IMG/VR virus record: IMGVR_UViG_3300049482_000028
Location: 1-43,182 of that record
DNA from: a virus
Strand: one strand, 5' to 3'
DNA: 43,182 nucleotides
In this document: positions 1-43,182 of the stretch, piece after piece
Position numbering within the stretch: the stretch's first letter is position 1
Layout of the letters: each line of letters opens with the position of its first letter
The notes under the pieces: model-generated
What the model was told of the DNA's origin: nothing
What the model saw: only the letters and a program-made list of their open reading frames with translations
Databases searched by the model: none
Translations under genes and position numbers: made by a program

Positions 1-1
1 T

Positions 2-268
2 GGTAGCACTGACCTTGCAACAATTTTAGTAGACATACAAGCAAGTGGGCCTGATGGTGTTACGCACTTCGACGCCGCTACAGTGCTTGTGGACTTTACC
101 ATTACCTATTGCGAAACGTACTACACCGTGCCGAAACCTTATTTTGTAGGTGTGATCGATAACAAGTGGACAGCTACATATGGCACTAAGTGGACAGTTG
201 TTGGGGACAACAAATGGGATGGTTGGGCTGATAGTACTAACATTGACGCAGATACGGTGTGCGTCTAA
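2..268 (+). CDS. C-terminal end of a 20-residue-repeat minor structural protein (5' truncated)
   Basis: The reading frame is open from base 2 to the TAA at 266-268, so the start lies outside the window. The visible part begins with two copies of the repeat seen in the 581-aa protein at 2566-4311 (DLATILVDIQASG and FDAATVLVDFTITYCE). It ends in a Trp/Lys-rich tail (KWTATYGTKWTVVGDNKW). The tail resembles the VSRW-type endings of the other two repeat proteins. It is probably a virion fibre or decoration protein exposed on the particle. The function is inferred only from the repeats and from lying among structural genes. Confidence 0.7.
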   Translation, partial: GSTDLATILVDIQASGPDGVTHFDAATVLVDFTITYCETYYTVPKPYFVGVIDNKWTATYGTKWTVVGDNKWDGWADSTNIDADTVCV

Positions 269-284
269 CATGAAGGGACATTAA

Positions 285-761
285 ATGGCTGCACCTGTAT
301 ATACAGTATCGGCTGGTGCAGACGTTGCACTTGTCGCTGCTACAGCAAAAACAGTTTTGGGTGCCCGTGCTGGCGCTTCGTTTTCACTACTACTTAAGAT
401 GCTTTCGTTAGGCTTCGACCAGAGCGGTGCATCAGCGCCTACAAATGAACCTGTAGTAGTTGAGTTATGTACGTGTACGTTCGCTACAAACGCACCGGGC
501 ACCGCTAGCACATCTGAAACACCGACTCAGTGGTCAGGGCGTGTGTTGACTCATGGTACTACTTGTGCCTCTAGCTGGTCTACCGAACCAACAGCAATAA
601 CGGTTATTGATGAATTCACCTGTCACCCACAGTCAGGTTACAAAGAGTACTTCCCACTAGGTGATGAACCTGACACAGCACTAAATGATGGTTTCATTAT
701 CAGGCTAACTGCGCCTAACGCTGTTAACGTGCGACCGACAATGCGGTTTGCTCGATGCTAG
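285..761 (+). CDS. Hypothetical structural protein, 158 aa
   Basis: The ATG follows AAGGGAC by a few bases and the frame is uninterrupted to 761. The protein is rich in Ala, Thr and Val and poor in charge, without a signal peptide, as is usual for a beta-rich virion protein. It has 6 cysteines spread over the chain. It sits between repeat-containing fibre genes and overlaps the next gene by 7 bases. No family is recognised; a role in the tail tip or capsid surface is inferred from position only. Confidence 0.65.
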   Translation: MAAPVYTVSAGADVALVAATAKTVLGARAGASFSLLLKMLSLGFDQSGASAPTNEPVVVELCTCTFATNAPGTASTSETPTQWSGRVLTHGTTCASSWSTEPTAITVIDEFTCHPQSGYKEYFPLGDEPDTALNDGFIIRLTAPNAVNVRPTMRFARC

Positions 762-1258
762 GTTGGTTTGTAGTGCCGTATACAAGGCGTAACCCCGGTG
801 AGGTACCGCCAGAACGCTATTGCGCGATGGACGATTTCACTGCTGCTATTCGTGCTGACGGTGGCGATTGGGACGAAACTGAAGTGCTTGGCGATAAGGC
901 GCTTGTGAAAGTACGTGCATCAGCAGCTACACTAACAGCTATATCTAACGCAGCTGGGTTTTTCACGATCCCGTCCAAGTGGATCGAAATGCAAGACAAT
1001 TTATCTAACATGACGGCGGGGGAGCGTAATCAGTTGTCTAATGCCATATTGTCTTTGGGATACACACAGGCGGAACTTGACGCGGCAATGGGTAACACAC
1101 TTGCATTATGGCAAACTCACGTACTCGGTGACCTGTTGATCATGGCGTCCACACGCCGGTTGAAACCACGGTACGACCAGCCGACTGATTCGATCGTGTG
1201 TGATGGTGTAGTGCAGCCTGTGAAGGACGTTAATCTCGTGGCTAGCAAGGTGACGTAG
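755..1258 (+). CDS. Hypothetical phage protein, 167 aa
   Basis: It starts at an ATG overlapping the previous gene by 7 bases and ends one base before the next start, consistent with translational coupling. The first 15 residues are hydrophobic/aromatic (WFVVPYTRR); the rest is a mixed alpha/beta soluble protein. A segment near residues 70-110 (IPSKWIEMQDNLSNMTAGER) looks like a helical linker. Proteins like this occur among minor virion proteins of actinobacteriophages, but no named domain is recognised. The ribosome binding site is weak, fitting coupling to the upstream gene. Confidence 0.6.
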   Translation: MLGWFVVPYTRRNPGEVPPERYCAMDDFTAAIRADGGDWDETEVLGDKALVKVRASAATLTAISNAAGFFTIPSKWIEMQDNLSNMTAGERNQLSNAILSLGYTQAELDAAMGNTLALWQTHVLGDLLIMASTRRLKPRYDQPTDSIVCDGVVQPVKDVNLVASKVT

Positions 1259-1259
1259 C

Positions 1260-1862
1260 GTGAGTTTTCCGACCACAGGCATCCTCGACGATTTCAATCG
1301 TGCGAACGAAGGCCCGCCTCCGTCCGCGTCGTGGTCAAACCAGATTTTCGGGACAGAGACAGGAACTATGGCAGTCGTCTCTAACACTCTCCAGAAAACG
1401 GGTGGTGCGGCTGGGTCTTGCTGGTGGAACGTATCCACGTTTGGCCCGGATTCTGAGGTGTATATCACGGCCACGACAGCGGGTGCCCAACGTGTTTATC
1501 TGTGGGCGCGTTTACAGTCGCCTGGGTCAGCGGCGGCGGACGGGTACTGCTTGTCGGGTCGTGGTTCATTCGACTTCGACGTTTCTCGTGTGGACAACAC
1601 CGTTTTCACTAATTTGGGCGCTGCCATTGCTGGAAACGTTGATTCCGGCGACGTTATCGGATCTTCCGTTGTTGGCGACGTGATTTCTGTCTACAAGAAC
1701 GGGGCGGCGTTAGACACTCGTTCGGATGCAACATACGCTGGCGCGGGAAGCATAGGAGTTAGGTACGACTCGTCCGATTGGATATGCGACGATTTCGGTG
1801 GTGGCACCGTCGTCGCGGCTTTAACTACCCCTGTTTACATTCAACCCGTTAGGATTTACTAG
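1260..1862 (+). CDS. LamG/concanavalin-like minor structural protein, 200 aa
   Basis: It has a GTG start one base after the preceding stop, and its end overlaps the next GTG. The N-terminal pattern ILDDFNRANEGPPP...SWSN and later GDVISVYKNGAAL and IGVRYDSSDWICDDFGGG are typical of concanavalin/LamG-like jelly-roll domains in phage structural proteins (family resemblance from memory). Such domains usually bind carbohydrate, so an adhesin or fibre role is inferred. Its bases look more GC-rich than the neighbouring repeat gene, suggesting exchange as a module. Confidence 0.65.
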   Translation: MSFPTTGILDDFNRANEGPPPSASWSNQIFGTETGTMAVVSNTLQKTGGAAGSCWWNVSTFGPDSEVYITATTAGAQRVYLWARLQSPGSAAADGYCLSGRGSFDFDVSRVDNTVFTNLGAAIAGNVDSGDVIGSSVVGDVISVYKNGAALDTRSDATYAGAGSIGVRYDSSDWICDDFGGGTVVAALTTPVYIQPVRIY

Positions 1863-2572
1863 TGGCTGCGTGGCAAGCTAGCGGTACGTTACTAGGAGCA
1901 TTGACGACGGCAGACGTTACGCCCGTTATACCGACACACGCTATCGATGACATTCTCATTTGCATTACAGCGAATCGTGTTGTCACGAATACATGCAGCA
2001 CACCTAGTGGTTGGACACTATTGCACGGCCCTATCGATACAACAGCGTGGCGATCATATGTTTTTTACAAACGCGCTGCTAGCGCAAGCGAAACAAACCC
2101 ACTATGCGACTGGACAGCAACATCGGCAGATAAATATGCGCAGGTGCATACGATCCGCAACACAATTAAGACAGGATCACCTTTTGCTGCATCCGTATTG
2201 TCAGCGGGAACAGCAGATCCTGGTATCGCCACAGGAGTAACGTCAACACTAAACGGGCAGTTAATCGTTAACGTTGGTATTGGGGCAGATAACCTTTCTG
2301 GATCAATGACAGACGTTACTGGTACTGATCCTACCACATTTACGAATAGGCACTACAGTACTATCACTACGGGAGCCGATGCTAACGGGTGGTTTTATAC
2401 GGCTGTACGTGCTACTGCTGGCGCTACAGGTACTATCAGTAATAACTTCGCTGCTGCACCGACAGCGTGGGGTGTGTTTGTCGCGGCGATACTAGATGAG
2501 CCTAATCTAGAGTTCATTGCTAAACCGCAAATTTATCCCGGCGTTCCAGTACAAGATAGGAGTCGTTGGTAG
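1862..2572 (+). CDS. Minor structural / tail-fibre-like protein, 236 aa
   Basis: The GTG start overlaps the previous stop by one base. The protein is beta-rich and Thr/Ala-rich, with the pattern TPSGWTLLHGP...WRSYVFYKRA...SETNPLCDWTATSADKYA. I associate this pattern with a recurrent phage structural family of unknown fold that sits next to fibres. The C-terminus (IYPGVPVQDRSRW) resembles short membrane- or partner-docking tails seen in this gene cluster. It overlaps the next GTG by 7 bases. Function is inferred, not shown. Confidence 0.6.
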   Translation: MAAWQASGTLLGALTTADVTPVIPTHAIDDILICITANRVVTNTCSTPSGWTLLHGPIDTTAWRSYVFYKRAASASETNPLCDWTATSADKYAQVHTIRNTIKTGSPFAASVLSAGTADPGIATGVTSTLNGQLIVNVGIGADNLSGSMTDVTGTDPTTFTNRHYSTITTGADANGWFYTAVRATAGATGTISNNFAAAPTAWGVFVAAILDEPNLEFIAKPQIYPGVPVQDRSRW

Positions 2573-4311
2573 TGGCTCGTTGGAAACGCGCTAATACACA
2601 AAATCCTTTCTGGTATTCAGGTGGTATATACGCACCCGAACCTGTTGTTACTAGTGACTACCTAGACAGTGCTACGATCCTTGTAGACATTCAGGTGAGC
2701 GCAAGCGTTGACGTAGCTGACTACGTAGACAGCGCGACTGTGCTGATTGACATTCAGCTTAGTGCTACTGACGTAGCTGATTTCGTTGACACAGCGGCTC
2801 CTTATGTCGATATCCAACTTAGCAGCGCAGACAACCGCGAAGTACTTGAAAGCGGTATTGTCCCCGTATTGATAACGCCTAGTAGTGTTGACGTACTAGA
2901 CGCCATCGATACTGCAACCGTACTAGTAGACATACAACTGAGCGCGGTTGAGGAATTCTCATACAGTGACCTAGCAACGGCAACAGTTGTTATTACACCG
3001 TCTAGTAGCGACACCGCACAATACGTCGAAACAACCACAGTGCTAGTGGATATTCAAACGAGCGCCACAGAAGAGTACACGCGCTTTGATGCCGCTACTG
3101 TTCCTGTATTAATTAGCATCGTTACAACGGACACTGCGCAATTCGTTGACGCTGCTACGGGCACCGTTGTTGTAACAGTAACGAGTGCCGACACAGCACA
3201 ATACGTTGATAGCGCCACACCATACGTTGACATTCAACTTAGTAGTACGGAGGAACATACTACTTATGACGTTGCAACCGTATCAACACTTATCACTGTT
3301 ACCGCAGTTGAAAACGCACAGTTCGTCGATGCCGCTACAACAAATGTACTTATTTCAGTTACCAGTGTTGAGGAATACACAAGATTCGACGCGGCAACCG
3401 TTAGTGTTTTGGTCACGCCAAGCTCGGCAGACACAGCACAATATGTCGAAAGCGCAACTACTACTGTTCTAATCGGCGTAACCAGCGCAGAAGATCACAG
3501 TACCTACGATACCGCTACAGTACTAGTAGATCTACAACTCAGCAGTGTTGATGTAGCTGACTTCGTAGATTCTACTACCGTACTAGTGGATATTCAAACG
3601 AGCGCCACAGAAGATCGCACTTCTACCGATGCTAACACCGTACCCGTACTGGTAACACCTAGCAGTTCTGATACTGCACAGTACATTGAGGCCAGTGAGT
3701 GCTACGTCGATATACAGTGCAGCGGCACCGACGTTTATACACCGCCTGCTGGTAACTATGTCGATGCCGCTACTATCCCTGTGGTGATTTCGATCACAGG
3801 TGCCGACATCGCCGACTTTGTTGAAACAGCGACGATATATGAAGTACTAACACCTATCGGCAATGAGGAGTATACAAGGCTTGATAGTGCGACCTGCTAT
3901 GTAGATATCACTTGTACTTCCGTTGAAGTTGCAGCCTACGTAGATAGTGCCGTCGCATCCGTAACAGTTAGTATCAGCACAACGGACACAGCACAGTTTG
4001 TTGATGTAGCGGAATGCTACATCGACATTCAAGTCACCACAGTAGAAAACACGGCAGCAGTAGATGTTGGTACGATCGGCGTAGTAATTACGCCTAGTGC
4101 TACCGATACCGCAGACTACGTAGAGAATGCTACGATTTATGTTGACATTGATTGTAGTGGCGTCGAAATAATCATAATTGTTTATTACGACGCCGACACA
4201 GTTCCGATTACGTTTACCATCACGTCCGTTGAATTTCTGGTACCATCTATTCAGCCTGAGTTGGAATTCAGTAGCATGGTTTCCCGATGGATTGTGAAGT
4301 GGGATCTATGA
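2566..4311 (+). CDS. 581-aa protein of 26 tandem 20-residue repeats (fibre/decoration)
   Basis: It has a GTG start overlapping the upstream gene by 7 bases. After about 30 residues (KRANTQNPFWYSGG) the chain is 26 consecutive repeats of about 20 residues. Two types are mixed irregularly: one like YVDSATVLVDIQLSATDVAD and one like RFDAATVPVLITPSSSDTAQ. Each holds a hydrophobic strand flanked by Asp and Ser/Thr turns, the pattern of an extended beta fibre or solenoid. Repeats 18 and 25 carry short insertions. The end is SSMVSRWIVKWDL. DNA copies have diverged in codons, so the array is old or selected at protein level. It is probably a tail or head fibre; no named family is recognised. Confidence 0.75.
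   Translation: MVVARWKRANTQNPFWYSGGIYAPEPVVTSDYLDSATILVDIQVSASVDVADYVDSATVLIDIQLSATDVADFVDTAAPYVDIQLSSADNREVLESGIVPVLITPSSVDVLDAIDTATVLVDIQLSAVEEFSYSDLATATVVITPSSSDTAQYVETTTVLVDIQTSATEEYTRFDAATVPVLISIVTTDTAQFVDAATGTVVVTVTSADTAQYVDSATPYVDIQLSSTEEHTTYDVATVSTLITVTAVENAQFVDAATTNVLISVTSVEEYTRFDAATVSVLVTPSSADTAQYVESATTTVLIGVTSAEDHSTYDTATVLVDLQLSSVDVADFVDSTTVLVDIQTSATEDRTSTDANTVPVLVTPSSSDTAQYIEASECYVDIQCSGTDVYTPPAGNYVDAATIPVVISITGADIADFVETATIYEVLTPIGNEEYTRLDSATCYVDITCTSVEVAAYVDSAVASVTVSISTTDTAQFVDVAECYIDIQVTTVENTAAVDVGTIGVVITPSATDTADYVENATIYVDIDCSGVEIIIIVYYDADTVPITFTITSVEFLVPSIQPELEFSSMVSRWIVKWDL
2646..4232 (+). repeat. Tandem array with 60-bp (20-codon) period, about 26 units
   Basis: The period is visible in translation as repeated Tyr/Phe-Val-Asp...Ala-Thr...Val-Leu-Val/Ile-Asp-Ile blocks every 20 residues. 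Recurrent DNA words such as GACACAGCACAATA and GTAGACATTCA occur at 60-bp or 120-bp intervals. Units are imperfect at the nucleotide level. Confidence 0.8.
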
Positions 4312-4469
4312 ATTACGTAGATGCAGACACAGTAGTTATAACGGTCACAGTTAGTGCTTACGAATACGCTACCCCCTACACTTTCTACAAGTTGTCTTTT
4401 CTTAATGTAGTATCTCGCTGGAAGGTTACTTTGATCGGACGAAAACACCCAAACATTTTAGGGGGCTAG
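4308..4469 (+). CDS. Small single-repeat paralogue of the repeat protein, 53 aa
   Basis: The ATG at 4308 overlaps the upstream stop as ATGA, a classical coupled start. The product has one copy of the 20-residue repeat (YVDADTVVITVTVSAYEY). It then has a tail LSFLNVVSRWKV that matches the end of the 581-aa protein (LEFSSMVSRWIVKW). It therefore looks like an independent end-module of the same fibre system, or the remnant of a duplication that fell out of frame. It stops one base before the next gene. Confidence 0.6.
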   Translation: MNYVDADTVVITVTVSAYEYATPYTFYKLSFLNVVSRWKVTLIGRKHPNILGG

Positions 4470-4470
4470 C

Positions 4471-4767
4471 ATGGAAACACTCGTATCAGGGACAATTGAA
4501 ACCCTCGTTATCAAGGTCGTGGATCGTAAGGGGGCGCTGACTGATTTGTCGGTGGTCACACCACTGTACGACGTACTTGATAAGGACGACGTATACAAGA
4601 TGACTTCGCAGGCTGTTAATGCAGACGGTCTTAAGGCGTATTGTCTAATCGACACAACCGCTGGCGGCAATTGGGCGAGCGGGATTTATCGCCTTTACCT
4701 TAAGTTCTCGACAGCACCAGAAGTACCCGTACATGGACCATTCCCCTTTAGGGTTGAGGTACGTTAA
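4471..4767 (+). CDS. Small Ig-like/beta-sandwich structural protein, 98 aa
   Basis: The ATG follows TTAGGGGGCTAGC. The protein is a predicted beta sandwich: VIKVVDRKGALTDLS early and GIYRLYLKFSTAPEVPVHGPFPFRV late. The latter aligns with YRLFVKFTVGTETPRLGPFNIQI in the 103-aa protein at 21124-21435, so the two are paralogues placed on either side of the head-tail block. Such small domains often decorate fibres or baseplates. It overlaps the terminase start by one base. Confidence 0.65.
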   Translation: METLVSGTIETLVIKVVDRKGALTDLSVVTPLYDVLDKDDVYKMTSQAVNADGLKAYCLIDTTAGGNWASGIYRLYLKFSTAPEVPVHGPFPFRVEVR

Positions 4768-6149
4768 TGCGTAAAGAACCTATCATCGATAGAAAGGAGC
4801 TATTCGAGCGCATCGGATACCATCCACACAGTGAAGCACAGGCTTCGATCCATACGAGTGATGCGCGATTCCGCATCCCCACCTGTGGTCGCCGTTTCGG
4901 AAAGTCGTTGAGCGCGGGTCACGAGATGACGGCATATATGTTCACACCAGATAGTCGCTATTGGATTTGCGCTCCTTCGTATCGTCTAGGGGAAAAGGAG
5001 TTTCGTGTCGTACACGACGATCTCATTCGCAAGTTGGGATTGCGATCAAAGGTCAAAGCGTCCTATAACACGCAACAAGGCCAAATGCGCTTGGAAATTC
5101 CCGCGTGGAATACGGTACTGGAAGTGGTGTCAGCCGAAAGAACCGACAGCCTCGTAGGTGAAGGTCTTGACGGAGTAATTATGTCAGAGGCCGCCTTACA
5201 CAAAGCCTCAACATGGAGTATGTATATTGAACCAGCATTATCAGATAAACGTGGATGGGCGATCTTTCCTTCTACCCCGCGAGGTTTCAACTGGTATCAA
5301 GGTCTTTGGCAAATGGGCCAAGATCCAAAGTTTACGGATTATGCATCTTGGAAATTTCCTACCTGGACGAACACAGCGATGTTCCCTGGTGGTAGAGAAG
5401 ATCCAGAGATACAGCGTCTTGAGTCCATTGTCAGTAAGCAATATTTCCTCCAAGAGTATGCAGCAGACTTCACAGCTTTTGAAGGACAGATATACGAAGA
5501 TTTCGATCCAGCCCATCATGTAAAGGATATTACGTATAACCCACAGTGGAAGAACTTTTGGGTATTCGACTTTGGATTCGTTGATCCATTAGTGTGTCTT
5601 GATGTCATGGTCGATCCAGACGATAATGTTTACGTGTGGAGAGAATACCAAGTTAGTTATCTCTCTACGTGGGAACATGGTAACGTAATTAAGAATCGCA
5701 AGAACCCTGAAGGGTTCCATGTTAATGCTATGTTTGGCGATCCACGTGGTGCTGACGGTATCGCAACTCTTAACCTTATCTTAGGGCATGTTCAGGCTAA
5801 TGCTGTGGGATGGGGCTTAGGTGTAGAAGCTGTGCGCCAGGGGCTAAAGCTACAGCCTAATGGCTCGCCTAAGCTGTTTATCGATCGTTCGTGTGTTAAC
5901 CTGATTAGGCAAATGGAGCAACTAAGGTACGCGACCACAAAGGAAGGCAAGAACAGTACCGAAAAGCAGCACGATTATGACGATCACGGACCTGACGCCT
6001 TAAGGTACTTTTATAGCGAATACTTCGTATTGCGTAGCGGCCAGGGCAGCTTGGCAGACGTATATGGTGGGCAGCGGCAGGGAAGTGAAGCGGCTACGTT
6101 TTTCCAGAATCATCAGTTCATTAAGAGCGAATTACTAGGTAAGGTATAA
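4767..6149 (+). CDS. terL: Terminase large subunit (460 aa)
   Basis: This is the packaging motor: it cuts concatemeric DNA and pumps it into the prohead through the portal. The Walker A motif is GRRFGKS (residues 41-47). A Walker B-like strand with catalytic Glu is GVIMSE (136-141). The C-terminal RNase H-fold nuclease shows Asp at DFGFVDP (268), GDPRG (325) and DHGPDALRYF (406/410). Length is normal for the family. No small terminase is recognised immediately upstream, where the small beta protein at 4471 sits instead. The portal start follows directly. Confidence 0.95.
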   Translation: MRKEPIIDRKELFERIGYHPHSEAQASIHTSDARFRIPTCGRRFGKSLSAGHEMTAYMFTPDSRYWICAPSYRLGEKEFRVVHDDLIRKLGLRSKVKASYNTQQGQMRLEIPAWNTVLEVVSAERTDSLVGEGLDGVIMSEAALHKASTWSMYIEPALSDKRGWAIFPSTPRGFNWYQGLWQMGQDPKFTDYASWKFPTWTNTAMFPGGREDPEIQRLESIVSKQYFLQEYAADFTAFEGQIYEDFDPAHHVKDITYNPQWKNFWVFDFGFVDPLVCLDVMVDPDDNVYVWREYQVSYLSTWEHGNVIKNRKNPEGFHVNAMFGDPRGADGIATLNLILGHVQANAVGWGLGVEAVRQGLKLQPNGSPKLFIDRSCVNLIRQMEQLRYATTKEGKNSTEKQHDYDDHGPDALRYFYSEYFVLRSGQGSLADVYGGQRQGSEAATFFQNHQFIKSELLGKV

Positions 6150-7550
6150 ATGGCTCTATTCAACAGAAAACCCAAAGTGTTCGCAGATCCGCCTAATCCG
6201 CGTGCTTTGACCACTGGAACTAGTATGGCTGCTAAGGGCGCTATACCTGTTGATAAGAGCGCACTCACAGAAGTAGGTTCATCCAAGCCTGTTGCGCTAC
6301 GTGATGTTGTAGCTGCGGTCGGCACTCGGACACAAGCACAGAACGTTTACAGCCAAATGGCTAATGATGCCGCTGTGGACGTTTCGTTACGTGCAGGCAA
6401 GACGCCGGTTCTAGGAGCTACGTGGTTCGTCCAGCCTGCGAGTGCTAGTCCAGAAGATATCGACATTGCCGACTTCATTAATTATAATTTGCTTGAAGGG
6501 CAATCAGCGCCGTTTTTGAACGTGCTAGAAGATATTCTGCGTATGTACGAATCTGGCTTCTCTGTGATTGAACCAGTATACGAGCAACGAGAATGGGTAT
6601 CTTCACGTAAGGGGGCTAACCGTCGTAACTATACAATGCTGAAGAAGTTAGCTCCGCGTCCATCCAGTACGATTAAGGAATTCGTTTACGATGCTAACGG
6701 TGGTCCCGTCTCAATCATTCAAAATGCGATTGATGACAAAGGCAAAGTCGCAGAAGTAACAATTCCGATTGAAAAGGCGATTGTTTTTACGTTCAATAGG
6801 CAGGGCGGCAATCTTGAAGGCAAATCGCTTCTTCGCACCGCGTATCGACACTGGTTCTACAAGGACCACTTCTACAAGATTGATGCAATCCAGAAGGAAC
6901 GGCATGGTACTGGTATCCCGTTCGTTTCGCTACCTGCGGGATATGATCCAGAAGATAAAGCTGCTGCATTTGAATTAGTACGTAATATCCGTACTAACGA
7001 GAGTGCCGGTTTTGTTATTCCTCCTGGGTATGAGATGGGATTCAAGAAGCCCGAGGGCGAACTCGTCAATGTTCTGTCCAGTATCGAACATCATAACGGA
7101 ATGATTATGATGAACGTAATGGTACAGTTCCTACTGATGGGCATTCAAGAATCCGGTGGCGGCGGTCGTGCAACATCAGGTTCACAGCAAAATATGTATG
7201 AGAAATCGCTTCGCCATGTAGCGAATTCAATCTGCCAATACATCAACCTGTATTTAGTACCACGACTCGTCGCCTACAATTTTGTTACTGACAAATTTCC
7301 CACACTGCAAGTTCGTAATATTGGTGAGGGAAAAGACTTGCAGATGTGGGCTTCTGCAATGTCTAATTTGGTTAATACGCGAGCTATCACAGTCGATGAT
7401 GATACGGAACAGTGGATCAGACAACAGATCGATGCTCCATTGAAGTTAGGCCCACGTCCTCCTGATCCTGATGAAGTTGCGGTACCACAAAAAGGTGATG
7501 TTAAGGGCGAAAAGACAGGTAATATCCCTAAGACGAATGACCCAGGATAG
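6150..7550 (+). CDS. Portal protein, Mu gp29/DUF935-like (466 aa)
   Basis: This is the dodecameric ring at the packaging vertex and the site of terminase and connector docking. The ATG comes immediately after the terminase stop. Recognisable segments are VSLRAGKTPVLGATWFVQPA (near 80-100), a helical block around ILRMYESGFSVIEPVYE, FTFNRQGGNLEGKSLLRTAY and RHGTGIPFVSLPAGYDPEDK. These fit DUF935 (Mu gp29-like) portals. The C-terminal tail (PPDPDEVAVPQKGD...) is Pro/charged and likely flexible. Position between terminase and protease supports the call. Confidence 0.85.
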   Translation: MALFNRKPKVFADPPNPRALTTGTSMAAKGAIPVDKSALTEVGSSKPVALRDVVAAVGTRTQAQNVYSQMANDAAVDVSLRAGKTPVLGATWFVQPASASPEDIDIADFINYNLLEGQSAPFLNVLEDILRMYESGFSVIEPVYEQREWVSSRKGANRRNYTMLKKLAPRPSSTIKEFVYDANGGPVSIIQNAIDDKGKVAEVTIPIEKAIVFTFNRQGGNLEGKSLLRTAYRHWFYKDHFYKIDAIQKERHGTGIPFVSLPAGYDPEDKAAAFELVRNIRTNESAGFVIPPGYEMGFKKPEGELVNVLSSIEHHNGMIMMNVMVQFLLMGIQESGGGGRATSGSQQNMYEKSLRHVANSICQYINLYLVPRLVAYNFVTDKFPTLQVRNIGEGKDLQMWASAMSNLVNTRAITVDDDTEQWIRQQIDAPLKLGPRPPDPDEVAVPQKGDVKGEKTGNIPKTNDPG

Positions 7551-7558
7551 GGGGTGAA

Positions 7559-8803
7559 ATGACTCTAGTAATGCCACACGAACGGCACTTCGTTCTCCCG
7601 AATGCTTTTGGCTCCGCAACAGTAAATGAGCTAGTAGCGGGAAAGGAGATTCAGGCTATGCCTTACGGAGAGTGGGATCATCCCCTCTACGGTAAGGTTT
7701 CTATTACGCCCGAGATTGCCGACACGTATAAAAAGAATTTCGATGATCGTGTATACGGTCAAGACATTCCGCTATCATTCGAGCATTTTGGTCTAGATGC
7801 AGCCAAAGGCAATAAGGCTGCTGGATGGGTTAAAGATGTTAGAGTTGGAGACGATGGTGTATATTGGACAGTTGCTTTTACTGAAGAAGCAGCTAAAGAG
7901 GTTGAGGACGGTGCTTGGCGTTACTTCTCGCCAGAGATGTACGATGAGTGGCTTGATCCTGCAACGAGTAAGAAGCATGATAACGTAATCGTAGGAGGCG
8001 CATTAACGAATCGACCATTCTTTAAAGGTATGGTGCCTCTTAATTTCTCAGAGCTACTTACCGCTGAAGGTTCAGTAGCGGATATTGAGCACTCTGAGCC
8101 AGGAACGACAGATCCACGTGTAGATGATAAAGAGCCAGATAGTCAAGATGGGCAAGGTACGCGAGGTCCATCACCTGTAATCGAACCGGAGGATAACATG
8201 GAGGAATTCCTTAAGTTGCTCCGTGAGAAGCTAGGGCTTGAAGAGGACGCTACGGAAGAGAACGTCCTTATTGCAGCCAGTGAGCTTGTTGCGGAAGTAG
8301 CTCCACTACGCGAGGCCGCAGCCACCGCAGGAGAGCGTATGACGTTCTCAGAGCGGTTCCCGGCTGAGTTTAAGCGTATGGCCGCACTAGAAGCAGCAGA
8401 GCGTGAGAACAAGGCGCGAGCATTCGCAGAGCGTTATGCGAACAAGCGTCTTGTTGAGGGTGAGGGCGAAGCAGCCGTTGCAACACCCTTCGGCTTCTCA
8501 GCACTAACCATCGATAACGTCGAGAAAATGCATCTCGCATTCGCAGAGCAGAAGCTAACACAGGAAGATATCGAAGCTGTACTAGAGTCACTGCTTAATA
8601 CAGGGCTGGTTGATTACAGCGAGCGTGGTACATCAGTAGAAGATTCTGCATCTATTGAGAATGCTCCGCAGGCTTTCGCGGAGAAGGTTGCATCTATTCA
8701 GGTCGAGGATAAGATCGAGTACCGCGATGCAGTTAAGCTAGCTGCTGAACGGCATCCCGAGCTATTCAAGGCGTACCGCGAAACGTATTCGCATCGTCAG
8801 TAG
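7559..8803 (+). CDS. Prohead protease with C-terminal scaffold, Mu gpI-like (414 aa)
   Basis: The start follows GGGGGTGAA. Residues 1-180 resemble the Mu I protease family, with PLYGKVSITPEIADTYKKNF and the likely catalytic region LSFEHFGLDAAKGNKAAGWV, where the His sits in FEHF. A linker rich in Asp/Glu/Pro (190-213) leads to a highly charged helical region (214-414) typical of scaffolds. The protein would organise and then cleave the scaffold in the prohead. An in-frame internal start (next entry) would give scaffold alone, as in the Mu I/Z pair. Confidence 0.85.
   Translation: MTLVMPHERHFVLPNAFGSATVNELVAGKEIQAMPYGEWDHPLYGKVSITPEIADTYKKNFDDRVYGQDIPLSFEHFGLDAAKGNKAAGWVKDVRVGDDGVYWTVAFTEEAAKEVEDGAWRYFSPEMYDEWLDPATSKKHDNVIVGGALTNRPFFKGMVPLNFSELLTAEGSVADIEHSEPGTTDPRVDDKEPDSQDGQGTRGPSPVIEPEDNMEEFLKLLREKLGLEEDATEENVLIAASELVAEVAPLREAAATAGERMTFSERFPAEFKRMAALEAAERENKARAFAERYANKRLVEGEGEAAVATPFGFSALTIDNVEKMHLAFAEQKLTQEDIEAVLESLLNTGLVDYSERGTSVEDSASIENAPQAFAEKVASIQVEDKIEYRDAVKLAAERHPELFKAYRETYSHRQ
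8198..8803 (+). CDS. Nested scaffold protein from internal start (201 aa)
   Basis: An ATG at 8198 is in frame with the protease gene and is preceded by GGAGG at 8188-8192 with 5 bases spacing, as good as the best ribosome binding sites in this genome. It would yield residues 214-414, MEEFLKLLREKLGLEED onward. That product is acidic and coiled-coil-like, with repeated RFPAEFKRMAALEAAEREN segments. Phage Mu makes its scaffold Z in the same way from gene I. The internal start is seen; its use is inferred. Confidence 0.6.
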   Translation: MEEFLKLLREKLGLEEDATEENVLIAASELVAEVAPLREAAATAGERMTFSERFPAEFKRMAALEAAERENKARAFAERYANKRLVEGEGEAAVATPFGFSALTIDNVEKMHLAFAEQKLTQEDIEAVLESLLNTGLVDYSERGTSVEDSASIENAPQAFAEKVASIQVEDKIEYRDAVKLAAERHPELFKAYRETYSHRQ

Positions 8804-8811
8804 AAAGGAGG

Positions 8812-8813
8812 AT
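8812..8813 (+). promoter_or_regulatory. Strong ribosome binding site before the decoration protein (about 8801-8812)
   Basis: The sequence AGAAAGGAGGATATCTAA directly precedes the ATG at 8820. It is a near-perfect anti-16S match and supports high expression of the capsid decoration protein. Confidence 0.5.
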
Positions 8814-8819
8814 ATCTAA

Positions 8820-9209
8820 ATGCCAGCATCAGGTAACTTCGTACTAGACAAGGGCTTCATTGCCGCTGCCGCAGTAACGAAGTTTCGTGCAGTAAAGATG
8901 AGCGGAGCGGTTGATACTGTTACTCCGGTAACAGCAGCAAACGATCAGGTCATTGGTATTGCGCAGTACAGCGTGTCAGCGGGAGAACTCGCTAAAGCGA
9001 AGCGCGCATCAGTTCGGCTTTCTGGTATCTCTGAGATGGAAATTGCTGAAGCAATTAATGAAGGCGATGAGATCTCAATTGACACAGTTGGTCGTGCTGT
9101 TGTTTCAGCGGCTACCGAGCGTATTGTCGGCGTTGCACTATCCGCCGCTTCTACATCCGGTAATCGTGTCTCTGTAATGCTTTCCCTTCCTGGGACTATT
9201 AAAGCCTAA
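8820..9209 (+). CDS. Capsid decoration protein, DUF2190-like (129 aa)
   Basis: This is a small beta-barrel-type protein with the pattern FVLDKGFIAAAAVTKFRAVK, then QVIGIAQYSVSAGE, VRLSGISEMEIAEAINEGDE, and a Gly/Ser-rich end (STSGNRVSVMLSLPG). The pattern matches DUF2190-type head decoration proteins that sit beside the major capsid gene in many siphoviruses. It has a very strong ribosome binding site (AAAGGAGG), as expected for a protein made in hundreds of copies. The capsid gene follows after 15 bases. Confidence 0.75.
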   Translation: MPASGNFVLDKGFIAAAAVTKFRAVKMSGAVDTVTPVTAANDQVIGIAQYSVSAGELAKAKRASVRLSGISEMEIAEAINEGDEISIDTVGRAVVSAATERIVGVALSAASTSGNRVSVMLSLPGTIKA

Positions 9210-9224
9210 TTAGAAAGGTGGTGA

Positions 9225-10199
9225 ATGAGTATGCTAGACGCATGGCAACTTAAAGATGTAGATCCATTGCTCACCAACTTTTCTACGGGTTGGGAAGCTA
9301 AGGATCTTGTAGGTGAGCGAGTTGCACCGCTTACCAATGTTAGTAATCTCAATGGGCGTTATATGGTGTACGATCGGTCTGATTGGCTGATCTACCTCGA
9401 TACACGCGCAATGGGTACTGTCGCTAACGAGATCCAGGGCGGCAAGTGGGCAACGGACACCTATAGCGTTTACGAGCATTCGCTACAGGTTCCTGTATTC
9501 GATGAAGAGCGTGAGCAGCTTGGAGCAGAAGGAGCGTTCCCGGTAGACTTTACGCTTGACGAAGCTGCAACGGAGAAGGCTACACGTTCCATTCTGCTTG
9601 GTCACGAATATGCAGTTGCTACTCTCGCTCGCGCAACTGGTTCTTACGCATCAGCATCATACTACACCACACTCTCTGGTACTTCACAGTGGAGCGATTA
9701 CGGTGCAGTATCCGATCCGATCGATGACATTGAAGTTGCTCTACGCCAGATTTATGTTGGTACTGGACGTAGCGCAAATACGATGGTCATTCCGTGGATC
9801 GTATGGTCGTATGTCAAGAACCACCCGAAGATCGTTGCTCGTTTCGTTAACTTCAATCTTACGAATGAAGAGGCGTTCAAGCAGCTTACCGGCTTCACTG
9901 GTACGATCATCATTGCTGAGTCGCAGTACAACTCAGCGCAGCATGAGGATCTTACTGAGAACATCGTAGACTTTTGGGGCAAGGACGTTTGGCTCGGTAT
10001 CGTAGATACCGTTCCGGGTCAGCGCACCAAGACGTTTATGAAGTCGTTTGTATATCCATATCAGGGTACGTCTATCCGCCCTGTCGATCGTTGGCGTGAA
10101 GAGCCACGTAAGGCCGATGTTATTCGTGTCTCGCAGAGGTATGACCTTAAGGTTGTCTCTAACACCGCTGGCTATCTCATCAAGGATGTTGTTGCGTAA
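9225..10199 (+). CDS. Major capsid protein (324 aa)
   Basis: The call rests on position after scaffold and decoration genes, length, and the family-like pattern. An N-terminal arm DVDPLLTNFSTGWEAKDLVGE precedes VYEHSLQVPVFDEEREQLGAE. The body (DDIEVALRQIYVGTGRSANTMVIPW) and end (RPVDRWREEPRKADVIRVSQRYDLKVV) are typical of HK97-fold capsid proteins. The start ATG at 9225 follows GAAAGGTGGTGA; a second ATG two codons later is possible. Capsid maturation would use the protease at 7559. It overlaps the next gene as TAATG. Confidence 0.85.
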   Translation: MSMLDAWQLKDVDPLLTNFSTGWEAKDLVGERVAPLTNVSNLNGRYMVYDRSDWLIYLDTRAMGTVANEIQGGKWATDTYSVYEHSLQVPVFDEEREQLGAEGAFPVDFTLDEAATEKATRSILLGHEYAVATLARATGSYASASYYTTLSGTSQWSDYGAVSDPIDDIEVALRQIYVGTGRSANTMVIPWIVWSYVKNHPKIVARFVNFNLTNEEAFKQLTGFTGTIIIAESQYNSAQHEDLTENIVDFWGKDVWLGIVDTVPGQRTKTFMKSFVYPYQGTSIRPVDRWREEPRKADVIRVSQRYDLKVVSNTAGYLIKDVVA

Positions 10200-10378
10200 T
10201 GCCTACCGTAGTTCAGTCTGTTAAGCATGATGGTGTACGCTATCTTCCGGGGGATACGGTTTCCCCGGAAGTAGCAAAACAGCTACCAGAAGGGTTTAGT
10301 ATGACTGATGCACAGGCTAAGAAGGCGCTTGCTGAGACTGTCGAAGATGACAGTGACGACGACGCCGACGACGAATAG
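10199..10378 (+). CDS. Small acidic head protein, 59 aa
   Basis: The start ATG overlaps the capsid stop (TAATG at 10197-10201). The product begins MPTVVQSVKHDGVRYLPGDT, a short domain common after capsid genes. It ends in a strongly acidic tail (ETVEDDSDDDADDE). Small proteins of this type follow capsid genes in many siphoviruses, but their role is unsettled. The acidic tail could mimic DNA or bind a basic partner; that is inference. The stop at 10376-10378 lies 16 bases before the next GTG. Confidence 0.75.
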   Translation: MPTVVQSVKHDGVRYLPGDTVSPEVAKQLPEGFSMTDAQAKKALAETVEDDSDDDADDE

Positions 10379-10394
10379 ATAACAGGGAGAGAAA

Positions 10395-10844
10395 GTGTCA
10401 TTCGTAACTCTTGAAGATATCAATGTTCATCTAGGTGAAACTCTGCTTCAGGCTTTGGATGCTGATGACGATCCTTCAGTTCTAGATGCAGAACGTATCA
10501 TCAAGGGCAAATTGAGTGGCACTTTCTCTCCCACTGTTATCGCATCGTGGGTATCACCAGCAACTACGCCTGAGACAATTCGTGCTATTGCGGGTAGATT
10601 CGTAGCTGCACTTTATTACGCAAGAGCGTATAGTGAAGAGCAGACACAGACACCTGAATACGCGCAGAAGTTGTACGATGAAGCTATGTCAATGCTTCAG
10701 TGCATTGTTGATGGCGACATCATTCTACCAGAAGTAGCCGACGTAGATCAACCCACCACAGGGGGTAATCTAGAAAGTGCAGATTTCCTACCTAACGATA
10801 GTACATCACCGGGGTCACTATTCTCAGTGAGTGAAGTCTGGTAA
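10395..10844 (+). CDS. Head-tail connector / adaptor protein (149 aa)
   Basis: The GTG start follows CAGGGAGAGAAA. The chain is mainly helical: FVTLEDINVHLGETLLQALDADDDPSVLDAERIIKGKLSG, then PETIRAIAGRFVAALYYARAYSEE. This layout fits gp6/gp36-type adaptors (DUF1320-like) that form a ring below the portal. The C-terminal 40 residues are Ser/Asp-rich and probably flexible. Gene order (capsid, connector, completion proteins, tail tube) supports the call. It overlaps the next start by one base. Confidence 0.7.
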   Translation: MSFVTLEDINVHLGETLLQALDADDDPSVLDAERIIKGKLSGTFSPTVIASWVSPATTPETIRAIAGRFVAALYYARAYSEEQTQTPEYAQKLYDEAMSMLQCIVDGDIILPEVADVDQPTTGGNLESADFLPNDSTSPGSLFSVSEVW

Positions 10845-11458
10845 TGGCTACTAAGGTCGCCACAGGACGGTTCCTTAATGTTCACTTTAAGCCTTCACTG
10901 CGTGAAGTGCAACAAGACTTTCATAGGCTGAAAGGTGATCTTAGCCATACACGCGCTGTCATGGGCGTTGCTATGGGCATCGCAGAAGATGAGATCGAAG
11001 AGATGTTCGATGAGAAACGCGATGCTGTAGGCAAGCCGTGGGCACCGTGGAAAGAGACGTATCCGCCTAGTGGCGCTACTCCGTATGGACAACGCGCACG
11101 GGCACTACCTAATGTAAATGGTATCTTGGAGCGGACACGACCGGGATTACGCGATGCAGCCACTAGTTCAAGTGCATTCGTAATTACAGATAATCGCCTT
11201 ACGTATGGCAGTGATCTACCGGAATGGGCAGGAGTACATTTACACGGGGGGAAGAAAGTATTTAACGGGGGATACAAGATCCCACAACGTTCGTTCTACC
11301 CCTATTCAGCAGCAGGTGTAGCCAGAGTTAAAAGCGTATTCGATGCATGGGCAGATGAGTCTATTGCAGTACTAACTAAAACCAGTAGCCGAGGTCGTAC
11401 ATTCACACAAGTGCAAACACGTACCCCCGGCGGGCAATTTGGAACTAAGCCGTTCTAA
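10844..11458 (+). CDS. Virion morphogenesis / tail completion protein, Mu gpG-like (204 aa)
   Basis: The sequence has the pattern of the phage virion morphogenesis family: DEKRDAVGKPWAPWKETYPP, then NGILERTRPGLRDAAT, VITDNRLTYGSDLPEWAGVHLHGG and a conserved IPQRSFYPYSAAG. These proteins join or complete head and tail. The start overlaps the upstream stop (TAATG) and the end overlaps the next start. The C-terminal Thr/Arg-rich tail (SRGRTFTQVQTRTPGG) is an extra compared with minimal family members. Confidence 0.75.
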   Translation: MATKVATGRFLNVHFKPSLREVQQDFHRLKGDLSHTRAVMGVAMGIAEDEIEEMFDEKRDAVGKPWAPWKETYPPSGATPYGQRARALPNVNGILERTRPGLRDAATSSSAFVITDNRLTYGSDLPEWAGVHLHGGKKVFNGGYKIPQRSFYPYSAAGVARVKSVFDAWADESIAVLTKTSSRGRTFTQVQTRTPGGQFGTKPF

Positions 11459-11889
11459 TGTTTGAGCGTATTGAAGATGCACTTAACTACGTCCATGATC
11501 TCATCGAAGAAAAACGAGGCGACATTGGCTTAGAGTATATTGCATACGGAGACGAAAAGCTGGTTCCAAAGTATCCTGCTTCTGTGGTCGCTCCTGGGGA
11601 AACAGTGACAGCGAAGCATGGAACGCACTACTTCATGCGTACCTACTTTATCGAGATCCTCGTACTACATGCAGCGATGAGTCGTTCCCGCGCTATGAGG
11701 ACTAGAGAAGATTTGGAGATGACTACTCGCCTCACAGATGTATTAGCAGAAGACCCCACCTGTGGGGGTTTGGCTATTTTCAGTTACGTCACTAACGAAA
11801 GCCCACAGAATGTATCCACAGATAAGAATGTTCCTGTGGTAGCAACACAAGTGTCATGGCAAGCAGAATCTAGAGTACCATTCAAGTAG
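11458..11889 (+). CDS. Tail terminator-like protein (143 aa)
   Basis: It starts at an ATG overlapping the upstream TAA. It is an alpha/beta protein with FERIEDALNYVHDLIEEKRGDIGLEYIAYGDEK, then a long strand pair (TYFIEILVLHA) and a Leu/Arg-rich helix. This fits tail terminator/minor tail U-type proteins, which cap the tail tube and meet the connector. The identity is inferred from order, between the completion protein and tube gene, and from size. There is no signature motif. Confidence 0.55.
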   Translation: MFERIEDALNYVHDLIEEKRGDIGLEYIAYGDEKLVPKYPASVVAPGETVTAKHGTHYFMRTYFIEILVLHAAMSRSRAMRTREDLEMTTRLTDVLAEDPTCGGLAIFSYVTNESPQNVSTDKNVPVVATQVSWQAESRVPFK

Positions 11890-11897
11890 GAGTTGAT

Positions 11898-12116
11898 ATG
11901 GGATACAAAATAACGGTGAATCACGCAGATGCAGAGAAAGACACTGTGTTCGATATTCGTGGACTAGGTGCTTTTCTTAACGGCAAGCCGCGTGAAGTTT
12001 CCGATGAAGAAGCTGCACAGTTTGAGGCAGTAGCAGGATATAGTGTTAAGGATATTAAAGCTGACTACATCAAGGTAGAAAGCTCATCGACTAAAACGAC
12101 TGGGGGTGACAATTAA
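11898..12116 (+). CDS. Small hypothetical protein before tail tube (72 aa)
   Basis: The ATG follows AGGAGTTGAT. The protein is compact, beginning GYKITVNHADAEKDTVFDIRGLG. A central GKPREVSDEEAAQFEAVAGYSVKD segment resembles the 59-aa protein after the capsid gene in style (NGKPREVS versus LPGDTVSPEVA). It may belong to the same group of small head-tail accessory proteins. It overlaps the tube gene start by one base. Function is unknown. Confidence 0.6.
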   Translation: MGYKITVNHADAEKDTVFDIRGLGAFLNGKPREVSDEEAAQFEAVAGYSVKDIKADYIKVESSSTKTTGGDN

Positions 12117-13129
12117 TGCCTGCGGGACTAAGCGGAGCGGGTTATCTCGCTATTGTGTTAGAAACCGTCAATGGTACTTACCTGCATCCTGCAACAGCAG
12201 GAGCTAAATTCGTACCGATTCTTAGTGAATCGCTTAAGTACACGGAGGAAAAGTACTTCTCCCCTCAGATTCGTCAAGCTACTGAGGTTTCAGATGTAAA
12301 ACAGGGCTTTTACCATGCTGAGGGTGATATCGAAATGGAAGTTGACCCTGACTTCCTTCCGTACTTCATGCACTGCTCACGTCATACGATCACGAAGAGC
12401 GGTGCTGGTCCGTATACGTATAAGTACACGCCTTCAACAGCGGGCGCTACTTCTACGGCTGCATCAGGGAATGTCCAGCGTACTGCATCAATTACTGTTA
12501 TTCGTAACGGTAAGGGATTCGGGTATGCTGGATGCACTCTAGGTGGTTATCAGTTCACACTAGGTGATGATGGTGTACTTAAGGTTACACTGAACGTTCT
12601 TGGTCTAAGTGAGACTGATCCCGTCGCTAACCTCGGTACACCTACTTGGGCAACCCCGAATCTTATCGGCGCTGCTGGTCATTACGTTTACACCGCTGCA
12701 TCTGCTGCTTCACCGACGTTTGGTGCGACATCGACAGACTTCAACGGGTTCACGTTCGGGACTAACTTCAATGCGGAAGCACAGAATCGCATTAATGCTC
12801 TTAGGTCAGCAGCTTATATCAAGTTCGGTGAGAGTGAGCATTCATTTGAAACTGAACTTGATTTTATTGATCGAACAGAGTACGATGCGTTCGTTGCCAA
12901 TACACAGAAAGCGTATCGATTTGAGTCACTTAATGGTGGTGCCACGCTAGCTGCGGCAACGAGTGGTATCCGACTACAAGCTAACCGTGCAGTATTTGAA
13001 ACATATGATCTAGGACTCAGTGGTCTAGGTGATACCATCATGGCGGGGGTAACGGCAAGGCCAATTGGTATCGCTTCAGGGGATGCAATTGAAGTTCATG
13101 TAAAGACAGCAGTAGCTAACATCACGTAA
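12116..13129 (+). CDS. Major tail tube protein (337 aa)
   Basis: This gene is likely to form the tail tube. The N-terminus SGAGYLAIVLETVNGTY followed by ILSESLKYTEEKYFSPQIR and FYHAEGDIEMEVDPDFLPYF is typical of tube proteins of siphoviruses of Gram-positive hosts. Two related halves are suggested by similar beta motifs, including the second GFTFGTNFNAEAQNRINALRS. Length fits a tube protein with an extra domain. The tail assembly chaperone and tape measure follow, the standard order. The one-base overlap with the upstream gene implies coupling. Confidence 0.8.
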   Translation: MPAGLSGAGYLAIVLETVNGTYLHPATAGAKFVPILSESLKYTEEKYFSPQIRQATEVSDVKQGFYHAEGDIEMEVDPDFLPYFMHCSRHTITKSGAGPYTYKYTPSTAGATSTAASGNVQRTASITVIRNGKGFGYAGCTLGGYQFTLGDDGVLKVTLNVLGLSETDPVANLGTPTWATPNLIGAAGHYVYTAASAASPTFGATSTDFNGFTFGTNFNAEAQNRINALRSAAYIKFGESEHSFETELDFIDRTEYDAFVANTQKAYRFESLNGGATLAAATSGIRLQANRAVFETYDLGLSGLGDTIMAGVTARPIGIASGDAIEVHVKTAVANIT

Positions 13130-13148
13130 TAACACTAAGGAGAGAGTA

Positions 13149-13586
13149 ATGCCCAAAGCAACAATCATTTCAGATGTAGTCCGTAAGGACTTGAAGAGTT
13201 GTCCTGGCGGATATGTAGAGTTGAAGCAGCTTGCTTATTCAGAGATGCTAGCTCGACGCGATATTGTTACACGACTCTCGATGAGTCAGAAGAAAGACAA
13301 CGACAAGATCGATGTCGAGCTAGCAAATCTGGAAGCTAACCGATTCAGCTTCAAGCATTGTATTGTAGACCACAATCTTGAAGATGATAATGGTGGTAAA
13401 CTGGATTTCTCTAATGCGATGACGTTGAATATCCTTGATCCTAGAATCGGACAAGAGATTGAACGGCATATCGATGAAATGAATCAAGAAGCAGATGACG
13501 AGAATCTAGAGGATTTTACGCCGCCTGTTTCTTTATCTTCCGTGGCGAAGTCAACAGAGCCTCAGATGCCTTCGGCATCAGCCTAA
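13149..13586 (+). CDS. Tail assembly chaperone, short form (145 aa)
   Basis: The ATG follows AAGGAGAGAGTA. The protein starts KATIISDVVRKDLKSCPGGYVELKQLAYSEM, a pattern common in G-type tail chaperones, and becomes acidic near the end. Such proteins keep the tape measure soluble and recruit tube subunits. The frame ends at 13584-13586. A -1 frame continues open beyond the stop to 13783, so a longer frameshifted product is expected (next entry). It lies directly between tube and tape measure genes. Confidence 0.8.
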   Translation: MPKATIISDVVRKDLKSCPGGYVELKQLAYSEMLARRDIVTRLSMSQKKDNDKIDVELANLEANRFSFKHCIVDHNLEDDNGGKLDFSNAMTLNILDPRIGQEIERHIDEMNQEADDENLEDFTPPVSLSSVAKSTEPQMPSASA

Positions 13587-13783
13587 CGAATGAAGTAATC
13601 AAATGGATGAAGATAACCCGCCTGTGCGAAACATTCGGAGTAATGCCAAGCACAGGCGGGTTATTCGATCAGCCGGCGATTTACATCAATAGGCTAGATA
13701 CCGTGATTCGCGCTAGAACCGCAGTTGAAGCAGTACAAACTGAGAAACAGGCAGCGAGAAATCGATTGAAAGGCAATAGCTAG
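13499..13783 (+). CDS. -1 frame extension of the tail assembly chaperone (GT-type, start by frameshift)
   Basis: The -1 frame is open from 13499 to the TAG at 13781-13783 and has no good start of its own. It reads FGISLTNEVIKWMKITRLCE, then LFDQPAIYINRLDTVIRART, helical and typical of the T half of GT chaperones. Frameshifting within 13499-13586 would give a protein of about 210 aa. No textbook slippery heptamer is seen. The best candidates are GGATTTT at 13511-13517 and TTCTTTA at 13529-13535. The stop overlaps the tape measure GTG, as usual for this gene pair. Confidence 0.7.
   Translation, partial: RESRGFYAACFFIFRGEVNRASDAFGISLTNEVIKWMKITRLCETFGVMPSTGGLFDQPAIYINRLDTVIRARTAVEAVQTEKQAARNRLKGNS
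13613..13664 (+). other. Perfect 15-bp inverted repeat (hairpin) inside the chaperone extension
   Basis: Bases 13613-13627 (ATAACCCGCCTGTGC) are exactly complementary to 13650-13664, with a 22-base loop. The hairpin begins 26 bases after the zero-frame stop and lies wholly in coding sequence of the -1 extension. It is followed by TCGATC rather than a T tract. It may affect frameshifting, mRNA processing or attenuation before the tape measure gene. Confidence 0.65.
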
Positions 13784-16700
13784 TGGCGATGTCAGCATAT
13801 GAGATCCGCGTTATCGTATCCGCACAGGATCACTTCTCGTCTGCTTTCGGACGTATCTCAAACGACCTCAATCGTATGGGCCGCGCACAAAAGAAAGTCG
13901 CGGTTGAAACTTCACGCTTAAACAAAGAATTAGCTAAGACGACTAAACTGCGCCGTTCAGAATTGCTTACGGCTAGAAGTGTTCGATCTAATTGGTATAA
14001 AGAGGAAGCGCGATTACTTGAGCAATTAACAAAACAAGAGAAAGCGTTAGCAGATGCAATAATTAGGCGCAATAAAGCGTATACCCCAATTAAAAAAGCG
14101 CGACAAAGGGCTAAGGAGGCTGGTGCTTCTGTACGTGCTGCTGATGCAGCATTAGTTGCTGCTGGTGAACCTACACCCGCTCAATTGCGAAGAGTTAGAA
14201 ATGCACGACTGGCAATGGACAATGCGACTGAAGCTAGACGAGCGCACGTACAAGAAAAGTGGCAGGCGCGTAGAGCGGCGCGTATGGCTGCGCAAGATCG
14301 GTTGCAAGCAGCGCGAACGAATTTGCGCGATGTAAAGGGTCGGGATGAATTCACACAACAAGATGTGCGTGATGCTGAACGACAAATAAAGAAAGCAGAA
14401 CACGCTTTAAGGGGAAAAAGCGTTAAGGGTCCAATTGGAGTAGGCAAGCAACTGAAAGCACGCGCACAACAAACAGCGCGCGATTATGTTGATGCATTCA
14501 ACGCTGCTCACGGAACACGCGATCTGTCTAAGTTAAAAGAAAACGCTGACTTTGCGCGAGAACGTCGCAAGTTAGCAAATGCAACAGTACGCGATTTAGA
14601 ATCCGCGAATACTGCTCGCAATGTAGGTTTAAAAGGTATGCGCGAACAAATCGTAGCTACTAAAGCATTGCAAGCTGCACACGAAGCGTCAGCTACTAGC
14701 ATGTTTAGGGATACAGATGCATTACGTGCATCTGCAAAAGCACGTGGATTGACGGAAAAGGAATTAACAGGCCAACTCGTTAAGCAGCAAGAGCAAATGC
14801 AGAAGTTAACTGATTTAGAGCGAAAACGTAATCGCATGAGAGCTATTGGGCACGGCGGTAGAGTAGCTACATTAGCTGGTGGTATTGGTTTAGCTGGTGC
14901 TGGCGGTCTTGCTAACTATGCAGCTAACTTTAGTCGAGAAGTAACTTTAGCCGCTACACAGACTCCAGGCAGCATTAGCGGAGTTCCTCAGATTATGAAG
15001 AACGCTGAGATCATAAAGCCCCAAGTTATCGACCTAATAAAAACATTTGGATTTGCTAGTGAAGAGATCAATAAATCTGTTTATGACATGTTCTCAAGTA
15101 TTCGATTAGAAGGCCCGAAAGCAATGGAACGCGGTATGAATCTCGTTCGTATTGCTTCAATGGCAGCAGTGGGCGGCCTAACCGATCTTGAATCAACCAC
15201 AACTGCAACAATTGTAATGGCTAACCAGTTTGGCGATTCTTTTGAAACAATTGCTGCTAATATGAATACTGCATTTGCCATTGTTAAATATGGTAATATG
15301 CAATTCTCCGATTTCACTGCAATGCTTACAAAAGTTGGGCCAGCAGCAGCAGCGGCAGGGTTCTCCCTTAAGGATGTAGGCGGAATTATGGCATTTATGA
15401 CGAAGAAGTCAGGAAAGCCACAGGAAGCCGCTACGTGGATCGTGCGTCTAATGCAGGTATTCCAAACACCTGAATTCCTGCAAGGTATGAAATTACTTAA
15501 TGCCCCGATTAGCGATAGGGGCGGTAAGTTACAAAAATTCACTTCTGCCGTCAAGCAAGTTAATCGTTTGATTTTCGCCAATAAGGGACGCCCTGGACTA
15601 TCTATGTCCAACATCATTGCATCCATTACATCATACGGTAAACACGGAAATGCTGGCGGTGCAGGTAATAGATCGACAATTCAAGCAGCTAGAGGTATGA
15701 CATTCTCTCTACTTGACGAGAAGGGTCTAGCTAAGGATACCAAAAATGTACTTAACGATCAAAGAGCATTTATGGATTCCTTCCTCTCTGTCTATAATGA
15801 TGCTGGCTCTAAGTGGAAGCGGCAATTGGCTGGATTCAAAGCTGCGGCATTGGAAATTGGCATAGCTCTATTGCCGCCTATGACGAAACTAGTCGGTATG
15901 ATCCTCACGGTTGTAAATGCCTTCAGTTCTCTTAGTCCTTCCATTAAACGAGTTATTGCTATAGTCATCGTATTAGGCTCTACGTTGCTACTATTTGGTG
16001 GAGTACTAATTAGTGTTATAGCTGGACTAGCATCGTTTGGAATCGCTCTTACTTTAGTAGGTGTCGAAATGTCAGCAGCAGCTATAATGACAGCCGGATT
16101 AACTGCTGGTATTTGGGGTTTGGTTGCCGCAACATTAGCACTAGGTGCCGCTAAAGTATTTACTGATATGAATAAGCAGCGACGAGAGCATCGTAAACGT
16201 TACGAAGTTTATAATTCATTAACGCAAAAGCAGGGTGGTACTACTATTCCCATCGGTGGTCTAGGTGTAGGCGGTCTTGGTCAGTCTATTACGATTGGGG
16301 GAAAGAAACCCAAAGTAACAGATGAGCAACAATCTATTATTGATCGCGTAAAGAAGGGTTATATCAGTAAAGATTTCGGAGAGCAGTTACTCCGCAAAAC
16401 TATTCCTGCCATCAAAAAGACTACCAAAGAATTGTCTACTCTAGATAAGTTTATTAGGTTAGTAGAAGAGGCAAAGAAAACAGGCGATTCGAGAGAGCTA
16501 GAAAAGCAACTCAAAGCGCAAAGTGCGGCTGCGAACAAAGCTGGCCGGGATGCATATAAAGCATTCCTTAATCAAACTGCGCCGCAAAAAGATGACGTGG
16601 CCTCACGTAGAGCTAATGAGATCGTAACAGCGCAAAAAGATATTCTTAAACGTGCTAGTGATGGCTTGATGAATATGTATAAAGAAATGAAAACGAAGAA

Positions 16701-17562
16701 CGAGACGCTGTATGGTGAATTGTTCGCTGGCCCTGTATCTCAGAGTGCTGCCGTGCAATGGCGCAAATCGTTTGGCGTTCAAATGAACGTGCCTGAGATG
16801 CTTGCCGATATGAAAGCGCAGTTTGCGCAATTCAATAAGATGCGTAGCCAAGCTGCAACGCTTAAGAAGCGCGGTCTTAGTCAAGATATCATTGACACTG
16901 TAATGGCTATGCCCCGCGAAGAAGCGGTACCTAAGCTCGCTGCACTGATGGGTGCGTCACCGAAAGACATTGCTCAGTTCAACAGCTACATGCGGGGAAA
17001 GAAGAAGGTCATTGTCGAAGCGACAGAAATTGACTTTCAAACACAACTAGATAAATGGAAGTCATTTGGCGCTACAGCCGCACTTAACATTGCCGCTGGA
17101 TTTGAGTCAGAAGAAAATGGTGTTAATACACGTATGGTGGCTCTCGCAGACCGTCTGTGGTCGTCTGTTGCGGGGGTTATGGCGGCTGCGCAAGTTGTAG
17201 CGCAATATGGGCCTGTAGTACCGCCAGGGGTAGATCCAGCAACACAAACGTTACCTCGCTCAACAACGGGAATCGGAGCGATTAGCGCGGCTGCGTATCA
17301 AGCTAATCAAACAGCGCATGGTTGGAATATTAACAATCCTAACTTACGTCGCGCTAACCCTAATGTTGGAGATATGATCGCAGAAGGCGGCAATGTTACA
17401 AAGCCAGCACTGCCCGGAGTAAATGACCCTTCGCGCTCTTTAACATCACACACCACAGTCAACAATTTTAACGTGAATGGCGTATTCTATACACCTGAAC
17501 AGGTGATGGATAACGCAATGAGGGCAGCGGCATATAAGGGTATGCGAGGACGGAAGAACTAA
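13783..17562 (+). CDS. Tape measure protein (1259 aa)
   Basis: It sets tail length and is ejected with the DNA. The GTG start overlaps the upstream TAG. Residues 1-350 are Arg/Lys/Ala-rich coiled coil. Residues about 355-650 match the TP901-type tape measure core (ITKVGP-like segment KVGPAAAAAGFSLKDVGGIM, then WIVRLMQVFQTPEF). Hydrophobic segments lie at about 722-785 (VIAIVIVLGSTLLLFGG). The C-terminal part is helical and ends near GWNINNPNLRRANP. At about 1.5 angstrom per residue the tail would be near 190 nm, assuming a fully helical ruler. Confidence 0.9.
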   Translation: MAMSAYEIRVIVSAQDHFSSAFGRISNDLNRMGRAQKKVAVETSRLNKELAKTTKLRRSELLTARSVRSNWYKEEARLLEQLTKQEKALADAIIRRNKAYTPIKKARQRAKEAGASVRAADAALVAAGEPTPAQLRRVRNARLAMDNATEARRAHVQEKWQARRAARMAAQDRLQAARTNLRDVKGRDEFTQQDVRDAERQIKKAEHALRGKSVKGPIGVGKQLKARAQQTARDYVDAFNAAHGTRDLSKLKENADFARERRKLANATVRDLESANTARNVGLKGMREQIVATKALQAAHEASATSMFRDTDALRASAKARGLTEKELTGQLVKQQEQMQKLTDLERKRNRMRAIGHGGRVATLAGGIGLAGAGGLANYAANFSREVTLAATQTPGSISGVPQIMKNAEIIKPQVIDLIKTFGFASEEINKSVYDMFSSIRLEGPKAMERGMNLVRIASMAAVGGLTDLESTTTATIVMANQFGDSFETIAANMNTAFAIVKYGNMQFSDFTAMLTKVGPAAAAAGFSLKDVGGIMAFMTKKSGKPQEAATWIVRLMQVFQTPEFLQGMKLLNAPISDRGGKLQKFTSAVKQVNRLIFANKGRPGLSMSNIIASITSYGKHGNAGGAGNRSTIQAARGMTFSLLDEKGLAKDTKNVLNDQRAFMDSFLSVYNDAGSKWKRQLAGFKAAALEIGIALLPPMTKLVGMILTVVNAFSSLSPSIKRVIAIVIVLGSTLLLFGGVLISVIAGLASFGIALTLVGVEMSAAAIMTAGLTAGIWGLVAATLALGAAKVFTDMNKQRREHRKRYEVYNSLTQKQGGTTIPIGGLGVGGLGQSITIGGKKPKVTDEQQSIIDRVKKGYISKDFGEQLLRKTIPAIKKTTKELSTLDKFIRLVEEAKKTGDSRELEKQLKAQSAAANKAGRDAYKAFLNQTAPQKDDVASRRANEIVTAQKDILKRASDGLMNMYKEMKTKNETLYGELFAGPVSQSAAVQWRKSFGVQMNVPEMLADMKAQFAQFNKMRSQAATLKKRGLSQDIIDTVMAMPREEAVPKLAALMGASPKDIAQFNSYMRGKKKVIVEATEIDFQTQLDKWKSFGATAALNIAAGFESEENGVNTRMVALADRLWSSVAGVMAAAQVVAQYGPVVPPGVDPATQTLPRSTTGIGAISAAAYQANQTAHGWNINNPNLRRANPNVGDMIAEGGNVTKPALPGVNDPSRSLTSHTTVNNFNVNGVFYTPEQVMDNAMRAAAYKGMRGRKN

Positions 17563-18032
17563 TGGTCTTTGAAACGTGTTCATACACAAGTAATGCCGGT
17601 GTCACTATTGCTATTGGTGATACTACGTACCCGGCACAGAATTTTGAAATGAAAACGTACCTTAAGAACGATCCAGTTAACAAAGTGCAATATCCAGGAA
17701 GATGGCCTTCTTACTCTTATCCTGAATACATGGAAATTCATATGGCAGGGGATATTCTAGGTAGCAGTGCATCTGATTACAATACGAAAGCACGCGCTCT
17801 TAAAGCCGCATTGAATCCTCCATATAAGGTGTATACTGGCCGAAAGCACGGAGCAGTTACGTTTACATTCTTCGGTGATGCTACACAGTATTTCGCCTAC
17901 GTGATCCTTAGTTCTCTAGAAACCCCCACAGAGGCGCTGTACCCTTCTGTGGGGCGTTATGAAATCACGTGGATCTCGTTTGAACCCTACCTCGTCAATG
18001 GATCAACCTTCGTTTATGCGACGGATCTCTAA
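17562..18032 (+). CDS. Distal tail (Dit-like) protein (156 aa)
   Basis: The ATG overlaps the tape measure stop by one base. The protein is beta-rich: CSYTSNAGVTIAIGDTTYPA, then PGRWPSYSYPEYMEIHMAGDIL and a closing YPSVGRYEITWISFEPYL. Size and position between tape measure and hub are those of distal tail proteins, which form the hexameric ring joining tube to tip. It is shorter than classical Dit proteins, so only the core domain would be present. Sequence alone does not prove the fold. Confidence 0.65.
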   Translation: MVFETCSYTSNAGVTIAIGDTTYPAQNFEMKTYLKNDPVNKVQYPGRWPSYSYPEYMEIHMAGDILGSSASDYNTKARALKAALNPPYKVYTGRKHGAVTFTFFGDATQYFAYVILSSLETPTEALYPSVGRYEITWISFEPYLVNGSTFVYATDL

Positions 18033-19252
18033 TGGCTTACGGTAAGGAAGAGTGGTGGATTCAGCACAGGAACCATTCAGGTACTATCTTAAATGAATTC
18101 AAGCCTGCTAATGATATCCATCTAGAAGTTAATCGCAACACGCCATCGTCTTGTACGTATGAACTGGCGCGGTCAGATACTAAGCTGACACGCGACTGTT
18201 TTGCGCCTTACCGTACCGATTGTTTTCTATATCGCGGTAACGACTTGATTATGTCCGGGCCGCATACGAGTCGTAAGTGGTCATCCGATAATGAGGGTAC
18301 TATCCAGGTGGCTATGCAAGATTGGATGCATCTGCTCGAAAAGCTATATGTCCCCGTTACTGTTACTGGCGATAACATAGCATTCCAGCAGCGTAAGGAT
18401 GCCTACAAGCAATGGCCTGAATTAACACAGACTTCTCCACCGCAGATTGTTAATGAGGCCGACCGTAATGGTGTAGCTCTTAATATCATTGTGCGCGAGT
18501 TGCTCGCTTTACGTAATGCCGTCGATGCTCTACAATGGAATGTAGAAGTTATGCCCACGGGTGGCGACATTGGAACTAAAACCAACTGGACAGCGCATTG
18601 GTTAGATGGCAAGACGATGCTAGATCATATCAAGGGTATCGGAGGTATGCATCTAGGGTTTGATTTCGATTGTAAATGGACATCCAACAATCATGTTGAT
18701 GTTCGCTTGTGGCATAATACGGACGCTGCTTCCTACGGCGGTAAGAAAGCTACCCCGGTGTGGGTATTCACGGACGGTAGCCAGTTTACATCATTTTCCT
18801 GGGAAGATACTGGACCGAAAGCTACACGCACATTTGGTATGGGTCAGGGCAATGGTCCTGTTGGTACTCTTGGCGACGTTAGTGTCTATGCTCCATCAGA
18901 TGCTACATATCGACAACTTGAATCAGTTGAGGATGTAGGCGAGCTATCTGATATGTATCAGTATAGTGCAGCGAACGACGATTATCGATCAGTTAAGCGT
19001 ATTACCGGAGCAATGGGTCATAGGAACAGGGGTCCGATACATCAGCTTAACGTTACGTTCAATACGAGTATCTTCCCTTTCAATTTTTGGACTACTATGT
19101 TGCCCGGAGTAACTGTCTATGTCAAGTATGATTTCGGTTTCCATGCGGTAGACAGTAACTACATTCTGTTAGGCTATAGCGCCGATATCAACCCGCAGGG
19201 TGATGAAACGATTACACCGGATCTCGAAAGGGTCTTGCCTTACACGGGGTAG
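18032..19252 (+). CDS. Tail hub / minor tail protein, ReqiPepy6 Gp37-like (406 aa)
   Basis: The start overlaps the upstream stop. The N-terminal pattern GTILNEFKPANDIHLEVNRNTPSSCTYEL, followed by a ligand- or disc-type beta domain (DCFLYRGNDLIMSGP, then WSSDNEGTIQVAMQDWMHLL), resembles Gp37-like hub proteins of actinophages. The C-terminal half (PGVTVYVKYDFGFHAVDSNY...LGYSADINPQGDETITPDLE) is the conserved end seen in gp27/Tal-like hubs. It probably closes the tail tube and anchors fibres. No protease or lysin motif is seen. Confidence 0.7.
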   Translation: MAYGKEEWWIQHRNHSGTILNEFKPANDIHLEVNRNTPSSCTYELARSDTKLTRDCFAPYRTDCFLYRGNDLIMSGPHTSRKWSSDNEGTIQVAMQDWMHLLEKLYVPVTVTGDNIAFQQRKDAYKQWPELTQTSPPQIVNEADRNGVALNIIVRELLALRNAVDALQWNVEVMPTGGDIGTKTNWTAHWLDGKTMLDHIKGIGGMHLGFDFDCKWTSNNHVDVRLWHNTDAASYGGKKATPVWVFTDGSQFTSFSWEDTGPKATRTFGMGQGNGPVGTLGDVSVYAPSDATYRQLESVEDVGELSDMYQYSAANDDYRSVKRITGAMGHRNRGPIHQLNVTFNTSIFPFNFWTTMLPGVTVYVKYDFGFHAVDSNYILLGYSADINPQGDETITPDLERVLPYTG

Positions 19253-19256
19253 TATT

Positions 19257-19877
19257 ATGGCATACGATCAACAACGTCCAGGCATTAACGTCATCGAGGA
19301 TCTACAGCGGCGCGTCGTCAATATCGAGCGTCAATTACGGGTCAATCGGAAAGAGATGCCCCATATGAATCTGTGGGATTTCTCCGATCAAGGTATCCCG
19401 ATTCCTTCTGACGGCGCGATGTTGATTGACTATCAGGGTACCCCTGAAACGCCAGGATCAGCAGCTTGGACAGCTAAGTTTGCATTCGGTGGACAATGGC
19501 GTAAGTTCATTGCCCCACAATATGAGATTAAATTGTTTGCTGATGATGCCACTCATACAGTTCAAGATGGCGTATTCATTTTCGTCGTACCAGAGGACAT
19601 CAATAACCATTATCTGATATCCGCTGAAATCTACATCACTACGTTGTCATCATCAGGACTAGTTACAGTATCGCTATATAATCTCAGTGACAGCGTTGAT
19701 ATGCTTACTACATCAGTAACAATTGACGTAGGAGAGTACCACTCATATACGGCACTAACACGTTCTGTGGTTAACCCTGCTAATGATGTAGTGACCACAG
19801 GAGATCGTATCTCCGTCAATTGTGATGTAGCTGGTACAGGGGCAAAAGGTCTAGGCTGCATTCTGGTGTTCTCGTAA
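19257..19877 (+). CDS. Tail fibre / appendage protein (206 aa)
   Basis: The chosen start is the ATG at 19257, four bases after the hub stop and behind GGGGTAG. An upstream extension in frame would overlap the hub needlessly. The N-terminus (GINVIEDLQRRVVNIERQLRVNRK) is a short amphipathic coiled coil of the kind that trimerises fibres. It is followed by a beta-rich C-terminal domain (FAFGGQWRKFIAPQYEIKLF onward). The end overlaps the next start by one base. It probably bridges hub and receptor-binding protein. Confidence 0.65.
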   Translation: MAYDQQRPGINVIEDLQRRVVNIERQLRVNRKEMPHMNLWDFSDQGIPIPSDGAMLIDYQGTPETPGSAAWTAKFAFGGQWRKFIAPQYEIKLFADDATHTVQDGVFIFVVPEDINNHYLISAEIYITTLSSSGLVTVSLYNLSDSVDMLTTSVTIDVGEYHSYTALTRSVVNPANDVVTTGDRISVNCDVAGTGAKGLGCILVFS

Positions 19878-21115
19878 TGGTAGTCGAAAAGTGTGTATAT
19901 GCGTATTCGTCTGCATACACGACATTGAATGCTAATAGTACGTGGCAGACGTTAGGCATGGATATCGAAGTCGTTGATTCCGATGGGTATCATGATAATG
20001 CGGTTAACAACTCACGCATCACTTTTCCTGTGGGTGGCCCTCATTTGGTTATGGGAGCGCCACAGTGGTATAACCCTGGCTTCACTTGTTATCATCGTTT
20101 AGCTAAGAACGGCTCCGCTACTGGTTACCAATATACTACCGATGGCTTCGCTGCTGGCCCTACAGCACTATCAGGAACTACTCCATTCTGGCTAGAAAAC
20201 TTTAGTAGTGGCGATTATATGGAAGTGCAAACTACGAACGACGGTGGTGGTACTGACAGTGCTAGGGCGCAAATGTGCGCGCTCGCTGTGTCTGATTGGT
20301 CGTGTATGGTAGGAGCTACAGGATCATCGGCGGCATCCCCACAAACGTTCGGTACGACCATATATGACCCGCATGGAATGGTTACGTCATCGACTACGAT
20401 CACGGTACAGCGTAATGGATACTATCTTATTTTAACTATCTTTGATGGTAACACTGGATCGTACATCTATAAGAATGGTGCTGTTCTCAATGGTTCCTAC
20501 GCAGAAGGGCAAGGAGCCTGTGATTATGCTGTAGGTTTCTTTTCAGTTGGTGATACGATTCAAATGGTATCCGGCGGTACTATGGCTAGCAGACAAATGG
20601 CTGTTATCTTTTTGGGTGGTAATACTGCTAGCCTCGCCTACACCTATCTCGATTACGATTTGCATAACTACGATGCTGATTGGTATGGTTACATTCGCTC
20701 AAATGTTGAGTACATTGATACTGGCCGAGGACATCCGAAAGATGGATTTATTTATAATCCAGGTACGGGAAAATGTACGTCTTGTGGAATTTATGGATTA
20801 CTGTCGGGGTATCATTTTGCCTTATCGAAAGTATCAACTGATGGTGGTACATTCTTAACTAACGATGGGACACATCATAACTTTAATGGTGTGCAAATGG
20901 GCAACATTTTCTCGACGAATAGGCATCAGCGCGGAAGCCACACTACAAACTTAGGGTTCTCATGTTTCGCTTCTTCGTTATCGACGGACACTTTTGCTGG
21001 CATGTGGTTAGCTAGCGATACGTATACTGCTTCTGCATATACGCCCTACACTAACGTATTTGTTACCGACGTAGGCCCGGTCTTTACTCCGCACATTTAT
21101 CGACGTACGAGATAA
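19877..21115 (+). CDS. Receptor-binding or tail-tip fibre protein (412 aa)
   Basis: It starts with an ATG overlapping the upstream TAA. Three beta-rich parts are visible. An N-terminal part (TLNANSTWQTLGMDIEVVDSD...YHRLAKNGSATGYQY) and a middle part (TITVQRNGYYLILTIFDGNTGSYIYKNGAVL) share the C1q/TNF-like pattern of a strand, then KNG, then strands. A C-terminal part is rich in Asn, Ser and aromatics. Paired C1q-like domains are common at phage tail tips and bind cell-surface sugars or proteins. Receptor binding is inferred. Confidence 0.65.
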   Translation: MVVEKCVYAYSSAYTTLNANSTWQTLGMDIEVVDSDGYHDNAVNNSRITFPVGGPHLVMGAPQWYNPGFTCYHRLAKNGSATGYQYTTDGFAAGPTALSGTTPFWLENFSSGDYMEVQTTNDGGGTDSARAQMCALAVSDWSCMVGATGSSAASPQTFGTTIYDPHGMVTSSTTITVQRNGYYLILTIFDGNTGSYIYKNGAVLNGSYAEGQGACDYAVGFFSVGDTIQMVSGGTMASRQMAVIFLGGNTASLAYTYLDYDLHNYDADWYGYIRSNVEYIDTGRGHPKDGFIYNPGTGKCTSCGIYGLLSGYHFALSKVSTDGGTFLTNDGTHHNFNGVQMGNIFSTNRHQRGSHTTNLGFSCFASSLSTDTFAGMWLASDTYTASAYTPYTNVFVTDVGPVFTPHIYRRTR

Positions 21116-21123
21116 GAGGCAAT

Positions 21124-21435
21124 ATGATTAGAGTAGCTCTAGGAACAAAGGAGAATGTTGCAGTAACCGTAACAGATATTACGGGTGGTACTACATCGCT
21201 TGCAGCAGCAACGCCGTTGCTATTTGATGTACTCAATGCTGCGGGTACGGCACTTATCAGTGGGTCTACCCCAACAGTCAATACGATGACATTGTATTGC
21301 TTGTGTGATTTCAGTAACACAGCGACGTTCCCGGTTGGCGACTATCGCCTATTCGTCAAGTTCACAGTGGGGACGGAAACACCCCGTCTTGGCCCATTCA
21401 ACATTCAGATTGTGGCAACACTTATCGAAGGATAG
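21124..21435 (+). CDS. Small beta-sandwich protein, paralogue of the 98-aa protein at 4471 (103 aa)
   Basis: The ATG follows AAGAGGCAAT. The sequence reads LGTKENVAVTVTDITGGTTS, then GDYRLFVKFTVGTETPRLGP near the end. The same layout and the YRL-(Y/F)-(L/V)-KF...GPF core occur at 4471-4767. Two copies flanking the head-tail block suggest a fibre- or baseplate-attached Ig-like module duplicated within the phage. It lies just before the lysis genes. Confidence 0.65.
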   Translation: MIRVALGTKENVAVTVTDITGGTTSLAAATPLLFDVLNAAGTALISGSTPTVNTMTLYCLCDFSNTATFPVGDYRLFVKFTVGTETPRLGPFNIQIVATLIEG

Positions 21436-21449
21436 GACAATGGCCGTCA

Positions 21450-21641
21450 ATGGAAAATTCCAAGATAAGGCAATGGACAGGAGTTGTCATCACTGTAGCG
21501 TGGGTGGCTGCTGTCGTCTCGGGCATAGCCACACATGATTACGAAGGTCTGACATTAATAACCCCCATTATGCTTATCTACGCCGGATATGTATTTGGGG
21601 CGCACTTGATCGAAAAACGACTACCAGTGGAAGAGGGGTAA
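21450..21641 (+). CDS. Small membrane protein, holin candidate (63 aa)
   Basis: The start ATG at 21450 lies 14 bases after GGATAGG. An earlier ATG at 21440 is in another frame and gives only 32 codons. Two hydrophobic segments are visible: VVITVAWVAAVVSGIA (about 12-27) and LITPIMLIYAGYVFGAHLI (about 35-53). They are joined by a short acidic loop and followed by a charged tail (EKRLPVEEG). Position in the lysis region and topology fit a holin or holin-like protein. Confidence 0.6.
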   Translation: MENSKIRQWTGVVITVAWVAAVVSGIATHDYEGLTLITPIMLIYAGYVFGAHLIEKRLPVEEG

Positions 21642-21642
21642 G

Positions 21643-21996
21643 ATGCTCGACACTATTCGCTATCTACTTATATGCGGTGGTGCATTAATTCTCGGCTTTA
21701 ACATTGCCGTATATAAGAACGCGGAGCGCATTACAGGTTCGCCTACGGCGTGGCGCATCTACATCGTAGGGGATTCACTGCTTACTGTATATGTTATCGC
21801 ATCACTATCTGAGCGCATGGGAACAAACAACGAATTCTCATGGCGCATCCCTGTGGCTGCTTTAGCTATTGTACTGACTATTGTAGGGTTGTTCGCACTA
21901 AACGAATCGTACAAGCGTATGCAGCTAAATGCAGCTAGAGCGAAACAGCTAATGGAAAGGAGAGAGCATGAGTTGGGACACCGTAAAGCACGATGA
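21643..21996 (+). CDS. Membrane protein with three hydrophobic segments (117 aa)
   Basis: The start is one base after the upstream stop. Hydrophobic stretches occur at about 5-22 (IRYLLICGGALILGFNIAVY), 38-56 (WRIYIVGDSLLTVYVIASL) and 68-88 (WRIPVAALAIVLTIVGLFAL). A basic cytoplasmic tail follows (MERREHELGHRKAR). Proteins like this recur beside actinophage lysis genes and are often called holins or lysis accessory proteins. The end overlaps the next small gene by 29 bases. Confidence 0.65.
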   Translation: MLDTIRYLLICGGALILGFNIAVYKNAERITGSPTAWRIYIVGDSLLTVYVIASLSERMGTNNEFSWRIPVAALAIVLTIVGLFALNESYKRMQLNAARAKQLMERREHELGHRKAR

Positions 21997-22090
21997 TTGG
22001 GAAAATGATGAAGTAGAGAAGGAAGAGGATTTGCCTGATCCAAAGGAATTATTCGTTCCTGCCGAGGAAGGTGATGATGTCGCTCCCTGA
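21968..22090 (+). CDS. Small acidic protein between membrane protein and endolysin (40 aa)
   Basis: The ATG at 21968 has a strong ribosome binding site (GAAAGGAGAGAGC). The product is MSWDTVKHDDWENDEVEKEE followed by DLPDPKELFVPAEEGDDVAP, very acidic and without hydrophobic segment. It overlaps the membrane-protein gene at its start and the endolysin start at its end, so translation of the three is likely coupled. Function is unknown; the good binding site and tight packing argue that it is real. Confidence 0.65.
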   Translation: MSWDTVKHDDWENDEVEKEEDLPDPKELFVPAEEGDDVAP

Positions 22091-22904
22091 CGTTAAATAT
22101 TACAGACCGTATTACGGCCCTCAATCGAAAAAGGGCACCACAGAGGGTGCCGATGTGCTATTCGTTAAGTGGGTGCTGATTCGCGCTGGTTTAATGCTTG
22201 CGCCTTCTAATGGGATACCCGACAACAAATGGAACGGTAACGCAGTGCGTGCTACTAAGACGTTACAGAAGCAAGCAGGCATCGCCCCTATTACGGGCAA
22301 CATGGGGCCAGCTACATTTGAAGCGTTACGATCGAAGAGGAAGAAGGGCAGCAAGACCGAGTACGCATGGGATGCATTCCGCATTAAGGGCTACAATACC
22401 GCAGTAGAGGATATGCAAGTACCTACGGAAGCAGAGGTACGCGCATTTATCAGTGGTCAGTTGTATGTCATGTATGCTCATCGTGATGCGATTAGCTACA
22501 GTCAGAACAGGGCCGTTTATGCAATCGTTAACCGCATCACTAATCCAGCACTCGCTCGTAAGATCGACTGTAGTGGTACGTCTATCTATGGTGGAGCATT
22601 AGCTGACTGGAATTATCGAAAGGAGGGCATTCGTGTTCCGCCATATGATCCGACGTATGGTAATAGCGGTTACGGAAACACTTGGTCACTTAAGACGGGA
22701 GGAAAGCGGATTACCAGAAGCGAGGTTAAAGTTGGTGATCTTGTATTCTACACTGGACACGTCGCAACAGTAGTACATCGCAGCGGCGATTCGATCAATG
22801 TAGTCTCAATGGGTAGTAACAAAGGCCCATTGTATCTACCTGATGATTACCGCAGTGATATTGAAATGTATCGTACCTACGATCTACATGAAGAGGTCAA
22901 GTAA
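22077..22904 (+). CDS. Endolysin with N-terminal peptidoglycan-binding-like and C-terminal NlpC/P60-like domain (275 aa)
   Basis: The ATG at 22077 is chosen because GAGGAAGG ends five bases before it; GTG 22071 and ATG 22074 are alternatives. Residues about 25-90 form a PG_binding_1-like helical repeat (ADVLFVKWVLIRAG, then WNGNAVRATKTLQKQAGI). Residues about 160-275 look like an NlpC/P60 cysteine peptidase, with Cys165 in KIDCSGTS and His228 in GDLVFYTGHVATVV. Degradation of peptidoglycan stem peptides at the end of infection is expected. Confidence 0.8.
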   Translation: MSLPDVKYYRPYYGPQSKKGTTEGADVLFVKWVLIRAGLMLAPSNGIPDNKWNGNAVRATKTLQKQAGIAPITGNMGPATFEALRSKRKKGSKTEYAWDAFRIKGYNTAVEDMQVPTEAEVRAFISGQLYVMYAHRDAISYSQNRAVYAIVNRITNPALARKIDCSGTSIYGGALADWNYRKEGIRVPPYDPTYGNSGYGNTWSLKTGGKRITRSEVKVGDLVFYTGHVATVVHRSGDSINVVSMGSNKGPLYLPDDYRSDIEMYRTYDLHEEVK

Positions 22905-23104
22905 TGTTTAAGCCAGGTACTAAAGTATGGGCGAACACAGGCAATCAGGATCGTATCGGTTTCGTACTAGATGGGCCTGATGGACCAGAAGATAAGTACG
23001 TTGTTCAGATCGGTTCTGATGCATTCCCAGGTATGACGTATCGTGAGCCTGCGGATCGTGATGGTGGCGGTTCCGGTCTAACGTTCTGGAAGGTGGCTAA
23101 ATAA
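22904..23104 (+). CDS. Hypothetical protein downstream of endolysin (66 aa)
   Basis: The start overlaps the endolysin stop by one base and the end overlaps the next start. The sequence (FKPGTKVWANTGNQDRIGFV...DKYVVQIGSDAFPG) looks like a small SH3-like beta barrel, a fold often used for cell-wall binding. It could assist the endolysin. That is inference from fold impression and position; no family is recognised. Confidence 0.6.
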   Translation: MFKPGTKVWANTGNQDRIGFVLDGPDGPEDKYVVQIGSDAFPGMTYREPADRDGGGSGLTFWKVAK

Positions 23105-23298
23105 TGCTTACTAAGATCAGTGCGATAACAGCGGCTATTAGCGCCGCGCTTAACGTTATCGTTATGCTCGGATGGTGGACACTAACGGGCGAAGAGATGG
23201 CCGCTGTCAATGCGTTTGTACTAGCTGTAGGTGCTGCGGTGCATACATGGTTCAATCCTAATACGCCCGTAGGTGTAAAAGCACCACCAGCGGAGTAA
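23104..23298 (+). CDS. Small two-segment membrane protein, holin candidate (64 aa)
   Basis: It is the last gene of the rightward block. There are two hydrophobic stretches: ISAITAAISAALNVIVMLGWW (about 5-25) and AVNAFVLAVGAAVHTWF (about 34-50). The ends are short and the tail is Pro/Ala-rich (NPNTPVGVKAPPAE). Topology, size and position directly after the endolysin cassette are those of small actinophage holins. The bidirectional terminator begins 28 bases downstream. Confidence 0.65.
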   Translation: MLTKISAITAAISAALNVIVMLGWWTLTGEEMAAVNAFVLAVGAAVHTWFNPNTPVGVKAPPAE

Positions 23299-23326
23299 TT
23301 TAACAGTTCGTCTACCCCGACGAAAC

Positions 23327-23373
23327 AAAGGCTGGTACTGTCCTTCCTCTCTCCTGGGACAGTACCAGCCTTT
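23327..23373. terminator. Bidirectional terminator between converging arms
   Basis: A perfect 17-bp stem (23327-23343 with 23357-23373; AAAGGCTGGTACTGTCC) has a 13-base loop. It is flanked by TTTTGT on the + side and by TTTGTTTCG on the - side. It lies between the last + strand gene and the last - strand gene and would stop both transcripts. Confidence 0.9.
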
Positions 23374-23377
23374 TGTA

Positions 23378-23827
23378 TCAGTGTAAGGTAATAGTCGCCT
23401 TATCTGGATCAGCGTACTGAAACCCCGCACCGAACGTAAGCCAGTGCATCAAGTGTCGTGTGGCATCCATCGCATGAGGAATGCCCCGCTTGTATGCACC
23501 TACTAATTTAAGTTGGTCATTGGAATAGAAGCCCTTACCCTTTGCGGCTGATTGCATCGTAACTGGTACAGTTTTCCACTTACCCCATAAACGGGTAACT
23601 CCGATCAACTGTACACTGAATAGAATCAGCCCATCACGTTGGCTTTTACGATATTCAAAGTCCTCTAGGATGATATGATCTGGTCCGTGCTTATCTAGCT
23701 GACTGTAGAAGGGCGCTACGTCGTACTTCTCCTGATGCGGCCACAGGTCAATAGTCGTGCGGTCAACAGTTGCTAGGCAATAGCCAGTAGTAATTCCTGG
23801 ATCTACGCTTAATACTGTTATTGGCAT
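23378..23827 (-). CDS. RuvC-like Holliday junction resolvase (149 aa)
   Basis: It is an RNase H-fold nuclease resolving branched DNA during replication and before packaging. The first catalytic Asp is in LSVDPGITTGY (Asp9), the Glu in IILEDFEYR (Glu55), and a late acidic residue in HAMDATRH (Asp121). This is the pattern of RuvC-type resolvases in phages. The start follows AAAGGACAACT. It is the last gene of the leftward transcript, ending 4 bases from the shared terminator. Confidence 0.85.
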   Translation of the reverse strand: MPITVLSVDPGITTGYCLATVDRTTIDLWPHQEKYDVAPFYSQLDKHGPDHIILEDFEYRKSQRDGLILFSVQLIGVTRLWGKWKTVPVTMQSAAKGKGFYSNDQLKLVGAYKRGIPHAMDATRHLMHWLTFGAGFQYADPDKATITLH

Positions 23828-23936
23828 AGTTGTCCTTTGCTTTACTGTAGAAAAGCTCTAAAACCTTCTCCCTGGGTTGGCTGCTCCGGCGATCCTACCC
23901 TCCAGACCTATCTGTGGTACAAGCTGTAACGAGCTT

Positions 23937-24119
23937 TCACGCGGTTCTCTGAGTCCTGCCGTGCTTCCTTCTCCGACGCACTGACATCTGAACCAATCGC
24001 TTAGATCGGTTACGCATTCTACGGGTATTACGCTCGTCAACGCTCAATTTATGCTTAGGCCCGATCTGCACTGAGTTCTTGATAGGACTGTATCCTAGTG
24101 CTGCTCCGTGGTACTTCAT
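23937..24119 (-). CDS. Small Arg-rich basic protein (60 aa)
   Basis: The ATG at 24119 overlaps the polymerase stop (TGATG) and has GGAGG seven bases upstream. The first half is MKYHGAALGYSPIKNSVQIG. The second half is densely basic (RNTRRMRNRSKRL, then RRRRKHGRTQR), suggesting nucleic-acid binding. A competing 60-codon frame at 23858-24040 has only a TTG start and is not preferred. The codon pattern is not convincing enough to be sure it is translated. Confidence 0.45.
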   Translation of the reverse strand: MKYHGAALGYSPIKNSVQIGPKHKLSVDERNTRRMRNRSKRLVQMSVRRRRKHGRTQRTA

Positions 24120-26488
24120 CACTTAGCCTCCGCCCATGTTTGTCCTACGCCAATATCGCATAGGAAAGGGAGTTCCCAACCTAGTTCTTCTTTAGCCCTT
24201 GATTCCATTACTTCACGGCAAAGCTGTGAGTAAACCTCGATGTAGTCGTCATCGACTTCTGCAATGATAGAGTCGTGTACCAGCAATAGTATGGCGCTCC
24301 GTGTAGGGTCGATTCGTCTGGATAGGAGCAAAGCAGAGGTAAGAGTGAGATCGCTAGCTGTAGTCTGAGGAAGGAAGTTAATCGCTTCTCGATATACCGC
24401 CTGGATATTCTCTTTGGTGAGTAGATGGAAACGTCGTCGCCGTCCAAAAGGCGATGAGATATAACCAACATCGTGGACTTGTTTCTCAATTCCTTTTTCC
24501 CACTTATATACACCCTGGAAATTCCGCCACCACCAATCGATAAATCTTTGCGCTTCATCAGATGGGATTCCATGCTTCTCCTGAAATGTATGTGCTGATT
24601 GTCTGAATGCAACACCGAAGTTCATGTTCTTCGCTTTACTCCGTTGCTCCGGTTGAAAGTCTACTCCATAGAAGCGTTCCGCAGCAATATTATGAAGATC
24701 AAGAGCCTCACTATAAATCGAGGTAAGATCGGGATCTCCCGATAAGCAGGCAATCACTCGTAGCTCTGCCTGCGAATAATCAGCCTGAACAATCTTCCTC
24801 CCCTGTGGTGCTTCAAACAATTTGCGAATGTCGGGCATTCCCGGCTTTGTGCGACTAATGTTCTGTAGGTTCGGTTCGGTACTAGAGAGCCTGCCTGTTA
24901 CTGTGCGACCTAGATTGAGATGCGTGTGGATACGTCCTTCTGGATCATCGATTGCCTCTTTAACCATACCCACGATGTACTGACTCGATTGCTTCTGTAG
25001 CTTCTTGTATCGATCAATACCTTGTGTTACGATGATGATGTACTCGCGCTTCTTGTCTACTGCTTTCGGTGTAGCTCCTGGCATTGCTTCTGCGAAGCAC
25101 GTAAACCGACCTTCTATTACTTCTTGTCGAGCAGCATCGTCAACAGATCGGGCTTTATCTGGTCGCGCTTGTAGCGCATGTTTAATTTTCCATTCGTCAT
25201 AGTAAAGCGCAGCACAATGGACCGTCGAGTTAGGGTTAAACAGAGGTTTATCGAGCGCATTACGTATCCGTTCTAGTAGACCAGACAGTTCCGGTTGTAG
25301 CTCGTTCTCGAACATATCAGCGGCAGCTTCGATGTTGTACTTAAAGCCAGTAAGCTCAACATCACGTAGAAACTCTTGTGCAGGGATGATCGGCCACAGA
25401 TAAGGCTTCTCCCATAGATCCTCTTTCTTCGATTGCCCACTATAGTAGTCAAATAGTTGCTTTGTCCCGCCTACGTCCCATCCTGCGTACTTGTAAAACT
25501 TGTCGTAATCTGTGACGATGCCTGTCTTTTTAATCTTATTGATCTCAGCATCTTCATACTTCGGCCAACTGAATTCCTCCATCAAACAGTACTCTAGTGC
25601 ATGTTGCCCTGAGCGCTCATCCAGTGTGTAAGATTGAAGAATCGTATCATGGTCGATACGCGCTTTTATTCCATAGGTATGTCGAAGGACTTTCGTATCA
25701 AAGACTCCGTTGTGCCAACAGAAATGCGTATCCCCTTCAAAGAAGGGTCGTAAGTGATCGTCAATGAAAATGCTGTCGGTGAATAATCCGCTTCGTTCTC
25801 CAAGTACATACGCAATTCTTCCGTTAACTGAAAACTGAATTGAGATGAGAGTCGCTCTATGAGTAAGTCCTCCGCGACTTTCGATATCTGCGGCGATAAT
25901 CGGATAGGTACTGAGATAATTGAGACATTCAATGGCGCTTTTGGCATCTTCTATCACCTTCACTTCTGGAAAGGTCGGTGGTGGTTGTGGGTGGAATGCG
26001 CGCTTAAAGTCTTTCTGTAGATTAGGGAAGATTGAATCGTCACGCATAACAGCAGCCGGGTGATTAGTCGCTACCAGCTTGTAATCGCCCATATTATGCG
26101 TATAACCACGTGCTCTTTCGATGCTCATCCCCGTTAAAACCCTAACTGCCTCTGAGCCACCAGCGATTACTAATTTCGCTGTAGCCGCCTCTGCTTTTAG
26201 TCTGCCACTACATGCCTTAAGCGCAGCGGGTGGTACCTTACCTTCCTCTGGCGCACACAGCACTGCATTAGTCAATCGAATGCTGTCACGATCAACGCCG
26301 TTCTGCTTCAGCAGATACCACAGGATGTCTGCGGCAGGTCCAGTAAACGAATTACCATTCTCAGCTTCGTAATAGCCCGGAGAACGCGCCACGAACAATA
26401 CATCGCTCCCCTGTGGGCCTCTTGTTTTCGCAAGAGGGCGATTTATCAGTGGACAATTCTCACAGTCTGCCCCAGGTACTTTACCCAT
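24119..26488 (-). CDS. DNA polymerase I family A fused to family-4 uracil-DNA-glycosylase-like domain (789 aa)
   Basis: Residues 1-167 resemble family-4 UDG. Cysteines 9, 12, 78 and 93 are placed as for a 4Fe-4S cluster. ARSPGYYEAENGNSFTGPAA (34-53) stands for the usual APG...G-x-PF-x-G motif, and NHPAA lies at 142-146. A 3'-5' exonuclease follows: DIE (201-203), HNGVFD (259-264), YAGWD (334-338). The polymerase shows motif A DYSQAELR (570-577), motif B R616-K620-F624-G625 and motif C VHDS (737-740). The SPO1 polymerase has a similar N-terminal domain. Phe628 replaces the usual O-helix Tyr. The start overlaps the 33-aa gene stop. Confidence 0.9.
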   Translation of the reverse strand: MGKVPGADCENCPLINRPLAKTRGPQGSDVLFVARSPGYYEAENGNSFTGPAADILWYLLKQNGVDRDSIRLTNAVLCAPEEGKVPPAALKACSGRLKAEAATAKLVIAGGSEAVRVLTGMSIERARGYTHNMGDYKLVATNHPAAVMRDDSIFPNLQKDFKRAFHPQPPPTFPEVKVIEDAKSAIECLNYLSTYPIIAADIESRGGLTHRATLISIQFSVNGRIAYVLGERSGLFTDSIFIDDHLRPFFEGDTHFCWHNGVFDTKVLRHTYGIKARIDHDTILQSYTLDERSGQHALEYCLMEEFSWPKYEDAEINKIKKTGIVTDYDKFYKYAGWDVGGTKQLFDYYSGQSKKEDLWEKPYLWPIIPAQEFLRDVELTGFKYNIEAAADMFENELQPELSGLLERIRNALDKPLFNPNSTVHCAALYYDEWKIKHALQARPDKARSVDDAARQEVIEGRFTCFAEAMPGATPKAVDKKREYIIIVTQGIDRYKKLQKQSSQYIVGMVKEAIDDPEGRIHTHLNLGRTVTGRLSSTEPNLQNISRTKPGMPDIRKLFEAPQGRKIVQADYSQAELRVIACLSGDPDLTSIYSEALDLHNIAAERFYGVDFQPEQRSKAKNMNFGVAFRQSAHTFQEKHGIPSDEAQRFIDWWWRNFQGVYKWEKGIEKQVHDVGYISSPFGRRRRFHLLTKENIQAVYREAINFLPQTTASDLTLTSALLLSRRIDPTRSAILLLVHDSIIAEVDDDYIEVYSQLCREVMESRAKEELGWELPFLCDIGVGQTWAEAK

Positions 26489-26589
26489 TAGTCACCTTTG
26501 TGTGCATCGCGTTCTAATTGCTTGATTGCTTTCCATGTTCCTGTTATCACTCCAATAATGCTGTCTAGTATACCGAGGAAGAAACTCAT
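26488..26589 (-). CDS. 33-aa hydrophobic microprotein between dNMP kinase and polymerase
   Basis: The ATG at 26589 overlaps the kinase stop (ATGA), and its TAA overlaps the polymerase ATG (TAATG), so it fills the gap exactly. GGGGGAATCAAC precedes the start. The product MSFFLGILDSIIGVITGTWK is one short hydrophobic segment followed by a charged tail (AIKQLERDAHKGD). It could tether to the membrane or act as an amphipathic helix. Perfect coupling to both neighbours argues for a real gene; function is unknown. Confidence 0.7.
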   Translation of the reverse strand: MSFFLGILDSIIGVITGTWKAIKQLERDAHKGD

Positions 26590-27125
26590 GTTGATTCCCC
26601 CATACGATCTAATACATCACTAATCTGCATTTCAAGTGAACCCGTTTCAAGTGGCTCTTCATTAGTGATGACGTAATCGATTAGTTTCGCGTGTGGTGCA
26701 ACTTCACTAGCATGACCATCACCTTCAATGCCTGGACGTACTACTTGCACATTATATCCATCGTACTCACGTACAGCACGTAGCTCATTCTCGAAACGAG
26801 CATCGGTGATAACGTACTTCTTGCTCCAGTGCGGAATCGGTAATAACTGTTCAACCCAAAAAGTATCACCGAATACCTCACGATGTGACTCTGTACCGTA
26901 TCGCTGCAAGAACACACGGAACGACATCGACTTGCCCATAACCACCACAGAGGCATCGAGGTTCTTATAGCGATCTACGTCCTCTAGTGGTATGTCGAAA
27001 AGTGCTGCTACTGATTGCTTCAATTTCGCAGCAAACGACAACTTAGTGAAGCCATAATGTTTAACCAAGATGTCACCTACGGTATCTTTACCCGCACCTT
27101 TGAAGCCATTGATACCGATCAGCAT
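26586..27125 (-). CDS. Deoxynucleoside monophosphate kinase (179 aa)
   Basis: It phosphorylates dNMPs to dNDPs with ATP, supplying precursors for phage DNA. The P-loop GFKGAGKDT is at residues 7-15. VITDARFENELRAVREYDG (about 107-125) is the conserved region of T4 gp1-like phage dNMP kinases. The length is usual for the family. It sits between primase and polymerase genes, alongside dCMP deaminase, in a nucleotide-supply and replication operon. It overlaps the upstream gene by 7 bases. Confidence 0.85.
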   Translation of the reverse strand: MLIGINGFKGAGKDTVGDILVKHYGFTKLSFAAKLKQSVAALFDIPLEDVDRYKNLDASVVVMGKSMSFRVFLQRYGTESHREVFGDTFWVEQLLPIPHWSKKYVITDARFENELRAVREYDGYNVQVVRPGIEGDGHASEVAPHAKLIDYVITNEEPLETGSLEMQISDVLDRMGEST

Positions 27126-27304
27126 AGCTTTCTCATATCATTGGAAGCGGCAAGTGTAACCATGATCTTGTCTGGTTTACCGAGAGCTACGTATACAGGT
27201 CGATCAACATGCACCTGAATGCTATTTTCGTCGGGGTGACCATTCGACCACCACGTATTTCCTTCTTGATCGTTCTCCAAACCTAGTTCAATAGTAACCA
27301 TCAT
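27119..27304 (-). CDS. Small hypothetical protein (61 aa)
   Basis: The start overlaps the upstream stop as ATGA; a second ATG follows one codon later. The sequence (TIELGLENDQEGNTWWSNGH, then HVDRPVYVALGKPDKIMVTL) suggests a small beta protein. No family is recognised. Coupled packing between a 114-aa hypothetical and dNMP kinase makes translation likely. Confidence 0.6.
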   Translation of the reverse strand: MMVTIELGLENDQEGNTWWSNGHPDENSIQVHVDRPVYVALGKPDKIMVTLAASNDMRKLC

Positions 27305-27645
27305 AGCGGCCTGCCGTTAGGCCCGAGCATACCGTTGAACGGAAGGTGTCCAGGCTGTTGTAGCTTCTGCTGTGCTTGTGCCTTCGTTACCATTTTACGA
27401 TCATCCTTCAGTTGTTGCAATACTGCCTGCTTAAACCATAGATTCATTTCATCTTCAGACAACCCTAGTTTAACTTCAACTAGCTTCTGCATCATGCGCA
27501 TCTTCATGTTCAGCATGTATACATTAACGGTGATAGCTCCTGGATTGATCCCCTGGACTTCCCACATCTTTTCTTCCTGCGCAATCAATGTGTCCAATGT
27601 GTTCAATTGATCCTGAAGATCGCCCTCGAAATCGAAATCGTCCAT
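27301..27645 (-). CDS. Hypothetical helical protein downstream of primase-helicase (114 aa)
   Basis: The start overlaps the primase-helicase stop by one base. The protein is largely alpha-helical and acidic at the N-terminus (MDDFDFEGDLQDQLNTLDTL). A Met-rich central helix (VYMLNMKMRMMQKLVEVKLG) and a Gln/Lys-rich C-terminal half (KAQAQQKLQQPG) follow. It may be a small partner or loader of the replication proteins. That is inference from position only; no domain is recognised. Confidence 0.6.
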   Translation of the reverse strand: MDDFDFEGDLQDQLNTLDTLIAQEEKMWEVQGINPGAITVNVYMLNMKMRMMQKLVEVKLGLSEDEMNLWFKQAVLQQLKDDRKMVTKAQAQQKLQQPGHLPFNGMLGPNGRPL

Positions 27646-29828
27646 TATATAACCGCCTTATAGAGAGTTGCTTTGCCGACCTTTTCTGTTACCAACTGAC
27701 CACGATCTACCATAGTGTTTTCTATCTCTGTCATCTCCCTTGCTGTTAGGTGGTAGTGTTGCATGATCTTACCCCTGGAAATTCCTGGCTGTCGTTTGAT
27801 AGCGTTAAGTACAGCCTCAATGACTCTTTGTGCCTGAGAACGTCCACTGTTGAGGATGAGATCAACTGTATAATTACCCCATTGCTGGATATACTTGCCT
27901 GCGATGAGTACATCTGTTACCTCCGCTGTTACAGTCTCAACTTCCGGTTCTTGTCTACTCGCTGCTACCAACATTGTCATCTTCAGTAGTGATCGTGATA
28001 GTCGCTCGAAGCACGGTAACGCAAGGTGCGACATAGCTGAATTATTCGCGGCTTCAATCATTTGCATCTCGATTGCCTGATAACGTGTCCATGCTTCTGT
28101 GGTCAAGAACACTTCAGCTTTCGCATTAATCATCGTGCGTTGACCAGCTACTTCTATTGGTGCTGTTCTGTTATAAGAGGTATAAAGTGAGCTGAGTTGT
28201 TCTTTGATCCCTGCGCGTCCTTCTTTGCCCGCTTGCGTAGGTGGTCCTGTAGTGCGGATTTGGGATAGATCAGTCTCACCTGATACGATAAGGAACCGTG
28301 GAATAAATCCACTGAGAATGAGTTGCTCGTTGACAAGGGAATAAACCTTATCCCTAATTCCACCCCCGAAAAAGATAAAGATCGGAGACGATATGGTAAT
28401 GGTCTCTTTCCGTAGTCTACGTGTATAGATAGGAGGGACATCGTGAAGCTGCGTAAGGATTTCTGGTAGTCCCGCAAGATACTCCTTCTTTGCGATAGAA
28501 TCGAGGAAGCCTGCTACTTCATCTTTAAAGTACGTACTGACCATAGATGGTCTAGTTGATAAGCCCGTAAGGATACCTTCCGCTGAACCGTCTGTAGCGA
28601 GGATCAAGTCACGATCAATCTCGTCAACAAAAGACATCGCTAGTTTCATCGCGGTTGTCTTACGTGTCAGTGTGCTGTCACCGAGAATAAGACCCCAAAG
28701 ATTCGGAGTGAATTCACCATAGGAAGTTTCAAGTTTAAGTCCCGAAGCAGTAAGGATAGAAAGTAATACGAAGATAGATAACTCATGATACTGTGCGCTG
28801 GCATCGGTTGCAGCACAGGCCCAATCTTTATAATCGTCAATAATTGTACGGGGCAAGATGTCAAGTTCATCCTTCGTAACTAGCACTGGCATCGAGATGT
28901 ATTCATACGAACCTACAATCGCCTGAATATTCTGCTGTGCTGCTTTCGCTCTAAGAACTTCACGCCACAGGTGACTCAGTGGTCGATTGTCCCTAACGTA
29001 CTTGTTGCACTTCGCAGATTGCAGAACCGAAAACACCTGTGTCTCATCCATACCTGCTTCAAAGCACACGTTATTCAAGCGCCACAGAGGACCGGACCAA
29101 TCATCTTCTGGCTCTGTTTCATATAGCGTCGTGAACGGCGTTCGTCGCAACCCAGGCCAGAATCGCAAGATCAAATCCGCAGGATCTTCCAGTTCTGTCG
29201 GTACGTCAATTTGTTCCGCTTCTGTGGCGCTTTTCGGCGCTTCCGGCAGTTCATCGAAGAGCGCCACAGGGAGGGGATGATCGATCGCACTTTGCAATTG
29301 CACTTGCGGCAAAGTTGTTTCGCCATCGTCATACTTGTAGTTGTATGTAAACGGTACACGTAGTAGCTGTGTAAGATCCCAACCACTAGGATCTGCTCCG
29401 TCTTTCTTGTAAGCGTAGGCGATTCGCTTGCTGTACTGCGAAGCTACATACGGATCTAGATGTTCGTCTAGTACCCATACCGCTTGATAGCGCCCTGGTG
29501 AGGATTCGATTACGCACTGTGGTTGCGGGGTAATTGTTGTCGGATCACAACTATCGAGATCAGCCCAAAGGTAGTTAGTTGGTAGGCAGTTCTCGCTGAG
29601 ACGTTTACCCGTAACAAGAAGGTGGATGCCGAACCAGACATTCAGTGATTTCTCTGCGCTCGTAATGAACGCGAACATATCATTCTTCTGTTCGGGCCAA
29701 TCGAAATAGTGATCGCGGAATGTACTACGATCGTTACCTTTTCGTGTAGAGATACAAACGTATCCTCGCTCTTCTTTGAACAGGTAGTCAAAGAAAGCTG
29801 TTTGCAGTGTTTTAAGTTCTGACAGCAT
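27645..29828 (-). CDS. Primase-helicase: RepB-type primase domain plus DUF3987-like ATPase (727 aa)
   Basis: Residues about 60-190 look like an archaeo-eukaryotic-type (RepB) primase: metal-binding Asp90/Asp92 in YLWADLDSCD, the nucleotide loop ESSPGRYQAVW (108-118), and LLRVPFTYNYK (155-165). Residues about 320-620 form a DUF3987-type ATPase. Its Walker A-like loop is ILGDSTLTRKTT (381-392), where the usual Gly before Lys is Arg389. The Walker B-like strand is TYFKDEVAGFL (432-442). The C-terminus (about 675-727) is a winged helix (SRGKIMQHYHLTAREM). It would prime and probably unwind DNA for the adjacent polymerase. Confidence 0.8.
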   Translation of the reverse strand: MLSELKTLQTAFFDYLFKEERGYVCISTRKGNDRSTFRDHYFDWPEQKNDMFAFITSAEKSLNVWFGIHLLVTGKRLSENCLPTNYLWADLDSCDPTTITPQPQCVIESSPGRYQAVWVLDEHLDPYVASQYSKRIAYAYKKDGADPSGWDLTQLLRVPFTYNYKYDDGETTLPQVQLQSAIDHPLPVALFDELPEAPKSATEAEQIDVPTELEDPADLILRFWPGLRRTPFTTLYETEPEDDWSGPLWRLNNVCFEAGMDETQVFSVLQSAKCNKYVRDNRPLSHLWREVLRAKAAQQNIQAIVGSYEYISMPVLVTKDELDILPRTIIDDYKDWACAATDASAQYHELSIFVLLSILTASGLKLETSYGEFTPNLWGLILGDSTLTRKTTAMKLAMSFVDEIDRDLILATDGSAEGILTGLSTRPSMVSTYFKDEVAGFLDSIAKKEYLAGLPEILTQLHDVPPIYTRRLRKETITISSPIFIFFGGGIRDKVYSLVNEQLILSGFIPRFLIVSGETDLSQIRTTGPPTQAGKEGRAGIKEQLSSLYTSYNRTAPIEVAGQRTMINAKAEVFLTTEAWTRYQAIEMQMIEAANNSAMSHLALPCFERLSRSLLKMTMLVAASRQEPEVETVTAEVTDVLIAGKYIQQWGNYTVDLILNSGRSQAQRVIEAVLNAIKRQPGISRGKIMQHYHLTAREMTEIENTMVDRGQLVTEKVGKATLYKAVI

Positions 29829-30195
29829 TGGGCTTCTTGTATTTTCGTAAACTGTCTATGGAAAAAGCTAGATCGTATTCATAACCGTCAGTGATGACGG
29901 TCTTAATACCGGCTTTAATTAATGATTGCGCGCAAGATCGGCACGGTATAGCTGGAAACAGTGAACCGTTCGATCGCAGCGTTATAGTGTGACAGACAGC
30001 ATCTTCTAGATTGAGATGTAATGCCCTCCACATAGCGTGGAGTTCTGCATGTACCGAATAAGTATTAGTGAGATTCGTCCCTACGTGGGACCATCCCGTC
30101 GATAGTACCTGTCCATCTAGGACTAACAATGCCCCCGTTTTGTACTTCGGCAAAGGCGAGCGGCTGGCTATCTTTTGCAATTCCATTCGATACAT
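29812..30195 (-). CDS. dCMP/cytidine deaminase family protein (127 aa)
   Basis: It deaminates dCMP to dUMP, feeding thymidylate synthesis. Zinc ligands are in HAE (His49, Glu51 as proton shuttle) and PCRSC (Cys85, Cys88). KTGALLVLDGQVLSTGW is the conserved N-terminal strand pair. The ATG at 30195 is chosen because GGAG lies about eight bases upstream; an in-frame ATG at 30216 lacks such a site. It overlaps the primase-helicase start by 17 bases and a longer upstream frame by 131 bases. Confidence 0.85.
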   Translation of the reverse strand: MYRMELQKIASRSPLPKYKTGALLVLDGQVLSTGWSHVGTNLTNTYSVHAELHAMWRALHLNLEDAVCHTITLRSNGSLFPAIPCRSCAQSLIKAGIKTVITDGYEYDLAFSIDSLRKYKKPNAVRT

Positions 30196-30340
30196 TGCTA
30201 TGCTCCAAATCATCATGGGTAGTTGAGGGCGAGAACATACGATCAGCTACCTGTGATAATTTCATATGTCGGTAGTTCTTCTCCATGCGCTGTCGAATGA
30301 GCGCAGTGCCTAGTACTTGGGGATCTCGATTATCTTTCAT
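30065..30340 (-). CDS. Hypothetical protein overlapping dCMP deaminase out of frame (91 aa)
   Basis: The ATG at 30340 follows GAAAGGCGCATAA. The first 45 residues (KDNRDPQVLGTALIRQRMEKNYRHMKLSQV...) look like a real helical protein. The remainder (about 43-91) is encoded over the start of the deaminase gene in a different frame, so only the N-terminal part may matter. It directly follows a structured intergenic element (30351-30440). No family is recognised. Confidence 0.5.
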   Translation of the reverse strand: MKDNRDPQVLGTALIRQRMEKNYRHMKLSQVADRMFSPSTTHDDLEHSNVSNGIAKDSQPLAFAEVQNGGIVSPRWTGTIDGMVPRRDESH

Positions 30341-30350
30341 TTATGCGCCT

Positions 30351-30362
30351 TTCAAATTTGAA
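30351..30362. promoter_or_regulatory. 12-bp perfect palindrome, possible operator
   Basis: TTCAAATTTGAA is its own reverse complement. It lies 11-22 bases upstream of the 91-aa gene start and abuts the inverted repeat at 30362-30440. A dimeric regulator or replication protein could bind here. Confidence 0.45.
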
Positions 30363-30440
30363 TAGCGGTCAGGGGGCTATGTCTTGTTTAAGTAGCATCG
30401 TCACTAGCTACCCCTCGTTACCTGATGCCACGACCGCTAT
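30362..30440 (-). ncRNA. Candidate structured leader/intergenic RNA element
   Basis: Arms 30362-30370 and 30432-30440 pair perfectly (ATAGCGGTC/GACCGCTAT). Inside on the - strand, AGGGG can pair with CCCCT. Within that, GTAGC and GCTAC form a hairpin with a 10-base loop. The nested helices sit in a 113-base gap between the SSB-like gene and the deaminase/primase genes. A regulatory RNA, terminator or origin structure are all possible. Confidence 0.4.
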
Positions 30441-30453
30441 GTTTATTTACTGG

Positions 30454-30933
30454 TTAGAGCAGACCGCCGCTTGTGGCACCAGAAGTGTCACCGATGGCCT
30501 TAACGCCCTTTACCTCGTTATCTGTCTCACCTTCGGCACCGCCCCACTTCGGCTTAACGCCGACAACAACACGGCACTCGCGTCCCGAAAGATCCTCGAT
30601 GTCGAGATTGAACTTACCGCTCTGCACCTTCTTCTCGTCATAACCGATGGCGGTAAGGAAGCGCACAAACATACCCTTCATCTTCGCTGCCTTTGTGGGA
30701 TCATAGTCGGCAGGGGGGATGACGTATGAAGTGAACACGCGCCGATTGTTATACGGCTCTTCCGTGATCTTAAGCTGAATATTGAGCTTAGGGGTTCCAG
30801 CAGGCATCTTAGCCTCCGGGCCTCCCTTAGTCTCCTGCATCTCAGCCTTGAACACTACAGCATCATACGTACCAGCCTTGATTGTATCAAAGCCACTGGT
30901 ATCTGCGCCACTAAGATCAAGTACGTTAGACAT
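30454..30933 (-). CDS. DUF669-like single-strand-binding-type protein (159 aa)
   Basis: The start has a good binding site (TAGGAGTAGTA). The protein reads GFDTIKAGTYDAVVFKAEM, then PKLNIQLKITEEPYNNRRVF and GRECRVVVGVKPKW. It ends in a Gly/Thr-rich tail (SGATSGGLL). This is the DUF669/SSB-like pattern often found next to Sak4-type recombinases in phages. It probably binds single-stranded DNA and cooperates with the ATPase encoded 25 bases upstream (30958-31701). Confidence 0.7.
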   Translation of the reverse strand: MSNVLDLSGADTSGFDTIKAGTYDAVVFKAEMQETKGGPEAKMPAGTPKLNIQLKITEEPYNNRRVFTSYVIPPADYDPTKAAKMKGMFVRFLTAIGYDEKKVQSGKFNLDIEDLSGRECRVVVGVKPKWGGAEGETDNEVKGVKAIGDTSGATSGGLL

Positions 30934-30957
30934 TACTACTCCTATCTCGTTTGTCGT

Positions 30958-31701
30958 TTACGCGTTCGCGTTGATTACTTCCCACAACATCGGAATGCTT
31001 GGAAAGTCTACTACAGCATCAAGTGATGCAGTGCGATCTTTTGCGATCACTCTCCGCGATTTGGCGAATTGAATACGGCGGATCACTTCATCACTCTCGA
31101 TAGTCGAAGAGAGATAACCTACAATGTCCATGAAGCCTGGAACTTCCATCTTCAGCTTACCCGGCAATGAAGGTGTGTAAGTGACTACGCCGTTCTCATC
31201 TCGCTCAATGTTAGAAAGAGCTGTCATAATCGTATTGCACGGTAGGTCACGAAAACCTCGTACAATGCGTCGCATATGCTCTGCACTCTTTCCCCATTCT
31301 CTCATGCTTGGAACATCTGGATCTAGGTCGGGTCGTCGCTGTACTACCTCTTTCATAATGTCTCGCATATCGAGCTTCTGTAGCTCAGTCAACGAGTCAA
31401 TAACGACGGTCTTGTAGTATCCATCGTTCTCTTCATGGAGAACCTTGTGTACTTCTACGAGTTCTTGAATTGACCCGACGCGCTTTACGTCAACATCTTT
31501 ACGCTTTCGGATCGTTGTTGTACCTCCTTCTACGTCGAGGAACAGGACAGGGGTTGTAGACGGATGATCCTGTGCAGTAGCAGCGAGATAAGTTTTACCC
31601 GCGCCCGGTTCACCGTATACAAGCATGTTCAGATACAAGATAACATCAGATGGCGGCTTCACATCTAACTTCGTTCTAAGTGGACTCTTCGTTGCTGCCA
31701 T
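30958..31701 (-). CDS. Sak4-like RecA-family recombinase ATPase (247 aa)
   Basis: It is a minimal RecA-core ATPase for annealing or strand exchange. Walker A is GEPGAGKT (30-37) and Walker B TVVIDS (98-103). LFLDVEGGTTTIRKR (about 53-67) is the typical Sak4 strand. Pairing with an SSB-like protein downstream and a Cas4-like nuclease upstream gives a complete phage recombination set. The start follows GGAGGCGTAGAGA. It overlaps the upstream small gene by 26 bases. Confidence 0.85.
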   Translation of the reverse strand: MAATKSPLRTKLDVKPPSDVILYLNMLVYGEPGAGKTYLAATAQDHPSTTPVLFLDVEGGTTTIRKRKDVDVKRVGSIQELVEVHKVLHEENDGYYKTVVIDSLTELQKLDMRDIMKEVVQRRPDLDPDVPSMREWGKSAEHMRRIVRGFRDLPCNTIMTALSNIERDENGVVTYTPSLPGKLKMEVPGFMDIVGYLSSTIESDEVIRRIQFAKSRRVIAKDRTASLDAVVDFPSIPMLWEVINANA

Positions 31702-31882
31702 TCTCTACGCCTCCTACGGGGCTTGGTGTTTCATTAATTACATTAACTACTGAAGTAGACATTTCGTGCCTATGATTTGTGCGCCATTCTTTAATCATCT
31801 CATTCAATGTTTTTGAGGATACGTAAGTCTCCGCTTGAACTCTAAACTTTGCTCCACAAGAACATTGCTCTTCGACAATCAT
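31676..31882 (-). CDS. Small hypothetical protein with CxC motif (68 aa)
   Basis: The start overlaps the upstream stop as ATGA. The N-terminus MIVEEQCSCGAKFRVQAETY holds Cys7 and Cys9 in a small zinc-ribbon-like strand, but only two cysteines are present, so metal binding by one chain is doubtful. The C-terminal 30 residues are Ser/Asn/Glu-rich and unstructured. It overlaps the recombinase start. Confidence 0.6.
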   Translation of the reverse strand: MIVEEQCSCGAKFRVQAETYVSSKTLNEMIKEWRTNHRHEMSTSVVNVINETPSPVGGVENGSNEEST

Positions 31883-32115
31883 TGTTCTACACCTAGCTCA
31901 ACAAGCATAGCGTTTAGCCGAATCATGCAATGTATCATGCAGTAAGGAATACCCTCAACTTTGTGATATGTAGTCGAACCGCATCCTCTCGAACAACAAC
32001 GTTTGGGTGTGTCGTATCTACGTAGTGGTCCAATCTGTTTTGGGACATCATAGATGCGCGGCTCTTCTTTCTTTAGGAGCGCATCAATAACATCAGATGG
32101 GAGCGCGCTAGTCAT
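31879..32115 (-). CDS. Small zinc-finger-like protein (78 aa)
   Basis: Cysteines 40, 41, 45 and 59, His62 and Cys63 (KRCCSRGCGSTTYHKVEG, then YCMIHC) form a Cx3-4C...CxxHC pattern typical of small phage zinc ribbons that take their ligands around a beta hairpin. The ATG at 32115 overlaps the upstream TAG region; a GTG at 32127 is an alternative with no better binding site. Nucleic-acid or protein binding is likely; the target is unknown. Confidence 0.65.
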   Translation of the reverse strand: MTSALPSDVIDALLKKEEPRIYDVPKQIGPLRRYDTPKRCCSRGCGSTTYHKVEGIPYCMIHCMIRLNAMLVELGVEQ

Positions 32116-32287
32116 CGTCAGCGACACTAGCGAAACCTTCAGCGAATCGCATTAGGTACTTTCCCGCATCGTGTCCTGCTTCTGCTGCATCGTCGTCATC
32201 ATTGACGATGACTTCAGTAGAGAAACTAACGATCGGGCTGATAATAGTTGGTCCTGGCATTTCCATACCAATCTTAACGGTTCTCAT
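32108..32287 (-). CDS. Small acidic hypothetical protein (59 aa)
   Basis: It fills the gap between the Cas4-like nuclease and the zinc-finger gene. The ATG at 32287 overlaps the nuclease TGA as ATGA and has AGAGGACG upstream. The product starts MRTVKIGMEMPGPTIISPIV and contains the acidic run NDDDDAAEAG. It ends GFASVADDD, overlapping the next gene start. No family is recognised; packing and binding site support that it is real. Confidence 0.7.
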   Translation of the reverse strand: MRTVKIGMEMPGPTIISPIVSFSTEVIVNDDDDAAEAGHDAGKYLMRFAEGFASVADDD

Positions 32288-33501
32288 CGTCCTCTATTCC
32301 TTTCATAGCCATTGTCGATAAGGAAGTCTACATCGCTACCATCTTCCTTCGCTATACATGGCGCTCTGAAAGCACAACGAGTACACATGAAATCGCCGGA
32401 GAAATGTGGATAGATTGCCAGCTTCGGGTTCAACATCTCTTTCGCTATCGCTCTGATATTATTTCCCGTGTTCTCAATCATTGCCTTGTTGCGGTAGGTA
32501 ATTTGGCGCTGGATAAAGTTTGAGTCGCCTATTTCAAGTAGCCAACTGTAATATCCCTGCGCTTTGTCGTTATTCTCAAACCACTCTACCAGCCCATTCT
32601 CTCTAACGTAGGCTTCAAACAACTCCGCTGTGGTGCCTTCTTCGGTACGGTTCACCGATGGCGTTAGATTCTTTAGCGGTGTAGGAGGACGTGGAAACGT
32701 TTTACGCAATACGTTGTAGAGTACACTATCAATCTCTTTGTATGGAAGATCGTACATCTTAGCTTCTTCGATCGAAGCCCAAATGTATGTACTGCACTGA
32801 GGATCTGTGTCCAGCTTAGTGAAGTAATCTTCGTCTACCTTCGCTGCTGTCTTATGATCCATGATCGCGTACTTACCCGTCTCTTCACTGTACGTGATAG
32901 CGTCACGCATTCCACGGGCATGTACTTCTACTTTCTTGCCATAATTAGGTGATTGTTCACGATAGTCAATCATCTCAAATCCGAGTGGCACACTAAACTT
33001 AGCTTCTGGACTGACCACAATGAAGTTGTCATTCTTTGCGGCGTACTCTTTGTAGAACGTCATCATGCCGATGCCTAGTTCTTTGTACTCCATGAACTCT
33101 TCGTGACTAGGATCAGGATGCATATCACGCAAACCACGAATGCTAAACATATCTGTATCGCCTTGCGTAATAGGCTTTACATCATACGTGCGCTCTAGCC
33201 ATTCATGCGTAACGATGCCCCCTTCCCACTGATAATTAAACCATGTTTCAAATGCTTCTACGGGGTCACGACTAAGCACAGGATTGTAGAACATCTCCAG
33301 TGCGTAGTGGATTCCTGAACCGAACCACAGAGGAACATTGATGCCGTCAATCTCTACGCGCTTGCGTAGGTTGTTCCGTGCGGGAGAGGTCCAATCCCAA
33401 TATCTGCGGCATCGCAGAAACGCGCTAACGTCGCTAGCGTGAATTGGGATAATATCGTATTTATCCGGCACAGAAAGTGCCGTCGTGCCTGCCTTATTCA
33501 T
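32284..33501 (-). CDS. Cas4/AddB-like PD-(D/E)XK exonuclease with Fe-S cysteines (405 aa)
   Basis: The nuclease core shows GSGIHYALEMF (62-72, His65), Asp200 in ARGMRDAI, the DHK motif at 215-217 and the QxxxY motif at 235-239. Cys31 with Cys373, Cys376 and Cys382 matches the split four-cysteine 4Fe-4S arrangement of Cas4 and AddB. It would resect DNA ends for the Sak4/SSB recombination system. It is preceded by its own promoter and GGAGG. No cas1/cas2 is nearby, so a CRISPR role is not suggested. Confidence 0.85.
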   Translation of the reverse strand: MNKAGTTALSVPDKYDIIPIHASDVSAFLRCRRYWDWTSPARNNLRKRVEIDGINVPLWFGSGIHYALEMFYNPVLSRDPVEAFETWFNYQWEGGIVTHEWLERTYDVKPITQGDTDMFSIRGLRDMHPDPSHEEFMEYKELGIGMMTFYKEYAAKNDNFIVVSPEAKFSVPLGFEMIDYREQSPNYGKKVEVHARGMRDAITYSEETGKYAIMDHKTAAKVDEDYFTKLDTDPQCSTYIWASIEEAKMYDLPYKEIDSVLYNVLRKTFPRPPTPLKNLTPSVNRTEEGTTAELFEAYVRENGLVEWFENNDKAQGYYSWLLEIGDSNFIQRQITYRNKAMIENTGNNIRAIAKEMLNPKLAIYPHFSGDFMCTRCAFRAPCIAKEDGSDVDFLIDNGYERNRGR

Positions 33502-33539
33502 CGTGCCTCCATTCGACTACAGGATTGGAGTGGACAATC

Positions 33540-33568
33540 ACCTTATCATATCCACGGGGAAAAGTCAA
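33540..33568 (-). promoter_or_regulatory. Predicted sigma70-type promoter for the recombination operon
   Basis: On the - strand TTGACT (33563-33568) lies 17 bases before TAAGGT (33540-33545), preceded by an extended TGA. It overlaps the end of the HTH gene and lies about 40 bases upstream of the nuclease ATG. Confidence 0.6.
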
Positions 33569-34185
33569 ATGCAACCTCTGCCCTCCATGTACCTTACCCA
33601 CGCTTCCATGCTTAAGGTCGGATTTGCGATGACGGGTAGAGTTCCGTCCCTAAGCACGTAATGTTGGTCGATCGCAACAAGAACTTTATCTGCCGTATTG
33701 ACACCTACCCAGGGAGATGGGGTTGTGTTGTTGATATAGGCACTAGCCTGCCTTTCGCTAATCCCCGCCCTATTCGCAATTACTTTGGTTGGTCCTTCAA
33801 ACATATGGTTACGATCATCATCATGCTCTATGAGATAAGTAACGACCCATGCACGTAGTATTTCGGACAATTTGATTGATTCTACCACTTCTAATGGAAC
33901 GCTACCACCTGTACGCTTTTGGTATAAATTAACTTCATGTTCTTTTAACAGCTCTAAAGCCCTATCAAGCGTTTTGCGCTGTATCAACTTCTTATTCGGA
34001 TTAAGGAACCCCTGCTTGTGTATACCTAAGGCTTTAGCTACTTTAGCTTTCGTTCCGTAGATAGCGATGAGTCTATCGAATACTGGCCTTACATCTTCGA
34101 TAGCTACCCATCCCTTATCTCTCTTCTTCATTACAACAACGCCATGTTTGAAAACGTTTGCAATCAGGGCGCTTACACTTGGCAT
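33565..34185 (-). CDS. DNA-binding protein with two HTH-like regions (206 aa)
   Basis: Two helix-turn-helix-like segments are visible: KAKVAKALGIHKQGFLNPNK (about 47-66) and TKVIANRAGISERQASAYIN (about 133-152). A charged helical linker joins them. The protein is probably a transcriptional regulator of the recombination/replication genes, whose promoter overlaps its 3' end. Neither ATG 34185 nor the later in-frame ATG at 34131 has a good ribosome binding site. A dyad (34195-34207) lies 10 bases upstream of 34185 and may be its operator. Confidence 0.7.
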   Translation of the reverse strand: MPSVSALIANVFKHGVVVMKKRDKGWVAIEDVRPVFDRLIAIYGTKAKVAKALGIHKQGFLNPNKKLIQRKTLDRALELLKEHEVNLYQKRTGGSVPLEVVESIKLSEILRAWVVTYLIEHDDDRNHMFEGPTKVIANRAGISERQASAYINNTTPSPWVGVNTADKVLVAIDQHYVLRDGTLPVIANPTLSMEAWVRYMEGRGCI

Positions 34186-34194
34186 ATGTACGTA

Positions 34195-34207
34195 ACATCA
34201 GTGATGT
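34195..34207. promoter_or_regulatory. Dyad upstream of HTH gene (possible operator)
   Basis: ACATCAGTGATGT is a perfect 6-1-6 inverted repeat, 10 bases before the HTH gene start. On the - strand a weak TTGCAC/GATAGA promoter-like pair lies just upstream of it. Autoregulation is inferred. Confidence 0.4.
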
Positions 34208-34263
34208 GTTTCTATCCTCAAATTGCCATCGGTGCAATCCAATGCGACATAGTAGTTTACCTA

Positions 34264-34632
34264 TCATCGGCGTCGGAGATCAGCAGGGACACACGTTGTG
34301 CCCCTTGCATAATGGTATCCAGTTAGCACGATGTCACTCCAACGTGAGCCTGTCTGGTGTGCAACAGCTACGCATACACGTCCAGTCACTTCTGAATTTA
34401 CACCGCAGATGAAATGATCGTATCGTCTAAGTGAAAACGCGTTATCCTGTGTCCAGTGTGCATTAGGGTGCTTACGGCAAGATACGCTATACACCTGATA
34501 TTTACCTTCAATGTTCTCTTCCATGTTAGCGCGGGTTTGGAACCAAAGATTGCCGTAATGCGCATGTGCCACGGCTACACGGATGAAGCAAAGAGCAATC
34601 ACTACCCACATGCATACGATTAACATTTTCAT
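34264..34632 (-). CDS. Putative secreted Cys-containing protein (122 aa)
   Basis: The ATG at 34632 overlaps the upstream stop as ATGA and opens a signal-like segment (MKMLIVCMWVVIALCFIRVAV). Longer in-frame starts would bury it. The mature part has four cysteines (VSCRKH, FICGV, RVCVAV, TTCVPAD), suggesting two disulfides outside the membrane. His, Tyr and Trp are frequent. It could act on the cell envelope, for example superinfection exclusion; that is inference. No family is recognised. Confidence 0.6.
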   Translation of the reverse strand: MKMLIVCMWVVIALCFIRVAVAHAHYGNLWFQTRANMEENIEGKYQVYSVSCRKHPNAHWTQDNAFSLRRYDHFICGVNSEVTGRVCVAVAHQTGSRWSDIVLTGYHYARGTTCVPADLRRR

Positions 34633-34859
34633 GGGATAACCTCGATTCGTTCGCTGTTGCGCCATCGTTTGTCTTTGTCGATCTGTCTTCTAACAGCCCG
34701 TTCGGTCAATGGCTTAGTGACACGCCACCAGCCGTGTTCAGGAGAGATACCTAGTACGGCTCCTTCATAAGAGTAGTAGGTGTAATTGCCATACCAGCCG
34801 AGACTCCAAGGCCAGCTTCGTCCTCGATATAGTGTGATGACGTACTTATCACCACTCAT
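34629..34859 (-). CDS. Small aromatic-rich hypothetical protein (76 aa)
   Basis: The start overlaps the upstream stop as ATGA. The N-terminal half is rich in Trp and Tyr (YRGRSWPWSLGWYGNYTYYS). It is followed by a basic helix (TERAVRRQIDKDKRWRNSER). There is no signal peptide. The pattern is that of a small folded beta domain with a basic tail; function is unknown. Confidence 0.6.
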   Translation of the reverse strand: MSGDKYVITLYRGRSWPWSLGWYGNYTYYSYEGAVLGISPEHGWWRVTKPLTERAVRRQIDKDKRWRNSERIEVIP

Positions 34860-35251
34860 TCTCCCTCCTCGCTGGTAGCGGCAAGAGCGCGACGAAGGAT
34901 CGGCAGGAAGTCGTCACGTAACGGCCCCGAGATGTCCTCCGGGTAGTCGTCCGCGTATGACACGAATCGCCGTAGCGCGCTTTCGAGTTGCCGCACCCGC
35001 GACTCCGCAGCCTCGGCGCGAGCGACTGCCTGCCGCCAGTTCCAATCCTCGGTATGACACTGAGCCTGCGCTTCGTCGCGTTCGGCCTCCGCAACCAAAA
35101 TGCGAGATTCACACGTCTGATGAACCAGGCCGATCTTCATTGCGTTGTCGCGTTCCTTCACAAGCGCATCCAAAGCAGCCTCTCCCGCTCCCCCACGGAA
35201 AGGCCCGAGATGACGCAACTGCTCCCGCACGATGATTTCGGGGTCGTTCAT
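34856..35251 (-). CDS. Coiled-coil protein of unusually high GC (131 aa)
   Basis: The ATG at 35251 overlaps the upstream TGA as ATGA. The protein is a long Ala/Glu/Arg coiled coil (ALDALVKERDNAMKIGLVHQ through RAEAAESRVRQLESALRRF), ending in an acidic tail. By eye its DNA is near 60% GC, with GC-rich codon ends, against mid-40s in adjacent genes, which suggests recent arrival from a higher-GC phage or host. No domain beyond coiled coil is recognised. Confidence 0.65.
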   Translation of the reverse strand: MNDPEIIVREQLRHLGPFRGGAGEAALDALVKERDNAMKIGLVHQTCESRILVAEAERDEAQAQCHTEDWNWRQAVARAEAAESRVRQLESALRRFVSYADDYPEDISGPLRDDFLPILRRALAATSEEGE

Positions 35252-35445
35252 GCGTACCACTTATCGATCTGATTATACGAATCGATTAGTTTGTTAACTT
35301 CGTCTTTCCACGGTCCCCATTCTTCAACAAGGAATCGTAGTGCTTCTATTAGAAGATCGTCGGCTTCTCCATGAGATGCTTCTATATCACCACTTCCGAT
35401 GAGTTCTCTCATATCTTCATGTATCTCAAATATAGTTCGCGTCAT
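35248..35445 (-). CDS. Small acidic helical protein (65 aa)
   Basis: The start overlaps the SNF2 helicase stop and the end overlaps the next gene, both ATGA-type. The product (TRTIFEIHEDMRELIGSGDI, then ADDLLIEALRFLVEEWGPW) is fully helical and acidic. Such small proteins often follow helicase genes in phages, but no role is known. Coupled packing supports translation. Confidence 0.6.
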   Translation of the reverse strand: MTRTIFEIHEDMRELIGSGDIEASHGEADDLLIEALRFLVEEWGPWKDEVNKLIDSYNQIDKWYA

Positions 35446-36935
35446 ACTTCATCATCTCCAAAGATTTCACGAAACCATCCCATCTTGATTTCGTTGGTTT
35501 TCTCGATGCGTTTATCTGTGGTGTTCTTAGCATTGATGTAGATTATCTGTGTTTGACCTTCTTGCCCTGGCCTATAAATCCGTCCAACTGCCTGTGCATT
35601 ATCTTTAGGTGACCAACTTCTATCGAGGAAGATGGCTCGTTGCGCAGCAGATAGATTAATAGATTCACCACCAAGCGCAAGAGTCGTAAGAAATACACGA
35701 TGCTCCTTACTAGGCCACACATCATGCCACAGGGCGTACCGTTCCTTCTCGTTCATGCTCTGAATCATACGTAGATACGGAACATTGGCTTTCTTCAATC
35801 GTTCCTCTAGGAGTGCAAGTGGATCTTTAAAGCAAGAGAACACTACTACCTGCTGTTTACTCTCTTCATCCCACTCAAGATTTTCAAGCAACTCCATAAC
35901 TGCATCTAGTTTAGATGAGGGTTCGACGAGCCTGATTTGCTGGATAACGCGGTCGGCCTTAGAATCGTAATAGTCGTCCCCATACTTCTCCGGTGTTGCC
36001 ACACAGATTTGGCGTAGACGATTAAGTTGAGAGAGAACGTTGGGGGAGGTAATAGATACTCCCTTCTTATCAAGAGTACGTAGTTCGTCTCTAATCTGAT
36101 TATACATTCTTCGTTGCGTCGCATTGAGTTCTACCTCAATCGGGGTTTCGATTGGAATAGCGATGTCAGGACGAACATCTTTAAGTTCTCGTCGCACTCC
36201 AACTTCTTTACGTAGCTCACGGAACTCTTCCTTCCTGTGGGGATATACCCCGAGGATACGTGTAAACCCACCCATCTCGATCTCTTCGCAGAAGTATCTA
36301 CGAAACTTCCAGTAACTACTGAACTGATGCCTATCAAGAAAGTTAAGCAAAGACCATACTTCATCGGGACGGTTGATGATTCCCGTCCCGGTCATGATAT
36401 GCTTGAATCCTGTATCTGCAATAGCCATCTTCTTGATGTTACGTGTCCACTGTGTATCTTTATCCTTCATCCTGTGGGCTTCGTCAACGAGGATACCATC
36501 CCACTCAATACCAATTAGGATATCTTTCAAGCTAGATTTATTCATAAAGCAATGATAGTGGCCTAGTACTACTACAGGCCGGTCGCTCATAATTGCTTGT
36601 ACGAATTCCTCACTATTTATTTCCAGCTCTAGCTTGCCCCCCATTTCTACGCGAGTGATCCCTTTCGCTGTTACATTGAGAAAGATCCAATCGGGTAGTA
36701 CTTTCGGAATAGCATCGAAGTATGTACCTTTACCCATCTTCGTAGTAATGATGAGTACAGCGGGAGAAGCTACGTCTTGCAATTTACGTTCAGACAACCA
36801 CAAAGCGGTGGTCGTTTTGTAACAGCCCATCTCTGACCAATTCGCTGACCAGTCTCTAGATTCTAGGTGTTCTAGATCGACTATTTGAAATGGCGCAGGC
36901 GTATACGTTTCATGCTGCTGCGCTAACATCGACAT
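35442..36935 (-). CDS. SNF2-family DNA helicase/translocase (497 aa)
   Basis: It is a superfamily 2 ATPase. The motif I region reads WSEMGCYKTTTAL (33-45), so the canonical GLGKT is GCYKT. Motif II is DEAH (151-154). Motif III-like MTGTGI, motif V LGGESINLSAAQRAIFLD and motif VI QAVGRIYRPGQ (448-458) are intact. The length is typical of phage minimal SNF2 proteins, which remodel DNA-protein complexes or replication forks. The start overlaps the zinc-ribbon gene by 26 bases. Confidence 0.85.
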   Translation of the reverse strand: MSMLAQQHETYTPAPFQIVDLEHLESRDWSANWSEMGCYKTTTALWLSERKLQDVASPAVLIITTKMGKGTYFDAIPKVLPDWIFLNVTAKGITRVEMGGKLELEINSEEFVQAIMSDRPVVVLGHYHCFMNKSSLKDILIGIEWDGILVDEAHRMKDKDTQWTRNIKKMAIADTGFKHIMTGTGIINRPDEVWSLLNFLDRHQFSSYWKFRRYFCEEIEMGGFTRILGVYPHRKEEFRELRKEVGVRRELKDVRPDIAIPIETPIEVELNATQRRMYNQIRDELRTLDKKGVSITSPNVLSQLNRLRQICVATPEKYGDDYYDSKADRVIQQIRLVEPSSKLDAVMELLENLEWDEESKQQVVVFSCFKDPLALLEERLKKANVPYLRMIQSMNEKERYALWHDVWPSKEHRVFLTTLALGGESINLSAAQRAIFLDRSWSPKDNAQAVGRIYRPGQEGQTQIIYINAKNTTDKRIEKTNEIKMGWFREIFGDDEV

Positions 36936-37383
36936 TTATTGCCACCTTCCCATTTAATACCTGCCTTAATGCTTCATCGTTTGTCATGCCTTTTTCTCGA
37001 CAAGTCTTGTACTTGCGTTTAGCGGTTCTGCATTCTTTGTTCTGTGTACAGAATAGTGAGCCGGGATTACCTCCTACGATTGGTTGATCGCAAATTACGC
37101 AATCAGGTCTTATATCGTGTATGACTTGTTGCTTCGCCGAGTAGTATGAATACCCCACAGAGAGGTATTCTTCTATTTGATCGGCGTAGGTAGAGAGCCA
37201 TTCTTCCTTCTTACAACTGGAACAGTATTTATGGTTAAATGTTGCCGGAAAAGTGGTGTAGCATGATGGGCAGATAAGAAGGTGTGGGCGGTGTTCTGTA
37301 ACACAGACAGAACACCACCCGATGTCTCTCACCATACGATTATCCCATGATCCGCATGATGGGCAATAATCGTCGAATTCCAC
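36910..37383 (-). CDS. Multi-zinc-ribbon protein (157 aa)
   Basis: It has a GTG start behind AGAAGGG. Six cysteine pairs are visible: C7/C10, C24/C27, C38/C41, C54/C57, C95/C98 and C112/C118. The first four look like two zinc ribbons, and the last two form a CxxC...FC-x5-C finger as in many phage small zinc proteins. A helical C-terminus (NDEALRQVLNGKV) follows. It likely binds nucleic acid or a protein partner. It lies between the Rpf-like enzyme and the helicase it overlaps. Confidence 0.7.
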   Translation of the reverse strand: MEFDDYCPSCGSWDNRMVRDIGWCSVCVTEHRPHLLICPSCYTTFPATFNHKYCSSCKKEEWLSTYADQIEEYLSVGYSYYSAKQQVIHDIRPDCVICDQPIVGGNPGSLFCTQNKECRTAKRKYKTCREKGMTNDEALRQVLNGKVAINVDVSAAA

Positions 37384-37393
37384 TTATTCCCTT

Positions 37394-37747
37394 CTAGTAG
37401 CCGTTACGTACCCATGATCTGTTCATGTAACAACCCCATCCAGTAAACCCATAACGCTTGTAGATAGCAAGCGCCACTTTATACTGTTGCCACGGTGTTG
37501 CGTTGTATGCTTCTCGCGGGTATCCGAATTTATTGAACGCATCCCACGATCCATGATAAAAACCGAATGCTCCTTGATATGTTCCACTGTTATGCTTCCA
37601 GTTTGTTCCAGTTTCGCACTGTGCTATTCTTTGCCATACTGGAGGCAACCACTTTTTATGTTGCCATTGCCAATTATTGCCTGTGTTCCCCGCAGGTGTT
37701 ACAACCAACGTAGCCAACACAGTAATGATGACAAGTGCTTTCTTCAA
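37394..37747 (-). CDS. Secreted Rpf-like transglycosylase (117 aa)
   Basis: The TTG at 37747 is chosen: AGAAGGG lies a few bases upstream and the product then begins with a clean signal peptide (MKKALVIITVLATLVVTPAG). The mature domain has the Rpf/lysozyme-like pattern WQRIAQCETGTNWKHNSG with catalytic-type Glu45. It also has QGAFGFYHGSWDAF, and Cys44 and Cys106 placed as the conserved disulfide (FTGWGC). Rpf proteins cleave peptidoglycan glycan strands and are characteristic of Actinobacteria. It is far from the lysis cassette, and its leader is highly structured. Confidence 0.8.
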   Translation of the reverse strand: MKKALVIITVLATLVVTPAGNTGNNWQWQHKKWLPPVWQRIAQCETGTNWKHNSGTYQGAFGFYHGSWDAFNKFGYPREAYNATPWQQYKVALAIYKRYGFTGWGCYMNRSWVRNGY

Positions 37748-37774
37748 AGCATCCCTTCTGTGGACGACAAGGTG

Positions 37775-37809
37775 GGGGTAGGGTGTATCGCATAAATACA
37801 CCCTACCCC
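37775..37809 (-). terminator. 14-bp hairpin B in the Rpf leader (terminator or expression platform)
   Basis: A perfect stem, 37775-37788 with 37796-37809 (GGGGTAGGGTGTAT), has a 7-base loop. There is no T tract after it on the - strand. Its 5' arm on the - strand starts inside GAGGGG, which is complementary to the loop of hairpin A. It ends 15 bases before the ribosome binding site. Confidence 0.6.
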
Positions 37810-37815
37810 TCTTCA

Positions 37816-37843
37816 ACTGCTATCGAGGGGATGTGATAGCAGT
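37816..37843 (-). other. 9-bp hairpin A in the Rpf leader
   Basis: Bases 37816-37824 (ACTGCTATC) pair with 37835-37843. The 10-base loop contains, on the - strand, CCCCTC, which can pair with GAGGGG at 37806-37811 in hairpin B. It is located between the aptamer-like RNA and hairpin B. Confidence 0.6.
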
Positions 37844-37850
37844 GAATTTA

Positions 37851-37959
37851 TGTCCAGTAAGCTACTCCGTGCATTGTTAGCAGGGAAGGCAGGAAAACCC
37901 TGTTAACCGCTTTGCCGTGTCGGGAACCTCCATGTGGGAGATGAGCCGCTTACTGGACA
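37851..37959 (-). ncRNA. Aptamer-like structured leader RNA upstream of the Rpf-like gene (candidate riboswitch)
   Basis: It is closed by a perfect 12-bp helix, 37851-37862 with 37948-37959 (TGTCCAGTAAGC/GCTTACTGGACA). Inside, 37876-37885 pairs with 37898-37907 (10 bp, one mismatch), and CTCC/GGAG forms a small hairpin at 37928-37940. On the - strand GGAGGTTCC, CGGTTAAC, GCTAAC and CGGAG occur in the same order as in my recollection of ydaO (c-di-AMP) riboswitches, a class known upstream of actinobacterial rpf genes. The structure is clear; the ligand class is a hypothesis. Confidence 0.6.
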
Positions 37960-37964
37960 CTAAA

Positions 37965-37993
37965 CTTATATCACAAATCCTAACTAAAGTCAA
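37965..37993 (-). promoter_or_regulatory. Strong predicted promoter for the leader RNA and Rpf-like gene
   Basis: On the - strand TTGACT (37988-37993) and TATAAG (37965-37970) are 17 bases apart, with an extended TGA before the -10. It overlaps the stop codon of the LuxR-type gene. A start near 37958 would place the 12-bp closing helix at the very 5' end of the transcript. Confidence 0.75.
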
Positions 37994-38343
37994 GTGATTA
38001 ATCCGCGTCGTATACCAATTGCTACCGCATGAGTTGAATTCCTCGCTTGCAATTTCGATCTTGCGTGTTTTAGATGCGTTTTAACTGTTTCCCGAGAAAC
38101 ATACAGTTCAGCCGCTACTGAATCAACGCGGCCAGAATTCGCATAAGATTGCAACATCATTAGTTCTCTATAGCTTAAGCTTGCGATATCAACTATTGCC
38201 ATATTAGCCATTAATCTCTCCAATGCTCCGATCGCTCTATCTTCTTTATACTTTATACCCCTTAGCCATTCACGGGGCGAATTGGAATAGTCACGATCAG
38301 TGAGTAATCCTGCCTTATTATGTACTTGACCTCTGCGACTCAA
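37990..38343 (-). CDS. LuxR/GerE-type HTH regulator (117 aa, or 73 aa from internal ATG)
   Basis: Residues 56-112 are a LuxR-type helix-turn-helix: LSYRELMMLQSYANSGRVDSV, then AELYVSRETVKTHLKHARSK, with the usual VKTH recognition helix. The long form begins at TTG 38343 with no ribosome binding site. An in-frame ATG at 38211 has GGAGAG upstream and would give a bare 73-aa HTH protein. It ends on the promoter of the Rpf leader and may regulate that promoter or the inverted-repeat region upstream. Confidence 0.75.
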   Translation of the reverse strand: MSRRGQVHNKAGLLTDRDYSNSPREWLRGIKYKEDRAIGALERLMANMAIVDIASLSYRELMMLQSYANSGRVDSVAAELYVSRETVKTHLKHARSKLQARNSTHAVAIGIRRGLIT

Positions 38344-38349
38344 AGATAA

Positions 38350-38406
38350 GAGCTACGGATAGCTCTAGAAGGAGAATGTCGGTTCACCCTTTACTATCCG
38401 TAGCTC
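38350..38406. repeat. 13-bp perfect inverted repeat, 31-base loop
   Basis: GAGCTACGGATAG (38350-38362) pairs with 38394-38406. On the - strand it is followed by TTATCTTTG, so it could terminate leftward transcription or fold in the 5' leader of the LuxR-type gene. Its inner edge abuts the next inverted repeat. Confidence 0.7.
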
Positions 38407-38512
38407 ACGGAGCTAGTAAGTCACTGTTACCAGTGTGAATATCGCAGCGCGGATACACCACACTACGATACCCCATACAGTGCGCTTACCGTATGTAACC
38501 TACTAGCTCCGT
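38407..38512. ncRNA. Candidate four-way-junction RNA or DNA structure
   Basis: Arms 38407-38418 and 38501-38512 (ACGGAGCTAGTA/TACTAGCTCCGT) pair perfectly over 12 bp. Within the 82-base interior three smaller hairpins can form: CACTG/CAGTG; TATCGTAG with CTGCGATA (one wobble); CATAC/GTATG. The overall size resembles the Rpf leader RNA. The strand is unknown. Confidence 0.45.
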
Positions 38513-38534
38513 CAACTACGTTTCGTGAAGTTAT

Positions 38535-38614
38535 CTTCACTGTTAAGGCCACTCACCCTTTGCTCTATTGTTTATGGAGCAGCACAGTGGAAAGGGGTGG
38601 CCTTAACAGTGAAG
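38535..38614. repeat. 18-bp perfect inverted repeat with inner helix
   Basis: CTTCACTGTTAAGGCCAC (38535-38552) pairs with 38597-38614. After a 3-base bulge, CCCTTT (38556-38561) pairs with AAAGGG (38591-38596). The top carries a small GCTC/GAGC hairpin. The right arm is shared with the hairpin at 38604-38639. Confidence 0.75.
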
Positions 38615-38639
38615 CCCCAATTAAGGGGCTTCACTGTTA
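38604..38639. terminator. 15-bp perfect hairpin, 6-base loop, after the 116-aa gene
   Basis: TAACAGTGAAGCCCC (38604-38618) pairs with 38625-38639; loop AATTAA. It begins 8 bases past the stop of the - strand gene at 38648, so it may end that transcript. No T tract follows. Its left arm also forms the 18-bp stem, making the two folds exclusive. Confidence 0.6.
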
Positions 38640-38647
38640 CTTACTGT

Positions 38648-38998
38648 TTACGCCTCAACTGCCTTGTTGATGAGGTAAACGTGATCCTCATTCAGAATCA
38701 CCTGGATCGTCGGCTTAAGCTCATCCGACAGCTTCTTCCTGGCGTTCTCAAAGCCAGTCTTAACACTCTGTGGCTTCTTACCTGCAAGAGCGCCATCAGT
38801 AAGATCAACCTCTTCACCACGATTCTCACGAGCGATGAATGCATTAAGCTCATCAGTGTAAAGACCGCGCTGCTTGCTACCTGCCTGAAGCTCAGTGATA
38901 CGTGCGGGATCAAGAACAAGTGCCATTTTGGTATTCTCCTTAGTTGTATGAGTTGTTGTTGGTGCTGCTGATGCTGTTGCCTTACGTGGCTTTGCCAT
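38648..38998 (-). CDS. Hypothetical protein with two possible starts (116 or 92 aa)
   Basis: The ATG at 38998 follows GGTAGGTAAGTAG. A second in-frame ATG at 38926 follows AAGGAGAATACCAAA and may be the main start. The extra N-terminus is Thr/Ala/Lys-rich and low-complexity (KPRKATASAAPTTTHTTK). The core (ALVLDPARITELQAGSKQRG, then DGALAGKKPQSVKTGFENAR) is helical, and its end (IQVILNEDHVYLINKAVEA) resembles a small DNA-binding or modulator domain. No family is named. The 15-bp hairpin follows its stop. Confidence 0.65.
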   Translation of the reverse strand: MAKPRKATASAAPTTTHTTKENTKMALVLDPARITELQAGSKQRGLYTDELNAFIARENRGEEVDLTDGALAGKKPQSVKTGFENARKKLSDELKPTIQVILNEDHVYLINKAVEA

Positions 38999-39481
38999 CT
39001 ACTTACCTACCTTTTTCTCTAGAGCCTGCAAACGACTCTCGATATTAGATAACGCTTTGACGTAATCTAACTCTTGCCCCAACCTCCTTTCTATGACAGT
39101 CACCCGAACATCGAGTGCATCTGCACCCATCTTACGCCTTTCTGACGGTGCTGTCAAGTGGTAGGCTTCTCCGAGGGATTCAAGCTTAGGAGTGCCGTAC
39201 AACGCTACAACACTCTGCTGCCTGGGATTGCCTCGTTGGATAATTTCGATAGCCCCGATTTCCTCTAGGGTCTTGACGATTCTAGTGTAGTGCGCCCTAG
39301 AGAACTTCAGTTCATCGAAAACCTTTGTAATACCTCCGCGATAGACGAGATATTCCTGCCCTTGCACTTCTTCTACATTCGCTAGAGCTACTAGCGCCTC
39401 GTAGAATTGCAGTGAATAGCCTGGAACGACCGCCCCTGCATCCACAGGAGGCATTCTACGCCCTTTCTTAGCCGTTGTCAA
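38999..39481 (-). CDS. Winged-helix DNA-binding protein with C-terminal coiled coil (160 aa)
   Basis: Residues about 22-95 fit a winged helix: GYSLQFYEALVALANVEEV, then TKVFDELKFSRAHYTRIVKT as the recognition region, and EEIGAIEIIQRGNPRQQSVV as the wing. Residues 125-160 are a coiled coil suited to dimerisation (VIERRLGQELDYVKALSNIE). The TTG start at 39481 overlaps the upstream gene; an ATG at 39454 is an alternative. It could bind the repeats at 38421-38639, as a replication initiator or regulator would. That is inference. Confidence 0.65.
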   Translation of the reverse strand: MTTAKKGRRMPPVDAGAVVPGYSLQFYEALVALANVEEVQGQEYLVYRGGITKVFDELKFSRAHYTRIVKTLEEIGAIEIIQRGNPRQQSVVALYGTPKLESLGEAYHLTAPSERRKMGADALDVRVTVIERRLGQELDYVKALSNIESRLQALEKKVGK

Positions 39482-39764
39482 GGGTCACCCCAAATCCGTC
39501 TAAGAAGCATAGGCGGCACATCGTTGTGCCATTTACATCAATACACATAGCATTACCATCCGAAGTCTTAAGCGGTCTTTGATCCTTACAATCAGGGTTT
39601 GAACACACACCGAACGTCTGCCTTAGTGTGAACCACACTGTATAAGTTCGTGATTCAACTCTCGTTAGATCGTTAGCTTTCCTAGCCCGACTTACTTTCT
39701 GTGGTGCTTTTAGTAGGTTGTCGATAAAGTCTTTATCCAGTGGATTGCTCATAAGACTTTGCAT
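39468..39764 (-). CDS. Hypothetical zinc-ribbon-like protein (98 aa)
   Basis: Four cysteines in two pairs, FGVCSNPDCKDQRPLK and TMCRLCFLDG (with a further CID between), suggest a zinc ribbon in the C-terminal half. The N-terminal half is basic and helical (DKDFIDNLLKAPQKVSRARK). An in-frame ATG at 39752 is a possible start. It overlaps its neighbours on both sides, so it is likely coupled. A nucleic-acid-binding role is inferred. Confidence 0.6.
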   Translation of the reverse strand: MQSLMSNPLDKDFIDNLLKAPQKVSRARKANDLTRVESRTYTVWFTLRQTFGVCSNPDCKDQRPLKTSDGNAMCIDVNGTTMCRLCFLDGFGVTLDNG

Positions 39765-40017
39765 ACTCGTCGATAGTTATCCAAGCACAAGGTGCGAATC
39801 CTTCTTTCGACTTAACCCACGCTTTCCCATCATCAGTGTATTTGATAGAGAAATCTTTACCTTCAAGCATAGCAATTGTATGTTTAGCTAGCAATGCTCT
39901 GCTAAGTGGTTGCACTACCGATGGGCTATTCCACCACGATACCTGCTTAATCTCTTTGCCTTTTTCGCGGCTAACCAGATTACGTATCTGATCTTCCATC
40001 AATGTTTTGTAGGACAC
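39733..40017 (-). CDS. Hypothetical protein (94 aa)
   Basis: The GTG start follows AAAGGCGGTTAG; an ATG seven codons in is an alternative. The protein is small, basic at the N-terminus (DQIRNLVSREKGKEIKQVSW) and then mixed (EGKDFSIKYTDDGKAWVKSK). It overlaps the upstream gene by 38 bases and the downstream gene by 32, larger than typical coupling overlaps here. No family is recognised. Confidence 0.55.
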   Translation of the reverse strand: MSYKTLMEDQIRNLVSREKGKEIKQVSWWNSPSVVQPLSRALLAKHTIAMLEGKDFSIKYTDDGKAWVKSKEGFAPCAWITIDEYAKSYEQSTG

Positions 40018-40441
40018 CTAACCGCCTTTCCAGTTCATTCCGTTTGATGGTAACATTGGTGGAGTACAAACTAACGATTGCTGTACGCGGGATACCTAGT
40101 AGTTCGGCGTAATCAGTATACCTCTTTTCTTCCGCATCTTCTATTGCCTGTCTCTTACGCTTTCTTTCAGCACGGGCAGACTCTTCTGTCTCTAGTACAT
40201 GAGACAGCTCACTAGAGTAGTTATCCCAGAAATCCACGATTTCTCGGGCAGGTACCCAATGCTCTTTATCGCTCTCTACCTGCCTTATGTGTACTTCTGT
40301 GGAAAGGCGCTCATTGCCGAATTGCCTAACACGTCGGGTAGCAATGGCAACAACTTCTTTGCCGTTACGAGGGAACGTACTCTTAGGTCGCATATATGCC
40401 CAAGCATAGTGTTCCCCCGCCCAAATGGACTGTGCGTTCAT
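39980..40441 (-). CDS. Hypothetical charged helical protein (153 aa)
   Basis: The ATG follows AGGGTGAACCC. The N-terminal 75 residues include a small beta domain (GKEVVAIATRRVRQFGNERL, then VHIRQVESDKEHWVPAREIV). Residues about 80-125 are a highly charged helix (EESARAERKRKRQAIEDAEE). The end is a helix-turn-helix-like LLGIPRTAIVSLYSTNVTIK. The pattern would suit a nucleic-acid-associated regulator. No family is recognised. Confidence 0.6.
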   Translation of the reverse strand: MNAQSIWAGEHYAWAYMRPKSTFPRNGKEVVAIATRRVRQFGNERLSTEVHIRQVESDKEHWVPAREIVDFWDNYSSELSHVLETEESARAERKRKRQAIEDAEEKRYTDYAELLGIPRTAIVSLYSTNVTIKRNELERRLGVLQNIDGRSDT

Positions 40442-40692
40442 GGGTTCACCCTATCACACTCAGTATCAAAAGTCAAGCGTCCATCGAAGCATTTAAGGCT
40501 GCAATATAGCCCGATCCAGTAGGCGTGTGACTCTTTCATTTTATCGTGCATTATTCCGAACTCGTACAAACCGCCGATCCCGTTAAAACCACCACAGACG
40601 CGGCAACCAATTGCAGGTGGATACGTAATGTGTCTGCGTATGATCTGTGATCGGTTCTTCTCATCATATCTGATGTATCTAATCCGTGGCAT
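40438..40692 (-). CDS. Small zinc-finger-like protein (84 aa)
   Basis: The ATG at 40692 overlaps the upstream stop as TGATG; a GTG one codon earlier is possible. Cysteine pairs CRVCGG and CSLKC are spaced by about 35 residues, with GLYEFGIMHDKMKESHAYWI between, as in treble-clef or FYVE-like small phage zinc proteins. The N-terminus is basic (PRIRYIRYDEKNRSQIIRRH). Partner unknown. Confidence 0.6.
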   Translation of the reverse strand: MPRIRYIRYDEKNRSQIIRRHITYPPAIGCRVCGGFNGIGGLYEFGIMHDKMKESHAYWIGLYCSLKCFDGRLTFDTECDRVNP

Positions 40693-41000
40693 CACTCAGC
40701 CCTTGATACAACGGTTGTGCCGAACAATCGTAAACTAGTATTGAGGGTAAGGAAGCCATCTCCATCTTCTTCTATGTATAAACCTCCATAATTATTACGC
40801 TTAAAGAACTCCGCAAACGTAACCATTATATCGGTAAATTCCCACGCATCTTCTGGATGTATGCCTGTGCCTTTACATAGTGGGCAAGCGTCTGGTCCTT
40901 CATCTTCCATCCAGCCGCCTGCACCATCACAAAAAGCGCAAGGCCATTCGCCTGTTATCTGTGGCTCGTTGCCTGTTACGCCAGGTGGATAGTTACTCAT
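40692..41000 (-). CDS. DnaJ-type CxxCxGxG zinc protein (102 aa)
   Basis: Two repeats of the DnaJ zinc-centre type are visible, CAFCDGAGG and CPLCKGTGI, separated by an acidic spacer (WMEDEGPDA). They are followed by an alpha/beta domain (FTDIMVTFAEFFKRNNYGGL). There is no J domain, so this is a standalone zinc domain, as in several phage small proteins. It overlaps upstream and downstream genes by 8 and 1-3 bases. Confidence 0.65.
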   Translation of the reverse strand: MSNYPPGVTGNEPQITGEWPCAFCDGAGGWMEDEGPDACPLCKGTGIHPEDAWEFTDIMVTFAEFFKRNNYGGLYIEEDGDGFLTLNTSLRLFGTTVVSRAE

Positions 41001-41265
41001 TAGGTGTAATCTCCATATCTGCTAGACCGGAATCCTTCCGATAGAGTGACACTGCCTTGTTTGCAATGGGCTTGATGTTTACCCAGTATCGCTGACTGGG
41101 CTTTCCGTGTGTTGTAAAATAGAATTCAATTGTATCGCCAGCAGCTAGCACGTTCAGCTCAAATTCATCTGTGGATGCTGTACCGATACTAGTTGCCAGT
41201 AGGATGCGATCTTCCGGTGCATCGTAAATATCTACTGTCGCAAAGCTACGCTTACGCTCAGTCAT
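40993..41265 (-). CDS. Hypothetical beta-rich protein (90 aa)
   Basis: The ATG at 41265 is chosen because AAAGGAG lies six bases upstream; it overlaps the stop of the preceding gene by 8 bases. The chain (RKRSFATVDIYDAPEDRILL, then DEFELNVLAAGDTIEFYFTT) is a small beta barrel. No motif or signal peptide is visible. Function is unknown. Confidence 0.65.
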   Translation of the reverse strand: MTERKRSFATVDIYDAPEDRILLATSIGTASTDEFELNVLAAGDTIEFYFTTHGKPSQRYWVNIKPIANKAVSLYRKDSGLADMEITPNE

Positions 41266-41587
41266 TCCAATCTCCTTTGTGCAGTTTCGATGTAGCGAAT
41301 AGGTCGCTATCTTCAGGGCCAATTGAACGCCACTCTGCTAATTCCCATTCAACCAGCCACTTGAAGATTTCTGTGTGTACCCGATTAGATACACCGTGTG
41401 AAGAGTACTCTCCATCCCACGCATAACTCATTATCTCGATCAGTCCATAAATATCCACTCCAATGTATGCGAAAGGAATGTCTCTGGTCTTAATTCCAGA
41501 GTGTTGCGCCTGTGGAATTGTCACTCGATAAATCGTCTGGTTGTACGTTGCTACTGGTTCGTACCTATCATCGTAAAGGTCTAGCAT
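41258..41587 (-). CDS. Hypothetical protein (109 aa)
   Basis: The ATG at 41587 follows AAAGGAG by six bases, one of the best binding sites in the right arm. The protein is Tyr/Trp-rich and acidic (LDLYDDRYEPVATYNQTIYR, then FKWLVEWELAEWRSIGPEDS), alpha/beta, without cysteine clusters. No family is recognised. It begins a short run of tightly coupled small genes. Confidence 0.65.
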   Translation of the reverse strand: MLDLYDDRYEPVATYNQTIYRVTIPQAQHSGIKTRDIPFAYIGVDIYGLIEIMSYAWDGEYSSHGVSNRVHTEIFKWLVEWELAEWRSIGPEDSDLFATSKLHKGDWND

Positions 41588-41618
41588 CCTGCTCTCCTTT
41601 CAATGGTTTCTCTGGTAG

Positions 41619-41807
41619 TCAATCTAATCCTCCCCAATCCTGTCGTCCTGTGCTATCAACAATCTCATCCCAATAGTGCGCAATGATATCGGTAGCGTCG
41701 GAAAAGTCATCTACCTTACGCCGTTCGTGCAGCACCTTGTCACGCATTACATCGATGATTACTTCATCGACACCAATGATGCGTGTGATTCTCAATTCTA
41801 CGTACAT
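41619..41807 (-). CDS. Small hypothetical protein (62 aa)
   Basis: The ATG at 41807 overlaps the upstream TGA (TGATG); the longer in-frame start at 41846 would lie deep inside the upstream gene. The chain (YVELRITRIIGVDEVIIDVM, then ERRKVDDFSDATDIIAHYWD) is a small alpha/beta domain with an acidic C-terminus. Function is unknown. Confidence 0.55.
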   Translation of the reverse strand: MYVELRITRIIGVDEVIIDVMRDKVLHERRKVDDFSDATDIIAHYWDEIVDSTGRQDWGGLD

Positions 41808-42145
41808 CAGCAGCCCATTCTCCTTTCGGCAGCTTCTTCTGCCCATAGTTCCTGCATATCTTCATGCTCATCGTGGGTATAGAAATCTTCCTCTTTCATC
41901 CCGCGAAGATCCGGCATACCGCACGATGGGCACAAACCACGATCATGCATGTTTCGCTCCATTGCGAGCCATGTTCCGCTGTTCGGACGATCTTCATACC
42001 AATCAGGATCATCTTCTACATCTCCCTGTGTGAATACGAGTGGTTCGATATTCTGTCGTCCATCTTTACGTCGATCGTATAAATCCCACAAACGTAGGTT
42101 GTATTCCTTACAGTTCTGAAGTTGTCCACAAGTGAAGCAGATCAT
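41807..42145 (-). CDS. Hypothetical zinc-binding protein (112 aa)
   Basis: The N-terminus MICFTCGQLQNCKEY and a later LCPSCGMPD hold two CxxC pairs, enough for one zinc ribbon formed by distant halves. The middle is acidic (GDVEDDPDWYEDRPNSGTW) and the end helical and charged (EHEDMQELWAEEAAERRMGC). The start overlaps the upstream stop as ATGA. Role unknown; it is one of several small zinc proteins in this arm. Confidence 0.6.
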   Translation of the reverse strand: MICFTCGQLQNCKEYNLRLWDLYDRRKDGRQNIEPLVFTQGDVEDDPDWYEDRPNSGTWLAMERNMHDRGLCPSCGMPDLRGMKEEDFYTHDEHEDMQELWAEEAAERRMGC

Positions 42146-42384
42146 GGATAATCCAATCGTAGTCTGTCAAGTGCATGACAGGCATCGTCTACGCGATCAC
42201 GAACTTTTGTGTCATCTACGTGAAAATCCAACCATTCCTCGTTGTCGTATACGTTCTCTAGTAAACACCGTGCGATTCTTACAGCATCCACAGGAGTAAG
42301 ATCAGGTGCTATTGCATAGATACCCGCTTCAGCACGTGCCCTGCGTTCTAGCGTAGTTTTATCGGCTGCTTTGAACGGAATCAT
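42142..42384 (-). CDS. Hypothetical helical protein (80 aa)
   Basis: The ATG at 42384 lies within the end of the upstream gene (26-base overlap). The product is basic then acidic and all-helical (KAADKTTLERRARAEAGIYA, then DDACHALDRLRLDYP). No motif is visible. Tight coupling to both neighbours supports translation. Confidence 0.55.
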   Translation of the reverse strand: MIPFKAADKTTLERRARAEAGIYAIAPDLTPVDAVRIARCLLENVYDNEEWLDFHVDDTKVRDRVDDACHALDRLRLDYP

Positions 42385-42625
42385 CTTGCTTCACTCCAAT
42401 CTCAATGAGCCATGCGGTGTAAGCGGCAAAGACCTTGCTCTTTGTGCGGCCTGGATCTTTCTGCCCGTTTTCTACGAGAATTGCACGGGCCTGTTTTGCT
42501 GGTGACATACGCCATGTTGGGCCACCGGGCATGTTTACCTCCATCTTCAGCTTGTACCACACTTGCAGTAAACCAAATGCATTAATCTGCTCTGGCGTGT
42601 CTAGTATAAATCCTTCGTTACTCAT
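42359..42625 (-). CDS. Hypothetical protein (88 aa)
   Basis: The ATG at 42625 overlaps the upstream TAA; AGGAG lies nine bases before it, and an ATG two codons earlier is also possible. The chain (EGFILDTPEQINAFGLLQVW, then MSPAKQARAILVENGQKDPG, then TKSKVFAAYTAWLIEIGVK) is helical with a basic middle. Proteins of this style recur in small-gene arms of actinophages. No function known. Confidence 0.6.
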   Translation of the reverse strand: MSNEGFILDTPEQINAFGLLQVWYKLKMEVNMPGGPTWRMSPAKQARAILVENGQKDPGRTKSKVFAAYTAWLIEIGVKQDDSVQSSR

Positions 42626-42827
42626 TTTCATACACTCCTGTGTAGATGATGATTTGCCCATCGTTGTCATGGGAATAATCTCCGGGTACTTCACGAATCA
42701 TCTGCACGTCGTCGGTGTCCTGATAAGCCTGTTCTCTTGCGTGATCCACATCGTCAGCCCAGTAATAGGCTACGTTGACGATACTCATAGTGCCTTTGAC
42801 GATGTACGCGACTGCGTAAAGTTTCAT
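42618..42827 (-). CDS. Hypothetical protein (69 aa)
   Basis: The ATG at 42827 overlaps the upstream TGA as ATGA. The sequence (KLYAVAYIVKGTMSIVNVAY, then ADDVDHAREQAYQDTDDVQM) suggests a small alpha/beta fold. Its first strand is hydrophobic but too short and mixed to be a signal peptide. Function unknown. Confidence 0.6.
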   Translation of the reverse strand: MKLYAVAYIVKGTMSIVNVAYYWADDVDHAREQAYQDTDDVQMIREVPGDYSHDNDGQIIIYTGVYENE

Positions 42828-43182
42828 AGTGTAAGTGCATCTCCTACTTGTATGGGCCTGTAGTTGACCATCTCGATTGAAACGTTACGGCGCCAATCTA
42901 CCGTATCACCATTCGGCAGCTCCCTGTGGTCGTTGTTATGAACGTGTCCGTGAACGTTCAGATCCCACTCATCCGTCTTAATTAGTTCCGGTTCATGGGT
43001 AAACTTGACACGTACTACGCCGATTCGTGCTACGAAAGGTTCTAGAACTTTGTAGCCCATCTCTTCGTAGTATTCCACAGGACGAGTATCATGGTTACCA
43101 AGAATGAGCCGCTTTCTACCAGGAAGCATTCTTGCTACATCTTCCCACGTTTCACGCTTCATCCCGTACCACACTGTAAGAT
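42824..43182 (-). CDS. Calcineurin-like metallophosphoesterase (5' truncated at window edge)
   Basis: The frame stays open to the right edge, so the N-terminus, with the first DxH metal motif, lies outside. Visible motifs are the GNHD signature in RLILGNHDTRP, a His in KFTHEPELI, and the GHVHN motif in NVHGHVHNNDHRE. These bind a two-metal centre in phosphoesterases acting on nucleic acids, nucleotides or phosphoproteins. Many phages carry one among early genes. Its end overlaps the next start as ATGA. Confidence 0.85.
   Translation of the reverse strand, partial: LTVWYGMKRETWEDVARMLPGRKRLILGNHDTRPVEYYEEMGYKVLEPFVARIGVVRVKFTHEPELIKTDEWDLNVHGHVHNNDHRELPNGDTVDWRRNVSIEMVNYRPIQVGDALTL

Follow-up and report, generated by a model that had tools for sequence, protein, structure and literature searches.

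A folded 5' leader precedes a secreted Rpf-like wall enzyme in a phage genome, and its design recurs at like genes in related phages

In Actinobacteria, riboswitches of the ydaO/c-di-AMP class (RF00379) precede rpf and nlpC genes, and riboswitches of the ydaO type lie upstream of wall-enzyme genes in both C. glutamicum and S. coelicolor (PMC9960051), which makes the analogy with this class sensible for a structured leader preceding a phage gene of the same kind. A different mode of action is described for the put RNA of phage HK022, which suppresses pausing and termination by binding polymerase (PMC9378689). The locus analyzed here lies in a window of 43,182 bases that comprises a full virus record (IMGVR_UViG_3300049482_000028). 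A sequence-only reading of positions 37,748 to 37,993 had proposed a phage riboswitch that may tune a secreted Rpf-like enzyme to a host second messenger. The analysis presented below shows that this observation is real and can be partly confirmed, and that the interpretation as a whole is partly supported.

The right-arm genes of the window are encoded on the minus strand, where a small gene (38998-38648) comes first in the direction of transcription, followed by 304 nt of non-coding sequence, the gene of a LuxR-type (GerE) regulator (37990..38343; PF00196, E 1.2e-10), the leader, and the gene for the Rpf-type enzyme. Look-alikes of the small gene, identified by eye from translations, occupy the same place in phages G015, G047 and G048. 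The final gene of the series (37394..37747) encodes a secreted Rpf-like transglycosylase of 117 aa with a TTG start, which belongs to PF06737 (E 1.9e-12; 48.1 bits versus a curated cut-off of 27) and carries a signal peptide as judged by eye from the translation. The Rpf sequence was also tried as a means of host assignment and discarded for this purpose, as its matches, in Kitasatospora and Streptomyces, were all distant (about 35% identity). Elsewhere in the window (24119-26488, minus strand), a gene encodes a DNA polymerase A with a uracil-DNA glycosylase domain fused at its N terminus, and the closest such fusions have polymerases about 55% identical to that of the window. The LuxR-type regulator lies directly upstream of the leader, its stop codon falls within the -35 hexamer TTGACT of the leader promoter, and it is a possible activator of that promoter.

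The predicted promoter (37965..37993, minus strand), detected by a consensus scan, is TTGACT-17-TATAAG, with the -35 element at 37993-37988, a 17-bp spacer, the -10 element at 37970-37965 and a TG one base 5' of it, in agreement with the extended -10 promoter previously described. Matches of this type are by themselves not significant genome-wide (five in the window, 4-13 in shuffles), and the telling feature of the promoter is its position rather than its consensus match. As the sequence-only reading had held, the predicted transcription start (around 37961-37958) coincides with the 5' boundary of a 12-bp helix without mismatches (37948-37959/37851-37862). The predicted transcribed leader is about 212 nt long, instead of the 242 nt originally given. 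The helix closes a domain of about 110 nt, here termed element 1 (37850..37960, minus strand), which contains two inner hairpins (37942-37926 and 37907-37876); the second of these is the internal hairpin reported earlier, with nine pairs instead of ten. Two downstream hairpins follow on the same strand, as had been noticed: H1 (37812..37846), with the loop ACAUCCCCUC at 37834-37825, and H2 (37775..37809), an inverted repeat of 15 pairs that is the last structure 5' of the Shine-Dalgarno (SD) sequence and a candidate attenuator. The H1 loop can pair with either the 5' arm of H2 or the SD, with duplex energies of -12.4 and -11.8 kcal/mol. H2 is followed by a weak tail, CACCUUGU (CACCUUGUC), which constitutes a poor U-tract, and no good terminator was found after it on the minus strand. 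The SD, GAAGGG (37753..37758), and the TTG start (37747-37745) are where the binding site and start of the enzyme had been placed, and the start is overlapped by AUG-CUU-UGA at 37752-37744.

The 261-nt leader folds with a z-score of -6.6, none of 200 shuffled sequences being equally stable, and its parts are stable on their own (z -4.7 for the 111-nt domain of element 1, -6.4 for H1 and H2 together). Perfect inverted repeats with arms of 12 bp or more and loops up to 150 occur 11 times in the window, versus 0.17 expected from shuffles, and six of them are located within 37775-38639. Other long inverted repeats are found at 10385-10532, 13240-13331, 13613-13664 and 23327-23373, most of them near or between left-arm genes and one at the junction of the two gene blocks. 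No tRNA was found in the window. The genome is not otherwise gapless, as the initial description had it; long non-coding stretches exist, most prominently at 38344-38647.

Like the leaders bearing ydaO riboswitches, the leader of the window is a structured element 5' of a cell-wall enzyme gene, Rpf included, but it does not match the family model. The search with RF00379 (gathering score 38 bits), proposed earlier as a check, found nothing with E values as high as 10, either in a 601-base segment containing the leader or, run alone, in the whole records of the window phage and 11 other phages, while two of 14 control genomes gave hits above the cut-off under identical conditions. More generally, none of 4,227 Rfam families matched in the window at gathering scores, and no Rfam family whatever was detected at E 10 on the minus strand of the 601-base segment; the best sub-threshold match, Magnesium-II, lies on the opposite strand (20.5 bits versus 40). 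The blocks that had been read as ydaO-like do not support the assignment either: GGTTAAC and GCTAAC pair with each other as one hairpin here. Judged from the sequence, therefore, the RNA of this leader is not a member of the ydaO/c-di-AMP class, and the claim of c-di-AMP control is not upheld.

Homologues of element 1 were absent from a DNA search of 44 records and from GenBank phages, and none was returned by a covariance model over 24 sources or, in the de novo search among related phages that had been suggested earlier, over 27 records. Absence from related records proves little, because most of these may be fragments. A pattern scan of viral contigs gave a single hit that reads as coding sequence, and homology to RNA-B (see below) via ACGGCAAA was rejected, given that the two have only this 8-mer in common and differ in architecture. 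Element 1 is consequently an orphan with one known member, and no base-pair covariation can be counted for it.

The structured 5' leader before an Rpf-type wall enzyme, which was the core of the earlier proposal, is confirmed, and such leaders recur at like genes in related phages. A signal-peptide transglycosylase-like gene was found in ten phages, including the window phage (G000), and in seven of them the 200 nt 5' of the gene fold with z-scores between -4.1 and -7.8 (window -6.8, G003 -7.5, G015 -7.8, G029 -6.6, G047 -5.7, G041 -4.7, G035 -4.1), as compared to a mean of -0.62 (sd 1.5) for control regions, the three lowest of which lie inside RNA arrays or border on them. Only weak structure is seen in the leaders of G018, G023 and G038 (z -0.9 to -1.7), and G004, which is more distantly related and likewise carries an Rpf gene, has an unstructured one (z -0.1). 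TTGAC[A/T]-17-TANNNT promoters lie upstream of the structures in G000, G015, G029 and G041, and a U-rich tail follows the last hairpin in G047 (UUUUCUUGU), G003 (GUUUUGU) and G029 (GUCUUUGU), ahead of a run-up to the SD that is similar among them. The window and G029 further share the same order of elements, with an H1 bearing a CCCC loop, an H2 with a GGGG 5' arm, and a similar run-up to the SD. Start codons, as called from SD position, frame and signal peptide, are TTG in five phages, CTG in two, ATT in two and ATC in one, and never ATG or GTG; AUG-NUU-UGA overlaps the TTG in G003, G038 and the window. Apparent ATT, ATC or CTG starts stand behind good SDs in records L129, L125, L133, L131 and L102, and L125 (G035) has an ATG in a different frame at good SD distance.

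Relatives thus have leaders of this design before like genes, even though the RNA sequences differ. No sequence-conserved aptamer was found across the ten leaders, which are dissimilar in sequence except for RNA-F, a hairpin of about 55 nt in the leaders of the transglycosylase-like genes of G015 and G029 (L101 918-975, minus strand; L107 1685-1736, plus strand). In these two sequences, on which the definition of RNA-F is based, UUGAAGG[G/A]AGUUAGUACGGCU...GUAAAU retains its loop, whereas the outer helix differs; RNA-F has no Rfam match. The SD finds its complement in one strand of a leader helix in both G029 and G015. Sequestration of the SD was nonetheless discarded as a common mechanism, since 57 of 300 shuffles of the window leader do equally well, which is chance level, and only G029 (13 of 300) falls below 5% across the group.

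The non-coding stretch 350 bases upstream (38344-38647, 304 nt) belongs to a region, 38345-38660, that folds even better than the leader (z -10.9). It contains a structured RNA separate from the leader, element E (38399..38520, minus strand; z -9.2 for 38345-38530), whose 3' flank forms a predicted 13-bp helix with a downstream third segment (38349..38407, minus strand); in most arrays such a segment is able to pair with the 3' flank. Nine copies of E were identified in six phages, with none in a reversed-sequence control, and those outside the window are located at 2933-2831 and 2523-2448 in L013, 1355-1210 in L101, 1163-1243 in L103, 10715-10610 and 10611-10453 in L111, and 4137-4250 and 4498-4592 in L114. 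Their flanks, CGUAGUUGA/UGAGCUACG, enclose inner stems of 9-17 bp and present one constant G.G mismatch, and one copy has the flanks CAUAAUUGA/UGAAUUAUG, which amount to a compensatory change. The flank pattern occurs in four records only of the viral collection, from which records very near the window may be excluded. No Rfam match was obtained for E elements where searched, and by these sequence criteria they constitute an undescribed family of structured phage RNAs with compensatory changes, absent from Rfam. Distinct from the leader, this family may be the more substantial find of the two.

Some GOLLD and ROOL RNAs are phage-encoded near tRNA genes, and one of the arrays described here likewise has a tmRNA and tRNA-like RNAs. 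As large structured RNAs, GOLLD and ROOL (PMC12286853) are comparable to the neighboring array, not to the leader, and they differ from it in that the array elements measure 76-159 nt and match no Rfam family. The array that includes the phage-encoded tmRNA (85.3 bits; L101 1560-1895, minus strand) is one of the E arrays. The tRNA-like RNAs, near 1996 in L101 (minus strand) and near 1285 in L102 (plus strand), have a T-arm, were missed by ARAGORN and end in an E-type flank, TTGAGCTACG. A further RNA, RNA-B (about 4351-4490 in L114, plus strand; about 2660-2530 in L013, minus strand), conserves AGUGUGUG...ACGGCAAACUCGUAGCUA...CGUAGGCCGCGCACACU, and the stem of its first hairpin is entirely different between the two phages, with an identical loop, AGUGGCAAA; it was not found beyond these two records. 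In L103 (170-985, plus strand), a unit of about 80 nt, GATGCGNAG...GGGTTACTTC...GTTCTC, is present in several tandem copies, some of them with a tRNA-like T-arm. The leader and the array could conceivably be parts of a single phage RNA system, undescribed and fast-evolving, beside the wall enzyme, comprising the E elements with their constant G.G clamp mismatch, RNA-B, RNA-F, the tRNA-like RNAs and the tmRNA, in which element 1 would sense or antiterminate and thereby time the enzyme, a proposal that we consider doubtful.

The reading that we prefer, and to which we assign an even chance, is that the 5' leader acts in cis to restrain and time a secreted peptidoglycan-cutting enzyme. Transcription would start at 37961-37958, possibly aided by the LuxR-like regulator encoded just upstream, and the leader RNA would fold while emerging. 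H2 would then serve as an attenuator that lets only a fraction of the polymerases through, and translation of the enzyme would be held low by its weak start codon; element 1 could set the frequency of polymerase passage, or merely guard the 5' end. Attenuation at the last hairpin is the mechanism that we tentatively favor. The leader resembles attenuator leaders in its succession of promoter, folded domain, last hairpin (with a U-rich tail in several relatives) and SD, and departs from them in that its own U-tract is poor and it has no known effector. Restraint and timing, which require no ligand, most likely fit better than metabolite sensing, because design and position are kept and sequence is not, the enzyme cuts the cell wall, and the start codons are weak.

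The retention of structure without sequence, however, also fits a passive 5' stabilizer or insulator, since any stable hairpin would do. Hairpins would in this case have no regulatory role, serving to protect the mRNA against nucleases and to leave the SD free, and the closing helix that begins at the predicted transcription start would be well placed for it. Three hairpins across about 210 nt exceed this need, and the RNA-F loop sequence is kept in two phages, so that passive stabilization appears unlikely. A closed, aptamer-like domain at the 5' end of the transcript, followed by a possible expression platform whose H1 loop can pair with the H2 arm or the SD, would instead suit a riboswitch of a new class, in which element 1 would control H1 and H2 upon binding a small molecule. 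A ligand-binding RNA would be expected to show a conserved aptamer across the ten leaders, and given its absence, together with the lack of an Rfam match and of any element 1 homologue under the covariance model in 27 records, a new riboswitch is very improbable.

In HK022 put (PMC9378689), hairpins are stacked where a phage transcript begins, and the similar placement here could also denote an RNA that acts on the transcribing polymerase so that later terminators are passed, of which H2 would be the first. The likeness is one of placement only: no match to put in sequence or structure is known, and the leader precedes one secreted enzyme, with only a short run of genes downstream, which makes a put-like function highly unlikely. 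A free-standing small RNA ending at H1 or H2, acting elsewhere and leaving the gene to be reached by readthrough, could draw on its own promoter match, a stable fold of about 200 nt and the array of structured RNAs 350 bases away. The minus strand offers no good terminator after H2, though, and the leaders of relatives directly adjoin the SD, rendering this possibility very unlikely as well. Finally, the clustered perfect inverted repeats fold on both strands and might mark a DNA-level feature, such as a cruciform or a replication or protein-binding site. The plus strand folds more poorly (z -3.3 for 150 nt, versus -6.6 for the minus-strand leader), for which a plus-strand reading was set aside, and the promoter and SD indicate RNA; a DNA feature is hence extremely improbable.

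Restraint and timing of the wall enzyme by its leader would set these phages beside Actinobacteria, where wall-enzyme genes, including rpf, are under ydaO riboswitches (PMC9960051). The phages seem to gain similarly tight control with unrelated, fast-changing RNA leaders and weak start codons. If this is true, these leaders would provide a natural set for studying the RNA-based dosing of a hazardous enzyme.
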